A stretch of 64,000 nucleotides of DNA from Actibacterium sp. MT2.3-13A (GTDB taxonomy: Bacteria > Pseudomonadota > Alphaproteobacteria > Rhodobacterales > Rhodobacteraceae), in assembly GCF_018139985.1 (NCBI RefSeq), contig NZ_JAGSOU010000014.1, forward strand, positions 1 to 64,000. Direction: 5' to 3'. Made by a program: the position numbers and the translations under genes. Position 1 is the first letter of the stretch. Each line of letters begins with the position of its first letter. A model generated the notes under the pieces. It did no database searches and was not told where the DNA came from. It was given only the letters and a program-made list of their open reading frames with translations. This document shows, one piece after another, positions 1 to 64,000 of the stretch.

Positions 1-1
1 G

Positions 2-157
2 GCGCGCGACATGCACGGCGGCAACGGGATCTCCGAGGAGTTCCAGGTCATCCGCCACATGCTGAACCTGGAGACCGTGAACACCTACGAGGGCACCCAC
101 GACGTGCACGCCCTCATCCTCGGCCGAGCCCAGACCGGCCTGCAGGCGTTCTTCTGA
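2..157 (+). CDS. gcdH: Glutaryl-CoA dehydrogenase, C-terminal fragment (5' end outside window)
   Basis: This is the last 51 codons of an acyl-CoA dehydrogenase read in frame from base 2. The fragment contains the C-terminal helices of the family with [11 protein letters not shown] followed by [18 protein letters not shown], a tail typical of glutaryl-CoA dehydrogenase; the TYEGTHDVH stretch contacts FAD and substrate in this group. The enzyme oxidises and decarboxylates glutaryl-CoA to crotonyl-CoA in lysine and tryptophan breakdown, passing electrons to electron-transfer flavoprotein. The catalytic base and the N-terminal domains lie upstream of the window. A hairpin terminator follows directly, so it is not co-transcribed with the glycosyltransferase genes. 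Assignment to glutaryl-CoA rather than another acyl-CoA substrate is by recognition of the tail only. Confidence 0.85.
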
Positions 158-181
158 TCCGGCCCCGGGCCGGAGCCGGGC

Positions 182-210
182 GGGCCACCTTGGCGGTGGC
201 CCGTTTCGTT
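182..210 (+). terminator. Rho-independent terminator after the glutaryl-CoA dehydrogenase gene
   Basis: A perfect 8-bp stem (GGGCCACC at 182-189 with GGTGGCCC at 195-202) with a 5-nt loop is followed by GTTTCGTT. It lies 25 bases after the stop codon. Confidence 0.75.
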
Positions 211-239
211 TGACGGTTCCGCCCCAAGCTGGCACAAAT
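210..239 (+). promoter_or_regulatory. Candidate promoter for the glycosyltransferase cluster
   Basis: TTGACG (210-215) matches the -35 consensus at five of six positions, followed after 18 bp by ACAAAT (234-239), a weak -10. It sits between the upstream terminator and the first glycosyltransferase gene, about 95 bases before the ATG. Pattern match only. Confidence 0.35.
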
Positions 240-334
240 ACCGCCAAGAATTCCGCGCCAATCGGGGGCCAACCCAAGAAACGGGCGAGCAGTGAGATGA
301 GTTCCAGCGGGCCTTGCCGGCCAGGGGCGGTGCG

Positions 335-1369
335 ATGCGCATAACCGCCGTGACCTGTGTGAAGAACGAGGGCCCCTTCCTGCTGGAATGGATCGCCTTC
401 AACCGCATGATCGGGGTGAGCGATCACCTGTTCTATTCCAACGACTGCACGGACGGCACCGACGCGTTGCTGGATGCGCTGGCCGCGCGCGGGCTGGTCA
501 CGCATCTGCCCAACCCGGCGCAGGGGCGCAACTACCAGATGGAGGCGCTGAAGGACGCCGGCCGCCAGCCGCTGGTGCGCGAGTCCGACTGGGTCTGGAT
601 CGCCGATGTGGACGAGTTCCTGAACATCCGTGTGGGACAGGGCACCATCCCCGAGCTTATCGCGGCCTGCGGCAACCCGCAGGCGATTTCCGTGACCTTC
701 CAGTTCTTCGCCAATGGCGGGGTCGAGGACTACGCCGACCGCCCGGTGATCGGACAGTTCACCCGCAGCCACAATCCCGACCTGTGGACCGACCAGACCG
801 CGCAGGAGGTCAAGACCCTGACCCGCCGCGATTTCCCGCTGCACTATTACGGCGCGCACCGCCCCTTCTTCCGCGAGAGCCTGCCGCCCGAGCGGCAACC
901 GGCCTGGACCGACGGGTCGGGCCGCGAGGTTCCGCCGAAGTTCAGGACCGCCGCCAACAAGCGCCGCCTGCGCAAGTTCCCGGCCGCCGGGGCGCGCCGG
1001 TTCGCGACGCTGAACCACTACGCGCTGCGCTCGCTCGACAGCTATCTCGTCAAGAACGACCGCGGCGACGTGAACCGCGAGAACCGCAGTTTCGACGACA
1101 GCTATTGGCGCGAGCGCAATGACGGCGCGTGGGAGGACCTCTCGATCCAGCGCCACCTGCCGGGGCTGGAGGCGGCGCTGGCCGCGCTGAAATCCGACCC
1201 CGAGATCGCGGCGCTGCACGCGGCCAGCGTCGCTGCCCACCGCGCCACCCTGGCGCGGTTGATGCAGGACCCCGACTACCGCGCCCTGCGCGACCGGCTG
1301 CGCGCCGCGCCGACGCTGCCCCCGCAGGAACTGAAGCTGCTGGAGATGATCGGGGGCGCGCATGGCTGA
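335..1369 (+). CDS. Family 2 glycosyltransferase (KNEG / DVDEF type)
   Basis: Predicted inverting glycosyltransferase of 344 residues in the GT-A fold, of the Pfam Glyco_tranf_2_4 type. Near the N-terminus it has VKNEGPFLLEW (residues 9-19) and SNDCTDGTD (35-43), the nucleotide-sugar binding half. DVDEF at 91-95 is the probable metal-binding DxD motif. No signal peptide or membrane segment is seen, so it probably acts in the cytoplasm. The ATG at 335 is preferred over a TTG at 314 because the protein then begins directly with the conserved strand MRITAVTCVKNEG and a purine-rich AGGGGCGG lies just upstream. The next gene overlaps its end by 8 bp. Close paralogues are the C-terminal domain encoded at 2003-4336 and the protein at 5050-6093. 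Donor and acceptor sugars cannot be inferred. Confidence 0.85.
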   Translation: MRITAVTCVKNEGPFLLEWIAFNRMIGVSDHLFYSNDCTDGTDALLDALAARGLVTHLPNPAQGRNYQMEALKDAGRQPLVRESDWVWIADVDEFLNIRVGQGTIPELIAACGNPQAISVTFQFFANGGVEDYADRPVIGQFTRSHNPDLWTDQTAQEVKTLTRRDFPLHYYGAHRPFFRESLPPERQPAWTDGSGREVPPKFRTAANKRRLRKFPAAGARRFATLNHYALRSLDSYLVKNDRGDVNRENRSFDDSYWRERNDGAWEDLSIQRHLPGLEAALAALKSDPEIAALHAASVAAHRATLARLMQDPDYRALRDRLRAAPTLPPQELKLLEMIGGAHG

Positions 1370-2003
1370 ACTGAAGGTCGTCAATCTAGGCCTGCCGAAA
1401 TCGGGCACCACGACCCTGGGCGAGGCGCTGCGCCGCGCCGGCCTGCGCGTGGCCGACTGGCGCATCCGGGCGGGCCAGAGCGCGGATAACCGCCTCAACC
1501 GCGCCTTCGTGGGCAAGCTGATGTATCAGGGCTATTTCGAAACCGGCGATCCGCTGTCCCTGATGCCCGAATTCGACGCCTTCACCGAGATCGACATCGT
1601 CCGCCAGGGCCTCAACCTCTGGCCGCAGACCGACTGGGGGCTGATCGCAGCGATCCGCGCGCATCACCCCGGGGCGCGCTTCATCCTCACCCACCGCGAC
1701 CCGGCGAAGCTGAGCGACAGCATGGGGCGTTGGTCCAACCTCGGCAAGACGCGCCTGCCCGGCAACGCCATCCCCGGCCTGCCGCAAGGCTATGGCGCGA
1801 CCGATGCCGAGCGCATCCGCTGGATCGAGGGGCATTACGCCTTCTGCCGCAGGGTGTTCGAGGGGGCCGCGGATTTCCTCGAATACGATGTCGCGGACGC
1901 GGAGGCGCCGGCGCGCATCGGCGATTTCCTCGGGATCGCCCTGCCGTGGTGGGGCGTGGCCAATGCCAACGCCAACCGCCCGGCCGAAGGGGGCGATTGC
2001 TGA
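1362..2003 (+). CDS. Sulfotransferase family protein
   Basis: A 213-residue protein starting with the PAPS-binding 5'-phosphosulfate loop LPKSGTT (residues 11-17), where Lys and the Thr residues contact the donor phosphosulfate. Downstream ARFILTHRDP fits the 3'-phosphate-binding strand and helix of sulfotransferases. Such enzymes move sulfate from PAPS to hydroxyl or amino groups of carbohydrates or other acceptors. It is shorter than many relatives (about 250-300 residues) but appears complete. The start overlaps the preceding glycosyltransferase and its TGA overlaps the ATG of the next gene, so the three are translationally coupled. The context suggests sulfation of a glycan made by the neighbouring transferases; the acceptor is unknown. 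Confidence 0.8.
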   Translation: MAELKVVNLGLPKSGTTTLGEALRRAGLRVADWRIRAGQSADNRLNRAFVGKLMYQGYFETGDPLSLMPEFDAFTEIDIVRQGLNLWPQTDWGLIAAIRAHHPGARFILTHRDPAKLSDSMGRWSNLGKTRLPGNAIPGLPQGYGATDAERIRWIEGHYAFCRRVFEGAADFLEYDVADAEAPARIGDFLGIALPWWGVANANANRPAEGGDC

Positions 2004-4336
2004 TGGAACTGATCGTGCATATCGGCCTGCCCTATTGCGGCGCGGAACGCCTCCAACAGGTGCTGGACGACAAGCGTGACCAGCTGGCGGGCAAGGGCGT
2101 GCTCTATCCCCGCGCGCCGGGGCGCCGGAACCACACCCGCCTCTACATGGCCGCGACCGACCCCGATCACGTCGATCCGCTGCGGCTGAACCGCGGCTTT
2201 GGCGATCCCGCGGATCAGGCCCGCCTGCGCGAGGACCTGATCCGCGATCTGCGGCGCGAGATCGACGGCGCGCAGCCGGAAAAGATCCTCCTGTCGGCCC
2301 ATCAGCTCGCCACCGGCCTGCACCGCAGCTCCGAGCTGGAGCGGCTGAAGGCGATGCTCGACCCGCTGGCCGGCAAGATCACCCTCCTCGCCCATATCGA
2401 CGAGCAGGCCCGGATGCTGGCCGCCCATTACACCGAGCAGGTCTGGTCCGGGCGCGGCCGCTCGCTGGAACATGAGCTGGCGCTGGCGGAGGAAGAGGAC
2501 TGGTGGGGCAGCGCGCTGGAGGAATGGGACGAAATCGACCCCGCGCGCAACCGGATGCCCGAGGTTCAGGCGCCCCCCTTCTGGCTGGACTACGCGGCGC
2601 TGCAACGGCATTGGGAGGGGGTGTTCGGCGCGGGCAGCCTCACCTTCCGCCCCTATGACAAGGCGCTGTTCGACAGCGAGGCGCTGACCGCGGAACTCTC
2701 CGACGCCTTCGGCCTGCCGCGCAATATCGGCAAGGCGGCGGCGGCGCGGAAAACCCGCCCCATGCCGGCCGCCTGGCTGACCCGCGGGCGGCTGCTGAAC
2801 GCGGATCTGGTCAAGCTTCTGGACACCGGGCGCGTCATCCCGCGCAAGCTGTGGCGGCAGCTGATCGCGGATGTGGCCGTGGACGGCCCGCCGCTGGAAC
2901 CGGGTCGCCTCCACGCCATCTCGGAGCGTTTCGCAGCCGGGAACGCGCGCCTGATCAAGGCCCACCCGGCGCTGAGCGCGCGGGCCCTCGCCCCCGACGC
3001 GCCGCAAGACGACTGGGCCGAGGCCGACCCAAAATTCGGCTTCCGCGCGTCGCAATACCTCGCCGCCTTCCTGCCCCGGATCGAGCGGGCCACGCGCGAG
3101 GCGCAGGAGGCGGGCCGGGCCGATGCGCCCGCGGCCGACACCTCCGCGGGCCTCTCGCCGGTTGCCGAGAACCTGCTGCCGCCGCTGGCCAAGGCCAATT
3201 TCGCCCGGCTGCGCAGCAGCCCCTTCGCGCCGCATAACCGCCTCGGCGCGGCGGACGAGGAGACCCCCGCCCCGCCCTACACCCACGCGCCCGCCCGCGC
3301 CCTGCCCGCCGGCAGCAGCGGCAACGTCATCGTCGGCTGCATGAAGAACGAGGGCCCCTATATCCTCGAATGGGTCGCCTATCACCGCGCCGTGGGCATC
3401 GACAATTTCCTGATCTACACCAATGGCTGCGAGGACGGCACGGCCGAGCTCCTCGACCGGCTGCAGGAGATGGGCGTCCTCCAGCACCGCAACAACGACG
3501 ACTGGAAGGGCAACTCGCCCCAGCAACACGCGCTGAACCGCGCGCTGAAGGAGGACGTGATCCGCAACGCCGAATGGATCGCCCATATCGACGTGGACGA
3601 GTTCATCAATGTGCGCTGCGGCAACGGCACGCTTTACGATTTCTTCGACCGGGTGCCGCAGGCCACCAACGTGGCGATGACCTGGCGGCTGTTCGGCCAT
3701 AACGGCGTGCGCGAGATCAGCGACGATCTGGTGATCGAACAGTTCGACAGCTGCGCCCCGAAATTCTGCCCCAAGCCGCACACCGTCTGGGGCTTCAAGA
3801 CCATGTTCCGCAACATCGGGGCCTACGGCAAGATGAGTTGCCACCGGCCGAACAAGCTGGACGAGGCCCTGCGCGACCGGGTGCAGTGGGTGAACGGCTC
3901 GGGACAACCGATGGGCGAGGAGGTGAAGGAAAACGGCTGGCGCAACTCGCAGCGCTCGATCGGCTACGACCTGATCCAGCTCAACCATTACGCGCTGCGC
4001 TCGGCCGAGAGCTTTCTCATCAAGCGCCAGCGCGGGCGGGCGCTGCATGTCGACCGCTCGATCGGGCTGAATTACTGGATCCGCATGGATTGGGGCGACC
4101 ACAGGGACATCACGATCCAGCGCAACGTGCCGCGCACGCGCGCCGGGATGACGCGGCTGCTGGCCGACGACAGGCTGCGCGCGCTGCACGAAGGCGCGCT
4201 GTGCTGGCACCGCGACAAGGCCGCCAGCCTGCGCGCCAATCCCGAATTCCGCGATCTCTACGAACAGGCGCTGGCAGCCCGGCTGACCAGCACGGAACGG
4301 GTGGCCTACGCGCTGGCGCTGGACATGGAGAACTGA
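2003..4336 (+). CDS. Fusion protein: sulfotransferase-like N-terminal domain plus family 2 glycosyltransferase
   Basis: A 777-residue two-domain protein. Residues 1 to about 270 resemble the sulfotransferase-like fold (LIVHIGLP start, later LTFRPYDKALFDSEAL), but the phosphosulfate loop reads LPYCGAE instead of PKTGTT, so the key Lys and Thr are missing and sulfuryl transfer is doubtful. A poorly conserved linker rich in Ala, Pro and Arg runs to about residue 435. From there a KNEG-type glycosyltransferase domain begins (CMKNEGPYILEW) with DVDEF near residue 530, closely similar to the proteins at 335-1369 and 5050-6093. The ATG at 2003 overlaps the upstream stop codon (TGATG), which fixes the start although the open frame extends further upstream. 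The glycosyltransferase half is expected to be active; the N-terminal half may only bind or scaffold. Confidence 0.8.
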   Translation: MELIVHIGLPYCGAERLQQVLDDKRDQLAGKGVLYPRAPGRRNHTRLYMAATDPDHVDPLRLNRGFGDPADQARLREDLIRDLRREIDGAQPEKILLSAHQLATGLHRSSELERLKAMLDPLAGKITLLAHIDEQARMLAAHYTEQVWSGRGRSLEHELALAEEEDWWGSALEEWDEIDPARNRMPEVQAPPFWLDYAALQRHWEGVFGAGSLTFRPYDKALFDSEALTAELSDAFGLPRNIGKAAAARKTRPMPAAWLTRGRLLNADLVKLLDTGRVIPRKLWRQLIADVAVDGPPLEPGRLHAISERFAAGNARLIKAHPALSARALAPDAPQDDWAEADPKFGFRASQYLAAFLPRIERATREAQEAGRADAPAADTSAGLSPVAENLLPPLAKANFARLRSSPFAPHNRLGAADEETPAPPYTHAPARALPAGSSGNVIVGCMKNEGPYILEWVAYHRAVGIDNFLIYTNGCEDGTAELLDRLQEMGVLQHRNNDDWKGNSPQQHALNRALKEDVIRNAEWIAHIDVDEFINVRCGNGTLYDFFDRVPQATNVAMTWRLFGHNGVREISDDLVIEQFDSCAPKFCPKPHTVWGFKTMFRNIGAYGKMSCHRPNKLDEALRDRVQWVNGSGQPMGEEVKENGWRNSQRSIGYDLIQLNHYALRSAESFLIKRQRGRALHVDRSIGLNYWIRMDWGDHRDITIQRNVPRTRAGMTRLLADDRLRALHEGALCWHRDKAASLRANPEFRDLYEQALAARLTSTERVAYALALDMEN

Positions 4337-4339
4337 GCG

Positions 4340-5047
4340 ATGAATACCCCGCAAGGCACGGATAACACGCCGAAATTCATCCGCTCCCGCGGGCTGAAAT
4401 TCCCCTACGATCCGCGCGTGATCGACCGCAAGCGGCGCAAGCTGCTGCATGACGACGCCTATGAAAAGAAGGAATCCGAGGCCGTGCTGCGTCAGATCAG
4501 GCCGCAGGACACGGTGCTCGAACTGGGCGCGGGCATGGGCTACATGTCCACCCTGATGGCCAGGAAGCTGGGCGTGAGACATGTCCATGCCTTCGAGGCC
4601 AACCCGGCGATGATCCCCTATATCCGCGCGGTCCACGCCGCCAACGGGGTGGAGGACGTGACCGTGCACAACGCCCTGCTGGGGGCGGAGGAAGGCGAGG
4701 TCACCTTCTATGTGCGCGGCGATTTCGTGGCCTCCTCGATGGAGGACAACCTGGGCGAGAAACACGGCGGCGTCATCGCGCGCGAAACCGTGCCGGTGCG
4801 CCCCGTCGCGCAGGTGATGGACGAGATCAAGCCCACCGCGCTGGTCTGCGACATCGAGGGGGCGGAGGCCGACTTGCTGCCGCTGATGGACCTCGGCGCC
4901 ATCCGCGTGGCGATCATCGAACTGCACCCGCAGGTCTTCGGCCAGGCCGGCACGGCGAAGGTCTTTGCCGCGATGGCGGCGGCGGGGCTGACCTATTTCC
5001 CGCGCGCCTCCAACGCCAAGGTCGTGACCTTCCGGCGGGACTGGTAG
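4340..5047 (+). CDS. FkbM family SAM-dependent methyltransferase
   Basis: A 235-residue methyltransferase. Motif I is VLELGAGMG (residues 59-67), followed by an acidic residue at the end of strand two (HAFEANP) that would bind the ribose of S-adenosylmethionine. Later VCDIEGAEADLLPL matches the FkbM signature around the DIEG strand. FkbM proteins usually O-methylate sugars or small molecules, so methylation of a residue on the glycan made by this cluster is the likely role. The gene starts 3 bases after the fusion gene and ends 2 bases before the next glycosyltransferase, so it belongs to the same transcription unit. The first 45 residues are basic and lack an obvious domain. Confidence 0.85.
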   Translation: MNTPQGTDNTPKFIRSRGLKFPYDPRVIDRKRRKLLHDDAYEKKESEAVLRQIRPQDTVLELGAGMGYMSTLMARKLGVRHVHAFEANPAMIPYIRAVHAANGVEDVTVHNALLGAEEGEVTFYVRGDFVASSMEDNLGEKHGGVIARETVPVRPVAQVMDEIKPTALVCDIEGAEADLLPLMDLGAIRVAIIELHPQVFGQAGTAKVFAAMAAAGLTYFPRASNAKVVTFRRDW

Positions 5048-5049
5048 AC

Positions 5050-6093
5050 ATGCGCGCGCTGGCCGTCCTGACCGTCCGCAACGAGGGCGCCTTCCTGCTG
5101 GAATGGCTGGCCCATCACCGGGCCGTGGGATTCACCGATTTCCTCGTCTTTTCCAACGATTGCGACGACGGCACCGACGCCATCCTCGACCGCCTGCAAC
5201 AGCTCGGCCAGCTGACCCATGTGCGCAACGACGGCCCGCATGAGGGCGGCGTGCAATGGGCGGCGCTGAAACGCGCCGACGGGCACGATCTGGTGCGGCA
5301 GGCCGACTGGATACTGCCGCTGGACGTGGACGAATTCGTCAATATCCATGTTGGCGACCATAGCCTTTCGGCGCTTTTCGACGCCCTGCCCGGGGCCACG
5401 GCGGTCACGCTGACATGGCGGCTGTTCGGCAATGGCGGCATCGTCCATTTCGAGGACCGCCCCATCTGCGACCAGTTCCTCCGCGCGGCGCCGGCGATCC
5501 TCTACTGGCCGTGGCGGGCGGCGATGTTCAAAACGCTCTACCGCAACGATGGGACCTACCGGAAACTCGGCGTGCACCGCCCGCGCAGCCCGGTGCCCGA
5601 GAGGCTGGAACAGGCGCGCTGGTTCGACGGCTCGGGCCGCGAACTGCCCGAGACGTTCCGCAAGACCCGGCTGTTCTCGAATTACGGGCAGGACAATTAC
5701 CAGCTGGTGCAACTCAACCATTACCCGCTGGGCGCGATGGAGAGCTACATCCTCAAGGCAGACCGGGGCCGCGCCGTGCATGACGGGCATGATCTGGGCA
5801 TGGATTACTGGGTCGAGCGGAACTACATTACCGACGAAGACCGCAGCATCGCGGCGCTGAAACCGGCGCGCGACGCGATCCTGGCGGAGTTGCGGAGCGA
5901 CCCCGAACTCGACGCGCTGCACCGCCGCGCGGCGGGCTGGCGCAAGACCCGCTTCGCCGATTTGATGGAGCAGGAGCCGTTGCGCGCGCTCTTCGGCCGG
6001 CTGCTGGTCACACCGCCCTCGCGGCCCGTGCCCCTGAACGCGGCGCGGTTCCTGGCGGGGTTCGCCAACCGGGCGCGCAGGAATTCCGACTAG
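5050..6093 (+). CDS. Family 2 glycosyltransferase (KNEG / DVDEF type), third paralogue
   Basis: A 347-residue GT-A glycosyltransferase, paralogous to the proteins at 335-1369 and in the C-terminal half of 2003-4336. It has VRNEGAFLLEW (9-19), SNDCDDGTD (35-43) and DVDEF (92-96), with the later conserved blocks TLTWRLFGNGG and QLNHYPLGAMESYILK that all three copies share. Three copies in one operon suggest sequential addition of different sugars, or of the same sugar to different positions. It is the last gene of the tight cluster; an 8-bp hairpin spans its stop codon. No membrane segment or signal peptide is seen. Substrates are unknown. Confidence 0.85.
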   Translation: MRALAVLTVRNEGAFLLEWLAHHRAVGFTDFLVFSNDCDDGTDAILDRLQQLGQLTHVRNDGPHEGGVQWAALKRADGHDLVRQADWILPLDVDEFVNIHVGDHSLSALFDALPGATAVTLTWRLFGNGGIVHFEDRPICDQFLRAAPAILYWPWRAAMFKTLYRNDGTYRKLGVHRPRSPVPERLEQARWFDGSGRELPETFRKTRLFSNYGQDNYQLVQLNHYPLGAMESYILKADRGRAVHDGHDLGMDYWVERNYITDEDRSIAALKPARDAILAELRSDPELDALHRRAAGWRKTRFADLMEQEPLRALFGRLLVTPPSRPVPLNAARFLAGFANRARRNSD

Positions 6094-6100
6094 GAATTCC
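6080..6100 (+). terminator. Hairpin across the stop codon of the last glycosyltransferase gene
   Basis: GGAATTCC occurs at 6080-6087 and again at 6093-6100. Because the octamer is self-complementary the two copies can pair as an 8-bp stem with a 5-base loop containing part of the stop codon. There is no U-run after it, so termination is uncertain. Confidence 0.35.
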
Positions 6101-6200
6101 ATCAAATTGCCCCCGGGCCCGTCCAATTTCCGCCGCAATGGGGCGGCAAGACTGTCGCGAAACACCCTGCGCGACGGGGCAAGGAAGGGGCAAGAACACG

Positions 6201-7169
6201 ATGCACACCGGCAGTGGCACAGAGCACAGCGAAGAACACTCCGCATGGTATGCCCGGATGGCCGCCGTCGGCGACGAGCAGGGCCGCTTCGAACGTCTCG
6301 GCCCCGATCACGCGGCGCTGTTCATCGAGCAGGCGCCGACCCTGCTCGTCACTTTCGAAAGCGCTGACACGATCCGAAACACCCGGATGGACCAGATGCC
6401 GCTGGCCGCCACCCTGGTGGACGAGGCCGGCTGGTCGCAACTGACCCTCATGGCCGAGGGCGAGACTTGGTTCCGCGATCCGGCCGTCTATGCCTTCTTC
6501 GACCGGCTGGTCGACGAGGCGTTTTTCGAGGATTTCGACCGCGTGGTGTTCTACGGCGCGGATATGGGCGGCTATGCGGCGGCGGCCTTCTCGGTGGCGG
6601 CACCCGGCGCCACGGTGATCGCGCTGGCCCCGCAGGCCACGCTGGACCCGCGGGTGTGCGAATGGGACGATCGCTTCTTCGCCTATCGCCGGCTGAATTT
6701 CTCGGACCGCTACGGCTACGCCCCCGACATGATCGATGCGGCCGAGCGCGCCTATATCCTCTACGATCCGCAGAACCCGCTCGACGCGATGCACGCGGCG
6801 CTGTTCACCCGCGCCAACGCGGTCAAGCTGCGCTGCCGCCATTTCGGCGCGACGCTGGAGACCGACCTGCTGAACATGGGCGTTCTGACCGAGCTGATCG
6901 ACGCCGCCTGCGAGGGCCAGATGTCGCCGCGGGTCTTCCACCAGCTTCTGCGCGCGCGCCGCGACTACCTGCCTTACCTGCGCCACCTGCTGGTGCATCT
7001 GGAGCGCTCGGAGCGGCCCTACCTCGCCGCCCTGCTGTGCCGCAGCGCGATCAAGCGCACCTCGCGCCCGCGCTTCCGCAAGCGGCTCGAAGAGCTGAAG
7101 GCGATGCTGGCCGAAGAGGGCCACGCCCTGCCGCCCGAACCGGCGCCAGAGCCGGCGGAAGTGGAGTAA
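6201..7169 (+). CDS. Conserved protein, alpha/beta-hydrolase-like, function unknown
   Basis: A 322-residue protein that I recognise as a family common in Rhodobacteraceae. I believe relatives often carry the database name phosphoadenosine phosphosulfate reductase, but no PP-loop or active-site Cys motif of that enzyme is visible. What can be seen is VVFYGADMGGYAAAAFS at about 115-131: a beta strand, a G-x-D-x-G-G turn and a small-residue helix, like the nucleophile elbow of alpha/beta hydrolases with Asp in the nucleophile place. The C-terminus is rich in Arg, then Pro and Glu. The ATG at 6201 is chosen because an AAGGAAGGGG stretch lies upstream. It lies 107 bases after the glycan cluster in the same direction and converges on ureG, whose 3' end is 3 bases away. 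Confidence 0.6.
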   Translation: MHTGSGTEHSEEHSAWYARMAAVGDEQGRFERLGPDHAALFIEQAPTLLVTFESADTIRNTRMDQMPLAATLVDEAGWSQLTLMAEGETWFRDPAVYAFFDRLVDEAFFEDFDRVVFYGADMGGYAAAAFSVAAPGATVIALAPQATLDPRVCEWDDRFFAYRRLNFSDRYGYAPDMIDAAERAYILYDPQNPLDAMHAALFTRANAVKLRCRHFGATLETDLLNMGVLTELIDAACEGQMSPRVFHQLLRARRDYLPYLRHLLVHLERSERPYLAALLCRSAIKRTSRPRFRKRLEELKAMLAEEGHALPPEPAPEPAEVE

Positions 7170-7172
7170 GCC

Positions 7173-7784
7173 TCAGAGCCCGCCTTCGGCGATCAGGAAG
7201 GCGACGATCTCGTCCACGCCCTGCCCCGATTTCAGCGCCGCCATCACCACCGGCCGCGCCCCGCGCGCCGCGCGCGCGTCACGTTCCAGCAACGCGCGAT
7301 CCACGCCCACATAGGGCGCGAGATCGGTCTTGTTGACCACCAGCAGGTCGCTGCGCGTCACCCCCGGCCCCTTCTTGCGCGGGATATCCTGCCCGGCCGC
7401 CGTGTCGATGACGTAGAGCGTCAGATCGGCCAGTTCCGGGCTGAAGGTGGCGGCCAGGTTGTCGCCGCCGGATTCGATGAAGATCACGTCGAGATCGGGG
7501 ATGCGTTCGCGGAACGCCGCCACCTCGGCGAGGTTGATCGAGGCATCCTCGCGGATCGCGGTATGCGGGCAGCCGCCCGTTTCCACCCCCTTGATCCGTT
7601 CCAGCGGCAGCACCTGCGCGCGCATCAGGTATTCGGCATCCTCCGACGTGTAGATGTCGTTGGTGATGACCGCGATGGAATAGCGATCCGCCATCGCGCG
7701 GCACAGCTGTTCGGTCAGCGTGGTCTTGCCGGCGCCCACCGGGCCGCCGATGCCCACCCGCAGGGGGCCGTTCGGGCTGCTCAT
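7173..7784 (-). CDS. ureG: Urease accessory protein UreG (GTPase)
   Basis: A 203-residue SIMIBI-class GTPase that powers nickel delivery to urease. Visible motifs are the P-loop [11 protein letters not shown] (from residue 13), the Walker B region FIESGGDNL, the metal-binding GGCPHTA whose Cys and His hold nickel at the dimer interface, and the guanine-specificity motif NKTD. Length is normal. The ATG overlaps the ureF stop codon (ATGA), so it is coupled to ureF, and it is the last gene of the operon. It converges on the plus-strand gene ending at 7169. Confidence 0.97.
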
Positions 7785-8407
7785 GTCCTGAAGATCCTCA
7801 CGTCCAGGGTTTCGTGGCGCATCGCGGCGAGATCGGCGCCGAATGCGGCGCTGCCGATCTGGTCGAGCGGCGTGTCCACCGCCCGCGCGGCCACCGTTTC
7901 GATCACCTTGTGCAGGCGCGAAAGCACCTGCTGGCCCTCGTTCTGGCCCAGCGGCACGAAACGCACCGCGGCCGAGACGAGGTTGGAGGCGAAACCATGC
8001 AGGTAAAGCGCCGCCACCTGCCCGGGCGGCAGGCTCAGCCGCCGCGCGGCCACGCCCACCGCCACCGGCAGGGGCATCGGCGGCAGCGCCTCGCCGTAGA
8101 GCGCGTTCACCGTGGCGACGAAGGCCGCGCCCTGTTTGTCGGTCTCTTCCAGCCGCTCACGCGAGACGGCGAGCGCGCGGGCGGTGTCGGCGACCTCATC
8201 GCCCGCCAGCGCCCGGCACAGCAGCACCGCGTCCACCGCGCCGCTGCCCTGCTCCAGCACCAGCCGCAGCCAGCGCTCCAGCGTGGCCGCGTCGCGCACG
8301 TCGCCGTCGCAGATCGCCTGCTCCAGCCCGTGCGAATAGGCGAAGGCCCCCACCGGGAAGGCCGGCGAGAGCCATTGCGTCAGGGTCAGAAGGTCGGCCG
8401 CGCTCAT
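7781..8407 (-). CDS. ureF: Urease accessory protein UreF
   Basis: A 208-residue all-helical protein that forms the UreF-UreD-UreG complex on apo-urease and regulates the UreG GTPase. The N-terminal [20 protein letters not shown] is the typical UreF opening, and SHGLEQAI follows. Length fits the family. It overlaps ureE by 4 bases upstream and ureG by 4 bases downstream, as usual for urease accessory genes. Confidence 0.95.
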
Positions 8408-8958
8408 GCCTCGTCGATCACGGACGGACCGCGCGGTTCTTCCTCGCCCTCGTCTTCGATATGCTTGTGGTCGGCGTGGTGATGCACATGGCCATGCACA
8501 TGGCCGTGCTCGTGGCCCAGGGTGCGGCCGTGGCCATAGGCGCCGCCCTCTGGCGCGAAGGGGGCAGAGACCTCGGCCACGCCCGCGCCAAGCTGGCGCA
8601 GCATCTCGGCCATCACCGGGTCGCGCTGGATCAGCAGCCGGTCGTCCTCGATCTGGCAGGGGGCGTGGCGGTTGCCGATATGCCAGGCGAAGCGCACCAG
8701 GTCGCGCCCCGTGATCTCCAGCAGGTCGTCCTCGCCCGCCTCGACCTCGATCAGCCGGCCATCCTCCAGCTCCAAAGCCTCGCCACCCTTCAGCGAGACG
8801 GTCTCGGGCAGATCGGCGAGAAAGCTGTCGCCGCCCGCCGTTTTCAGGCGCTTGCGGCGCAGGAGCCGCTCGTCATAACTCAGGACGACGCGGTCGTGGG
8901 GCCTGCCGCCCCCGGTCGAGGGCAAAAGGCGCAGGGCTTTTCCAAGGTCGGCGGGCAT
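8404..8958 (-). CDS. ureE: Urease accessory protein UreE (nickel metallochaperone)
   Basis: A 184-residue nickel-binding chaperone that hands Ni(II) to UreG. The N-terminal half has the UreE peptide-binding domain (RLKTAGGDSFLADLP), the middle has the metal-binding domain (AWHIGNRHAP, where His binds nickel at the dimer interface), and the last 40 residues contain a His-rich stretch (GHEHGHVHGHVHHHADHKH) for nickel storage. The ATG at 8958 is preferred over one 11 codons upstream because GGAGAG lies 8 bases before it. It is coupled to ureF by a 4-base overlap. Confidence 0.93.
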   Translation of the reverse strand: MPADLGKALRLLPSTGGGRPHDRVVLSYDERLLRRKRLKTAGGDSFLADLPETVSLKGGEALELEDGRLIEVEAGEDDLLEITGRDLVRFAWHIGNRHAPCQIEDDRLLIQRDPVMAEMLRQLGAGVAEVSAPFAPEGGAYGHGRTLGHEHGHVHGHVHHHADHKHIEDEGEEEPRGPSVIDEA

Positions 8959-9024
8959 GTCGGTTCTCTCCGCTCGGGGCACATGCTGCAAGCATAGCCG
9001 CGCCGTGCCCCGGGCGAAAGGGAA

Positions 9025-9243
9025 TCACATGCCGTAGAGGTCTTTGAAGACGTGGTGCACGATATCTTCGCGCGCGATGCCCAGCTTGGCGAGCTGCTCA
9101 TCGTTCATGGCCTGCAGGCGCTGGACGCGCTGAAGGCGGCTGTTGTTCTCCATCAGATACACCAGGAACCGGCCAATGGCGCGGAAAGGTGCGGAGAGAC
9201 GGATCCCGAGGCTTGCTGCGGGGATATGAGTCGTTACGGCCAT
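9025..9243 (-). CDS. DUF1127 domain protein
   Basis: A 72-residue protein ending in a DUF1127-type helix pair: LQAMNDEQLAKLGIAREDI with downstream aromatic and hydrophobic residues. DUF1127 proteins are small and Arg-rich, and members in alphaproteobacteria have been linked to RNA metabolism and to phosphate or carbon regulation. No such role can be read here. AAAGGAG lies 8 bases upstream of the ATG at 9243, a stronger ribosome site than most neighbours, and marks this start over longer in-frame alternatives. It sits between ureC and ureE on the same strand with 140 bases to ureC, so it may be transcribed with the urease operon or from its own promoter in that gap. Confidence 0.85.
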   Translation of the reverse strand: MAVTTHIPAASLGIRLSAPFRAIGRFLVYLMENNSRLQRVQRLQAMNDEQLAKLGIAREDIVHHVFKDLYGM

Positions 9244-9383
9244 TTTGGAAACTCCTTTTGCTGGCGCAAAGCGTTTCCTCCCTGACACCGAAGATAGGTC
9301 AGCAATCCCGCCCTTTCCATTGCGTTTTTCGCAACCCCGCCCTGCGTTATCGCCGCGGCGCGGCATGACGGGCGGGGGTTGCG

Positions 9384-11093
9384 TCAGAACAGAAAATAGC
9401 GTTGCGCCATCGGCAGTTCGCTGGCCGGCGCGCAGGTCAGCAATTCGCCGTTGGCGCGCACCTCGTAGGTTTCGGGGTTCACCTCGATATGCGGCGTGGC
9501 GGCGTTCATCACCATGTCGGCCTTGCCGATGGCGCGGGTGTTCTCAACCGCCACCGTCCGCTTGGCCAGCCCCAGCGCGGCGCCCACTCCCCCGGCCTGG
9601 GCCGCGGCCGAGACGAACAGCACGGCCGAATTCTCCACCGCCCGGCCGAAGGCGCCGAACATGGGGCGCGAATAGACCGGCTGCGGCGTGGGAATCGAGG
9701 CGTTGGGGTCGCCCATCTGCGCCATGACGATCATGCCGCCGATCAGCACCATCTCGGGCTTCACCCCGAAAAACGCCGGGCGCCACAGCACCAGATCGGC
9801 GCGCTTGCCCGCCTCGACCGATCCGATCTCGCGGCTCATGCCGTGGGCGATGGCCGGGTTGATGGTGTATTTGGCGATGTAGCGCTTGACCCGGACGTTG
9901 TCGTTGTCGCCGGTCTCCTCGGCCAGGCGGCCGCGCTGCTGCTTCATCTTGTGGGCGGTCTGCCAGGTGCGGATCAGCACCTCGCCCACCCGGCCCATGG
10001 CCTGGCTGTCGCTGGCGATGATGGAAAACGCGCCCATGTCGTGCAGGATGTCCTCGGCCGCGATGGTCTCGCGCCGGATGCGGCTCTCGGCGAAGGCCAC
10101 GTCCTCGGGGATCGCCTTGTCGAGGTGATGGCAGACCATGAGCATGTCCAGATGCTCCTCGATCGTGTTCACCGTGTAGGGCCGCGTCGGGTTGGTGGAA
10201 CTGGGCAGGACGTGGGATTCGCCCACCACCTTGATGATGTCGGGGGCATGCCCGCCGCCCGCGCCCTCGGTGTGGAAGGCATGGATGGTGCGGCCCTTCA
10301 TGGCGGCCACGGTGTTCTCGACGAAGCCGGATTCGTTCAGCGTGTCGGTGTGGATCATCACCTGCACATCCATGTCGTCGGCCACGCCCAGGCAGCAGTC
10401 GATCGCGCCGGGCGTGGTGCCCCAATCCTCATGCAGCTTCAGCGCGCAGGCCCCGGCCCGGACCTGCTCCTCCAGCGCGGCGGGGCGCGAGGCGTTGCCC
10501 TTGCCCGCGAAGGCGAGGTTCATCGGGAGGGCATCGGCCGCCTGCAGCATCCGCCCGATATGCCAAGGCCCCGGCGTGCAGGTGGTGGCGAGCGTGCCAT
10601 GCGCGGGTCCGGTGCCGCCGCCCAGCATGGTGGTCACGCCGGAATGCAGCGCATCCTCGATCTGCTGCGGGCAGATGTAATGGATGTGGCTGTCGAAGCC
10701 GCCGGCGGTCAGGATGCGGCCTTCGCCCGCGATGACCTCGGTGCCGGGGCCGATGACGATATCGACGCCCGGCTGGGTGTCGGGGTTGCCCGCCTTGCCG
10801 ATCCGCGCGATCCGCCCGTCGCGCAGCGCCACATCGGCCTTTACGATGCCGGTGACGTCGAGGATCAGCGCGTTGGTGATCACCGTGTCGGCGGCGCCGT
10901 CCGCCCGTGTCGCCTGGCTCTGCCCCATGCCGTCGCGTATCACCTTGCCACCGCCGAATTTTACCTCTTCCCCGTAACTTGTGAGGTCTTCTTCAACCTC
11001 TATGACAAGATCGGTATCGGCCAGGCGCACACGGTCCCCGGTGGTCGGGCCATACATGTCGGCATAGGTCGCGCGGGAGATGCGGGCGGGCAT
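9384..11093 (-). CDS. ureC: Urease alpha subunit
   Basis: The 569-residue catalytic subunit of nickel urease, which hydrolyses urea to ammonia and carbamate in the cytoplasm. Seen motifs: [10 protein letters not shown] (two nickel-binding His), [10 protein letters not shown] (the Lys that becomes carbamylated and bridges both nickels), [24 protein letters not shown] (nickel-binding His) and [13 protein letters not shown], the mobile active-site flap with its Cys and His. Length matches the family and no residue appears missing. It is separated from ureB by a small gene of unknown function. Confidence 0.98.
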
Positions 11094-11099
11094 GGGTGA

Positions 11100-11384
11100 T
11101 CAGTCCTCGGTCCTGAAAGGCTGGGCCGGTCTGGCCTGGGCGCGCCGGCGGCGCGGGGCGGGTTTGGCGGCACGCGCCGCGCCGGGCCTGGCCGCGGCTT
11201 TCGGGGCGGCATGCGGCGCCGAAAGCGCCTCGGTGTCCACCGCCGGCAGGAACGGGTTGAGCCGCAGAGCAGCGCCGAACCAGGCCGTGGCCATGGCCAT
11301 CTGCATCTCGAACAGACGCGCCCAAACCTGAATCGGCATGGCGCCGGAGACGTCGCAAGGCGGGTGCTTCAGAGGGGTCGACAT
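11100..11384 (-). CDS. Small hypothetical protein between ureB and ureC
   Basis: A 94-residue protein I do not recognise. The first half contains an amphipathic helix (WARLFEMQMAMATAWFGAALR, split by hydrophobic residues). The second half is Ala, Arg, Pro and Lys rich and probably disordered. AGGGAA lies 9 bases before the ATG at 11384, preferred over an ATG six codons upstream. It ends 6 bases before ureC and starts 27 bases after ureB, so it is within the operon. The helix followed by a basic Ala/Pro tail is loosely reminiscent of phasin-like proteins, but that is weak. A real gene is likely because it keeps an open frame and spacing inside a tight operon. Confidence 0.6.
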   Translation of the reverse strand: MSTPLKHPPCDVSGAMPIQVWARLFEMQMAMATAWFGAALRLNPFLPAVDTEALSAPHAAPKAAARPGAARAAKPAPRRRRAQARPAQPFRTED

Positions 11385-11411
11385 TTCGAATTTCCCTTTC
11401 ATGATAATAAC

Positions 11412-11717
11412 CTAAAGTTCACCCATAACCTTCTGGTTGAAGCCGTATATCCGCCGCATACCGGCAACGGGCACCAGGTCCACGTCCCGGCTCTGTCCGG
11501 GTTCGAACCGCACCGCGGTGCCTGCGGCGATGTCCAGCCGCATCCCGCGCGCGGCCTCGCGATCGAAATCGAGCGCCGCGTTGGTCTCGGCGAAATGATA
11601 ATGGCTGCCGACCTGCACCGGCCGGTCGCCGGTGTTGGCGACGCGCAGCGTGATCGCCTCGCGGCCTGCGTTCAGCGTGATCTCGCCGGGACGGGGGAAG
11701 ATTTCGCCGGGTATCAT
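11412..11717 (-). CDS. ureB: Urease beta subunit
   Basis: A 101-residue structural subunit of urease that packs against the alpha subunit. The start [20 protein letters not shown] and the core [15 protein letters not shown] are hallmarks of UreB. Separate ureA and ureB genes are the usual bacterial arrangement. It begins 10 bases after ureA and is preceded by a GAGAGAG ribosome site. Confidence 0.97.
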
Positions 11718-11727
11718 CGCTCTCTCC

Positions 11728-12030
11728 TCAGCGGATGGGGTGGTGCACGGTCACCAGCTTGGTGCCGTCGGGAAAGGTCGCCTCGACCTGCACCTCGTGG
11801 ATCATCTCGGGTATGCCGGGCATGCATTGCGCGGCGCCGACCACATGGGCGGCGTCCTCCATCAGCGCGGCGACAGAGCGGCCGTCGCGCGCGCCCTCGA
11901 CCACATAATCGGTGATCAGGGCGATCGCCTCGGGGTGGTTCAGCTTCACCCCCCGAGCCAGCCGGCCCCGCGCCACCATCGCGGCGAGGCTGACCAGCAG
12001 CTTGTCCTTTTCACGCGGCGTCAGGTTCAT
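11728..12030 (-). CDS. ureA: Urease gamma subunit
   Basis: A 100-residue structural subunit of urease. It begins [20 protein letters not shown] and contains [13 protein letters not shown] and the end motif [12 protein letters not shown], all typical of UreA. It lies 9 bases after ureD. Length is the family standard of 100 residues. Confidence 0.97.
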
Positions 12031-12039
12031 CGTCTCTCC

Positions 12040-12867
12040 TCAGATCTGCCAGACACGGGGCAAGGCCGCGCCCCTGAGCGCGGTCAGCGCGCGCGCCACG
12101 GCGCGTTTCAGCGGCAGCGCGTCGGCGGCGGCGAAACGCGCCACGCAGCGCCCGTCCCAGGCGGAGGCCGCCGAGACCACGCTCTCGCCGCCCAGCGCGC
12201 CGCGCAGGGGGCCCAGCGCGTCCTCCGCGCCCGGCGCCACCAGCGCCAGCGTGGCCAGCGCCCGCGCGCCGCCCAGCCCGGCCGGGTTGCCGGCCTGCGC
12301 CAGCGCCTCGGCGCTCAGGCGCAGCGGTTCGATCAGCACGGGGCACCCGTCGCGGCTGACCTCGCGCGTATCGTGCAGGCTGGCGCGGCTCAGCACCTCG
12401 CCCATCGCGGCCCGCCCCAGCACCACCATCTCCACCAGCAGGCAGGCGGCATCGCCCGCCAGCGTGAAGCGGCTGCGCCGCAACAGCGCCGAACCCTCGA
12501 ACAGGATCGTCTCCTGCGGCAGCCAGTCCAGCCGCGCGCCGGGCGCGAGGTCGAAGCTGACCTCCACCTCGGCCACGCCCGAGGCGGCCGCGTAGGCGCG
12601 CTCGGCCGTCTGGGTGGTAGCCACGGCGCGTGCGCCCGCGTCCAGCGTCACGGCATAGCTCAGCCGGTCTCCCCCGGTCAGCCCGCCCGCGGTGTTCAGG
12701 AACACCACCTCCGGGCAGGCCCCGTGCACCCGCGGCAGGAAGGCCTTGGCCGAGCCCTGCTGGCGCAGCCGGACCAGCCGCGCGCCGCCCGGCGCCGCGG
12801 ACAGCGCGACCCCCGCGTGGCCGCGCACGCGCTGCATTCCGGTCTGGGTCTCGGCTGCACTTGACAT
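12040..12867 (-). CDS. ureD: Urease accessory protein UreD
   Basis: A 275-residue scaffold protein that binds apo-urease and the UreF-UreG complex and is thought to channel nickel. Seen motifs are VVFLNTAGGLTGGDRL and LPQETILFEGSALLRRS, both characteristic of UreD/UreH. It is the first gene of the operon, divergent from pyrC with a 212-base gap that should hold the urease promoter. No good Shine-Dalgarno sequence precedes the ATG at 12867, and in-frame Met 11 is a possible alternative start. Confidence 0.93.
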   Translation of the reverse strand: MSSAAETQTGMQRVRGHAGVALSAAPGGARLVRLRQQGSAKAFLPRVHGACPEVVFLNTAGGLTGGDRLSYAVTLDAGARAVATTQTAERAYAAASGVAEVEVSFDLAPGARLDWLPQETILFEGSALLRRSRFTLAGDAACLLVEMVVLGRAAMGEVLSRASLHDTREVSRDGCPVLIEPLRLSAEALAQAGNPAGLGGARALATLALVAPGAEDALGPLRGALGGESVVSAASAWDGRCVARFAAADALPLKRAVARALTALRGAALPRVWQI

Positions 12868-12931
12868 GGGCGCATCATGGCGGGCATCGCGCGCCAGGGG
12901 CAGCCCCGCGCGCGACGGGCGACGGACCGCC

Positions 12932-12964
12932 CCCGGTTTTCCGGCCGGATGCCCGAAAACCGGG
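12932..12964. repeat. Inverted repeat in the ureD-pyrC divergent region
   Basis: CCCGGTTTTC (12932-12941) and GAAAACCGGG (12955-12964) form a perfect 10-bp inverted repeat with a 13-base spacer. It lies midway in the 212-base region between the divergent ureD and pyrC genes. It could be an operator or a structural palindrome; nothing else in this gap is recognised. Confidence 0.6.
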
Positions 12965-13079
12965 CGGCATTGCCCAAATTCCGGGCACGGTCCGGCTGCG
13001 CTGCCCCGCCCTTCGCGCGACCGTGGCTACGCGCTTTGCCCACTGGAAACCGCGCGCGCAATTGTGTAACGGCTGAGCC

Positions 13080-14120
13080 ATGACACAGAGCCTCACCCTC
13101 CGCCGCCCCGACGACTGGCACCTGCACCTGCGCGACGGCGCCATGCTGCAGGGCGTGCTGCCCGAAAGCGCCCGCCATTTCGCCCGCGCCATCATCATGC
13201 CCAACCTGGTGCCGCCGGTGGTCACCGCCGCCGACGCCGCCGCCTATCGCGACCGGATTCTCGCCGCCCTGCCCGAGGGCGCCGGTTTCACCCCGCTGAT
13301 GACCCTCTACCTGACCGAGGAGACCGATCCCGAGGATCTCGCCGCGGCCCATGCCAGCGGACTGATCACCGCGGTCAAGCTCTACCCGGCGGGCGCCACC
13401 ACCAACTCGGCCTCGGGGGTGCGCGATTTCGACAAGGTGCGCGGCGTGCTCGAGAAGATGGCCGAGATCGGTTGCCCGCTCTGCGTGCACGGCGAGGTGA
13501 CCGACCCCGAGATCGACATCTTCGACCGCGAGGCGGTGTTCATCGACCGCGTGCTCGACCCGGTGCGCCGCGCCACCCCCGGCCTGCGCGTGGTGATGGA
13601 GCACCTGACCACCGCCGACGGCGTCGCCTATGTGCAGGCCCACGACCGGGATCTGGCGGCCACGATCACCACCCATCACCTGATCATCAACCGCAACCAC
13701 ATCCTGGTCGGCGGCATCAAGCCGCATTACTACTGCCTGCCGGTGGCCAAGCGCGAAAACCACCGCCTAGCGCTGGTCGGGGCCGCCACCGGCGGAGACG
13801 CGCGGTTCTTCCTCGGCACCGACAGCGCGCCGCACACGGACGCCAACAAGCAAAGCGCCTGCGGCTGCGCGGGCTGCTTCACCGCCACCAACACGATGAG
13901 CTGCCTGGCCGAGGTGTTCGAGCGCGAGGGCGCGCTGGACAGGCTGGAGGGCTTCGCCTCGCTCCACGGCCCGGCCTTCTACCGGCTGCCGCCAAACGAG
14001 GAACGGATCACGCTCGTCAAGGGCGCACCCGTCCACTACCCGGCCAAGATCCTGACCGGCGCGGGCCCCGTGACCCTGTTCGACCCCGGCTTTCCGCTGC
14101 ATTGGCGGGTCGCCGAATGA
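13080..14120 (+). CDS. pyrC: Dihydroorotase
   Basis: A 346-residue class II (E. coli PyrC-like) dihydroorotase that cyclises carbamoyl aspartate to dihydroorotate in pyrimidine synthesis. WHLHLRDG (residues 13-20) carries the two zinc-binding His. [14 protein letters not shown] near residue 99 carries the carbamylated Lys, [10 protein letters not shown] gives another metal-binding His, and GTDSAPH carries the catalytic Asp. The length is typical. No clear Shine-Dalgarno sequence precedes the ATG. The next pathway gene present, pyrE, follows after a palindromic repeat element. Confidence 0.97.
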
Positions 14121-14125
14121 CGCCC

Positions 14126-14224
14126 CTTCTTCTTGGCGGAAATACTCCCGCCGGAGGCATGAAAGTTTCGGCCCCGCCGCGCGGGGCCGATGCCTCCGGC
14201 GGGGATATTTATTGCCAGAAGAAA
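14126..14224. repeat. Nested palindromic repeat element between pyrC and pyrE
   Basis: Two opposed copies of the same unit (14126-14160 reverse, 14190-14224 forward; shared core GCCTCCGGCGGGGATATTT then GCCAGAAGAA) flank a 9-bp hairpin (CGGCCCCGC with GCGGGGCCG, 14169-14189). The whole can fold as a long cruciform-like stem. A third copy of the unit is at 29007-29039. It behaves like a REP-type intergenic element and may also end or attenuate pyrC transcription. Confidence 0.85.
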
Positions 14225-14243
14225 ACAGACGAAGGTTCCTGAC

Positions 14244-14924
14244 ATGATCCCCTCCTCCTTTCCCGACAAGGCCGAGATCGCCCGCCTGACCGCGCGCATG
14301 CTGCTGGAGATCAAAGCCGTGCATTTCAACGCGGCCGAGCCCTTCACCCTGGCCTCGGGCCTGCCCTCGCCGACCTATATCGACTGCCGCAAACTCATCA
14401 GCTTCCCGCGCATCCGCTCAACGCTCATGGATTTCATGGCCGTGACCGTGATGCGCGAGGCCGGCTTCGAGGCCTTCGACAACATCGCCGGCGGCGAGAC
14501 CGCGGGCATCCCCTTCGCCGCCCTGGTGGCCGAGCGTCTGGGCCTGCCCATGACCTATGTGCGCAAGAAGCCCAAGGGCTACGGCCGCAATGCCCGCATC
14601 GAGGGCGCGATGCGCGAGGGCGAGCGCGTGCTGCTGGTCGAGGACCTGACCACCGACGGCGGTTCCAAGCTGAGCTTCGTCGACGCGATCCGCGAGACCG
14701 GGGCGAGCTGCGCGCACACCGCGGTGATTTTCTACTACGGCATCTTCCCGGAGACCGAGAAGACGCTGGGCGATCACGGCGTGGCGCTGCATTACCTATG
14801 CACCTGGTGGGACGTGCTGGAGGAGGCCCGCGCCTCGGGCGCGTTCGACGCCGGGACGCTGGCGGAGGTCGAATCGTTCCTCAACGCCCCGCGCGCCTGG
14901 CAAGAGGCCCGGACCGGGGGCTGA
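14244..14924 (+). CDS. pyrE: Orotate phosphoribosyltransferase
   Basis: A 226-residue enzyme that joins orotate to PRPP to give orotidine 5'-phosphate. The PRPP-binding motif [13 protein letters not shown] is at about 130-142, and the flexible-loop basic residues are in [17 protein letters not shown]. The ATG at 14244 is chosen because GAAGG lies 8 bases upstream; an in-frame start 18 codons earlier would run into the palindromic repeat. It lies 123 bases after pyrC. Confidence 0.95.
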
Positions 14925-14980
14925 ACCGCGCGGTTCGAAAAATCTGTATCGGAGGGTCAGCCCTGTTGCCGCAATTTGTG

Positions 14981-15009
14981 GCGACAGGCGCCCCCCATTC
15001 CGCTAGAAT
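14981..15009 (+). promoter_or_regulatory. Candidate dnaB promoter
   Basis: GCGACA (14981-14986) and TAGAAT (15004-15009) are separated by 17 bp. The -10 is a good match and the -35 has four of six positions. It would start transcription about 95 bases before the dnaB ATG, just upstream of a DnaA box. Confidence 0.45.
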
Positions 15010-15024
15010 TTGCGGCGAGGCGGG

Positions 15025-15043
15025 TGTCCACAGGTTATCCACA
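15025..15043 (+). promoter_or_regulatory. DnaA box upstream of dnaB
   Basis: TTATCCACA at 15035-15043 is a perfect match to the classical DnaA box; a second, degenerate copy (TGTCCACA, 15025-15032) abuts it on the same strand. The pair lies in the 186-base gap before dnaB, downstream of the candidate promoter, where DnaA binding could control dnaB transcription. Confidence 0.65.
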
Positions 15044-15110
15044 GAAACATACCGTTTGAACTGTGGCGCCTGAAACCTGTAAGCCATCAGGCCAAAGACA
15101 GGGGCAGTCC

Positions 15111-16598
15111 ATGAACGAAATCGCGGCCATCCGGCAGGGCCAGGAAAGCGGTGACAGCGGGACCCTCCCGCACAGTATCGAGGCCGAGCAGCAGCTTCTC
15201 GGCGCGATCCTGACCAACAACGATGTCTATGACAGGGTCGCCGCGGTCCTGCAGCCGCACCATTTCTACGAGCCGGTGCACGCGCGCATCTACGAGGTGG
15301 CGGCGCGGCGCATCCAGAAGAACGCGCTGGCCAGCCCCGTGACGCTGAAAGCCTTCCTCGAGGAGGACGAGGGGCTGAAGGAGCTGGGCGGGCCGGCCTA
15401 TCTCGCACGCCTTGCGGGCGCCGCGATCTCGTCCTTCGCGGCGCGCGACTATGCCCAGATGATCTACGACTTCGCGATCCGGCGCGAGCTGATCGAGCTG
15501 GGCCACGACATCTCGGCCAAGGCCGCGCGCGTCGATGTGGACAGCGAGCCCAAGGAGCAGATCGTCGAGGCCGAGCAGAAGCTCTACAAGCTGGGCGAAC
15601 AGGGGCAGAGCGAGACCGGCTTCCAGTCCTTCCTGCGGGCGGTGACGGATGCGGTCAACGTGGCCAACGCCGCCTATCAGCGCGGCGGCGGGATGGCGGG
15701 GATCTCAACCGGGCTGATCGACCTCGACAAGAAGCTCGGCGGCCTGCACCCCTCGGACCTGCTGATCCTCGCCGGGCGGCCCTCGATGGGCAAGACCTCG
15801 CTGGCGACCAACATCGCCTTCAATGTCGCCAAGGCCTACAAGCGCGGGCTCCGGCACGACGGGGTCGAGGGCGCGGTCGATGGCGGCGTGGTCGGCTTCT
15901 TCAGCCTCGAGATGAGCGCCGAGCAGCTGGCGGGCCGGATCCTGGCCGAAGCCTCGGAGATCTCGTCGCACAAGATCCGTCAGGGCGACATGACCGAGGG
16001 CGAGTTCCGCCGCTTCGTCGAGGCCGCCAAGCAGCTGGAATCCTGCCCGCTGTTCATCGACGACACCCCCGCCCTGCCGATCGCGCAGCTTGCCGCCCGC
16101 GCGCGGCGGCTGAAGCGCACGCACGGGCTGGACCTGCTGATCATCGACTACCTGCAGCTCTGCCGCGGCACCGGCAAGGGCGACAACCGGGTGAACGAGA
16201 TCGCCGAAATCTCGATGGGGATGAAGGCCATCGCCAAGGAACTGAACATCCCCGTGATCGCGCTGTCGCAGCTCTCGCGCCAGGTCGAAAGCCGCGAGGA
16301 CAAGCGCCCGCAGCTCAGCGACCTGCGGGAATCGGGCTCGATCGAACAGGACGCCGACGTGGTGCTCTTCGTCTATCGCGGCGAATATTACAAAGAGCGC
16401 GAGAAGCCCGGCGAGGACGATCTGGCCTCGATGGAGAAGTGGATGGCCGACATGGAGCGGCTGCACGGCAAGGCCGAGGTCATCATCGGCAAGCAGCGCC
16501 ACGGCCCGATCGGCACGGTCGAGCTGAGCTTCGAGAGCCAGTTCACCCGCTTCGGTAACCTCGTCAAACCCTACCAGCAGGGCGCCGAGGAGTTCTGA
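15111..16598 (+). CDS. dnaB: Replicative DNA helicase DnaB
   Basis: A 495-residue hexameric helicase that unwinds DNA ahead of the fork and recruits primase. The N-terminal domain starts with LPHSIEAEQQLLGAILTNN, the linker helix follows, and the RecA-like domain has Walker A GRPSMGKTSLA near 222-232, Walker B LLIIDYLQL and the arginine-finger region VELSFESQFTRF near the C-terminus. The DLRESGSIEQDADVV block is also diagnostic. The ATG at 15111 has AGGGGCAG 5 bases upstream. No intein insertion is present, which is worth noting because DnaB is a common intein host. Confidence 0.97.
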   Translation: MNEIAAIRQGQESGDSGTLPHSIEAEQQLLGAILTNNDVYDRVAAVLQPHHFYEPVHARIYEVAARRIQKNALASPVTLKAFLEEDEGLKELGGPAYLARLAGAAISSFAARDYAQMIYDFAIRRELIELGHDISAKAARVDVDSEPKEQIVEAEQKLYKLGEQGQSETGFQSFLRAVTDAVNVANAAYQRGGGMAGISTGLIDLDKKLGGLHPSDLLILAGRPSMGKTSLATNIAFNVAKAYKRGLRHDGVEGAVDGGVVGFFSLEMSAEQLAGRILAEASEISSHKIRQGDMTEGEFRRFVEAAKQLESCPLFIDDTPALPIAQLAARARRLKRTHGLDLLIIDYLQLCRGTGKGDNRVNEIAEISMGMKAIAKELNIPVIALSQLSRQVESREDKRPQLSDLRESGSIEQDADVVLFVYRGEYYKEREKPGEDDLASMEKWMADMERLHGKAEVIIGKQRHGPIGTVELSFESQFTRFGNLVKPYQQGAEEF

Positions 16599-16718
16599 GC
16601 CGGCGCCGCCCACGAGAGGTCTTAAGGATTGTCCACGCCTGTGCTATGATGTCGCAGGTGGAAAGGCCGGAGCAGCCGCGAGAAATGCCCGGCCGCCGCC
16701 GTCCGGAATCGGAGGCAT

Positions 16719-16747
16719 CCCTATCGAGCGTCACGTTTCAGATAGGG
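16719..16747 (+). promoter_or_regulatory. Hairpin able to hide the ribosome site of the DUF1326 gene
   Basis: CCCTATC (16719-16725) pairs perfectly with GATAGGG (16741-16747) across a 15-base loop. The 3' arm overlaps the Shine-Dalgarno sequence AGGGGAC that precedes the ATG at 16755, so folding would mask it. This could be translational control or chance. Confidence 0.4.
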
Positions 16748-16754
16748 GACAATC

Positions 16755-17393
16755 ATGAAAGACTGGGCAATTCAGGGCGAGGAACTCGCCAACTGCAACT
16801 GCAATTTCGGCTGCCCGTGCCAGTTCGGCGTGTCGCCGACCGACGGCAGCTGCGAGGCCGCAGTCGTCTATGACATCCACAAGGGCCACCACGGCGACGT
16901 GAAGCTCGACGGGCTGCGCGCGGGGGCGACCTACAAATGGCCGGGCCCCATCCATGAGGGCAACGGCGAGATGCAGCTGGTCATTGACGCGCGCGCCGAC
17001 GCCGCGCAGCGCGCCGCCCTAGAGGCCATCATGACCGGCGAGGACACCGAGGACATGGCGACGATGTGGTTCGTGTTTTCGGCCATGTCGCCCAACCGGC
17101 ACCCGACGCTTTCGGCGCCGATCGAGCTGGCGATCGACCGCGAAGGGCGCTCCGGCCGCGCCAAGGTGGGCGGCATCTTCGAGATCAGCGCGGCGCCGAT
17201 CCCGCACCCGGTGACGGGCGCGCCGCACCGCGTCGGCCTCAACCTGCCGAATGGGTTCGAGTTCACCGCCGCGGAGCTGGCCTCCGGCAGCACGAGAACC
17301 TCGGGCGGCGCGATCGCGCTGGCGAAGAACCGCGACAGCCACGCGCATTTCGCGGCCCTGCACCTGACCGGCGCAGGCGTCGTGCGCGCCTGA
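16755..17393 (+). CDS. DUF1326 domain protein
   Basis: A 212-residue protein of the DUF1326 family. The Cys-rich start ANCNCNFGCPCQFG places four Cys at residues 14, 16, 20 and 22, a likely metal or redox site. DUF1326 genes typically sit beside a DUF2182 membrane protein, as here. The function is unknown; a metal-related role is suggested by the Cys cluster and the Met/His-rich partner. There is no signal peptide. The start at 16755 is preceded by AGGGGAC, which can be covered by a hairpin. It lies 156 bases after dnaB and 6 bases before the next gene. Confidence 0.88.
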   Translation: MKDWAIQGEELANCNCNFGCPCQFGVSPTDGSCEAAVVYDIHKGHHGDVKLDGLRAGATYKWPGPIHEGNGEMQLVIDARADAAQRAALEAIMTGEDTEDMATMWFVFSAMSPNRHPTLSAPIELAIDREGRSGRAKVGGIFEISAAPIPHPVTGAPHRVGLNLPNGFEFTAAELASGSTRTSGGAIALAKNRDSHAHFAALHLTGAGVVRA

Positions 17394-17399
17394 GCGGCC

Positions 17400-18230
17400 A
17401 TGGCGCGGCAAATCGTAGCGGACGGTCCGGGCCGACTGGAGCGGCTCGTCCGCCGCGACCGGGCGATCGTCCTCCTGTCGGTCGCCGTGATCGTGCTGAT
17501 CGCCGGGTGGTACACCGTTTCCGGGCAGGGCATGTCCATGTCCGCCCTGGACATGACCCGCATGGCGCGCCCGATCGGCGAGCCGATGACCATGGGCATG
17601 GCGCCCGCGTGGTCGCCGGGCCATGCCGTCCTGGTCTTCCTGATGTGGTGGATCATGATGATCGCCATGATGGCCCCCAGCGCGGCCCCGACCCTGCTGC
17701 TGTTCACGGCGCTGAAACGGCAGACCCTCGACGCGGACCGGGCGCCGGTCTACGGGCTGAGCTTCCTGGCGGGCTACCTGGCCTGCTGGGCCGGGTTCAG
17801 CCTGTGCGCCGCGGCGCTGCAATGGGGGCTGCAACCGCTGGGTCTGATCTCGGCCGCGATGATGACGGTCAGTTCGCGGGGGCTCGCCGCCGCTCTGCTG
17901 GTCGCGGCGGGGCTCTACCAGCTGACCCCGCTCAAGGCCGCCTGTCTGCGGCATTGCCGTTCCCCCGCGCATTTCCTGGCCGAACACCGCCGCCCCGGGC
18001 TGGCGGGCGCCTTCCGCATGGGGGCGCGGCACGGCGCCTATTGCCTGGGCTGCTGCTGGGCGCTGATGGCGCTGCTGTTCGTGGGCGGGATCATGAACCT
18101 GTGGTGGATCGCGGGGATCGCGGCTTTCGTCGCGCTGGAGAAGCTCGCCCCGCGGGGCGAGCGTTTCGCCAGGGTCAGCGGATTCGCGCTGACCGGCTCC
18201 GGCCTTCTGGTGGCGCTTTCCCTGCTCTGA
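17400..18230 (+). CDS. DUF2182 membrane protein (putative metal-binding)
   Basis: A 276-residue integral membrane protein of the DUF2182 family with about six or seven hydrophobic segments. The Met-rich loop GQGMSMSALDMTRMARP and the segment MWWIMMIAMMAPSAAPTLLL are typical, as are CLRHCRSP and the Cys-containing GAYCLGCCWALMALL. These Met, His and Cys residues suggest copper or another soft metal, but this is inference. It directly follows the DUF1326 gene and the two probably work as a pair. Confidence 0.88.
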   Translation: MARQIVADGPGRLERLVRRDRAIVLLSVAVIVLIAGWYTVSGQGMSMSALDMTRMARPIGEPMTMGMAPAWSPGHAVLVFLMWWIMMIAMMAPSAAPTLLLFTALKRQTLDADRAPVYGLSFLAGYLACWAGFSLCAAALQWGLQPLGLISAAMMTVSSRGLAAALLVAAGLYQLTPLKAACLRHCRSPAHFLAEHRRPGLAGAFRMGARHGAYCLGCCWALMALLFVGGIMNLWWIAGIAAFVALEKLAPRGERFARVSGFALTGSGLLVALSLL

Positions 18231-18285
18231 CAGCGCGGATGCGCGGCCCCGCCCGATAGCGCCGAGTGACGCCGCAGCTTTCCAC

Positions 18286-18313
18286 TTGACCCCGCGCCCG
18301 CACATGTCAAAAC
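18286..18313 (+). promoter_or_regulatory. Candidate alr promoter, possible leaderless start
   Basis: TTGACC (18286-18291) is followed after 16 bp by CAAAAC (18308-18313). The expected transcription start 7 bases further on coincides with the alr ATG at 18320, and no Shine-Dalgarno sequence precedes that ATG. The -10 is weak. Confidence 0.4.
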
Positions 18314-18319
18314 CGCTTC

Positions 18320-19369
18320 ATGGCTACTGGTTCTCTGACGATCGATCTCGACGCGCTGGTGCGCAACTGGAAGGCGCTGGACGCCAGATCCGACAGCGGC
18401 GTGGAAACCGCCGCGGTGGTGAAGGCCGACGGCTACGGGCTGGGCGCGGGGCGCGTGGCGCGGGCGCTGGCGCGCGCCGGCGCGCGGCGCTTTTTCGTGG
18501 CCGCCGCCGAGGAAGGCGCGGCGCTGCGCGAGGCGCTGGGGCGCGGCCCCGAGATCTGCGTCTTTTCCGGGCACATGGCCGGCGACACCGACATGATCGG
18601 CGATCTCGACCTGGTGCCGATGCTCAACTCGGTCGAGCAGCTGACCCGCCATTTCGAGGCGCTGCCGGGCCGTCCCTTCGGCATTCAGCTCGACACCGGC
18701 ATGAACCGGCTGGGCATGGAGATGGCGGAATGGGCCGCGGTGGCCGAGATCGCGCTGGCCGCAGGCCCGACCCTGCTGATGAGCCACCTCGCCTGCGCCG
18801 ATGAACGCGACCATCCCCAGAACGCCCAGCAGCTGGAGGCGTTCCGCGCCATGACCGACGGCACCGGCGTGCCGCGCTCGCTGTCGGCGACGGGCGGCGT
18901 GCTGCTGGGGCCGGAGTATCATTTCGAACTGACCCGCCCCGGCGTCGGCCTCTACGGCGGGCTGCCCTTCGACGAGGCCGCCCCGGTGGCGCATCTGGCG
19001 CTGCCGGTGATCCAGACCCGCGAGCTGGAGGCGGGCGAAAGCGTCGGCTACGGCGCGACATGGGTCGCCGAGGAGCCCTGCCGCATCGCCACCGTCGCCG
19101 GCGGCTACGCCGATGGTCTGATCCGCGCGATGGGCAACCGGGGCTACCTGTTCCACGACGGCGAGCCCTGCGCAATCGTCGGGCGCGTGTCGATGGACCT
19201 GATCACCGTGGACATCACGCATCTTTCCGAGACCCCCAAGGCGCTGGAGATCCTCGGCCAGGATCAAAGCGTCGACGACCTCGCCGATGCGGCGGGCACG
19301 ATCGGCTACGAGGTCCTCACCTCGCTCGGCGGACGCTATGCGCGGCACTACAGCGGGGGGGCGGGCTGA
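18320..19369 (+). CDS. alr: Alanine racemase
   Basis: A 349-residue PLP enzyme that interconverts L- and D-alanine for peptidoglycan. The PLP Lys is K35 in [10 protein letters not shown], and the opposing catalytic Tyr is Y244 in [10 protein letters not shown]. The N-terminal TIM barrel and C-terminal beta domain are complete ([15 protein letters not shown] near the end of the family alignment). The TGA overlaps the ATG of the MlaE-like permease gene. The absence of a ribosome site and the nearby promoter suggest a leaderless mRNA. Confidence 0.96.
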
Positions 19370-20148
19370 TGCTGCTCTCGCCGGTGGCCGGGCTCGGCCG
19401 CTCGACGCTGGCCCTTCTGGCGATGATCGGGCGGATGGGGCTGTTCTTCGCGCAGACGCTGGCCGCGGTGCTGCGCCCGCCCTTCTACCTGCGCGAATTC
19501 GGCCAGGCGCTGTGGGCGATCGGCTACAACAGCCTGCCGGTGGTGGGGATGACGGCGCTGTTCACCGGCGGCGCGCTGGCGCTGCAGATCTATGCCGGCG
19601 GCTCGCGCTTCAACGCCGAAGAGGTCGTGCCCTCGATCGTCGCCATCGGCATGGCGCGCGAGCTGGGCCCGGTGCTCGGCGGTCTGATGGTGGCCGCGCG
19701 GGTGGCCTCCTCGATCGCGGCCGAGATCGGCACCATGAAGGTGACCGAGCAGATCGACGCGCTGGTGACGCTCTCCACAGACCCGATGAAATACCTCACC
19801 GTGCCCCGCGTTCTGGCCGCCACGATCTCGGTGCCAGTGCTGGTCGCGGTGGGCGATTCCATCGGCATTTTCGGCGGCTATGTCGTCGGCACGGGGCGGC
19901 TGGGCTTCAACCCGGCGGCCTATCTCAAGAACACTGCCGATTTCCTCGAAATGTGGGACGTCACCTCGGGCCTGATCAAGGGCGCGGTCTTCGGCTTCCT
20001 GATCGCGCTGGTGGGCTGCTATTTCGGAATGAACTCGGGCCGCGGCGCGCAGGGCGTGGGCCGGGCCACCAAATCGGCGGTGGTCACCGCATCGGTGCTG
20101 ATCTTCGCCGCCAACTACCTGCTGACGGAGCTGTTTTTCGCCGCATGA
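19369..20148 (+). CDS. mlaE: MlaE-family lipid ABC transporter permease
   Basis: A 259-residue permease of the MlaE/YrbE type with five or six membrane segments. The family signature is present as GMARELGPVLGGLMVAARV followed by EIGTMKVTEQIDAL. In the Mla system the permease and an ATPase, with a periplasmic MCE protein, move phospholipids between outer and inner membranes. Only the permease and ATPase are encoded here; no MCE-domain or solute-binding partner is in the window. The start overlaps the alr stop and the stop overlaps the ATPase start. Confidence 0.9.
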   Translation: MLLSPVAGLGRSTLALLAMIGRMGLFFAQTLAAVLRPPFYLREFGQALWAIGYNSLPVVGMTALFTGGALALQIYAGGSRFNAEEVVPSIVAIGMARELGPVLGGLMVAARVASSIAAEIGTMKVTEQIDALVTLSTDPMKYLTVPRVLAATISVPVLVAVGDSIGIFGGYVVGTGRLGFNPAAYLKNTADFLEMWDVTSGLIKGAVFGFLIALVGCYFGMNSGRGAQGVGRATKSAVVTASVLIFAANYLLTELFFAA

Positions 20149-20891
20149 TCGAACTGAGGGATGTTCACAAGGCGTTCGGCGCCAAGAAGGTGCTGCAGGG
20201 CGTCGACCTGACGGTGCCCACCGGCGAGAGCATGGTGATCATCGGCGGTTCGGGCACGGGCAAGTCGGTGCTGCTGAAATGCATCCTCGGGCTGGTCCGG
20301 CCCGACGCGGGCACCATCCTGCTGGACGGCAAGGACGTCACCACCGAGGAGCGCGACGACTTCCTCTCCCATTTCGGCATGCTGTTCCAGGGCGCGGCGC
20401 TGTTCGACAGCCTGACCGTCTGGCAGAACGTGGCCTTCCGCCTGCTGCGCGGCTCGCTGAAGCGGCCCAAGGACGAGGCGCGCGAAATCGCCATCGAGAA
20501 ACTGCGCCGCGTGGGGCTGGGGCCGGACGTGGCCGACCTCTTCCCGGCCGAGCTGTCGGGCGGCATGCAGAAACGCGTCGGGCTGGCCCGCGCCATCGCC
20601 GCCGAGCCGCAGATCATCTTTTTCGACGAGCCCACCACCGGCCTCGACCCGATCATGGCGGGCGTGATCAACGAGCTGATCCGCGAGATCGTGGTGGAGA
20701 TGGGCGCGACGGCTATGACCATCACCCACGACATGACCTCGGTCCGCGCCATCGCCGACGACGTGGCCATGCTGCATGACGGGGTGATCAAGTGGTCGGG
20801 ACCGGTCGGCGAGATGGACAATTCGGGCGATCCCTATCTCGACCAGTTCATCAACGGCCGCGCCGAGGGACCGATCGAGGCGGTGCGGTGA
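20145..20891 (+). CDS. mlaF: MlaF-family lipid ABC transporter ATPase
   Basis: A 248-residue ABC ATPase. Walker A is GGSGTGKS (34-41), the signature motif LSGGMQKRV and Walker B IIFFDEPTTGLDP follow, then the H-loop MTITHDM. The sequence LSGGMQKRVGLARAI and the DNSGDPYLDQFINGRAEGP tail fit the MlaF/Ttg2A branch. It is coupled to the permease by a 4-base overlap. Its stop overlaps the ATG of a low-GC gene of unrelated composition. Confidence 0.9.
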   Translation: MIELRDVHKAFGAKKVLQGVDLTVPTGESMVIIGGSGTGKSVLLKCILGLVRPDAGTILLDGKDVTTEERDDFLSHFGMLFQGAALFDSLTVWQNVAFRLLRGSLKRPKDEAREIAIEKLRRVGLGPDVADLFPAELSGGMQKRVGLARAIAAEPQIIFFDEPTTGLDPIMAGVINELIREIVVEMGATAMTITHDMTSVRAIADDVAMLHDGVIKWSGPVGEMDNSGDPYLDQFINGRAEGPIEAVR

Positions 20892-21529
20892 TGGCCGACT
20901 TCGACTTCACACCTTTGGGTGTTGCGGAGAAAGGGAACAGCTTTCTTGAAGTCGCGAAACGAACCTTCCGAGAGAACCGAAAGTCCGCTTTTCCGCACAT
21001 AGTTGACTTGGGGGTTGAATCTGGCCCACTGACTTTCCTCGTCGACCACGCAACTGAGCTTTTTCTAAAGGCGATACTTCAAGCCAGCGGCAGATCAGAA
21101 CGACGCCTGCGTCAATTCCGAGGGTTCGCCTACCTGGAGCCAGAACCCGAAAAGCCATCGAGACGCCCCAGGAGTTCTGGCCGGGCACACAACCTTGAAT
21201 TCCTTTTCCGCCTATCAAGACGGGCAATCGGTGGCGAGGCATTCGACAGCGCTCTTGATGAAAGACTTGGGTCGCATCGCTATTTCCGGGAAGATCATGT
21301 CATCTTCACGGAGCCGGTGGAGCGCCCAAACCACGAGGACTACTTCCAACACCTTAGAATGCTAAATGCCAACTTTGATAGGCCATTCCCTGCTAGATAC
21401 TTTCAGCGCGGCGTTAAGACTTTGCCGGATTCCGAACTGCTGTTGGTTGGCGCTGATTTCTTGAAGCTCACCTTCGACAGGAATTTTATCTCTGTGTGCA
21501 AGACACGTGGTCGAAAAGGTGATGAGTAG
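20891..21529 (+). CDS. Low-GC HEPN-like hypothetical protein
   Basis: A 212-residue protein I cannot name. Features resemble HEPN-type helical bundles: VDHATELFLKAILQAS near residues 50-65, then RAHNLEFLFRL near 97-107 and NANFDRPFPARYFQRG near 157-172, the pattern of a helix, an R/K-x-HxL helix and a late RY motif. HEPN proteins are often RNases, RNA-binding proteins or toxin partners, but the canonical R-x4-6-H catalytic motif is not clear here. Its base composition is unlike the neighbours: I count about 310 G+C in the 590 bases 20941-21530 (near 53%), against 44 of 60 on one line of mlaF. Rarer codons (AGA, CTA, TTA) are frequent. The ATG overlaps the mlaF stop and the next gene starts 6 bases after its stop, so a probably imported gene sits inside a tight operon. 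Confidence 0.7.
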   Translation: MADFDFTPLGVAEKGNSFLEVAKRTFRENRKSAFPHIVDLGVESGPLTFLVDHATELFLKAILQASGRSERRLRQFRGFAYLEPEPEKPSRRPRSSGRAHNLEFLFRLSRRAIGGEAFDSALDERLGSHRYFREDHVIFTEPVERPNHEDYFQHLRMLNANFDRPFPARYFQRGVKTLPDSELLLVGADFLKLTFDRNFISVCKTRGRKGDE

Positions 21530-21535
21530 GAGAAG

Positions 21536-21982
21536 ATGCTCCGTTATGCCAACCTCGCCCTCCTCGTCCTGTTCCCCGTCGCGTGGTTCGCGCCGCTCTT
21601 GCGTGCCGGCCTGCTGCCGCTGTTCGGGATGAGCGAGGTCAGCGTGATCTCGGGCCTGATCAGCCTGTGGGAGACCGACATCTTCCTCGCCCTGCTGGTC
21701 GCGCTCTTCGCCCTTGCCGCGCCCTACGCCAAGACCGTCGGCCTGGCGCTGATCCATTTCGGCCGCGCGCCGGACCGGCTGCTGCCCGCGATCCACGCGC
21801 TCAGCAAACTGGCGATGGCCGACATCTTTCTCATCGCGCTTTACGTCGTGATCGCCAAGGGCGTGGGCCTCGGCACCGTGGAGACCGCCTGGGGGCTCTA
21901 CCTCTTCACTTTCTGCATCCTCGCCTCGCTGGGCCTTTCCATCGCCACCGAACGCTTGCGGCGGCGGGGCGTGGGAGGATAG
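21536..21982 (+). CDS. Paraquat-inducible protein A (PqiA) family membrane protein
   Basis: A 148-residue protein with four predicted membrane segments, matching a single PqiA-type domain. LSKLAMADIFLIALYVVIAKG and the SLWETDIFLALLVALF helix are typical of the family. E. coli PqiA has two such domains, so this is a single-domain form. PqiA works with MCE-domain PqiB in envelope lipid traffic, which fits the neighbouring MlaE/MlaF pair; the HEPN-like gene between them probably inserted into that operon. AGGAGA precedes the ATG. Confidence 0.85.
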   Translation: MLRYANLALLVLFPVAWFAPLLRAGLLPLFGMSEVSVISGLISLWETDIFLALLVALFALAAPYAKTVGLALIHFGRAPDRLLPAIHALSKLAMADIFLIALYVVIAKGVGLGTVETAWGLYLFTFCILASLGLSIATERLRRRGVGG

Positions 21983-21990
21983 ACCGGGGC

Positions 21991-23361
21991 ATGGCGAAAC
22001 CCACCACCTCCTTCACCTGCGCCCAATGCGGGGCCGTTCATAAGAAATGGGCCGGGCGCTGCGATGCCTGCGGCGCGTGGAATTCCATTGCCGAGGAGGC
22101 GCCGCTATCGGCCGGGCCGGCCTCGAAATCGCTGGGCGCGCTGCGCGGGCGCACCCTGCCCCTGGGCGATCTTTCGACCGAGGAGGCGCCGCCGCCGCGC
22201 ACCAGCTCGGGGCTGGAAGAACTCGACCGGGTGCTGGGCGGCGGGCTGGTGCCGGCCTCGGCGATCCTGGTGGGCGGCGATCCGGGCATCGGGAAATCGA
22301 CGCTGCTGCTGCAGGCCGCGGCAGCCTTCGCCCGCTCGGGGCTGAAATGCGTCTATGTCTCGGGCGAGGAGGCCAGCGCCCAGGTGCGGATGCGCGCCCA
22401 GCGGCTGGACCTCGCCGACGCGCCGGTGAAGCTGGCGACCGAGACCAATCTGCGCGACATCCTGACCACGCTGGAGGCGGAGAAGCCCGACCTCGCGATC
22501 ATCGACTCGATCCAGACCATGTGGGCCGACACCGTCGAAAGCGCGCCGGGCAGCGTGAGCCAGGTGCGCGCCGCGGCGCATGAGCTGACCACCTTCGCCA
22601 AGCGGCGCGGCACGGCGGTGATGCTGGTCGGCCACGTCACCAAGGAAGGCCAGATCGCCGGCCCCCGCGTGGTCGAGCACATGGTCGACACGGTGCTCTA
22701 TTTCGAGGGAGAGCGCGGCCACCAGTTCCGCATCCTGCGCGCGGTCAAGAACCGCTTCGGCCCGGCCGACGAGATCGGCGTGTTCGAGATGACCGGCATG
22801 GGGCTGAGCCAGGTCACCAACCCCTCCGCGCTGTTCCTGTCGGAGCGCGACAAGCCGGTCGCCGGCGCCGCCGTCTTCGCCGGGATCGAGGGCACCCGGC
22901 CGGTGCTGACCGAAGTGCAGGCGCTGGTCGCGCCCTCGCCGCTGGGCACGCCTCGGCGCACCGTGGTGGGGCTGGACGCGGGGCGGCTCTCGACCACGCT
23001 GGCGGTGCTGGAGTCGCGCTGCGGCATCCCCTTCGCGGGGCTCGACGTTTTCCTCAACGTGGCCGGCGGCATGAAGGTTACCGAACCGGCCGCCGACCTT
23101 GCCGTGGCGGCCGCCCTTCTGTCGGCGCGCGAGGACGTGGCCCTGCCCGCCGACACCGTGCTTTTCGGAGAAATCAGCCTTTCCGGGGCCTTGCGCCCGG
23201 TCAGCCAAACCGAAAACAGGTTGAAAGAGGCGCAAAAACTTGGTTTCTCACAGGCAATCGCCCCGGCGCGCAGCAAGCTTGGCGGGGTGCCAGCCGGGTT
23301 GAAGGTGCGTTCGATGCCTGACCTGACCGCATTTGTTGGAGAGATGTTCGGGGCTGGTTGA
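21991..23361 (+). CDS. radA: DNA repair protein RadA
   Basis: A 456-residue RecA-like branch-migration helicase in recombination. The N-terminal zinc finger has Cys 10, 13, 24 and 27 (FTCAQCGAVHKKW...GRCDACG). Walker A is GGDPGIGKSTL, the RadA-specific motif is VKNRFGPADEIGVF, and the C-terminal Lon-protease-like domain lacks the protease dyad, as usual. The ATG at 21991 is the only one before the zinc finger. It starts 8 bases after the pqiA-like gene. Confidence 0.96.
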   Translation: MAKPTTSFTCAQCGAVHKKWAGRCDACGAWNSIAEEAPLSAGPASKSLGALRGRTLPLGDLSTEEAPPPRTSSGLEELDRVLGGGLVPASAILVGGDPGIGKSTLLLQAAAAFARSGLKCVYVSGEEASAQVRMRAQRLDLADAPVKLATETNLRDILTTLEAEKPDLAIIDSIQTMWADTVESAPGSVSQVRAAAHELTTFAKRRGTAVMLVGHVTKEGQIAGPRVVEHMVDTVLYFEGERGHQFRILRAVKNRFGPADEIGVFEMTGMGLSQVTNPSALFLSERDKPVAGAAVFAGIEGTRPVLTEVQALVAPSPLGTPRRTVVGLDAGRLSTTLAVLESRCGIPFAGLDVFLNVAGGMKVTEPAADLAVAAALLSAREDVALPADTVLFGEISLSGALRPVSQTENRLKEAQKLGFSQAIAPARSKLGGVPAGLKVRSMPDLTAFVGEMFGAG

Positions 23362-23380
23362 GCGCCGGAGGAGCGAGGGC

Positions 23381-23941
23381 ATGGACGGATTCACCATCAT
23401 CGACGCGGTCGTGGCCGCGGTCATCATCCTTTCGGCCGTTCTGGCCTATTCCCGCGGCCTGATGCGCGAGGCGATGGCGATCGTCGGCTGGGTCGCCGCC
23501 GCCGTGCTCGCCTTCCTCTTCGCGCCGCAGGCCGAACCGCTGGTCAAACAGATCCCCGTGGTGGGCGATTTCCTGGGCGACAGCTGCGAGATCTCGATCA
23601 TCGCGGCCTTCGCCGCGGTCTTCGCGCTGGCGCTGGTGGTGGTGTCGATCTTCACCCCGCTGTTCTCCACGCTGGTGCAGCGCTCGGCGCTGGGCGGGCT
23701 GGATCAGGGCCTGGGCTTTCTCTTCGGCGTCCTGCGCGGGCTGGTCCTGGTGGCGGTGTCCTTCTTCGTCTACGAGACAGTGATGACCACCGAAGAGGTG
23801 CCGATCGTGGACAACAGCCGCTCGGCCGCCGTTTTCGCCACCTTCACCGCCCGCATCCAGGAAAACAGCCCCGAACAGGCGCTGGGCTGGCTGACCGGCA
23901 AATACGAGGAACTGGTCGGTGACTGCGGCGCGGCGGAGTGA
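23381..23941 (+). CDS. cvpA: CvpA family membrane protein
   Basis: A 186-residue protein with four predicted membrane segments, beginning MDGFTIIDAVVAAVIILSAV with YSRGLMREAMAIVGWVAA, the family signature. CvpA is needed for envelope integrity and colicin V production in E. coli; its exact activity is unclear. GGAGGAG lies a few bases before the ATG at 23381. As in E. coli, cvpA is directly upstream of purF. Confidence 0.92.
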   Translation: MDGFTIIDAVVAAVIILSAVLAYSRGLMREAMAIVGWVAAAVLAFLFAPQAEPLVKQIPVVGDFLGDSCEISIIAAFAAVFALALVVVSIFTPLFSTLVQRSALGGLDQGLGFLFGVLRGLVLVAVSFFVYETVMTTEEVPIVDNSRSAAVFATFTARIQENSPEQALGWLTGKYEELVGDCGAAE

Positions 23942-23977
23942 CACGCCGCATTGCCGAAAAAGATTTGTGATCCTTTC

Positions 23978-24006
23978 GTGACACCGACCGCGAGAGCCAC
24001 TAAGTA
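23978..24006 (+). promoter_or_regulatory. Candidate purF promoter
   Basis: GTGACA (23978-23983) matches the -35 at five of six positions. The element 17 bp downstream, TAAGTA (24001-24006), is a poor -10. It lies in the 103-base gap before purF. Low confidence. Confidence 0.3.
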
Positions 24007-24044
24007 GGGGCCAACCCCTCACCACGGATTAGGAGCCTTGCCGA

Positions 24045-25511
24045 ATGCGCGAGATGCCCCCCAGCCACCCCTTCGATGACGACAAGCTGAAAGAGGAATG
24101 CGGCGTCTTCGGCGTTGTCGGCCTGGCCGAAGCGGCGAATTTCGTCGCCCTCGGCCTGCATGCCCTGCAGCACCGCGGCCAGGAGGCGGGCGGCATCGTC
24201 TCCTACGACCCCGGCACCGGCTTCAACTCGGCCCGCCGCTTCGGCTATGTGCGCGACAATTTCACCAAGGCCAGCCTGATGGAGACCCTGCCCGGCGAGC
24301 TGGCCATCGGCCATGTGCGCTACTCTACCGCCGGCTCCAAGGGCCAGACCGCGATCCGCGACGTTCAGCCCTTCTTCGGCGAATTCTCCATGGGCGGCGC
24401 GGCGATCGCCCATAACGGCAACATCACCAACGCCATTGCCCTGCGCCGCGAGTTGATCGAGCGCGGCTCGATCTTCCAGTCCTCCTCGGACAGCGAATGC
24501 ATCATCCACCTCATGGCGCGCTCGCTTCAGCGCAACATCGTGGAGCGGATGAAGGACGCGCTGCGCCGGGTCGAGGGGGCGTTCTCGGTCGTGGCCATGA
24601 CCCGGACCAAGCTGATCGGCGTGCGCGACCCGCTGGGCGTGCGCCCGCTGGTGCTGGGCAAGATCGGCGACGGCTGGGTCCTCAGCTCGGAAACCTGCGC
24701 GCTGGACATCATCGGCGCCGAGTTCATCCGCGAGATCGCGCCGGGCGAGATGGTGGTGATCACCCAGAAGGACGGCGTCGAAAGCTTCCACCCGTTCGAG
24801 AAATCGCCCTCCAAGTTCTGCATCTTCGAGCATGTCTATTTCTCGCGCCCCGACAGCATCCTCGGCGGCCGCTCGGTCTACGAGACGCGCGAGAACATCG
24901 GGCGCGAACTGGCCAAGGAAGCCCCGGTCGAGGCCGACGTGGTCTGCCCGGTGCCCGACAGCGGCACCCCCGCCGCCATCGGTTATTCGCTGGAATCGGG
25001 CATCCCCTACGCCATGGGGATCATCCGCAACCAGTATATGGGCCGGACCTTCATCGAGCCGACCGAGCAGATCCGCAACATGGGCGTGCGGCTGAAGCTG
25101 AACGTCAACCGCGCGCTGATCCGCGGCAAGCGGGTGATCCTGGTCGACGACTCGGTCGTGCGCGGCACCACCTCGCGCAAGATCAAGGAGATGATCCTCG
25201 ACGCCGGCGCCAAGGAGGTGCATTTCCGCATCGCCTCCCCGCCCACGGCCTGGCCCTGCTTCTACGGGGTGGACACGCCCAAGCGCGAGAAGCTGCTGGC
25301 CGCGACCATGAACGTGGACGAGATGCGCGAATATCTCGGCGTGGACAGCCTGCGCTTCATCTCGCTCGACGGGCTCTACCGCGCGGTGGGCGAGGCGCAG
25401 GGACGCAACGCGTCCTGCCCGCAATATTGCGACGCCTGCTTCTCGGGCGAATACCCGGTGGCCCCCTCGGACATGATCGAGAAAGGGTTCCAGGTGAAGG
25501 CGGCCGAATAG
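24045..25511 (+). CDS. purF: Amidophosphoribosyltransferase
   Basis: A 488-residue enzyme that makes phosphoribosylamine from glutamine and PRPP, the first step of purine synthesis. Cys19, in EECGVFGVVG, should become the N-terminal nucleophile after removal of an 18-residue propeptide. The glutaminase domain continues with LGLHALQHRGQEAGGI; the PRPP loop is VILVDDSVVRGTTSRKI. The C-terminal CPQYCDACFSGEYP contributes Cys ligands for a 4Fe-4S cluster, placing it in the iron-sulfur subgroup. TAGGAG lies upstream of the ATG. Confidence 0.97.
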   Translation: MREMPPSHPFDDDKLKEECGVFGVVGLAEAANFVALGLHALQHRGQEAGGIVSYDPGTGFNSARRFGYVRDNFTKASLMETLPGELAIGHVRYSTAGSKGQTAIRDVQPFFGEFSMGGAAIAHNGNITNAIALRRELIERGSIFQSSSDSECIIHLMARSLQRNIVERMKDALRRVEGAFSVVAMTRTKLIGVRDPLGVRPLVLGKIGDGWVLSSETCALDIIGAEFIREIAPGEMVVITQKDGVESFHPFEKSPSKFCIFEHVYFSRPDSILGGRSVYETRENIGRELAKEAPVEADVVCPVPDSGTPAAIGYSLESGIPYAMGIIRNQYMGRTFIEPTEQIRNMGVRLKLNVNRALIRGKRVILVDDSVVRGTTSRKIKEMILDAGAKEVHFRIASPPTAWPCFYGVDTPKREKLLAATMNVDEMREYLGVDSLRFISLDGLYRAVGEAQGRNASCPQYCDACFSGEYPVAPSDMIEKGFQVKAAE

Positions 25512-25551
25512 GCCGCCCCCCTGCCCCCACCCCAGCGCACAGGAAACACCG

Positions 25552-26199
25552 ATGACCGACCGTATCGCCCTCATCACCGGCGCCTCGCGCGGCCTGGGCG
25601 CCGCCCTCGCCGAGGCGCTGGCGCCCGATTACCATGTGATCGCAGTGGCCCGCACCACCGGCGCGCTGGAGGAACTCGACGACCGCATCCAGGCCAGGGG
25701 CGGCAACGCCACGCTGGCGCCGATGGACGTCACCGAGGCCGCGGCGATGCAGCACCTGTGCCGCTCGATCCATGAGCGCTGGGGCAAGCTGGACCTCTGG
25801 GTGCACACCGCGATCCATGTCCCGCCGCTGACCCCCGCCGACCATCTCGACGAGAAGGACTGGCAGAAGGTGGTGGCGACCGGCATCACCGCCACCGGGC
25901 GGCTGATCCCCTATGTCTCGCCGCTGCTGCAGGCCGCCGAGGGCGGCGTGGCGGTGCATGTGGACGACCCCGCGCAGGGCAAGTTCCTGGGCGCCTATGC
26001 CGCAGCCAAGGCAGCGCAGCGCGCGCTGTTCGGCGCCTGGGCGGCGGAGACGGAAAAGACCCAGCGCCCGCGCGTGATCTCCTTCACCCCCAACCCGATG
26101 CCCACCGCGACCCGCGCCCGCTTCTACCCCGGCGAGGACCGCAGCGCGCTGAGCGCCCCGTCGGCCGAGGCCGCGCGCCTGATCGCCGCCCTGCCCTGA
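25552..26199 (+). CDS. SDR family oxidoreductase
   Basis: A 215-residue short-chain dehydrogenase/reductase with the NAD(P) motif TGASRGLGAAL (residues 8-18) and the active-site-like YAAAK. The usual Ser of the catalytic triad is not seen: the strand reads AVHVDDPAQGKF where a Ser would be expected, so the reaction may be altered. It lies 40 bases after purF on the same strand, a neighbourhood I recall from related genomes, but no substrate can be named. It is shorter than the 250-residue norm. Confidence 0.85.
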   Translation: MTDRIALITGASRGLGAALAEALAPDYHVIAVARTTGALEELDDRIQARGGNATLAPMDVTEAAAMQHLCRSIHERWGKLDLWVHTAIHVPPLTPADHLDEKDWQKVVATGITATGRLIPYVSPLLQAAEGGVAVHVDDPAQGKFLGAYAAAKAAQRALFGAWAAETEKTQRPRVISFTPNPMPTATRARFYPGEDRSALSAPSAEAARLIAALP

Positions 26200-26237
26200 G
26201 GCCCGGGCGGCGCGCCGCGCGCGCCCTTTCACACCGC

Positions 26238-26266
26238 TTGCCGCCTCGCCCTGCCTGCCCTATTGA
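26238..26266 (+). promoter_or_regulatory. Candidate surE promoter
   Basis: TTGCCG (26238-26243) and TATTGA (26261-26266) are separated by exactly 17 bp. They sit 28 bases before the surE ATG, giving a short leader of about 20 bases. Confidence 0.55.
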
Positions 26267-26293
26267 GGGGAAAAGCAATACGGGCGGGGCTTC

Positions 26294-27082
26294 ATGCGCA
26301 TTCTGATCACCAATGACGACGGCATCAACGCACCGGGACTGGAGGTGTTGCACGCCATCGCATCGGAGATCGCCGGGCCGAAGGGAGAGGTCTGGACCGT
26401 CGCCCCCGCCTTCGAGCAATCGGGGGTGGCGCACAAGATTTCCTACACCCACCCGATGATGATCGCCCAGCTCGGCGAGCGCCGCTTCGCCGCCGAGGGC
26501 TCGCCGGCCGATTGCGTGCTGGCCGGCATCCACGACGTGATGCGCGACACGCCGCCCGACCTGGTGCTCTCGGGCGTGAACCGGGGCAACAACGCGGGCG
26601 AGAACGCGCTTTACTCCGGCACGCTGGGCGGCGCGATCGAGGCCGCCCTTCAGGGTTTGCCCGCGATCGCCCTGTCGCAATATCTCGGCCCCGAGAATTT
26701 CGCCAAACCCCACCAGTTCGAGGCCGCGGCCCAGCATGGCGTGGCCACGGTGCGCACCCTGCTGGAGCGCGGGCTGTGGGATCGCGGCAACGATTACCGG
26801 CTGTTCTACAACGTCAATTTCCCGCCCCTGCGCGGCGCCGATGTCCGGGGCATGCGCGTCAGCCCGCAGGGCTACCGCCGCGACGCCTTTTTCGGGGTCG
26901 AACCGCACACCTCGCCCTCGGGACGCAAGTTCCTGTGGATCAAGGGCGGCGCGCAGCACACGCCGACCGCGCCGGGGACGGATGTGGCCGACAACCTCGA
27001 AGGCTATATCTCGGTCACGCCGATGCGCGCCGACCTGACCGCCCATGACGCCATCGCCCATCTGAAAGAGCAGCTGGAATGA
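26294..27082 (+). CDS. surE: 5'/3'-nucleotidase SurE
   Basis: A 262-residue metal-dependent phosphatase acting on nucleoside monophosphates. [13 protein letters not shown] at the N-terminus carries the metal-binding Asp pair, and [18 protein letters not shown] is the conserved active-site loop. It overlaps pcm by 4 bases and is followed by an NlpD-like gene, the same surE-pcm-nlpD order as in E. coli but without rpoS. Confidence 0.96.
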
Positions 27083-27720
27083 CCTCTCCCGCCGAGCGCA
27101 AAATGCAGTTCCTGTTCGCGCTCCGCTCCAAGGGAGTGACCGACGTCCGCGTCCTGACGGCGATGGAGCGCATCGACCGCGGCGATTTCGTCCGCGGCCT
27201 GTTCAGCACCCGCGCCTATGAGGACATGCCGCTGCCGATCTCCTGCGGCCAGACCATCAGCCAGCCCTCGGTGGTGGCGCTGATGACCCAGGCGCTGAAC
27301 GTGCAGCCGCGCGACAAGGTGCTGGAGGTCGGCACCGGCTCGGGCTACCAGGCGGCGATCCTCAGCCAGCTCGCGCGGCGGGTCTACACGGTCGAACGTT
27401 ACCGCCGGCTGGTGCGCGACGCGCAGAAGACCTTCGAGAAGCTGGGCCTGACCAATGTCACCGCCATCGCCGGCGACGGCTCGCACGGGCTGCCCGAGCA
27501 GGCGCCCTTCGACCGGATCATAGTGACCGCCGCCGCCGAGGATCCGCCCGGGCCGCTCTTGGCGCAACTGCGCGAGGGCGGTATCATGGTCGTGCCCGTG
27601 GGCCAGTCGGATGCGGTGCAGAGCCTGATCAAGGTCACCCGCACGCCCGATGGATTCGAGTATCAGGAGCTCCGCCAGGTGCGCTTCGTGCCGCTTCTGG
27701 AAGGGCTCGGACAGGAGTAG
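27079..27720 (+). CDS. pcm: Protein-L-isoaspartate O-methyltransferase
   Basis: A 213-residue SAM methyltransferase that repairs isoaspartyl residues in damaged proteins. The pattern [19 protein letters not shown], the SAM motif [15 protein letters not shown] and [11 protein letters not shown] are diagnostic. The length matches the family. It is coupled to surE by a 4-base overlap. Confidence 0.95.
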
Positions 27721-27770
27721 ACATGGGACGCGCCCGGCCAACAAGGGCCCCCCGCCAAGAGGACAGAGCA

Positions 27771-28937
27771 ATGCCATCCCTCCGCCCCCTGCTGACCGCC
27801 ACGGCCCTTGTGGCCCTGGCCGGCTGCCAGACGACCGGCTTCGATTTCGACCTGCGCAACAACGAGGCCGACACCACGGCCGCGGTGATCCGCCAGACCG
27901 CGCCGCGCCCCGAGCCCGATGACCGCGGGGTGATCTCCTATCCCAACTACCAGGTGGTGGTGGCGAGGCGCGGCGACACGGTGGCGGCGCTGGCCGCCCG
28001 CGTCGGCATCAGCGCCGAGGCGCTGAGCGCCCATAACGGCATCGCCCCTGACGTGGAACTGCGCCCCGGCGAGATCCTGGCGCTGCCCGGCCGCGTGGCC
28101 GAACCCTCGCCGCAGACCGGCTCGCCCACGACCGGGCCGATCCGCTCTGCCGAGCAGATCGACATCACCACCATCGCCGGCGACGCGATCGAGCGCGCCG
28201 GGCCGCAGACGACGGTCACGCCGCGCAGCGGCGGCCCCAAGCTCGCGCTCGGCGAGGAGCCGGTGAAGCACAAGGTCGAGCGCGGCGAGACCGCCTATTC
28301 CATCGCCCGCCTCTACAACGTCTCGGTGCGCGCGCTGGCCGACTGGAACGGGCTCGGCACCGATCTCGGGGTGCGCGAGGGGCAGTATCTGCTGATCCCG
28401 GTGGCCGCCTCCGCGCCACCGCCCGCGCCCCGGCCCGCCACCGCGACGACCGCGCCGGGACAGGGCACGCCCACGCCGACGCCGCCCTCCGCCGCCAAGC
28501 CCCTGCCGCGCGACAGCGCCCCCGCGGCCGAGGTGCTGGAAAGCAGCACCCCGCCCTCGCCCGCGCTGGCGGAAGACAAGACCAGCCAGGCCCGCATGGC
28601 GCTGCCCGCCAAGGGCAAGATCATCCGCGGCTACGAGAAGAAGAAGAACGACGGCATCGACATCGCCGCCGCCGCCGGCAGCGAGGTGGTCGCCGCCGAT
28701 TCCGGCACCGTGGCCGCCATCACCCGCGACACCGACCAGGTGCCGATCCTGGTGCTGCGCCACGACGACAACCTGCTGACGGTCTATGCCAATATCGAGG
28801 GGATCACCGTCAAGAAGGGCGACAGGGTCGCCCGCGGCCAGCAGGTCGCCGTGGTGCGGGCGGGCGATCCGGCCTTCCTGCATTTCGAGGTGCGCCGAGG
28901 CTTCGAAAGCGTGGACCCCATGCCCTTCCTGAACTGA
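27771..28937 (+). CDS. nlpD: NlpD-like lipoprotein, LysM and degenerate M23 peptidase domains
   Basis: A 388-residue outer-membrane-type lipoprotein: hydrophobic leader then lipobox LAGC with Cys19. Two LysM peptidoglycan-binding repeats lie near 58-105 and 165-210. A Pro/Ala/Thr-rich linker precedes a C-terminal LytM/M23 domain. In that domain the zinc ligands are not intact: NDGIDIAAAAG lacks the usual first His, LTVYANIEG replaces Y-x-H, and the last motif reads LHFEVR, keeping only one His of HxH. It therefore probably activates a peptidoglycan amidase during division, as E. coli NlpD does, instead of cutting peptidoglycan itself. The start at 27771 (AGAGGACAGAG upstream) gives the lipoprotein signal; 16 codons upstream is an alternative ATG. 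Confidence 0.88.
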   Translation: MPSLRPLLTATALVALAGCQTTGFDFDLRNNEADTTAAVIRQTAPRPEPDDRGVISYPNYQVVVARRGDTVAALAARVGISAEALSAHNGIAPDVELRPGEILALPGRVAEPSPQTGSPTTGPIRSAEQIDITTIAGDAIERAGPQTTVTPRSGGPKLALGEEPVKHKVERGETAYSIARLYNVSVRALADWNGLGTDLGVREGQYLLIPVAASAPPPAPRPATATTAPGQGTPTPTPPSAAKPLPRDSAPAAEVLESSTPPSPALAEDKTSQARMALPAKGKIIRGYEKKKNDGIDIAAAAGSEVVAADSGTVAAITRDTDQVPILVLRHDDNLLTVYANIEGITVKKGDRVARGQQVAVVRAGDPAFLHFEVRRGFESVDPMPFLN

Positions 28938-28961
28938 GGGGGGCACACGTCGGCGCGGAGG

Positions 28962-29006
28962 CGGTTTTCTGCGAAAAACCGGGGCGAATTTTCAATGAAA
29001 ATTCGC
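28962..29006 (+). terminator. Two adjacent hairpins between the convergent nlpD-like and ATPase genes
   Basis: A 7-bp stem (CGGTTTT with AAAACCG, 28962-28981) is followed by a 9-bp perfect stem GCGAATTTT/AAAATTCGC (28984-29006) with loop CAATG. They lie between stops that face each other, so they are suited to bidirectional termination. The third palindromic-unit copy follows immediately. Confidence 0.6.
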
Positions 29007-29039
29007 GCCTCCGGCGGGGATATTTTGGGCCAGAAGAAG
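29007..29039 (+). repeat. Third copy of the GCCTCCGGCGGGGATATTT intergenic unit
   Basis: The unit reads GCGCCTCCGGCGGGGATATT followed by TTGGGCCAGAAGAAG and matches the forward unit at 14190-14224. It lies in the convergent gap between the nlpD-like gene and the DUF815 ATPase gene. Confidence 0.8.
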
Positions 29040-29052
29040 CAGGCGGGGCGCG

Positions 29053-29895
29053 CTAGAGGCGCACGCCCCTGCGCCCGGCGAGGTCGGTGAAATACTGCCA
29101 TGCCACCCGCCCCGAGCGCGAGCCGCGCGTCGCCTGCCACTCGATCGCCTCGGCGCGCAGGGTCGCGTCGTCGATCTCCACGCCGTGGGCGGTGCAGTAG
29201 CCGCGGATCATGGACAGGAACTCGTCCTGGCTGCAGGGGTGGAAGCCGAGCCACAGGCCGAAGCGGTCGGAGAGCGAGACCTTTTCCTCCACCGCCTCGG
29301 AGGGGTTGATGGCCGAGCTGCGCTCGTTCTCGATCATGTCGCGCGGCATCAGGTGGCGACGGTTCGAGGTGGCGTAGAAGACCACATTCTCGGGGCGGCC
29401 CTCGATGCCGCCGTCCAGCACCGCCTTGAGCGATTTGTAATGCTGGTCGTCATGGCTGAACGACAGGTCATCGCAAAACAGGATGAAGCGCGCGGGGGAT
29501 TCGCGCAGCAGCGTCAGCAGGCGCGCGATCGACGGCAGATCCTCGCGCTGGACCTCGACGATCTTGAGGTCCAGCCTCTGGGCGCGGACCGCGGCGTGCA
29601 CGGCCTTGACCAGGCTCGACTTGCCCATCCCGCGCGAGCCCCACAGCAGCGCGTTGTTCGCGGGCATGCCGCGGGCGAATTGCAGCGTGTTATCGAGCAG
29701 GATGTCGCGCGCCCGGTCGATGCCCAGCAGCAGCGACAGGTCGACCCGGTTGACCTTGTCGACCGGGGCGAGGCGGTCGGGGGCGACATGCCAGACGAAG
29801 GCCTCGGCCGCGTCGAAATCGGGCGCGGCGGCGGGCGCGGGGTGCATCCGCTCCAGCGCCTCGGCGATGCGGGTCAGGGTCGCGACGTCAGTCAT
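29053..29895 (-). CDS. DUF815 family AAA+ ATPase
   Basis: A 280-residue ATPase of the DUF815 family. Walker A is GSRGMGKSS (86-94) and the Walker B-like strand is ILFCDDLSF. A YATSNRRHLMPR sensor region follows. The family often carries only the ATPase annotation, and its client is unknown. The stop of tatC overlaps its start by 4 bases, so it is in the tatABC transcription unit as the last gene. A role linked to export or membrane protein handling is possible but only from position. Confidence 0.88.
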   Translation of the reverse strand: MTDVATLTRIAEALERMHPAPAAAPDFDAAEAFVWHVAPDRLAPVDKVNRVDLSLLLGIDRARDILLDNTLQFARGMPANNALLWGSRGMGKSSLVKAVHAAVRAQRLDLKIVEVQREDLPSIARLLTLLRESPARFILFCDDLSFSHDDQHYKSLKAVLDGGIEGRPENVVFYATSNRRHLMPRDMIENERSSAINPSEAVEEKVSLSDRFGLWLGFHPCSQDEFLSMIRGYCTAHGVEIDDATLRAEAIEWQATRGSRSGRVAWQYFTDLAGRRGVRL

Positions 29896-30821
29896 TTACG
29901 GGGGGCCTCGTCTTCGGTGTCGTCCTCGTCGAATTCGCGGAAGATCTCGTCCTCTTCCTCGTCGTCGTCGACCCAGAGACCCTGCGCGCGCAGATCCGCC
30001 TCACGCCGGGTCTCGACGCGGGCCACCAGGAAGATCGAGATCTCGTAGAGACCGTAGACCACGGTGAAGAGGATGATCTGGGTGGTGACATCGGGCGGCG
30101 TGACGAGGGCGGAGACGGTCAGGATGCCGACCACCGCGTATTTCCGCGTCGAGCGCAGACCGGCGGCCGAGGCCAGCCCGGCCTTGCCCATCAGGGTCAG
30201 CAGCACCGGCAGCTGGAAGCACAGGCCGAAGGCCACGATCATCTTCAGCGTGATGTCGAGGGTTTCGTTGACCTTGCCGTTGAACACGATGTCGATGCCG
30301 CGGTCGGGCTCGGGCACCGCGCCCGGCTCGGCCGTGCCGGCCACGAAGGCCGCGACCATCGAGGGCAGATCGGCGAAGCCCAGGAAGAAGGCCATCGCCA
30401 ACGGCACCACCACATACTGGGCGAAGGCCGCGCCCAGCAGGAACAGCACCGGCGAGGAGATCAGGAACGGCAGGAAGGCATTCTTTTCCGACTTGTAGAG
30501 CCCCGGCGCCACGAAGCGCCACAGCTGGTATCCGATCACCGGGAAGGACAGCGCCAGACCGCCGACCATCGAGATCCGGATCAGGGTGAAGAAATATTCC
30601 TGCGGCGCGGTGTATTGCATCACCGGGTTGGGATTGCCCAGATCGCGCATCGTGTTCTCGATCGGGATCAGCAGGAAATCGAGGATCTGCCCGCCGAAGG
30701 AAAAGCAGATCACCATGCCCACAACGAAGGCCAGCACCGCCCGGATCAGCCGGGTGCGCAGCTCGGCCAGATGTTCGATCAGCGGGGCCGTGCTGTCGTC
30801 GATCTCGTCGGTATTGCTCAT
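29892..30821 (-). CDS. tatC: Sec-independent translocase subunit TatC
   Basis: A 309-residue six-helix membrane protein that recognises twin-arginine signal peptides. [12 protein letters not shown] in the N-terminal cytoplasmic part and [16 protein letters not shown] are family hallmarks. It is longer than the usual 240-260 residues. Extra sequence occurs in a periplasmic loop ([20 protein letters not shown]) and in a strongly acidic C-terminal tail ([17 protein letters not shown]). The ATG at 30821 follows the tatB stop by a 4-base overlap. With tatA and tatB it forms the full Tat operon. Confidence 0.95.
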
Positions 30822-31303
30822 GCGTCGGACTTTCCGGTGCTGTCGCCCTCGGCGGCCGGCGCCTCGGCGGCGGCCTTCGCGGCGGCCTCTTCGGCGGCGC
30901 GCCGCGCGGTCGCCTTCTCGGCGGCGGCGGTGCGGATCTTTTCGGCCTGCTCGGCGCGTTCCGCGCTCAGCTTGCCGGTCTCCGAGCCTTCCGGCGCGGG
31001 TTTGGCGGCCTTGTCCGAGGACACCTTGGGCTGCCATTTCTCAAACTTGTCGGCGGCGTCGTTCAGCGCGTCCAGCCCCATCTTGCGCGGGTTGGTTGCG
31101 TCCCTGAGATCCTTGGCCACGTCCTTGACGCCGGCCTGGTCGGCGGCGTCGTCCATGGCGCGCTGAAACTCGCGCGCCATGTTGCGCGCCTTGGCGGTGA
31201 ACCGGCCCAGCGTGCGGAACATGCCGGGCAGGTCCTTGGGGCCGATCACGATCAGCGCCACGATGCCGATGACCAAAAGTTCGGTCCAGCCGAGATCAAA
31301 CAT
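30818..31303 (-). CDS. tatB: Twin-arginine translocase subunit TatB
   Basis: A 161-residue protein with one N-terminal membrane helix ([20 protein letters not shown]), a following GPKDLP hinge and an amphipathic helix with FRTLGRF. These features distinguish it from TatA. The C-terminal half is Ala/Lys/Glu rich and probably disordered. It pairs with TatC to receive Tat substrates. It ends with an overlap with tatC. Confidence 0.94.
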
Positions 31304-31339
31304 GTGCGAGCCGCCTTGAGAGGCGGACAGGGCGCAGGG

Positions 31340-31561
31340 TTACGCCTTGTCCTTTTCCGTTTCTTCCACCTCGGGGGTGACGTCCTTGGCGTTTTCCAGG
31401 CTCTTCGTCGCCTCTTCGGTTTCTTCTTTCACGCCTTTCTTGAAGGCGGTGATCCCCTTGCCGACCTCGCCCATCAGCGACGAGATCTTGCCGCGCCCGA
31501 AAAGCACGAGCACGACGACGGCAATCAGAAGCAGGCCGGGAAGGCCGATATTGTTCAGCAT
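31340..31561 (-). CDS. tatA: Twin-arginine translocase subunit TatA
   Basis: A 73-residue pore-forming subunit with one N-terminal membrane helix (LLLIAVVVLVLFG), the FGRGK hinge and an amphipathic helix (SSLMGEVGKGITAFKKGV), then an acidic Glu/Lys tail. The ATG at 31561 has AGGGAGAA upstream; 19 codons further upstream is an unlikely alternative. It is the first gene of the minus-strand tatABC unit, 230 bases from the divergent rhodanese gene. Confidence 0.95.
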   Translation of the reverse strand: MLNNIGLPGLLLIAVVVLVLFGRGKISSLMGEVGKGITAFKKGVKEETEEATKSLENAKDVTPEVEETEKDKA

Positions 31562-31791
31562 GGTCTTCTCCCTTGGGCATCCCTGACCGGCGCCCGTTTC
31601 GAATTCTGTGCAACACATTTATTGACTATGACGGGGAGTTCAAAGCCCCATTCCGCCGCAGCCTCGGTATTTCTGCCACAAAAAGTGGTTTGCCCCATCC
31701 CGCGCACCAGTGGTTGGGCCTTTTGAAGGGGAGATCAGGGTCCTAGACTCGGCCGCGCGGCGCGCCCGATTCATTGAAAGGACCCATTGCG

Positions 31792-32175
31792 ATGCACAGC
31801 GAAGACCTCAACGGCAAGACCCTGGAACACTGGACGACCGACGACGTGCAGGCCGCGCTCGAAAGGCACGATATTATCCTGATCGACGTGCGCACCCCGC
31901 AGGAATACATGTTCGAGCATATCCACGGCGCGCTGCTGGCGCCGATGGCCGAGTTCGACCCTGCCTTCATGCCGCCCGAGGGCGGCCGGCGCATCGTGTT
32001 CCATTGCGGCTCGGCCGCCCGCTCGCGGCGGGTGGCGGAGATGTATCTGGCCGCGGGCCATGACCGGGCCGCGCATCTCGAAGGCGGCTTCGGCGCATGG
32101 AAGACCGCGCACAAGCCCTATATCGGCACCAACATGGCCACCGGCGCGCCGCAGGCGGTGCCCGGCGCGAGCTGA
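31792..32175 (+). CDS. Rhodanese-like domain protein
   Basis: A 127-residue single rhodanese domain. The domain starts at DIILIDVRTPQEYMFEHIHGA and the active-site loop is HCGSAARS, with Cys in the sulfurtransferase position, so persulfide transfer is plausible. LEGGFGAWKTA is the C-terminal signature. Many similar proteins serve in sulfur relay or cyanide/thiosulfate detoxification; the partner is unknown. GAAAGGA lies 9 bases before the ATG at 31792. It is divergent from tatA, and an ABC ATPase gene converges on it. Confidence 0.88.
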   Translation: MHSEDLNGKTLEHWTTDDVQAALERHDIILIDVRTPQEYMFEHIHGALLAPMAEFDPAFMPPEGGRRIVFHCGSAARSRRVAEMYLAAGHDRAAHLEGGFGAWKTAHKPYIGTNMATGAPQAVPGAS

Positions 32176-32198
32176 GCCCGGGGCGGCGGGGGCCCCGG

Positions 32199-33293
<1,095 letters not shown>

Positions 33294-33311
33294 ACCTGCC
33301 TCATCGAAAAT

Positions 33312-33360
33312 CCCGATGAAAAACATCGGGTTTCGGGGCGGAATATCAATCCCCGCCCCG
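33312..33360 (-). terminator. Two hairpins between the SDR gene and the ABC ATPase gene
   Basis: An 8-bp stem (CGGGGCGG with CCGCCCCG, 33334-33360) and a 7-bp stem CCCGATG/CATCGGG with an A5 or T5 loop (33312-33330) lie just downstream of the minus-strand SDR gene. In that direction the second is followed by ATTTTCG. Probable terminator of the SDR gene, placed just before the ABC gene start. Confidence 0.55.
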
Positions 33361-33380
33361 TTCCGCAACCCTTTGACGGA

Positions 33381-34160
33381 TCACAAGGTGGCGTTCACCG
33401 CGCCGCCGTCCAGCAGGATGTTCTGCCCGACGATAAAGCCGGCATGCTGAGAGCACAGGAAGGCGCACATCGCGCCGAACTCGGCCCGCGTGCCGTAGCG
33501 GCGGGCGGGGATGGTCGCCTCGCGCTGCGCGCGCGCCTCGTCGATGGTAATGCCCTGCTGCTGCGCGACGCCGGTGTCCAGCGACACCGCGCGGTCGGTG
33601 GCATGGATGCCCGGCAGCATGTTGTTGATGGTCACGCCGTGCGGCGCCACCTGCCGCGCGGTGCCCGCGACATAGCCGGTCAGCCCCGCGCGGGCCGAGT
33701 TCGACAGCCCCAGAACCGCGATCGGCGCCTTGACCGACTGGCTGGTGATGTTGACCACCCGGCCCCAGCCCTTTTCCATCATGCCCGGCACCAGCGCCTT
33801 CATCAGCGCGATCGGGGCCAGCATGTTGGCGTCCAGCGCCTTGATGAAATCCTCGCGTTCCCAATCGGTCCACATGCCCGGCGGCGGGCCGCCGGCATTG
33901 GTCACCAGGATGTCGATGCCGCGGGCGGCATCAAGCACCTTGGCGCGGCCCTCCTCGGTGGTGATGTCGGCCGCCACCGCCACCACCTCGACGCCGAAGC
34001 GGGCGCGGATGTCGACCGCCGCCTTTTCCAGCGCCTCGGCGCCGCGCGCGTTCATCACCAGGTTGACGCCGGCCTCCGCCAGCGCCTCGGCGCAGCCCAG
34101 GCCCAGCCCCTTGGACGAGGCGCAGACCAGCGCGCGTTTGCCCGAAATCCCCAGATCCAT
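33381..34160 (-). CDS. SDR family oxidoreductase, atypical active site
   Basis: A 259-residue short-chain dehydrogenase-like protein with the cofactor motif SSKGLGLGCAEAL and NAGGPPPG. Instead of the usual YxxxK the active-site helix reads LSNSARAGL, so the catalytic Tyr and Lys are replaced, a change I recall in a FabG-like SDR subgroup. The C-terminus (FIVGQNILLDGGA) is typical of complete SDRs. Two close ATGs exist; 34160 has GGGAG at better spacing than 34166. It is divergent from the Hint gene and lies upstream of the orphan ABC ATPase. Confidence 0.85.
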   Translation of the reverse strand: MDLGISGKRALVCASSKGLGLGCAEALAEAGVNLVMNARGAEALEKAAVDIRARFGVEVVAVAADITTEEGRAKVLDAARGIDILVTNAGGPPPGMWTDWEREDFIKALDANMLAPIALMKALVPGMMEKGWGRVVNITSQSVKAPIAVLGLSNSARAGLTGYVAGTARQVAPHGVTINNMLPGIHATDRAVSLDTGVAQQQGITIDEARAQREATIPARRYGTRAEFGAMCAFLCSQHAGFIVGQNILLDGGAVNATL

Positions 34161-34450
34161 GATCATTCTCTCCCTTTTCAAAACAGCGCGACGCGCCTTT
34201 CCCCTGCGATAGCACCGTGCCGCGCGGGGTGCAAAGCGGTCTGTTGCGGCGCCGTCCGCGTCCCCGGGCCCGCCCGGAAGCGCCCCCGCCGCCCCCGCGC
34301 TGCGTCGCATTTGAGGAAAATGTCACGAAATTGCCTTGATTTACAGGCTGGTTTTGCCACAGCTCCGCAGCAGGTATCGGGCGTGGCCGCCCGTCGCAAC
34401 GGATACGGCTGCGCGCCGAAGGAAAACCGATTGTAGGAAATACTGTCGCC

Positions 34451-35512
34451 ATGAGTTCACCCGCCCGCGGGGATCTGTCCCCCAGCTACGCCTGCCACGT
34501 CTTCCCGGCCGATGAGTTCGAGGTCGTCTCGGGCGCCAACCTGGGCGATCCGCTGATGCCGCTGGACGAGCTCTGCCCCGGCGACGTCTATGAATTCCTG
34601 CCCGGCGCCGAGGCGCTGGAGCTGGCGATCCACGACGGCGCGGCGGCTCGGGCGGGCTCGGGCCAATTCCTGCAACCCGGCGCGCGCGGGCAGAGCGTGG
34701 CGACGGGGTCGGAAATCGGCCGCCCCGGCGAATCGCTGCGGCTGGAGGGGCGGCTGACCTTCATGCGCCCCGACGGCGACACGGTGGATCTGCTGCTCAT
34801 CGCGCTGACCGGGGCGGGCGGCGGCGCGGCCCAACTGGTCTTCGTGCCGATGGCCCCGATCGAAGCCAGGCAGAGCTACACGCTGGTCAAGGCCGACCCG
34901 GAGCCGGGCGAGGTGCGGCTGACCGACATCACCTCGGTCGCCTTCACCCGCGGCACGATGATCACGCTCGGCGACGGGCGGCAATGCCCGGTCGAGGATC
35001 TGCGCCCCGGCGACCGGGTGCTGACGCGCGACCACGGCGCCCAGCCCCTGCGCTGGGTGGGGCATCGCACGGTGCGGGCGGTCGGACCCTTCGCCCCGGT
35101 GGTGATCACCAAGGGCACCTATGCCAATCAAAGCGACCTGATCGTCAGCCAGCACCAGCGTCTGTTCCTCTACCAGCGCGGCGCGCAGCGGCTGACCGAA
35201 ACGGCGGAGCTGTTCGTCAAGGCGCTGCACCTGGTCGATGGCGAGGCGGTCTTCCTCCGCGCCGGCGGCTTCGTTGAATATTTCCACCTCGTCTTCGACC
35301 GGCACGAGATCATCTATGCCGAGTGCATCCCCACCGAAAGCCTGCTGATCAACGAGCGCACCCTCGGCCAGCTGCCCGAGGAGGTGCTGCGCGAGGTCGA
35401 AACCCACCTGCCCGGCCTGTCGCACCGCCCCCATTTCGGCACCGAAGCCGAGGGCCGGCTGCTGCGGAAACTGGGCCCGACGGCGCTGGCCAAGGCGACC
35501 AACCGCGACTGA
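34451..35512 (+). CDS. Hint-domain protein lacking the splice-site Cys
   Basis: A 353-residue protein with a Hint fold, the module shared by hedgehog and inteins, in its C-terminal half (about 160-300). The start reads SVAFTRGTMI, so the Cys or Ser normally at the first Hint position is Ala164 here. PVEDLRPGDRVLTRDHGAQPLRWVG is the usual block (split over two strands), followed by SQHQRLFLY. The N-terminal half (1-150) has no recognised domain. Such Hint proteins are abundant in Rhodobacteraceae; I think members without the Cys are known, which would mean no self-cleavage. No signal peptide is seen. Its role is unknown. Confidence 0.8.
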   Translation: MSSPARGDLSPSYACHVFPADEFEVVSGANLGDPLMPLDELCPGDVYEFLPGAEALELAIHDGAAARAGSGQFLQPGARGQSVATGSEIGRPGESLRLEGRLTFMRPDGDTVDLLLIALTGAGGGAAQLVFVPMAPIEARQSYTLVKADPEPGEVRLTDITSVAFTRGTMITLGDGRQCPVEDLRPGDRVLTRDHGAQPLRWVGHRTVRAVGPFAPVVITKGTYANQSDLIVSQHQRLFLYQRGAQRLTETAELFVKALHLVDGEAVFLRAGGFVEYFHLVFDRHEIIYAECIPTESLLINERTLGQLPEEVLREVETHLPGLSHRPHFGTEAEGRLLRKLGPTALAKATNRD

Positions 35513-35587
35513 CCCGCGCGCGGCCGACGCGTCGGCAAACCCCGTGTAATCGCGTGATTTTCCCGCACGCGTCGCGGAAAAATTCCA

Positions 35588-35616
35588 TTGGCGAACGCCC
35601 TGCCCGCCCCTAGCAT
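35588..35616 (+). promoter_or_regulatory. Candidate promoter of the universal stress protein gene
   Basis: TTGGCG (35588-35593) and TAGCAT (35611-35616) with 17 bp between them lie 31 bases before the ATG. The leader holds CAGGGAGA as ribosome site. Confidence 0.6.
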
Positions 35617-35646
35617 GGGGGCAATCATACAGGGAGAACGCCGAAC

Positions 35647-36477
35647 ATGCTGCAACACCTGCTTGTCGCCACCGACCTTTCGCCCCGCGCCGACCGCTCC
35701 GTCGCCCGCGCCTTCGATCTGGCCGGACGGCTGGGGGCGCGGCTGACCCTGCTCACCGTGATCGACGAGGCGCTGCCCGGCGATCTCGCCCGGCAGATGC
35801 AGGGCGGCGCCGAGGCCCGGCTGGACCAGTTCGCGGCGAGCCACAGGGGCGCGCAGGACGTCCGCTACGAGGCGCGCGCGGTGATCGGCGACCCGGTGGG
35901 CGCGATCTCGGCCATGGCCGCGACCGAGCAGGTCGATCTGCTGGTGTTGGGCATCCACCGCCCCCGGCCCTTCCTCGACATCCTGCGCGAAACCACGATG
36001 GAGCGCATCGTGCGCCTGCAGGACTGCCCGGTGCTGCTGGTCACCGACCCGGTCGATCACCCCTACAGCACAGTTCTGGCGGCGGTGGATTTCGCGCCCG
36101 CCTCGACCCATGCGCTGAGCCTCGCGGCCGAACTCGCCCCGGAGGCGGCGCTGCACGGTGTGCACGCGGTGCATGTTCCCTACAAGGGCTATTCCCCGGC
36201 CGCGGGCGTCGTCGGCACCGCCGCCCCCTTCCTGCGCGAGGCGCGCGACAGCTACAACCTGTGGCGCGACCAGACCACCCTTCCCGAGCGCCTCGGCGAG
36301 GTCGAGTTCATCGAGGGCGCCGCGGTCAGCGTCGTGACCACGCGCGCCGCCAACCTGGGCTGCGACCTGCTGTGCCTCGGCGCGCATGGCCGTGTCGGCA
36401 GCGCGCCCGCCTTCCTTGGCAGCCTCGCCAACGACCTGATCCGCACCCCGCCCTGCGACCTGCTGATCGCGCGCTAG
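35647..36477 (+). CDS. Tandem universal stress protein (two Usp domains)
   Basis: A 276-residue protein with two UspA-like domains in tandem. The first is about residues 2-140 (HLLVATDLSPRADRSV ... LLVLGIHRP), the second 141-276 (TVLAAVDFAPASTHALSLA ... LLCLGAHGRVGSA). The ATP-binding G-2x-G-9x-G-S/T pattern is only partly kept, as HGRVGSAPAFLGSLA in the second half. Such proteins respond to stress or low oxygen; the partners are not evident. GGGAGA precedes the ATG, with a promoter just upstream. It is followed by prfC, whose promoter starts 6 bases after its stop. Confidence 0.88.
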   Translation: MLQHLLVATDLSPRADRSVARAFDLAGRLGARLTLLTVIDEALPGDLARQMQGGAEARLDQFAASHRGAQDVRYEARAVIGDPVGAISAMAATEQVDLLVLGIHRPRPFLDILRETTMERIVRLQDCPVLLVTDPVDHPYSTVLAAVDFAPASTHALSLAAELAPEAALHGVHAVHVPYKGYSPAAGVVGTAAPFLREARDSYNLWRDQTTLPERLGEVEFIEGAAVSVVTTRAANLGCDLLCLGAHGRVGSAPAFLGSLANDLIRTPPCDLLIAR

Positions 36478-36482
36478 GGAGA

Positions 36483-36511
36483 TTGCGCCCGGTCCTCCGC
36501 TTGCCTATATG
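36483..36511 (+). promoter_or_regulatory. prfC promoter, likely leaderless transcript
   Basis: TTGCGC (36483-36488) and TATATG (36506-36511) with a 17-bp spacer. The expected start of transcription, 6-8 bases after the -10, falls at the ATG at 36518. No Shine-Dalgarno sequence is visible before either candidate ATG. Confidence 0.6.
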
Positions 36512-36517
36512 GCCTGC

Positions 36518-38124
<1,607 letters not shown>

Positions 38125-38128
<4 letters not shown>

Positions 38129-38721
38129 TGACCGGCGCCGACGGCCACGACCACCTGTCCGGTCTGCTGGACGAGCTGGAGGCGCTGATCGACGGGCGCG
38201 ACGAGGTGAGCCTCGGCGCGATCATCGACCAGCTCGGCGCGCGCGGCTTCGGCCCGCTTCTGGTCGCGCTGTCGGCCTTTCTGATTCTGCCGGTCGGCAT
38301 GATCCCTGGCATGCCCGGGCTGGTGGCGATCGTTCTGGTGCTGGTCGGGCTGCAAATGCTGATTGGACACAAACGGCTCTGGGCCCCGGAGGCGCTGCGC
38401 GGACGACTGATCTCGACCGGGCCGCTGCGCGCCTCGATCAACCGCGCCCGCCCGGTGGCGCGGCGGCTGCGGCCGATCCTCATGCCGCGCCTCGGCGGGC
38501 TGGTGGACAACGGGCTGACGCTGACCGCGGCGGCGGCGATCTTCATCGTCACGGGGGTGGTGATCTTCCTCATCGGCTTCATCCCCGGCCTGCCCTTCGT
38601 GCTGTCGCTCCATGTGCTGCTGATCGGCCTGGGGATGAGCGCGCGCGACGGGCTGGTGACGCTTCTGGGTTTCCTCGTCTTCGCGCCGGGCATCTGGCTG
38701 ATGGGGAAATTCCTGTTCTGA
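38125..38721 (+). CDS. ExoD family membrane protein
   Basis: A 198-residue integral membrane protein of the exopolysaccharide synthesis ExoD family with four hydrophobic helices. LLVALSAFLILPVGMIPG is the characteristic first helix and IGFIPGLPFVLSLHVLL a later one. In rhizobia exoD is needed for exopolysaccharide and alkali tolerance, but the mechanism is unknown. Either of two adjacent ATGs (38125 or 38128) may start it. It overlaps the prfC stop. Confidence 0.85.
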
Positions 38722-38741
38722 CCCCGCCCGCGGCGGCTTTC

Positions 38742-38770
38742 TTGACCAAAGCGCGCGCTTGGCGTATGGA
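38742..38770 (+). promoter_or_regulatory. Candidate promoter of the DEAD-box helicase gene
   Basis: TTGACC (38742-38747) and TATGGA (38765-38770) are 17 bp apart. A leader of about 80 bases follows before the ATG at 38858, containing two small hairpins: ACCGA/TCGGT and GGCCGC/GCGGCC. Confidence 0.6.
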
Positions 38771-38857
38771 GCATTGGCAGATGCAGACCGACAATTCGGT
38801 CGGTCGGGCCGCGCGGGGATGCGGCCGTACCACTCGCCGCTAATCCGAAGGACCTAC

Positions 38858-40285
38858 ATGACAAAATTCGCCGACTTGGGGCTCGACCCCAAAGTGTTAT
38901 CCGCAGTTGAAGACGCGGGCTATGAGACCCCCACCCCGATCCAGGCCGGCGCCATCCCGCCCGCGCTGGAGGGGCGTGACGTGCTGGGCATCGCCCAGAC
39001 CGGCACCGGCAAGACCGCCAGTTTCACCCTGCCGATGATCACGATGCTGGCCAAGGGCCGGGCCCGGGCGCGCATGCCGCGCAGCCTGGTCCTGGCGCCG
39101 ACGCGGGAACTCGCCGCGCAGGTGGCGGAGAACTTCGACGTCTACGCCAAGAACACCCGCCTGACCAAGGCGCTGCTGATCGGCGGGGTGTCGTTCAAGG
39201 AACAGGACGCGCTGATCGACAAGGGCGTCGACGTTCTGATCGCGACGCCGGGCCGGCTGCTCGACCATTTCGAGCGCGGCAAGCTGCTGCTCACCGGCGT
39301 GCAGATCATGGTGGTGGACGAGGCCGACCGGATGCTCGACATGGGCTTCATCCCGGATATCGAGCGGATCTTCCAGCTGACGCCCTTCACCCGCCAGACG
39401 CTGTTCTTCTCGGCCACCATGGCCCCCGAGATCGAGCGCATCACCAACACCTTCCTGCACAACCCGGTCAAGATCGAGGTCGCCCGCGCCGCGACCACCG
39501 GCGAGAACATCGCGCAGGGCGTGGTGATGTTCAAAGCCTCGCGCAAGGACCGCCAGGCCAAGGAAAAGCGCGAGGTCCTGCGCGCCCTGATCGACCAGGA
39601 AGGCGACGCGCTGACCAATGCGATCATCTTCTGCAACCGCAAGACCGAGGTCGATGTCGTCGCCAAGTCGCTGAGCAAGCACGGCTATGACGCGGCCCCG
39701 ATCCACGGCGATCTGGACCAGTCGCAGCGCACGCGGACGCTGGATTCGTTCCGAGAGGGCAAGCTGCGCTTCCTCTGCGCCTCGGACGTGGCGGCGCGCG
39801 GCCTCGACGTGCCCTCGGTCAGCCACGTCTTCAACTACGACGTGCCCAGCCATGCCGAGGATTACGTCCACCGCATCGGACGCACCGGCCGCGCCGGGCG
39901 CAGCGGCAAGGCGCTGATGATCTGCGTGCCGCATGACGAGAAATACCTCGACGCGATCGAGGCGCTGGTCGAGAAACAGATCCCGCGCCTCGAAAACCCG
40001 CTGAAGGGTCCAGCGGCCGAAAAGCCCGCGACGCCCGAAAAGCCCGCGGCCCCCGAAAAGCCCGCGGCGCCCGCGCCCAGGGCCGCCGCCCCGAAACCCG
40101 CCGCCCCGAAACCCGCCGAGGAGAAGCCCGAACCCGCACCGCGCAAGCCCGCGGCGAAGGGGCGCGAGAAGCCCGCGCCGCGCGGCAAGGGCGAGCGGCG
40201 GCGCGACGAGCCGGTGGTCGGCATGGGCGATCACGTCCCCGCCTTCCTGTTGCGCTCCTTCAAGCCGGAAAAAGAAGCCTCCTGA
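38858..40285 (+). CDS. DEAD-box RNA helicase, RhlE-like
   Basis: A 475-residue ATP-dependent RNA helicase. Motif order: Q motif ETPTPIQ, motif I AQTGTGKT, Ia PTRELA, II VDEADRMLD (a DEAD box), III SAT, V ARGLD and VI HRIGRTGRAG. After about residue 385 comes a Pro/Ala/Lys-rich low-complexity tail, coded by short repeats. It probably remodels RNA or ribosome assembly intermediates, often at low temperature. GAAGGA precedes the ATG. It ends before a strong bidirectional terminator. Confidence 0.93.
   Translation: MTKFADLGLDPKVLSAVEDAGYETPTPIQAGAIPPALEGRDVLGIAQTGTGKTASFTLPMITMLAKGRARARMPRSLVLAPTRELAAQVAENFDVYAKNTRLTKALLIGGVSFKEQDALIDKGVDVLIATPGRLLDHFERGKLLLTGVQIMVVDEADRMLDMGFIPDIERIFQLTPFTRQTLFFSATMAPEIERITNTFLHNPVKIEVARAATTGENIAQGVVMFKASRKDRQAKEKREVLRALIDQEGDALTNAIIFCNRKTEVDVVAKSLSKHGYDAAPIHGDLDQSQRTRTLDSFREGKLRFLCASDVAARGLDVPSVSHVFNYDVPSHAEDYVHRIGRTGRAGRSGKALMICVPHDEKYLDAIEALVEKQIPRLENPLKGPAAEKPATPEKPAAPEKPAAPAPRAAAPKPAAPKPAEEKPEPAPRKPAAKGREKPAPRGKGERRRDEPVVGMGDHVPAFLLRSFKPEKEAS
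40019..40126 (+). repeat. Short tandem repeats coding the helicase tail
   Basis: Three 18-base units with the core GAAAAGCCCGCG (starting at 40019, 40037 and 40055) encode an EKPAxP pattern. They are followed by two 15-base units around CCGAAACCCGCCGCC. They lie within the DEAD-box helicase gene and encode a disordered basic tail. Confidence 0.8.
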
Positions 40286-40289
40286 GGCG

Positions 40290-40327
40290 ACAAGAAAACA
40301 GGGGCCGCGAGGCCCCTGTTTTCTTGT
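40290..40327. terminator. Strong bidirectional terminator between the helicase and rnj
   Basis: A perfect 17-bp stem (40290-40306 with 40311-40327) and a GCGA loop has runs of A on one side and T on the other, so it can end transcription from both strands. It lies between the facing 3' ends of the helicase and ribonuclease J genes. Confidence 0.92.
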
Positions 40328-40349
40328 GCGTCCCGGCGCGGTTCGCGCC

Positions 40350-42020
40350 TCAGCTCAGGCGGCTGATCACCACGATCACCTCGGGCTTCTTGCCGATCTC
40401 GTCCATCGCGGTCTTGCGCGCGACCCGGCGCAGCGCGTCCGTCAGCGTGTCGTCGTCGCGCAGGGTCTTGGCGTCGGCGCGGTTGACGAACTGGGTCAGG
40501 TCCTCTTCCAGAACCTCGGCCAGCGGCGCCTTCGAGCGGCCGGTCTCCGGCAGGCCCATCAGCTCGGCCCAGGGCTCGCCCAGCGGCTCTCCGTCCTCAT
40601 CTATGATCTGGGTGACCACCACCAGCCCGTTCAGCGCCAGGCGGATGCGGTCACGCACCACGCCGTCCAGCGCGCCGATCTGCACCGCGCCGTCGAGATA
40701 GGTGCGCCCGGTCTCGACATGATCGGTCACCTTGGGCACGCCGCCGGTCAGATCCACCATCGTGCCGTTGGGCGCGATCAGGCCGGGAATATCGCTTTCG
40801 GCGGCCAGCGCCACATGGGCGCGCAGGTGGCGGTGCTCGCCATGCATGGGGATCACCATCTGCGGGCGCAGGATCTGGTGCAGCCGCTTCAGGTCGGGCC
40901 GGTTGGCGTGGCCCGAAACATGGTAGAGATCGGCCGCATCGTCGATCACCTCGACGCCCTTCTCGGAAAAGGCGTTGACGATCCGCAGTACGCCGCGCTC
41001 GTTGCCCGGGATGGTCTTGGAGGAAAACAGGAAGCTGTCGCCCTCCTTCAGTTCCATCCCCATGTATTTGCCCCGCGCCAGCTGGGCCGAGGCCGCCCGG
41101 CGTTCGCCCTGGCTGCCGGTGACGATCAGCATCAGGTTCTCGCGCGGGATGTCCTTGGCGTCCTCGGGGCTGACGGTTTTCGGGAAGTCACGCAGAACGC
41201 CGCTTTCGACGCCGGCCTCGATCATCCGGCGCATGGCGCGGCCCAGCAGCACGATGGAGCGGCCGGCACGGTGGCCAGCCTCGGCCAGCGTCTTCACCCG
41301 CGCGATGTTGGAGGCGAAGGTAGTCGCCACCATCATCCCCTTCGACCGCTCCACCAGCTGGTGGATCGCGGGGCCGACCGTGGCCTCGGAACGCCCCGGG
41401 TTGGGCGAGAACACGTTGGTCGAGTCGGAGACCAGCACCTTGACCCCCTCGTCCCCGATCTGCTGCCACAGCGCGGGATCGAAGGGCTCGCCCACCACCG
41501 GGCTTTCATCCAGCTTGAAATCGCCGGTGTGCACGATACGCCCCGCCGGCGTGTCGATCACCAGCGCCGAGCTTTCCGGAATCGAATGCGACACCGGCAC
41601 GAAGGAGACCGTGAACGGTCCCGCCTTTACCGTTTCGGGGAAGGGCAGCACCACCTTCAGCGCATCCGGGTCGGCGCCCTGCTCCTCCATCTTGCGCGCG
41701 GCTATGTTGCCGGTGAAGGCGCGGGCGTAGACCGGCGCCTTGAGACGGTGCCACAGGTGCCCCAGCGCGCCGACGTGATCCTCATGCGCGTGGGTGATGA
41801 AGATCGCCTCCAGCCGGTCGGCGCGCGCCTCCAGCCATTCGATATCCGCGAAGATCAGGTCGACGCCTGGCGTGCCGTCCATGTCGGGAAAGGTGACGCC
41901 GAGGTCGATCAGGATGTAACGCTCGTTCTCTGCCGGGCCGTAGCCGTAGACATAGGCGTTCATCCCGATCTCGCCGGCGCCGCCGAGGGGAAGGTAAATC
42001 AGGCGGTTCTTCTTGCTCAT
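40350..42020 (-). CDS. rnj: Ribonuclease J
   Basis: A 556-residue beta-CASP metallo-beta-lactamase RNase with endo- and 5'-exonuclease roles in RNA maturation and decay. PLGGAGEIGMN starts the lactamase core, zinc motif THAHEDHVG has His 77, 79, 82 and Asp 81, and beta-CASP residues follow (HVSGHANRPDL, PMHGEHRHL). It overlaps coaX by 4 bases and is the last gene of the long nuo-birA-coaX-rnj block. Confidence 0.95.
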   Translation of the reverse strand: MSKKNRLIYLPLGGAGEIGMNAYVYGYGPAENERYILIDLGVTFPDMDGTPGVDLIFADIEWLEARADRLEAIFITHAHEDHVGALGHLWHRLKAPVYARAFTGNIAARKMEEQGADPDALKVVLPFPETVKAGPFTVSFVPVSHSIPESSALVIDTPAGRIVHTGDFKLDESPVVGEPFDPALWQQIGDEGVKVLVSDSTNVFSPNPGRSEATVGPAIHQLVERSKGMMVATTFASNIARVKTLAEAGHRAGRSIVLLGRAMRRMIEAGVESGVLRDFPKTVSPEDAKDIPRENLMLIVTGSQGERRAASAQLARGKYMGMELKEGDSFLFSSKTIPGNERGVLRIVNAFSEKGVEVIDDAADLYHVSGHANRPDLKRLHQILRPQMVIPMHGEHRHLRAHVALAAESDIPGLIAPNGTMVDLTGGVPKVTDHVETGRTYLDGAVQIGALDGVVRDRIRLALNGLVVVTQIIDEDGEPLGEPWAELMGLPETGRSKAPLAEVLEEDLTQFVNRADAKTLRDDDTLTDALRRVARKTAMDEIGKKPEVIVVISRLS

Positions 42021-42796
42021 ATTGCCCCGTGGGTCTTGTTGTATGCGTGGATCACGGTCAGGCCGTGCATGGTGAGGTCATCTTCGATTGTGTCGAACAG
42101 CACATCGCCCTGCGCGAAGAGAGGCGCAAGCCCCCCGGTGCCGATAATCCGCATCGGGCGCTCATATTCTGCCCGAATGCGGTCGCAAATGCCGCTCACG
42201 AGGCCGACATAGCCCCAGAATACACCCGATTGCATGCAGGCCACAGTATTTGTTCCGATCACCTTCTGCGGTTTGGTCACGTCCACATGCGGCAGCGCCG
42301 CGGCCGCCTGGTGCAGCGCCTCGAGGCTGAGGTTGACCCCCGGCGCGATCACCCCGCCGACATAGGCGCCATCCTCGGCCACCACGTCGAAGGTGGTCGC
42401 CGTGCCGAAATCGACCACGATCAGGTCGCCGCCGTGCCGGTCGAAGGCGGCCGCGGTGTTGACCAGGCGGTCCGGGCCCACCTGCGTGCCCATGTCCACC
42501 CGGGGGGCATGCGGCAGCAGGCAGTCGGGCCGGCCCACCACCAGCGGGCGGCAGTTGAAATAGCGGTCCGACAGGACGCGCAGGTTGAACACCACCCGCG
42601 GCACGGTGGAGGAGATGATCACCTCGTCGATCTTCGCCTCGATCCGGTGATGCGCCAGCAGCGTCGAGAACCAGACGAAATACTGGTCCGCCGTGCGCTG
42701 ATGCTCGGTCGAGGTGCGCAGGGTGCACAGGAACCGCTCGCCATCCCAGATCGAGAAGACGGTGTTGGTGTTGCCGCAGTCGATGGCCAGAAGCAT
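42017..42796 (-). CDS. coaX: Type III pantothenate kinase
   Basis: A 259-residue ASKHA-fold kinase that starts coenzyme A synthesis. DCGNTNTVF (6-14) is the phosphate motif, TQVGPDRLVN is the pantothenate-binding GxDR motif, and VVDFGTATTFD follows. The type III enzyme is not inhibited by CoA. It follows birA after 15 bases and overlaps rnj. Confidence 0.95.
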   Translation of the reverse strand: MLLAIDCGNTNTVFSIWDGERFLCTLRTSTEHQRTADQYFVWFSTLLAHHRIEAKIDEVIISSTVPRVVFNLRVLSDRYFNCRPLVVGRPDCLLPHAPRVDMGTQVGPDRLVNTAAAFDRHGGDLIVVDFGTATTFDVVAEDGAYVGGVIAPGVNLSLEALHQAAAALPHVDVTKPQKVIGTNTVACMQSGVFWGYVGLVSGICDRIRAEYERPMRIIGTGGLAPLFAQGDVLFDTIEDDLTMHGLTVIHAYNKTHGAI

Positions 42797-42811
42797 GACC
42801 CGCTCCTTCGC

Positions 42812-43567
42812 TCAGAAGAACACTTCCGCCGCGGCGATGGCCCGGCGGGATTTCGCCGTAGATAGAACGAGGTTGCCGCCCGCGTCCACCGTTTCGAAGG
42901 TTCCGGTGATCTCCTCGGAGGCGGTGCGGGCGGTGATCACCTCGCCCAGCCGCGCGGCGCGCGCCAGCCACGCCTCCCGGATCGGGGCGAAGCCATAGGT
43001 GGTCAGCTGCGCCTCGTAGCGGGCATAGGCGGGGGCCAGCAGCAACAGGAATTCCTCAGGGGTGACCCGCGCGCCGGTCTCCGACAGCAGGCTGACGGGC
43101 GGCAGCGCCTGCGCCTCCACCGCCTCGCGCGGGGGGGCGGCCACCAGGTTCACGCCGATGCCGATGGCCAGGTGGCCGATCCCCTGCCCCCGACCGAGGC
43201 TTTCCAGCAGGATGCCCGCCACCTTGCCGCCGTTCAGCAGCACGTCGTTGGGCCATTTCAGCGCGAAGGGCTCTGCCCGCCCCGTGGCGGCGACGAAGGC
43301 ATCGAACAGCGCCAGCGCCGCGACGAAGCTGCGCAGCGCGACCAGCGCCGGCGGCTCGGCCGGGCGCAACAGCAGGGTGGCGGCGAAATTTCCCGGCGGG
43401 CTGGTCCAGGCGCGCCCGCGCCGGCCCTTGCCGGCGGTCTGGCGGTCGGTGGTGATCCAGGTCGGGCCGGGCAGCTCGGCCAGGCGTCGGGCGGCCTCGG
43501 CCTGGGTGCTGTCGACCTCCGCCAGGTGCAGCCGGGCGTAGCCGCCCGGCCAGGGCTCAGTTGACAA
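42812..43567 (-). CDS. birA: Biotin--[acetyl-CoA carboxylase] ligase
   Basis: A 251-residue biotin protein ligase. The biotinoyl-AMP loop is [11 protein letters not shown] and the [19 protein letters not shown] block is diagnostic. It lacks the N-terminal DNA-binding domain of E. coli BirA, so it is a group I ligase and not a repressor. Its start overlaps the nuoN end by 11 bases. Confidence 0.94.
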
Positions 43568-44999
43568 GGGTCTGGGCCGCGACCGCGGCTAGCCCTTCAA
43601 CCCCGAAGAGGTTGATCACGCCCACCAGCATGATCGCGGCCGAGGCCATCAGCAGGCCCCACAGGACCGGGCTCATCGTGCCGTCGAGCGCACCGTCGCG
43701 GTCCTCGCCGAAATACATGTAGAAGACGATCCGCAGGTAGTAGAAGGCGCTGATCACCGAGGCCACGACACCCGCGATGGCGAGCCACGCCATGTCGGCA
43801 TCGACGGCCGCCTTCAGCGCGTAGAACTTGCCGAAGAAGCCCACCAGCGGCGGCACGCCCGCCAGGCTGAACATCAGCACCAGCACCGCCAGCGCCTTCA
43901 GCGGCTCGGCCCTGGAATACATGTTCAGCGCACCGATATCGGTGACCGGCTGGCCGTCTTTCTCCATCGACAGGATGAAGGCGAAGGTGCCCACGTTCAT
44001 GGTGACGTAGATCGCCATGTAGATCAGCATCGCCTGCACGCCGCCCGCGGTGCCCGCGGCCAGCGCCATCAGGGCAAAGCCCATATGGGTGATCGAGGAA
44101 TAGGCCATCAGCCGCTTGATGTTGCGCTGGCCGATCGCGGCCACCGCGCCGAGGAACATCGACAGCACCGCCAGCAATGCGATCACCTGCCCCCAGTCCT
44201 GCGTGGCGCCGCCGAAGGCGTCATGCATGACGCGGGCAAAGAGGCCCATCGCCGCCATCTTGGGCGCGGTGGCGAAGAAGGCGGTGACCGGCGTCGGCGA
44301 GCCTTCGTAGACGTCGGGCGTCCACATGTGGAACGGCACCGCCGAGACCTTGAACGCCAGGCCGGTGATCATGAACACAAGACCGAACAGCAGCCCCAGC
44401 GACAGCCCCTCCGTGCCCGCCGCCGCGATGATGCCCGAGAACAGCGTGGTGCCGGCATAGCCATAGGTCAGCGACGCGCCATAGAGCAGCATGCCCGAAC
44501 TGAGCGCGCCGAGGACGAAATATTTCAGGCCCGCCTCGGTCGATTTCACGCTGTCGCGGCGCAGGGAGGCCACGACGTAGAGCGCGAGCGACTGTAGCTC
44601 CAGCCCCATGTAGAGCGACATCAGGTCGCCCGCCGAGACCATCATCATCATGCCCACGACCGAGAGCACCACCAGCACCGGGTACTCGAAGCGCAGCAGG
44701 TCGCGGCGCGCCATGTAATCCTTGCCCATGACCAGAACCGCCGCCGCCGAGAGCAGGATCACCACCTTGGCGAAGCGCGCGAAGCTGTCGTTGACGAAGG
44801 CGCCGTTGAACGCGGTGCGGGTGTCCGTCCCCGAGAACCCGATCCAGAAGGCCGCGGCCAGCAGCGCGCCGGCGCTCGCCCAGACCACGAGGCCCGCGGT
44901 CTTGTCCTTGCCGGTGTAGACCGCGAAGATCAGCGCCAGCATGGCATAGACCGCCAGGACGATCTCGGGCAGGACGGTGGAGATATCGGCAGAGATCAT
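43557..44999 (-). CDS. nuoN: NADH-quinone oxidoreductase subunit N
   Basis: A 480-residue, roughly 14-helix antiporter-like subunit of complex I that contributes to proton pumping. Conserved helices include [18 protein letters not shown], which carries the charged residues, and [19 protein letters not shown]. It lies 12 bases after nuoM and overlaps birA by 11 bases. Confidence 0.96.
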
Positions 45000-45011
45000 C
45001 GCTCTCCCCTT

Positions 45012-46553
45012 TTAGTGTTGTGCCAGCGTGGCGGCCGCCGCGCTGTGCTGCGCGGCCGTCTGGGTGGTGGAAATCAGGTGCTCGACCGAGGGGCCGATGA
45101 TGTCGGTGACCAGGCTGGGATAGACGCCCAGCAGCAGGGTCATCGCCACCAGAGGCGCAAAGATCGCGCGCTCCCGCGTGGTCATGTCGGAGATCGAGCG
45201 CAGGGATTCCTTGATCAGGTCGCCGAACACGACCCGGCGATAGAGCCACAGCGCGTAGGCCGCCGACAGGATCACGCCGGTCGTGGCCACCGCCGCCACC
45301 CAGGTGTTGGCCTGGAACACGCCCACCAGCGTCAGGAATTCCCCGATGAAGCCCGAGGTGCCGGGCAGGCCGACATTGGCCATGGTGAACAGCATGAAGA
45401 TCAGCGCATAGGCCGGCATCCGGTTCACCAGCCCGCCATAGGCTTCGATCTCGCGGGTGTGCATGCGGTCATAGATGACGCCCACGCAGAGGAACAGCGC
45501 GCCCGAGACGAAGCCGTGGCTCAGCATCTGGAAGATGGCGCCGTCGATGCCCTGCTGGTTCGCGGCGAAGATGCCCATGGTGACGTAGCCCATGTGCGCG
45601 ACCGAGGAATAGGCGATCAGCTTCTTCATGTCGCTCTGCGCCAGCGCCACCAGCGAGGTGTAGACGATGGCGATGGCCGACATCCACAGCACCAGCGGCG
45701 CCAGCAGGTCCGAGGCCACCGGGAACATCGGCAGGCTGAAGCGCAGGAAGCCGTAGCCGCCCATCTTCAGCAGGATCGCGGCCAGCACGACCGAGCCGGC
45801 GGTCGGCGCCTGAACGTGGGCGTCGGGCAGCCAGGTGTGCACCGGCCACATCGGCATCTTCACCGCGAAGGAGGCGAAGAAGGCCAGCCACAGCAGCGTC
45901 TGCATGCCCCCCGCGATCTGCCAGCCGAGCACGCTGACCGGCCCCGCGCTGAATTCGTGGTTCAAGAGCGCCACCATGTCGGTGGTGCCCGCGTCCATGT
46001 ACATGGCGATCATCGCGACCAGCATCAGCACCGAGCCGAGGAAGGTGTAGAGGAAGAACTTGAACGCCGCGTAGATGCGGTTCTTGCCGCCCCAGATGCC
46101 GATGATCAGGAACATCGGGATCAGGCCGGCCTCGAAGAACAGGTAGAACAGCACCAGGTCCAGCGCGGTGAACACGCCGATCATCAGCGTCTCAAGCAGC
46201 AGGAAGGCGATCATGTATTCCTTGACCCGCAGCTTCACGTCCCAGCAGGCGGCGATGGTCAGCGGCATCAGGAAGGTGGTCAGCATCACGAACAGCACCG
46301 AGATGCCGTCGACACCCATCTTGTATTCCAGCCCCATGAGCCACGACCGCTCTTCCACGAACTGGAAGCCGGTGTCGGACGGATCGAACCCCGCGATCAG
46401 GAAGATCGACACCAGGAAGGTGGCCGAGGTGGTGATCAGCGCCACCCACTTGGCATTGGCCTGCGCCGCCGCGTCGTCGCCGCGCAGGAAGACAGCCAGC
46501 ACCAGCGCCCCGATCAGCGGCATGAAGGTGATGATGGACAGGAGGTTCTCCAT
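45012..46553 (-). CDS. nuoM: NADH-quinone oxidoreductase subunit M
   Basis: A 513-residue antiporter-like membrane subunit of complex I. The motif [22 protein letters not shown] and [13 protein letters not shown] are family signatures with the Lys/Glu residues of the proton path. The ATG overlaps the nuoL stop. Confidence 0.97.
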
Positions 46554-48631
46554 TATTCAGCTCCTCCGCTGATCGTCATCCAGGTGATGAGAAGCACGAT
46601 GCCCAGCACCATCGCGAAGGCATAGTGGAACAGGTAGCCCGACTGCGCGCGCCCGGCGAGGCGGGTGAAGAAGGGGATGATCCCCATGGCCACGCCGTTG
46701 ATCGACCCGTCGATCACATCGCCGTCGCCGCGCCGCCACAGGAAGCTGCCCAGCCGCTTGGCGGGATTGACGAAGATCGCGTCGTAGATCTCGTCGAAAT
46801 ACCACTTGTTCAGCAGGAAGCGGTGCAGGATCGGCTGGCTCTCGGCCAGGCGTTTCGGCAGCGCCGGGTTCACGATGTAGAACAGGTAGGCGACAGCCAG
46901 CCCGATCAGCATGGCGATGAATGGCGAGACCTTGACCCAGGCCGGCGCGTGGTGCGCGTCGTCCATCACATGGTTGTCGGGGCCCATGAAGATCGCGCCG
47001 ACCGGCGCCGTGGCGACGGCGCCGTGGTCTTCCGCGGCGGGCGCGGCGTGCCCCTCGGCCGCGGGCGCGGCCGCGCCGTGCCCGGCATCGGCGGCAACCT
47101 CGTGCGACGGGATGCCGAAGAACTTGTTCACCTGCGCGTGGTCGCCGAAGAAGCTGCCATACCAGACCATCCCGGCAAAGACCGCGCCCAGCCCCAGCAC
47201 GCCCAGCGGGATCAGCATGACCATCGGGCTTTCATGCGCGTGGTCATGGGTGTGCCTGTCGCCGCGCGGCTTGCCGAAGAAGGTCAGGAAGATCAGCCGC
47301 CAGCTGTAGAAGCTGGTCATGCCCGCCGCGACCACCAGCAGCCAGAAGGCGTAGGCCGTGCCGCCAGCGAAGGCGCTCTCGATGATGGCGTCCTTGGACA
47401 GGAAGCCCGCGAAGCCGATCGAGGTCAGCGGGATGCCCACCCCGGTGATCGCCAGCGTGCCCACCATCATCGCGGCGAAGGTATAGGGGATCTTGCCCCG
47501 CAGCCCGCCGTAATTGCGCATGTCCTGTTCGTGGTGCATCGCGTGGATGACCGAGCCCGCGCCGAGGAACAGCATCGCCTTGAAGAAGGCATGCGTCAGC
47601 AGGTGGAACATCGCCGCCGAATAGACGCCGACGCCCGCGGCCACGAACATGTAGCCCAGCTGCGAACACGTCGAATAGGCGATCACGCGCTTGATGTCGT
47701 TCTGAACCAGGCCCACCGAGGCCGCGAAGAAGGCGGTGGTGGCGCCGAGGAAGACGATGAAGCCCGCGGCCTCGGGCGCGTATTCGTAGAGCGGCGACAT
47801 GCGGCAGACCAGGAACACGCCCGCGGTCACCATGGTCGCGGCGTGGATCAGCGCCGACACCGGGGTCGGGCCCTCCATCGCGTCGGGCAGCCAGGTGTGC
47901 AGGATCAGCTGCGCCGATTTGCCCATCGCGCCGATGAACAGCAGGAAGCCGATCAGGTTCGCCGCATTCCAGTCGGTCCAGAGGAAGCTCAGCCGGGTCT
48001 CGGCCAGTTCGGGGGCGGCGGCGAACACGTCGTCGAACAGCACGCTGTCGGTCAGCAGGTAAAGCGCCATGATCCCGAGCGCGAAACCGAAATCGCCCAC
48101 GCGGTTGACGATGAACGCCTTCATCGCGGCGGCGTTGGCGCTGGGTTTCTTCCAGTAGAAGCCGATCAGCAGGTAGGAGGCGACGCCCACGCCCTCCCAG
48201 CCGAAGAACATCTGCACGAGGTTGTCCGAGGTCACCAGCGCCAGCATGGCGAAGGTGAAGAAAGACAGGTAGGCGAAGAAGCGCGGCTTGTAGGTCTCGC
48301 CCTCGCCCCATTGCGGGTCATGGGCCATGTAGCCGAAGCTGTAGAGATGCACGAGCGACGACACCGTGGTCACCACGATCAGCATGATCGCGGTCATCCG
48401 GTCGAGGCGAATGGCCCAGTCCACCGACAGCGAGCCGCTTTCGATGAAGCGCAGGATCGGGATCTGGGTCATCTGGCCGTCATGGCCGAGGAACACGATC
48501 CAGCTCAGCGCGGCGGCCAGGAACAGCAGGCCCGTGGCCACCCACATCGCCGGCTTCTCGCCGATGATCCGCCAGCCGAAGCCGCAGATCAGCGCGCCCA
48601 CCAGCGGGGCAAAGAGGATGATGCTTGCCAT
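46553..48631 (-). CDS. nuoL: NADH-quinone oxidoreductase subunit L
   Basis: A 692-residue antiporter-like subunit with the long lateral helix at its C-terminus. [20 protein letters not shown] and [13 protein letters not shown] are hallmarks. It is longer than the usual 610-650 residues because of an insertion of Ala/His-rich sequence ([17 protein letters not shown]) in a loop about residues 515-550 and a His-rich stretch ([12 protein letters not shown]) before it. It starts 6 bases after nuoK. Confidence 0.97.
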
Positions 48632-48637
48632 TGTCCC

Positions 48638-48943
48638 TTACCCCTTCATCACGTTGACGTCTTCGACCGCGATGGTGCCGCGGTTGCGGAAGAAGCAGAC
48701 CAGGATCGCCAGGCCGATCGCGGCCTCGGCGGCGGCGACTGTCAGCACGAAGAGGGTAAAGACCTGCCCCGTCAGATCGCCCAGGTAAGCCGAGAAGGCG
48801 ACGAGGTTGATGTTCACCGCCAGCAGCATCAACTCGATCGACATCAGGATGATGATGACGTTCTTCCGGTTCAGGAAGATGCCGAAAATCCCGATGACGA
48901 ACAGCGCCGCGGCCACCGTCAGGTAATGTTCCAGTCCAATCAT
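48638..48943 (-). CDS. nuoK: NADH-quinone oxidoreductase subunit K
   Basis: A 101-residue three-helix subunit with the key Glu in helix 2, as in [11 protein letters not shown], and another in [15 protein letters not shown] precedes the ATG at 48943. It begins 94 bases after nuoJ. Confidence 0.96.
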
Positions 48944-49037
48944 GTCGTCCCTCCGGGCGCAGCTGCCCGTCCTTGTCGTTTTCGCATCGCGGCTCCGGGC
49001 GGGTCCCGGGGCCGGAATTCCTGTGGCCGGGCGGCGG

Positions 49038-49643
49038 TTAGAGCCCCTGCCCCGGCTTCACGTCCTTCAGCTCCATCGCCTTGGCCGGGTCGCGATACAT
49101 CTGCGCCAGCACGTCCTGGCGCTTGACGTTCGGGCGGTGGCGCAGGGTCAGCACGATCGCGCCGATCATGGCCACCAGCAGGATCAGCCCCGCCGCCTGG
49201 AACAGGTAGATGTAGTCATCGTAGATCAGCAGCCCGAGCGCGCGGGTGTTGTGCACCTCGCCCGCCTCGGGGCGGGCCAGCATCTCGACCCCCTCGGCCG
49301 TGGCCCAGGTGCCGAAGACCATGCCCAGCTCCAGCAGCAGGATCACCCCGATCAGGCCGGCCAACGGCACATAGCGCGCCATCTCGGCCTTCAGCTCGGC
49401 GAAGTCGATGTCGAGCATCATCACCACGAACAGGAACAACACCGCGACCGCGCCGACGTAGACGATGACCAAGAGCATCGCCACGAACTCGGCCCCGAGC
49501 AGCACGAACATCCCCGCCGAGGACAGGAAGGCCAGGATCAGCCACAGCACCGAATGCACCGGGTTGCGCGAGATCACGACGAACAGGCCGGCCGTCACGA
49601 CCACGATGGCGAAGGCGTAAAATGCGATATCCGCGACAGTCAT
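49038..49643 (-). CDS. nuoJ: NADH-quinone oxidoreductase subunit J
   Basis: A 201-residue membrane subunit with five helices; the conserved pi-bulge helix lies at [17 protein letters not shown]. The ATG at 49643 overlaps the preceding gene's end, although the open frame extends upstream. The C-terminal tail is hydrophilic. It lies after the carboxymuconolactone-decarboxylase-like gene. Confidence 0.95.
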
Positions 49644-50047
49644 TCGCTGTCCTCCTCGCTTTCCTTGAATACCTCTTGCGCCAGCTTGAGGGCGCGGGTC
49701 ATGGCCGGGATGCCGCCCAGCATGGCCATCTGATAGATCACCTCGGCAACCTCCTGCTGGCTGGCGCCGGCCTCGATCGCGTGGCGCACGGTGATCTTGA
49801 ACTGCACCTCTGCCTGCGCGCCCAGCACCGTCAGCCCCGCCAGAACGACCAGCAGCCGCGTCTTGGCGTCGAGGCCCTCCTTGTTGAAGGCGTTGCCCCA
49901 CATCATGTCCATGAAGTCCTTGGGCATGGTCGGCATGAGCTTGTCGAAGCCCTGCACCTGGAAGCTCTCCAGCGCAGGGTTGAAGGCGCGGGCCATGGCG
50001 TGGCTCTGCTCCATCATCTGCTCAAGGAGTTTCTGGAAATCGGTCAT
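49640..50047 (-). CDS. Carboxymuconolactone decarboxylase-like protein inside the nuo operon
   Basis: A 135-residue all-helical protein of the CMD/AhpD superfamily. The core is [20 protein letters not shown] with [15 protein letters not shown], a gamma-CMD-type pattern. It has no cysteine at all, so it lacks the CxxC pair of AhpD peroxidases and cannot work by that mechanism. It overlaps nuoJ and nuoI by 4 bases each, so it is firmly in the operon. Its role in complex I assembly or quinone chemistry is unknown. Confidence 0.85.
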
Positions 50048-50538
50048 CTGTAGGGCGCGTCCAGTTCCAGGTTGCGGGCGATCTCGGCCTCCCAGCGGGC
50101 GCCGTTCTCAAGGAGCTTCTCCTTGGTGTAGAACAGCTCTTCGCGGGTCTCGGTCGAGAATTCGAAATTCGGCCCCTCGACGATGGCGTCCACCGGGCAG
50201 GCCTCCTGGCAGAAGCCGCAGTAGATGCATTTCGTCATGTCGATGTCGTAGCGCGTGGTGCGGCGCGAGCCGTCCTCGCGCGGTTCGGCGTCGATGGTGA
50301 TGGCCTGGGCCGGACAGATCGCCTCGCACAGCTTGCAGGCGATGCAGCGCTCCTCGCCGTTGGGGTAGCGGCGCAGCGCATGCTCGCCGCGGAAGCGCGG
50401 GCTGAGCGGGCCCTTTTCATGCGGGTAGTTCAGCGTGGCCTTGGGCGCGAAGAAATATTTCAGCCCCAGCTTCATGCCGGCAAAGAAATCGGCCAGCAGG
50501 AAGTATTTCCCGGCGCGGTTCCAGTCGATTGCAGTCAT
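50044..50538 (-). CDS. nuoI: NADH-quinone oxidoreductase subunit I
   Basis: A 164-residue peripheral-arm subunit with two 4Fe-4S motifs, [12 protein letters not shown] and [12 protein letters not shown] (N6a and N6b), which pass electrons towards the quinone site. The ATG at 50538 is one base upstream of the nuoH end and is chosen over an ATG nine codons upstream that would overlap nuoH. Confidence 0.97.
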
Positions 50539-50539
50539 G

Positions 50540-51577
50540 TCAGCCTCCGATTGCCCAGCGGGCATAGGCCCCGCCGAAAAGTTCGAATTGCGCGAAGAAG
50601 GCCACCAGCACCACCCAGATCAGCGACATCGGCAGGAACACCTTCCAGCCCAGCCGCATCAGCTGGTCGTAGCGGTAGCGCGGCGTGATCGCCTTCACCA
50701 TCGCGAAGAGGAAGAAGAAGAACGACATCTTGCCCACCATCCACAGCACGCCGTCGGGCAGGCCGGGGATCGGCGACAGCCAGCCGCCGAAGAACAGCAG
50801 GCTGATCAGCGCGCACATCAGGAAGATGGCAATGTATTCGCCCGCCATGAACAGCAGGAAGGGCGTCGCCGAATATTCCACCTGGTAGCCCGCCACCAAC
50901 TCCGATTCCGCCTCGGGCAGGTCGAAGGGCGGGCGGTTGGTCTCGGCCAGAGCCGAGATGAAGAACAGGAACACCATCGGCAGATGCGGCAGCCAGTACC
51001 AGTTGAACAGCCCATAGGCGCCGTCCTGCGCGTGCACGATGTCGCTGAAGTTCAGCGAGCCGGTCGAGAGGATCACGCCGATGATGATCAGCCCGATCGA
51101 CACCTCGTAGGAGATCATCTGCGCCGCCGAGCGCAAGCTGCCCAGGAACGGGTATTTCGAGTTCGACGCCCAGCCGCCCATGATCACGCCGTAGACCTCG
51201 AGCGACGAGATCGCCATGACATAGAGGATGGCCACGTTCAGATCGGCCAGCACCCAGCCGTCCGCGAAGGGGATCACCGCCCAGGCGATCATCGCCAGCG
51301 TGAACGAGATCATCGGCGCCAGCAGGAACACCGTCTTGTCGGCGCCGGCGGGGATGACGACCTCCTTGACCACATATTTCAGCGCGTCGGCCACCGATTG
51401 CAGCAACCCGAAGGCGCCGACCACGTTGGGGCCCTTTCGCATCTGAACGGCGGCCCAGATCTTGCGGTCGCCATAGACGAGGAACAGGAGCGAGATCATC
51501 ACGAACCCGATGACCAGCAGGCTTTGTGCCGCGATCAGCACGAATGTTCCGAAGCCAGTATTTAGAAAATCAGCCAT
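50540..51577 (-). CDS. nuoH: NADH-quinone oxidoreductase subunit H
   Basis: A 345-residue membrane subunit forming the quinone chamber entrance. [20 protein letters not shown] and [20 protein letters not shown] are the conserved cytoplasmic loops. The ATG at 51577 is preferred, since the preceding 70 codons of open frame overlap the lipoprotein gene and have no family similarity. Confidence 0.97.
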
Positions 51578-51591
51578 AATGCCCCATACCC

Positions 51592-51999
51592 TCAGACCGT
51601 CGGTATCCCTTCTTCGGCGCAGTGAGCGACCACCACTTCGGCGTCGATCGTCTGCAGGCCGCGTGGCAGCGCCGGCGAGATGGTGTAAACAGCATCCGCC
51701 CGCCAAAGGCCACCCTCTTCCGCGACATTTGTTCGCACATGGCGCGCGAAGCCGTAGCCCCGGATCAGCGCGTATTGCGCGGCCGCGCATTCAGCATAAT
51801 CCGCCACGTCCTCCACGCCCCGCGCGCCTTCCATCTCCACCACGAAGCCGACGAGGTCATCCTCCAGCAGCCGCGTGTCCACCCCCCGATAGGCGGGCTT
51901 GAACGGCGCCTGCTCCACCGCCTCGCCGTTGGGCGCGCAGCCCGCCAGCCCCGCCGTCAGGGCGGGGGCCAGCGCGAGGGAGATGCGGAGCGGCGCCAT
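51592..51999 (-). CDS. Small lipoprotein between nuoG and nuoH
   Basis: A 135-residue protein with a signal peptide ending in lipobox LAGC (Cys21), so it should be lipid-anchored in the envelope. The rest has three further Cys (AECAAAQ and AHCAEE among them) and no recognised domain. It starts 6 bases after nuoG and ends 14 bases before nuoH. I do not recognise the family, but position and a clean lipobox support a real gene. Confidence 0.75.
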
Positions 52000-52005
52000 G
52001 CGTTG

Positions 52006-54024
52006 TTACTCCGCCGCCATGCGGCCCGACTGGCGGGCCTGTTGGTTGGCGCTGAGCTCGGCCATCAGGCTTGAGGCCCGCGCGATCGGGTTGGTGAGGT
52101 AGAAATCGCTCACCGCGTTGCGGAACGTCGCCTGGCCCAGCTTTTTCGGCGCAAGCGGCGCCCATGCGTTTTCCGGCACCGCGTCGATCTCGGCCAGGTG
52201 CGGCACCTCTTCGACCAGCGCGCGGCGCAGCTGCGCGAGGCTGTCATAGGGCAGCGTGGCGCCCAGCTCGGCCGACAGCGCACGCAGGATCGCCCAGTTC
52301 TCCTTGGCCTCGCCCGGCGGGAAGGCGGCGCGCAGCGCCAGCTGCGGACGGCCCTCGGTGTTGACGAACAGGCCCTGTTCCTCGGTATAGGCGGCGCCCG
52401 GCAGGATGATGTCGGCGCGATGCGCGCCGCGGTCGCCGTGGCTGCCCTGGTAGATCACGAAGGCGCCCTCGCCGATCTCCAGCTCGTCCGCGCCGAGGTT
52501 GTAGATCACCTCCGCCCCGTCGAGCGCCTTGTCGAGGCCGCCCTCGGTCACCGCGCCCACATCCATCGCGCCGACGCGGGCGGCGGCGGTGTGCAGCACC
52601 ATCAGCTTCGATTTGGTCGCCTCTGCCAGCTTCATCGCGGCGGCCAGAACCGCCTCGCCGTCGGCCTCGCGGATCGCACCCTGGCCGACGATCACCAGCG
52701 ACGGCTGATCCAGAACCGCGCCGAAATCGTGGCCCAGAAGCCCCTCCAGCGCGGCCCGGTCGGTGCCGACATGGGTGTAGTCATAGGTCAGGTCCACCGC
52801 CTCGCCGACGAGGCCGACATTGGCGCCCTGCGCCCAGGCCCGGCGGATGCGCGCGTTCAGCACCGGCGCCTCGTCGCGCGGATTGGTGCCGATCAGCTGA
52901 ATGTATTTGGCGCTGTCGATATCCTCGATCGTGGCGGTGCCGACATAGGCCGAGCGGTTGCCCGCGGGCAGCCTGGCGCCGTCCGTGCGGCATTCGATCG
53001 CCCCGCCCAGCCCCTCGACCAGTTGCCTGAGGGCGAAAACCGCCTCGACCGGGGCCAGATCGCCGACCAGCGCGGCGACCTTCTTGCCCTTCATCGCGGC
53101 GGCGGCGGCGGCCAGCGCCTCGACCCAGGTGGCTTTGCGCAGCTTGCCGTTCTCGCGCAGATAGGGCGTGTCCAGACGCTGCCGGCGCAGCCCGTCCCAG
53201 ACGAAGCGCGACTTGTCGGAGATCCATTCCTCGTTCACGCCGTCATGGTTGCGCGGCAGGATACGCTTGACCTCGCGGCCCTTGGTGTCGACCCGGATGT
53301 TCGACCCCAGCGCGTCCATCACGTCGATGGTCTCGGTCTTGGTCAGTTCCCAGGGCCGCGCGGTGAAGGCGTAGGGCTTGGAGGTCAGCGCGCCCACCGG
53401 GCACAGATCTATGATGTTGCCCTGCAGGTTCGATTGCAGCGTCTGGCCGAGATAGGACGTGATCTCGGCATCCTCGCCGCGCCCGGTCTGGCCCATCTGG
53501 GTGATGCCCGCGACCTCGGTGGTGAAGCGCACGCAGCGGGTGCAGGAGATGCAGCGGGTCATGGTGGTGGCCACCAGCGGCCCGAGATCGAGATCCTCCG
53601 AGGCGCGCTTGGGCTCGCGGTAGCGCGAGAAATCCACGCCATAGGCCATCGCCTGGTCCTGCAGGTCGCATTCGCCGCCCTGGTCGCAGATCGGGCAATC
53701 CAGCGGGTGGTTGATGAGCAGGAACTCCATCACCCCCTCGCGGGCCTTCTTGACCATGGGCGAGTTGGTCTTCACCTCGGGCGGAGCGCCTTCGGGCCCC
53801 GGGCGCAGGTCGCGCACCTGCATCGCGCAGGACGCCGCCGGCTTCGGCGGGCCGCCGACCACCTCGACCAGGCACATGCGGCAGTTGCCCGCGATCGACA
53901 GCCGTTCGTGGTAGCAGAAGCGCGGCACCTCGATGCCGGCCTGTTCGCAGGCCTGCAGCAGCGTCATGGCCGGATCGACCTCGATCTCGCGGCCGTCGAT
54001 GATTATCTTGCGGAGCTCAGTCAT
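52006..54024 (-). CDS. nuoG: NADH-quinone oxidoreductase subunit G
   Basis: A 672-residue iron-sulfur subunit. The N-terminal part has the 2Fe-2S ligands in [18 protein letters not shown], then the His-type 4Fe-4S site [18 protein letters not shown], and CISCTRC. The C-terminal part is related to molybdopterin oxidoreductases but carries no cofactor. Length fits the alphaproteobacterial form. It begins 54 bases after the DUF5333 gene. Confidence 0.97.
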
Positions 54025-54078
54025 TCGCGTCCCCTGCGTTTCCCCAGACGCGCCGCCGGGCGGCGCGCCGTGTTGTCC

Positions 54079-54498
54079 TCATTGCGCCTGCAGAAGCGAG
54101 CCGGTCAGGCTGCCCGCGGCAATTTCCCTCTCGCCCAGAGCGCAGTAGCTGCCGGCGTCGCCCGCGACCACGCCATTGGCGGCGAGATAGGCGTCGCGCC
54201 GGGCGCGCATCGCCTTGCGCTCGGGCTTGGAGTCGAGCAGCGCCTCGATCTCCTCCTCGGTGTAGCCCTTGTCGAGCGCGTAGCGCTCCAGCGCCTTGGC
54301 CTCGCTCCAGACCTTGAACAGGCGGGGCGAGATCGTGGGGCAGTTCTTGCGGATCTCGTCGCCGATGGCCGCGGCCAGCAGCGAGTTCATGATGTGCTCA
54401 TCCTGGTTGATCGGCGGCAGGGCCTGGGCCGTGGCCTGCGCCATGGAGCCCGCGGCCAGCGCCGCCATGATCCCCGATCTGATGCGCCTGCCCCACAT
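54079..54498 (-). CDS. DUF5333 family secreted protein
   Basis: A 139-residue protein with a signal peptide (MWGRRIRSGIMAALAAGSMA). The mature part has NCPTISPRLFKVW and SYCALGEREIAAGSLTG, each with one Cys, probably a disulfide in the periplasm. I recognise it as DUF5333, a family found in nuo clusters of Rhodobacteraceae. Its role is unknown. It starts 6 bases after nuoF. Confidence 0.8.
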   Translation of the reverse strand: MWGRRIRSGIMAALAAGSMAQATAQALPPINQDEHIMNSLLAAAIGDEIRKNCPTISPRLFKVWSEAKALERYALDKGYTEEEIEALLDSKPERKAMRARRDAYLAANGVVAGDAGSYCALGEREIAAGSLTGSLLQAQ

Positions 54499-54504
54499 CG
54501 CCGT

Positions 54505-55803
<1,299 letters not shown>

Positions 55804-55813
55804 GGCTTGTTCC

Positions 55814-56044
55814 TCAACTCTCCCGGCGGTCCCGCCAGATCTGATATGACACCACCAGCGCCCAGAAGAACGCCGCCAGCGCCGCAAGGTCGAACAGGAA
55901 GACCAGGCGCGTGGGCCAGCCCAGCCGCCCGCCCAGGGCCTGCGCCCCCATCCACAGCAGCATCGTCGCCGCGATGACGATGGCCACCATCCGCGCCTTG
56001 CGCGCGGTGGCCCGGGCCTTGTCCTGTGGCTGCTGCCTGTTCAT
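55814..56044 (-). CDS. DUF5337 family small membrane protein
   Basis: A 76-residue protein with two hydrophobic helices ([19 protein letters not shown] and [19 protein letters not shown]), a basic N-terminus and an Arg-rich end. I recognise it as DUF5337, a small family between nuoE and nuoF in Rhodobacteraceae. Possibly an accessory membrane component of complex I; no function is known to me. Confidence 0.8.
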
Positions 56045-56091
56045 GCCTTCCCCGTCGCGCCGGTTTGGCGCCCTGTCTCAGTGTCGCGGCG

Positions 56092-57162
56092 TCAGTAGAC
56101 GTCGCCCTTCTTCACCTTGTCCGCGAATTCGGTCGTGCCGCCCGCGGCCAGGGTTTTCGCCTGCTCCACCCAGCCGTCGCGCTGAATGCGGCCACGGAAC
56201 TTGAGCCGGTCGTCGACCCAGGCGATCTCGGCCTCGGTCCAGGCGGCGATCTGGTCGAAATGGTAGACGCCCAGCTCGTTTAGGGTCTGCTCCAGCTTCG
56301 GCCCGACGCCCTTGAGCTGCTTGAGGTCATCCGCCCCGCCGGCGCGCGGCGCGGCCAGCAGAGACGGTTCCGCCCCGGCCGCCTCGGCCGGGGCCTCGGC
56401 CCTGGCCGGCGCCTTTTTCGGCGCGGTCTTCTTGGCGGAGGCTTTCTTGGCGCCCGCGCCCAGCCACGGCGTCAGCAGCGGCACCTCGGTGCCATCGATC
56501 CGCTTTACCGTGTCGCCGATATCGGTCGCCAGCTGCGCCGAGGCATTGTATTTCGTGCGGCCGCTGTCGAATTCCTTGAGGCTGGTCAGCCCCGAAAGCG
56601 GCTCGGAGGCGTAGCGCCCGTTCTGCGGCCCCGGCACGGGCACCCGGCCCGCGGCCAGTTCGTCGAGGATCTCGCCCAGCCGCGCGGCGGTCAGGTTCTC
56701 GTAGTAATCCTTGCCGATCTGGGCCATGGGGGCGTTCGCGCAGGCGCCGAGGCATTCGACCTCTTCCCAACTGAACTTGCCGTCCGCCGACAGCGCATGC
56801 GGCTTGTCCGCGATCTTTTCACGGCAGACACCGATCAGGTCCTCGGCGCCGCAGATCAGGCACGACGTGGTGCCGCAGATCTGGACATGCGCGACCGAGC
56901 CCACCGGCTGCAGCTGGAACATGAAGTAGAAGGTCGCCACCTCAAGCGCCCGGATATAGGCCATGCCCAGCATGTCGGCGACATGCTCGATCGCCGGGCG
57001 GGTCAGCCAGCCCTCCTGCTCCTGGGCGCGCCACAGTAGCGGGATGATCGCGCTGGCCTGGCGGCCCTCGGGATATTTGGTGATCTGCGCCTCCGCCCAG
57101 GCCTGGTTGGCCGGGGTAAAGGCGAAGCTGTCGGGCTGGTCGTGGTGCAGTCGTCGAAGCAT
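56092..57162 (-). CDS. nuoE: NADH-quinone oxidoreductase subunit E with helix-hairpin-helix tail
   Basis: A 356-residue protein, far longer than the usual 160-240. Residues 1-190 are the thioredoxin-like 2Fe-2S domain with Cys 96, 101, 137 and 141 (CGTTSC and CLGAC). A Lys/Ala/Pro-rich linker (about 235-275) is followed by a helix-hairpin-helix-like domain at about 280-356 ([19 protein letters not shown]). The tail is common to Rhodobacteraceae NuoE as I recall and may bind nucleic acid or a partner subunit. No Shine-Dalgarno sequence precedes the ATG, which overlaps the stop of the small secreted protein. Confidence 0.94.
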
Positions 57163-57452
57163 TAGTTGCTACAGCCTCCAGAGACGTATTTGATGCCACC
57201 CTCGTTCGAGGCGTCCTCGATTTCGTGCAGCGCGCGCAACTGGCCCACCGCGGCCTCCAGCAGCGCCTCATCGAAGCCGGTGTCAGCCTCGACGGCCAGC
57301 GCCGCCTCCTCGGTATCGACCACGCAGCCGACGGCGACCAGCGCGTCGCGCAGCCGGTCCAGTTCGGCCTCGGCCGCGATCAGGCTGCCCTGTGCGAAGG
57401 CCGATGCCGGGGCGAAAGCCGCGAAAAGGACGAGGGATTTCAGGATCTTCAT
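57162..57452 (-). CDS. Small secreted hypothetical protein before nuoE
   Basis: A 96-residue protein with a clear signal peptide ([20 protein letters not shown], cleavage near AQG). The mature part is acidic with two Cys (VGCVVD and SGGCSN). The ATG at 57452 is preferred over upstream in-frame starts because it gives the signal peptide. Its last codon overlaps the nuoE ATG. I do not recognise a family. Confidence 0.7.
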
Positions 57453-57560
57453 CGGTTCACACTCCGGGTTCAGGCGCGCGGCCGGCGTGGGCCCGAAGGG
57501 CGCATGCCGGCCAGACACCGCGTCCGGCACGCAGGGTCTGGGTATGCAGGCGCGCGCCGG

Positions 57561-58769
57561 TCACCTGTCGATCTCCCCGAACACCACATCCATGGTGCCG
57601 ATGATCGCGGCCACGTCGGCCAGCTGGTGACCGCGGGCGACGTGATCCATCGACTGCAGATGCAGGTAGCCCGGCGCGCGCAGCTTGGCGCGGTAGGGCT
57701 TGTTGGTGCCGTCGGCGACCAGGTAGACGCCGAACTCGCCCTTGGGCGCCTCGACCGCGGCATAGACCTCGCCCGCGGGGACATGGAACCCCTCGGTGTA
57801 GAGCTTGAAGTGATGGATCAGCGCCTCCATCGAGGTCTTCATCTCGCCGCGTTTCGGCGGCGTGATCTTGCCGCGCGCCAGCACGTCGCCCTTTTCCACG
57901 CGCAGCTTCGCGCAGGCCTGCTTGATGATATGGACCGACTGGCGCATCTCCTCCATCCGGCAGAGGTAGCGGTCGTAGCAGTCGCCGTTCTTGCCCACGG
58001 GGATCTGGAACTCGAACTCGTCGTAGCATTCGTAGGGTTGCGCGCGGCGCAGGTCCCAGGCCAGCCCCGAGCCGCGCGCCATCACGCCGGAATAGCCCCA
58101 GTCGAGGATCTCCTGCTCGGTCACCACGCCGATATCGGCGTTGCGCTGCTTGAAGATCCGGTTCTCGGTCAGCAGCCCGTCGATGTCGTCCAGCACGCTT
58201 GGGAATTCGTCGGCCCACTGGTCGATGTCCTCGATCAGCTGCGGCGGCAGGTCCTGGTGCACGCCGCCGGGGCGGAAATAGGCCGCGTGCAGCCGCGCGC
58301 CGCAGGCGCGCTCGTAGAACACCATCAGCTTCTCGCGCTCCTCGAAGCCCCAGAGCGGCGGCGTCAGCGCGCCCACGTCCATGGCCTGCGTGGTCACGTT
58401 CAGCAGGTGGTTCAGCACGCGCCCGATCTCGGAATAGAGCACCCGGATCAGCGAGGCGCGGCGCGGCACCTGCGTTCCCGTCAGCTTCTCAATGGCCAGG
58501 CACCAGGCGTGCTCCTGGTTCATCGGCGCGACATAGTCGAGCCGGTCGAGATAGGGCAGGTTCTGCAGATAGGTGCGGCTCTCCATCAGCTTTTCGGTGC
58601 CGCGATGCAGCAGGCCGATATGCGGATCGGCGCGCTCGACGATCTCGCCGTCAAGCTCCAGCACCATCCGCAGCACGCCGTGGGCCGCCGGGTGCTGCGG
58701 CCCGAAGTTGATGTTGAAGTTGCGGATCTTCTGCTCGCCGGTCAGCGTGTCGTCGAATTTGCCGTCCAT
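57561..58769 (-). CDS. nuoD: NADH-quinone oxidoreductase subunit D
   Basis: A 402-residue subunit related to the large subunit of NiFe hydrogenase, forming the quinone-binding site with NuoB. It begins with [18 protein letters not shown] and contains [31 protein letters not shown] and [13 protein letters not shown] form its C-terminus. It starts 4 bases after the sulfotransferase gene. Confidence 0.97.
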
Positions 58770-58773
58770 CCTC

Positions 58774-59766
58774 TCACCCCTTTACCATGAGGGCGCCCCG
58801 GGATGCGGAGCGCAGGCCAATCCGGCCGAGATCGTCATTTTGTCTTGCGATAATCGCGCGGGCCGCCGTGCCGAGGCGCGACAGGCGCCCAGGCGCGTCG
58901 TCCTGTTCGGGCTGCAGCGCCGGCGCCACGCCAAGGGGCGCCGCCCTGCCCGGGTCGAGCCGCCAGGCGGCGGGCACCGCGTCGCCGAAACGGGCGGTGA
59001 CGAAATCATAGACAGGGGCCAGCTTAGCCCGCGCGGCCAGCAGCCAGTCGCGCGGCGCCTCGGCGCTGATCCCGGCAAAGACCTTCTCGTCATAGGTGCC
59101 GGGCACGAAGCCCAGCCCGAGGAAATCGCACAGCCGCCGCAGGCTCGCGTCCGAGAACAGTTCTTCGTAGAACAGATAGAGGATCTGCTCGCGCGGGACG
59201 GCGGCCTCGAGTTCGGTGATGGTGCGCGCATAGTCCGAGCGGCCAAGGAAGCGCGGATCGTTCAGCCGCGAGAACACCATCTTGTCGAAAGCCGCCTCGC
59301 CCGGCGCCAGCCCCAGACGCCGCGCGCGCATCCGCACATGGCTCCAGAGCCGGTCCACCGGGTCGCGCATGATGAAAACGAAGCGCGTGCGCGGATAGCT
59401 CGCCGCCATCTCGGCGAAGGCCGCGCGGCCCAGCAGGCTGTAGATCGGGGTGACGTCGCCGAACGCCCTGGCCCCCGGCCGGTCGCCGCGCACGAGACCC
59501 AGGTAGTCGCCGCGCCCGCGCAGCGCGGCGAGGGTGGCGCGCAGATAGCCCGCCGGCCGCCCCGCGCGCCGCAGCACCGCCGACAGCGCCGACAGGCGCC
59601 GCAGCCCCTGGAAGTGCGGCCGCGCGCCGCCAACCGCGAACTCGCCGTGGAACTTGTTGAAATAGTGGTATTTCTTGAGGGGGCCCGACGACACCTCTGG
59701 GTGCTGCGCCAAGTAGCGGTGCAGCCAGGTGGTGCCGGCCTTCTGCGCACCGATGACGAAGAACAT
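58774..59766 (-). CDS. Sulfotransferase family protein inserted between nuoC and nuoD
   Basis: A 330-residue sulfotransferase. It opens [19 protein letters not shown] with the PAPS loop intact (Lys and Thr), and [18 protein letters not shown] is the 3'-phosphate-binding motif with Arg and Ser. GGGGA precedes the ATG at 59766, which lies 50 bases after nuoC; an upstream extension overlaps nuoC and is not preferred. No link to complex I is known, so this is probably an insertion or a passenger. Its base composition looks similar to neighbours. Confidence 0.85.
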
Positions 59767-59816
59767 CACGTCCCCGTCCGCCTCCGCGCCGCTTATGCCC
59801 CGCCCACGCTCCACGC

Positions 59817-60419
59817 TCAGGACTCCCCGCGCTCGTCGCCGGGGAGGATGTATTCGGCCCCTTCCCACGGGCTCATGAAATCGAACTGGCGGTATTCCTG
59901 GACCAGTTTCACCGGCTCGTAGACGACGCGCTTCTGCTCTTCGTCGTAGCGCACCTCGGTATAGCCGGTGGTCGGGAAATCCTTGCGCAGCGGATAGCCG
60001 CGGAAACCGTAGTCGGTGAGGATGCGGCGCAGGTCCGGGTGACCCGAGAACAGGATGCCGAACATGTCGAACACCTCGCGCTCGAACCAGTTGGCCGAGG
60101 GGTGCACCTCGGTGATCGAGGGCACCATCTCATCCTCGCGCACCGCCGCCTTCACGCGGATGCGGTGGTTCTGGTACATCGACAGGAAGTGATACACCAC
60201 GTCGAAGCGCGCCTCGCGCTCCGGGTAATCGACCGCGGTGATGTCCACCAGCGTCGAGAACCGGCAGCTCGCATCGGACTTCAGGAACTCGACGAAGCCG
60301 GAGATCGAACTGGGGGCGACCTCGACGGTCAACTCGCCCAGCGCGACGTGCCAGCCCAGCACGCAATCGGGTCGCTTGAGTTCCAGATGGGTGCCCAGTT
60401 CGCGCAATGCCTCGGTCAT
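59817..60419 (-). CDS. nuoC: NADH-quinone oxidoreductase subunit C
   Basis: A 200-residue subunit of the peripheral arm. The 30-kDa signature appears as [20 protein letters not shown] and [15 protein letters not shown]. It is a separate protein from NuoD, unlike the fused NuoCD of E. coli. It starts 3 bases after nuoB. Confidence 0.96.
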
Positions 60420-60422
60420 GGC

Positions 60423-60956
60423 TTACCTCACGATCGTGCCGGTGCGGCGGATTTTGCGTTGCAGCTGCAGGATACCATAGACCAGCGCCTCGGCGGTCGG
60501 CGGGCAGCCGGGCACATAGATGTCCACCGGAACGATCCGGTCGCAGCCGCGCACCACCGAGTAGGAATAGTGGTAGTAGCCCCCGCCATTGGCGCAGGAC
60601 CCCATCGAGATCACATAGCGCGGCTCGGGCATCTGGTCGTAGACCTTGCGCAGCGCCGGCGCCATCTTGTTGGTCAGCGTGCCGGCGACGATCATCACGT
60701 CCGACTGGCGCGGCGAGGCGCGCGGCGCGAAGCCGTAGCGCTCCACGTCGTAGCGCGGCATAGCGGTGTGCATCATCTCCACCGCGCAGCAGGCCAGGCC
60801 GAAGGTCATCCAGTGCAGGCTGCCGGTGCGCGCCCAGTTGATGATGTCCTCGCTCGAGGTCAGCAGGAAGCCCTTGTCCTGCAACTCGGCATTCAGCGCC
60901 TGCGTGGCGACCTCGCGGTCGGGGCCGGCGGTGTTGGCAGAGGTGCTTACTCCCAT
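60423..60956 (-). CDS. nuoB: NADH-quinone oxidoreductase subunit B
   Basis: A 177-residue subunit carrying cluster N2, the last in the chain to quinone. The ligands lie in [20 protein letters not shown] and [11 protein letters not shown], with the tandem Cys typical of N2. GGGAG precedes the ATG at 60956, which overlaps nuoA by 10 bases. Confidence 0.97.
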
Positions 60957-61312
60957 TCCAGGGCTCCCTTCTTCCATTCATAGGCAAAGCCGATGGTCAG
61001 CACGGCCAGGAACACCATCATCGACCAGAACCCGACCAGCCCGACCTCCCCGAAGGACACGGCCCAGGGGAACAGGAAGGCGATCTCGAGGTCGAAGATG
61101 ATGAACAGGATCGAGACGAGGTAGAAACGCACGTCGAACTTCATCCGCGCGTCGTCGAAGGCGTTGAAGCCGCATTCGTAGGCCGACAGCTTTTCCGGGT
61201 CCGGGTGACGCACCGCGATGATCACGGCAGCCAGGATCAGAACGAGGCCGAGAGCCACCGCCAGACCCAGGAAGATGAGGATGGGAAGGTATTCGCTCAG
61301 CAGTTCAGTCAC
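60947..61312 (-). CDS. nuoA: NADH-quinone oxidoreductase subunit A
   Basis: A 121-residue membrane subunit with three helices. [19 protein letters not shown] is the conserved loop with the Cys near the quinone site. It starts with GTG at 61312, preceded by AAAGGAG at good spacing. It is the first nuo gene, about 42 bases after the predicted start of transcription. Confidence 0.96.
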
Positions 61313-61360
61313 GGCTTGGCTCCTTTCTCGCGGCCGGCCCCGCCGGGGTCGGTCACGCGT

Positions 61361-61389
61361 GGTTTACTCCCGGGGGCGGATCGGGTCAA
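61361..61389 (-). promoter_or_regulatory. Candidate nuo operon promoter
   Basis: On the minus strand TTGACC (61384-61389) is followed after 17 bp by TAAACC (61361-61366). It is the best -35/-10 pair in the gap before nuoA and would start transcription near 61354. Confidence 0.6.
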
Positions 61390-61436
61390 CCGAAGGTGAC
61401 GGCGAAAAAACCCTTGGAATCATGGCACTTCCAAAA

Positions 61437-61456
61437 TTGTATACGACCGTGTGCAA
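61437..61456. promoter_or_regulatory. Candidate regulator-binding inverted repeat upstream of nuo
   Basis: TTGTATAC (61437-61444) and GTGTGCAA (61449-61456) are inverted halves with 6 of 8 positions matching and a 4-base spacer. The site lies about 48 bases upstream of the nuo -35. The TTGTATAC half resembles GntR-type operators, but the regulator is unknown. Confidence 0.4.
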
Positions 61457-61548
61457 AATGATCCGGTCAGATTGCCGCAGCGCCGAGTCGCCGCAGCTTT
61501 TGCCCCCGCGGCTCCGGCAGCCGGCAGAAAGCCTTGCCGCGCGCGGGC

Positions 61549-62334
61549 TTAACCCAGGCCCCAGCGCGGGCGCCGCTTTTCGAAGAAGGCAGCGATGCCC
61601 TCCTGCGCCTCATCGCTGGCCCAGCGCTCCGACAGCTGGGCGATGGAACGGTCGATGACCTCGGCGTCGATCCGCGGCCCGAGTCCCCTGAGCTGCGCCT
61701 TGGCCGCCGCCACCGCGCCCGGCGCGCAGGAAAGATAGGGCACAACCTCGGCCTCGATGGCTTCGTCCAGCGTCTCCGGCACCACCGCCTTGGCCAAAAG
61801 GCCAAGCGCCACCGCCTCCTCGGCCTCGAAGAGCCGCCCCGACATGTAGACGCGCCGCGCCATCGCCTCGCCCATGCGGGCGGTCACATAGGGGCCGATG
61901 GTGGCCGGGATCAGGCCTAGGCGGGTCTCGGTCAGGCCGAACATCGGGCCGCGCACGCCGACCGCCACGTCGCAGACCGCCATCATCCCGATGCCGCCGC
62001 CGAAGGCCTGCCCCTGCACCCGCCCGATCAGCGGCTTGGGCAGGGAATTGAGCGCATAGAGCATCTCGGCCAGCTTGCGCGCCGCGGCGTCGCGCTCGGC
62101 CGGGCCCTTTGCCATCTGCGCCTGCATCCAGGCCAGATCGCCCCCCGCGCAGAAGCTGCCGCCCGCCCCGGTCAGCACCACCACGCGCACCTCCCGGTCG
62201 GCGCCAAGCGCGTGGGCCGCAGCGGTCAGCGCATCCATCAGATCGGCCGACAGCGCGTTGTGCTTGTCCGGCCGGTTCAGCGTCATCACCGCCACGCCGC
62301 GCGCATCGGTCTCGATCTTCAGACAATCGCTCAT
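61549..62334 (-). CDS. Enoyl-CoA hydratase/isomerase family protein, probable methylglutaconyl-CoA hydratase
   Basis: A 261-residue crotonase. GSFCAGGDLAWM and AFGGGIGMMAVCD make the oxyanion hole; FGLTETRLGLIPATIGPYV carries the catalytic Glu region. With HMG-CoA lyase and a methylcrotonyl-CoA carboxylase piece next to it, a hydratase of 3-methylglutaconyl-CoA in leucine breakdown is likely. Substrate is from context, not motif. It lies 38 bases after the lyase gene. Confidence 0.85.
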   Translation of the reverse strand: MSDCLKIETDARGVAVMTLNRPDKHNALSADLMDALTAAAHALGADREVRVVVLTGAGGSFCAGGDLAWMQAQMAKGPAERDAAARKLAEMLYALNSLPKPLIGRVQGQAFGGGIGMMAVCDVAVGVRGPMFGLTETRLGLIPATIGPYVTARMGEAMARRVYMSGRLFEAEEAVALGLLAKAVVPETLDEAIEAEVVPYLSCAPGAVAAAKAQLRGLGPRIDAEVIDRSIAQLSERWASDEAQEGIAAFFEKRRPRWGLG

Positions 62335-62372
62335 CGTCCGCTCCCGGTATTTTCTTGGAGAATTCTTGCGCC

Positions 62373-63224
62373 TCAGCCCCGCATGGCCCGCGCCATCTGC
62401 GCGGCCTTCTCGATCGCGCCCATGTCGAGCCTGGTCTCGTAGCCCAGCGCCTCCAGATGCGCCGCGACCACCTCGGTCGCCACGTTGCCGGTGGCGCCGT
62501 CGGCATAGGGGCAGCCGCCGAGGCCGCCCACGGCGGCGTCGAACACCCGCAGCCCCAGCGACAGCGAGGCGTCGATATTGGCGAGCGCCCGGCCGCCGGT
62601 GTCGTGGTAATGGCCCGCCAGCCGGTGCACCGGCACCGCCTCGCGCACCGCCAGCAGCATCCGGGCGATGCTGTCGGGCGTGCCCTTGCCGATGGTGTCG
62701 CCCAGCGAGATCTCGTAGCAGCCCATGGAAAACAGCGCCTCGGCCACCTTGGCCACCTGATCGGGCGCCACCGGCCCGTCATAGGGGCAGTCGGTCACGC
62801 AGGAGACATAGCCGCGCACCGGCAGGTCGATATGGCGCGCGGCCTCCAGAACGGGTTTGAAACGCTCCAGGCTTTCCTCGATGCTGGCGTTGATATTGGC
62901 CTTGGAAAACCCTTCCGAGGCCGAGCCGAAGATGGCGATCTCGTCGACCCTGGCCTCCACCGCGCGCTCGAACCCCTTCATGTTGGGCGTCAGCGCCGCA
63001 TAGGCCACGCCGGGCGCGCGGGTGATGCCCGCCAGCACCTCGGCCCCGTCGGCCATCTGCGGCACCCATTTGGGCGAGACGAAGCTCGCCACCTCGATGC
63101 GCTGGAACCCGGCCTGCGACAGCATGTCAATCAGGGCGATCTTTTCCTCCGCCGGGATCAGGCGCTTTTCGTTCTGCAGCCCGTCGCGGGGGCCAACCTC
63201 GAAAATTTCCACATATTCAGACAT
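62373..63224 (-). CDS. Hydroxymethylglutaryl-CoA lyase
   Basis: A 283-residue TIM-barrel lyase that splits HMG-CoA into acetoacetate and acetyl-CoA, the last step of leucine catabolism. It starts EIFEVGPRDGLQNE with the catalytic Arg-Asp pair, has SLGDTIGKGTP, the metal-binding HYHDTGG and the flexible loop GGLGGCPYADGATGN with the active-site Cys. The ATG at 63224 overlaps the glutathione transferase gene by 8 bases; a longer frame of 44 codons upstream is not used. Confidence 0.94.
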   Translation of the reverse strand: MSEYVEIFEVGPRDGLQNEKRLIPAEEKIALIDMLSQAGFQRIEVASFVSPKWVPQMADGAEVLAGITRAPGVAYAALTPNMKGFERAVEARVDEIAIFGSASEGFSKANINASIEESLERFKPVLEAARHIDLPVRGYVSCVTDCPYDGPVAPDQVAKVAEALFSMGCYEISLGDTIGKGTPDSIARMLLAVREAVPVHRLAGHYHDTGGRALANIDASLSLGLRVFDAAVGGLGGCPYADGATGNVATEVVAAHLEALGYETRLDMGAIEKAAQMARAMRG

Positions 63225-63876
63225 CGGGCACCTCGTAGAAATCGCGCGTGTAAATCTGCGCCGGGCCATCCTGCTCCAGCGCCTTCTGGAAGGCCGGCCG
63301 CGCCGCCAGCCGCTGGTAATAGGCGTCCACCGCGGGCAAGAGCGTGGGCGGCACAAAGCGCCGCGCGATCATCACGCCGTAGCCTACATTGGTGTCCACC
63401 GCCGAAAACCCCGAGGGCAGCAGCCAGTCGTGGCGCGCGACCACGCGCTCGATCACCTCCAGCACCTTTTCCAGACGCTTGGCCTCCAGCCGCATCACCG
63501 TGGGGCTGCGCATCCAGTCCTCGCGCAGCGTGATGTGGTGCATGGTCAGGTTTGCGAGGTGCTGGCCGATCGTCTCGGCGAAATGCAGCCATTCCAGCCA
63601 GTCGGCGCGCTCCTCCTCGCCCGGCAGCCGGCCCAACCCCGCCACCGGGCGGGTCTCGACCAGGTATTCGGCGATGGCGCCGCTTTCGAACAGCACCCGC
63701 CCGTCGATCTCCAGCGCGGGCACGCGGCCCGCGGGCGACAGCGCCAGGAAGTCGGGGCTTCGCATCGATCCGTCGAAGAAATCATGGCGCACGGTCTCGA
63801 ACTTCAGCCCCATCTCATGGAGCAGCCACAGCGTGCGGAAGGACCGGGCCTGCGGGCAGTGATGCAGGCGGATCAT
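63217..63876 (-). CDS. Glutathione S-transferase family protein
   Basis: A 219-residue two-domain GST. The N-terminal thioredoxin-like domain has HCPQARSFRTLWLL and SPAGRVPALEIDG with the cis-Pro, then ESGAIAEYLVE for glutathione contact. The helical C-terminal domain follows. No catalytic Tyr or Cys is clear in the usual spot; Ser12 is a candidate. It sits between the carboxylase and lyase genes, coupled at both ends, so it probably belongs to the leucine operon. Confidence 0.88.
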   Translation of the reverse strand: MIRLHHCPQARSFRTLWLLHEMGLKFETVRHDFFDGSMRSPDFLALSPAGRVPALEIDGRVLFESGAIAEYLVETRPVAGLGRLPGEEERADWLEWLHFAETIGQHLANLTMHHITLREDWMRSPTVMRLEAKRLEKVLEVIERVVARHDWLLPSGFSAVDTNVGYGVMIARRFVPPTLLPAVDAYYQRLAARPAFQKALEQDGPAQIYTRDFYEVPDV

Positions 63877-64000
63877 GCGGCCTCCTCCTCCTCTTCGTCC
63901 TCAAGCCGGATCAGCGCGGCCCCGGCCTCGACCTGGGCGCCCGCCTCGGCCAGCAGCTCGGCCACCACGCCGTCGCGCCCCGCCGTCAGGGTATGTTCCA
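63873..64000 (-). CDS. Biotin carboxyl carrier end of an acyl-CoA carboxylase alpha subunit (partial)
   Basis: The visible 42 codons are the C-terminal end of a biotinyl domain. The first full residues are EHTLTAGRDGVVAEL, which directly follow the expected AMKM biotinylation site just outside the window, and the tail ends in EDEEEEAA. The leucine-pathway neighbours indicate 3-methylcrotonyl-CoA carboxylase alpha. The stop overlaps the GST start by 4 bases. The gene continues beyond base 64000. Confidence 0.8.
   Translation of the reverse strand, partial: EHTLTAGRDGVVAELLAEAGAQVEAGAALIRLEDEEEEEAA

Follow-up and report, generated by a model that had tools for sequence, protein, structure and literature searches.

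A gene order of glycosyltransferase (A), sulfotransferase (B), sulfotransferase-like domain fused to glycosyltransferase (C), FkbM methyltransferase (D, not always present), glycosyltransferase (E) and a further protein (F) recurs on a single strand at about 80 loci in the Rhodobacteraceae, and this unit is best interpreted as a small, still unproven pathway for a sulfated glycan. The enzymes are of known kinds; in the literature searched, their conserved combination, in which two catalytic folds have degenerated, appears to be undescribed. We found no paper there describing the unit, in agreement with the initial annotation, which knew of no named pathway with this gene set. Experimental work on its members was likewise not encountered. 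The unit lies near the start of the window, a stretch of 64,000 nucleotides from Actibacterium sp. MT2.3-13A (Table 1).

Table 1. Positions of the six-gene unit and its flanking genes in the window
Feature	Positions	Strand	Basis or remark
gcdH C-terminal end (glutaryl-CoA dehydrogenase)	2..157	+	Left flank, outside unit; name is a reading of the sequence
Gene A: soluble GT-A-type glycosyltransferase (Glyco_tranf_2_4/GT92-like), DVDEF intact	335..1369	+	Pfam PF13704 9.2e-18
Gene B: PAPS-dependent sulfotransferase (Sulfotransfer_4), intact 5'-PSB loop	1362..2003	+	Pfam PF17784 1.6e-9
Gene C N-terminal domain: sulfotransferase fold, probable pseudo-sulfotransferase	2003..3200	+	AlphaFold2 and fold match
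Gene C C-terminal domain: glycosyltransferase (Glyco_tranf_2_4), DVDEF intact	3287..4336	+	Pfam PF13704 2.7e-23
Gene D: FkbM-family SAM methyltransferase, optional in unit	4340..5047	+	PF05050 4.1e-9, TIGR01444 6.8e-18
Gene E: glycosyltransferase (Glyco_tranf_2_4), DVDEF intact	5050..6093	+	PF13704 4.2e-22
Gene F: alpha/beta-hydrolase-fold protein, nucleophile serine replaced	6201..7169 (longest frame from 6138)	+	AlphaFold2, synteny
Urease genes ureG, F, E, C, B	7173..11717	-	Right flank, outside unit; names are readings of the sequence

The initial annotation described five closely packed genes, A to E, and both their coordinates and the Pfam domains of all five bear this out: A and B overlap by 8 nt and B and C by 1 nt, with gaps of 3 nt between C (2003-4336 over its whole span) and D and of 2 nt between D and E. 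It overlooked the sixth member, gene F, which follows E in most loci and for which a start at 6201 is preferred over 6138 because orthologues begin there. The stretch begins at a contig end; since the C-terminus of gcdH occupies its first bases, the left edge of the pathway is intact and no gene is cut off. The same gcdH tail adjoins the slot in four other loci (L055, L057, L068 and L089). Beyond the urease genes lie pyrC at 13080 and pyrE at 14190, both named from a reading of the sequence.

Neighbourhoods were collected by tblastn, first from other genera and then as 80 named loci from GTDB genomes, and the order A-B-C-(D)-E-F in about 80 of them upholds the expectation of linkage across Rhodobacteraceae. 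By title or placement, the best 80 loci all belong to the Rhodobacterales; in a sample of 24 genomes representing other families of the class, gene C had no match. Among the 65 loci with long flanks, C is present in all 65, A and E in 64 each, B in 61, F in 58 and D in 33. Dozens of genera share this order, a recurrence that cannot be due to chance. In total 66 of 246 genera carry the unit, about a quarter of Rhodobacteraceae genera. Its usual slot has a MoxR/VWA gene pair on one side and pyrC-pyrE-dnaB-alr on the other (names again read from the sequences). In Actibacterium, including the stretch studied here, gcdH lies to its left and the urease genes to its right, the latter flank being found also in Actibacterium loci L066 and L068, and in a few genomes the unit is placed elsewhere, still among housekeeping genes.

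Flanking open reading frames were compared all-against-all on 27 loci. No flippase, polymerase or export gene was seen within the unit or in the contexts inspected, where the flanking frames read as housekeeping genes, and the earlier remark that such genes are absent thus extends to the whole unit. Nor did a capsule or LPS locus surround the unit in any context inspected. Scattering of the genes in relatives and membership of a known capsule or LPS locus were the two findings that the initial annotation held to be fatal to its interpretation; linkage and housekeeping flanks were found instead.

Two kinds of partial locus bear on how the unit was built. In L055 (5114-7462) and L057 (6250-8605) the slot holds gcdH-E-F without A-D, followed in L057 by the urease genes, and in L040, L043 and L046 E-F is located behind a different glycosyltransferase. 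The unit therefore seems to consist of an older core, E-F, and a second module, A-D.

The glycosyltransferase domains of A, C and E match Glyco_tranf_2_4 with 65, 82.7 and 78.9 bits, respectively, against a cut-off of 27.5. Their DxD metal/nucleotide-sugar motif (DVDEF) is intact, with D91/D93/E94 of A kept in 100% of 90 rows, D92/D94/E95 of E likewise kept in 100%, and D530/D532/E533 of C invariant. The three domains had been called closely similar; they are paralogous, but share only 33-41% pairwise identity. A tree of 89 domains (quick search), of the kind proposed in the initial annotation, places A, C and E each on one side of a branch (SH-aLRT 100, 100 and 94, respectively), recovering three paralogous lineages that are old and divergent rather than close copies. 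Because each forms a single clade, the paralogues predate the spread of the genera and are not interchangeable. As judged from their sequences, A, C and E are three old one-to-one orthologous glycosyltransferase lineages, which may correspond to three distinct transfer steps.

Gene B has the features of an active sulfotransferase family member, matching PF17784 with 38.4 bits (cut-off 22.8). Its 5'-PSB loop reads LGLPKSGTTT, and K13, G15, T16, R112 and S120, corresponding to the PAPS-loop Lys/Gly/Thr and the 3'-phosphate Arg/Ser, are present in 81/81 rows. An APS kinase is present in the host genome (G000:C48). Across the 246 genera, the N-terminal domain of C occurs in 66 and B in 63, with both in 61, C alone in 5, B alone in 2 and neither in 178 (Fisher p 4e-49, genera being counted as independent and phylogeny ignored). 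In four genomes (G005, G065, G068 and G154) B is distant from the unit or on another contig, with A and C still adjacent, and its retention after relocation argues that B is kept for function and is not just hitch-hiking. A further candidate for relocation, G092, was set aside, its contigs being short and ending there. Given that B keeps the PAPS-binding residues and co-occurs with C, sulfation is credible.

The initial annotation had envisaged a product both sulfated and methylated, and it is the second half of this claim that needs amending: going by gene content, methylation is optional for the pathway, as D is present in 33 of the 65 full-flank loci. The assignment of D as an FkbM methyltransferase was itself correct, with matches to PF05050 (Methyltransf_21/FkbM; 37.2 bits) and TIGR01444 (65.5 bits) and with the SAM motif I glycines G63, G65 and G67 in 54/54 rows. 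One genome, G027, carries A-C-E-F without B and without a convincing APS kinase, possibly reflecting a joint loss of sulfation. Joint loss of B and APS kinase has little power as a test of sulfation, APS kinase being near-universal in the family and kept by other genomes that lack B.

Two sulfotransferase-like domains had been recognised from the sequence. The PAPS residues of B are kept and the N-terminal domain of C (residues 1 to about 370) does have the fold, but the latter lacks the PAPS motifs. Its AlphaFold2 model (pLDDT 92.8) matches 3rnl best, at Z 15.7 (rmsd 3.8, 237 aligned), and heparan 3-OST at Z about 14. The fold is thus common to heparan sulfate 3-O-sulfotransferase/NDST and the bacterial 3rnl (Z 14 to 15.7); unlike these, the domain has neither the PAPS loop nor the 3'-phosphate Arg and Ser, and it is fused to a glycosyltransferase. 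The loop equivalent to the PSB reads mostly HIG(L/P)xxxGAxR, without the 5'-PSB Lys and Ser/Thr, and the stretch expected to hold the 3'-PB reads mostly AHxDExARxL, without Arg and Ser. None of the Pfam sulfotransferase families matched the domain in any of 44 orthologues. Its link to B is one of fold, as sequence kinship between the two is undetectable by profile comparison (0.3% probability). The model and the motif state together suggest that the domain is probably non-catalytic, and we infer a glycan-binding role for it, leaving a little room for an unusual sulfotransferase mechanism that dispenses with the canonical loop.

Gene F presents a comparable case. Its AlphaFold2 model (pLDDT 84.6) has an alpha/beta-hydrolase fold with 212 PDB matches at E <= 0.001, the best 50 of which re-scored at Z 11.7 to 13.9. 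The nearest are 6oyc_B (Z 13.9), which is Gap2/Asp2 from the Gap123 complex of S. agalactiae, and 6yus (Z 13.1), a Neisseria capsule O-acetyltransferase; with many esterases within 1-2 Z units, the modelled likeness to Gap2/Asp2 is a hint only. F shares its fold with the Gap2/Asp2 member of the Asp1-2-3/Gap123 complex and with the Neisseria enzyme and travels with glycosyltransferases, but within the unit it has lost the nucleophile serine, and sequence identity is about 12%. No SecA2/SecY2, Asp1, Asp3 or SRR adhesin was seen in the gene neighbourhoods of F. The nucleophile elbow falls at position 121, flanked by strand 114-120 and helix 122-133. Among 95 rows, 78 have Gly at this position, 13 Ser, 3 Asp and 1 Asn, so that most depart from the GxSxG nucleophile motif. 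All 13 Ser copies come from loci without the six-gene unit; copies inside the unit have Gly, or Asp as in the stretch studied here. Asp acts as the nucleophile in some alpha/beta hydrolases. On this structural reading F is probably non-catalytic, with activity conceivable for the studied copy and its Asp. Neither F nor the N-terminal domain of C reaches a Pfam cut-off, and PDB sequence searches with these two, B and the glycosyltransferase set returned nothing useful.

F-like domains also occur on plasmids. On two from Paracoccus (L147, 7923-9563; L148, 6588-8828) they lie within longer proteins annotated as sulfotransferases or glycosyltransferases and near glf, GT2, GT61 and more glycosyltransferase genes; the overlap with such annotations is consistent with a glycan-related role of F. 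On a Thioclava plasmid (L146, 7977-8909) an F-like protein stands beside a gene of the formylglycine-generating-enzyme family and near a sulfatase-like gene. The annotation of this protein as a phosphoadenosine phosphosulfate reductase is contradicted by the alpha/beta-hydrolase fold found for F.

Our tentatively preferred reading is that the unit forms a self-contained cytosolic glycan-tailoring operon, which would build a sulfated, sometimes methylated short oligosaccharide on a lipid-linked envelope glycan. Hydropathy reveals no clear membrane helix in any of the six proteins (maximum 19-aa mean 1.63). Acting one after another, A, C and E would extend a lipid-linked acceptor, located on the cytoplasmic side of the inner membrane, by up to three sugars. 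B would transfer a single sulfate, taken from PAPS, and D would carry out O-methylation in those units that have it. The N-terminal domain of C, as a dead sulfotransferase fold, and F, as a dead acyltransferase/hydrolase fold, may serve as non-catalytic glycan-binding or assembly modules, and export of the product would fall to housekeeping envelope machinery whose genes lie elsewhere. As acceptor, the LPS core (lipid A-Kdo, with MsbA as its flippase) would be the likeliest, an identification that is itself rather doubtful. MsbA-type flipping of the LPS core is established for that pathway, and such an acceptor would account for the absence of flippase, polymerase and export genes from the unit. 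Since only 66 of 246 genera have the unit, it cannot build a universal core. GtrOC3, a Glyco_tranf_2_4 member, belongs to the LOS outer-core locus of Acinetobacter (PMC10327509), so a glycosyltransferase Pfam family is common to the unit and an LOS/LPS outer-core locus; in contrast to core loci, the unit has no genes for lipid A, Kdo or heptose in its vicinity, and it adds a sulfotransferase and F.

It is also conceivable, although unlikely, that the unit modifies the repeat unit of a capsular or exopolysaccharide, or provides part of it, with polymerisation and export left to Wzx, Wzy and Wza encoded elsewhere in the genome. Wza-type Poly_export genes were present in 56/56 cluster genomes checked, the F-like domains occurring with glf, GT2 and GT61 on the Paracoccus plasmids fit such a setting, and sulfated bacterial exopolysaccharides with sulfotransferases are known, as in the synechan xss cluster (PMC8205485). 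Like the unit, synechan xss of Synechocystis and the sulfated CPS clusters of Vibrio KMM 8419 and Cobetia combine glycosyltransferases with PAPS-type sulfotransferases. However, xss has its own Wzx, Wzy and co-polymerase (PMC8205485), whereas the unit has none of these and in the contexts inspected never adjoins polymerase, flippase or export genes. The unit is also smaller than the sulfated EPS/CPS clusters, has a degenerate sulfotransferase fused to a glycosyltransferase, and keeps to a conserved housekeeping slot unlike the variable capsule loci. The GTA-receptor capsule genes rcc01081-86 of R. capsulatus were considered as relatives and dropped, the portion of the source text searched naming no glycosyltransferase or sulfotransferase among them.

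Two other products are improbable. The lack of an export gene, the marine origin of many hosts and the linkage of a sulfotransferase to glycosyltransferases would suit a stand-alone sulfated glycolipid, or else a small oligosaccharide that is soluble and serves as osmolyte or signal; yet the unit has no lipid-anchoring gene, and three glycosyltransferases with two accessory domains suggest a larger acceptor. Slightly less credible is a system that, in the manner of other cytosolic ones, would O-glycosylate a protein, for instance flagellin, with sulfated glycans, and in which F would play an Asp2/Gap2-like part. All six proteins look soluble, the top structural match of F is Gap2/Asp2 of Gap123 (Z 13.9), and the export role of Asp2 survives loss of its catalytic triad (PMC5578698). 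Against this, many esterases match the fold of F almost equally well, no gene for a candidate acceptor protein, SecA2 or an adhesin was seen beside the unit, and a flagellin match is absent from 9/56 cluster genomes, which counts against flagellin as a general acceptor. The flagellin and Wza counts narrow the acceptor only a little, since presence of Wza in 56/56 genomes does not discriminate. That unrelated neighbours are held together by chance or local inheritance is very improbable, for even though the linkage is largely vertical inheritance within one family and its counts are non-independent, the block as a whole is found in several different housekeeping slots, and B persists in genomes where it has moved away.

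If the unit is indeed a tailoring operon for a lipid-linked envelope glycan, about a quarter of the genera of a major marine bacterial family would make an uncharacterised sulfated glycan, with a bearing on surface charge, on phage and GTA adsorption and on interaction with algae. Two domain families outside Pfam coverage would be defined, and two catalytic folds would have been kept after loss of their catalytic residues. We would go further only speculatively, and with low expectation, in positing that the N-terminal domain of C and F are conserved pseudoenzymes that form a scaffold with the three glycosyltransferases and B, a Gram-negative counterpart in principle of Asp1-2-3/Gap123 that would serve to make a sulfated surface glycan of Rhodobacteraceae not known before.

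Variants of gene C were also encountered. In L036 (7886-10268; genome G009) its sulfotransferase-like and glycosyltransferase parts lie in two overlapping frames, owing to either a split gene or a frameshift. Five loci (L041, L042, L043, L046 and L047, at about 6700-10300) encode relatives of about 760-820 aa whose GT2_4 C-terminal domain is 46-50% identical to that of C and whose own conserved N-terminal domain has no detected similarity to the sulfotransferase-like domain. A suggestion made by eye, that this N-terminal domain in the proteins of about 780 aa is a degenerate glycosyltransferase, was unsupported by profile comparison (2.7%). An F-like gene is often found near these C-like proteins, with its serine intact in GASMGG or GASMGA.
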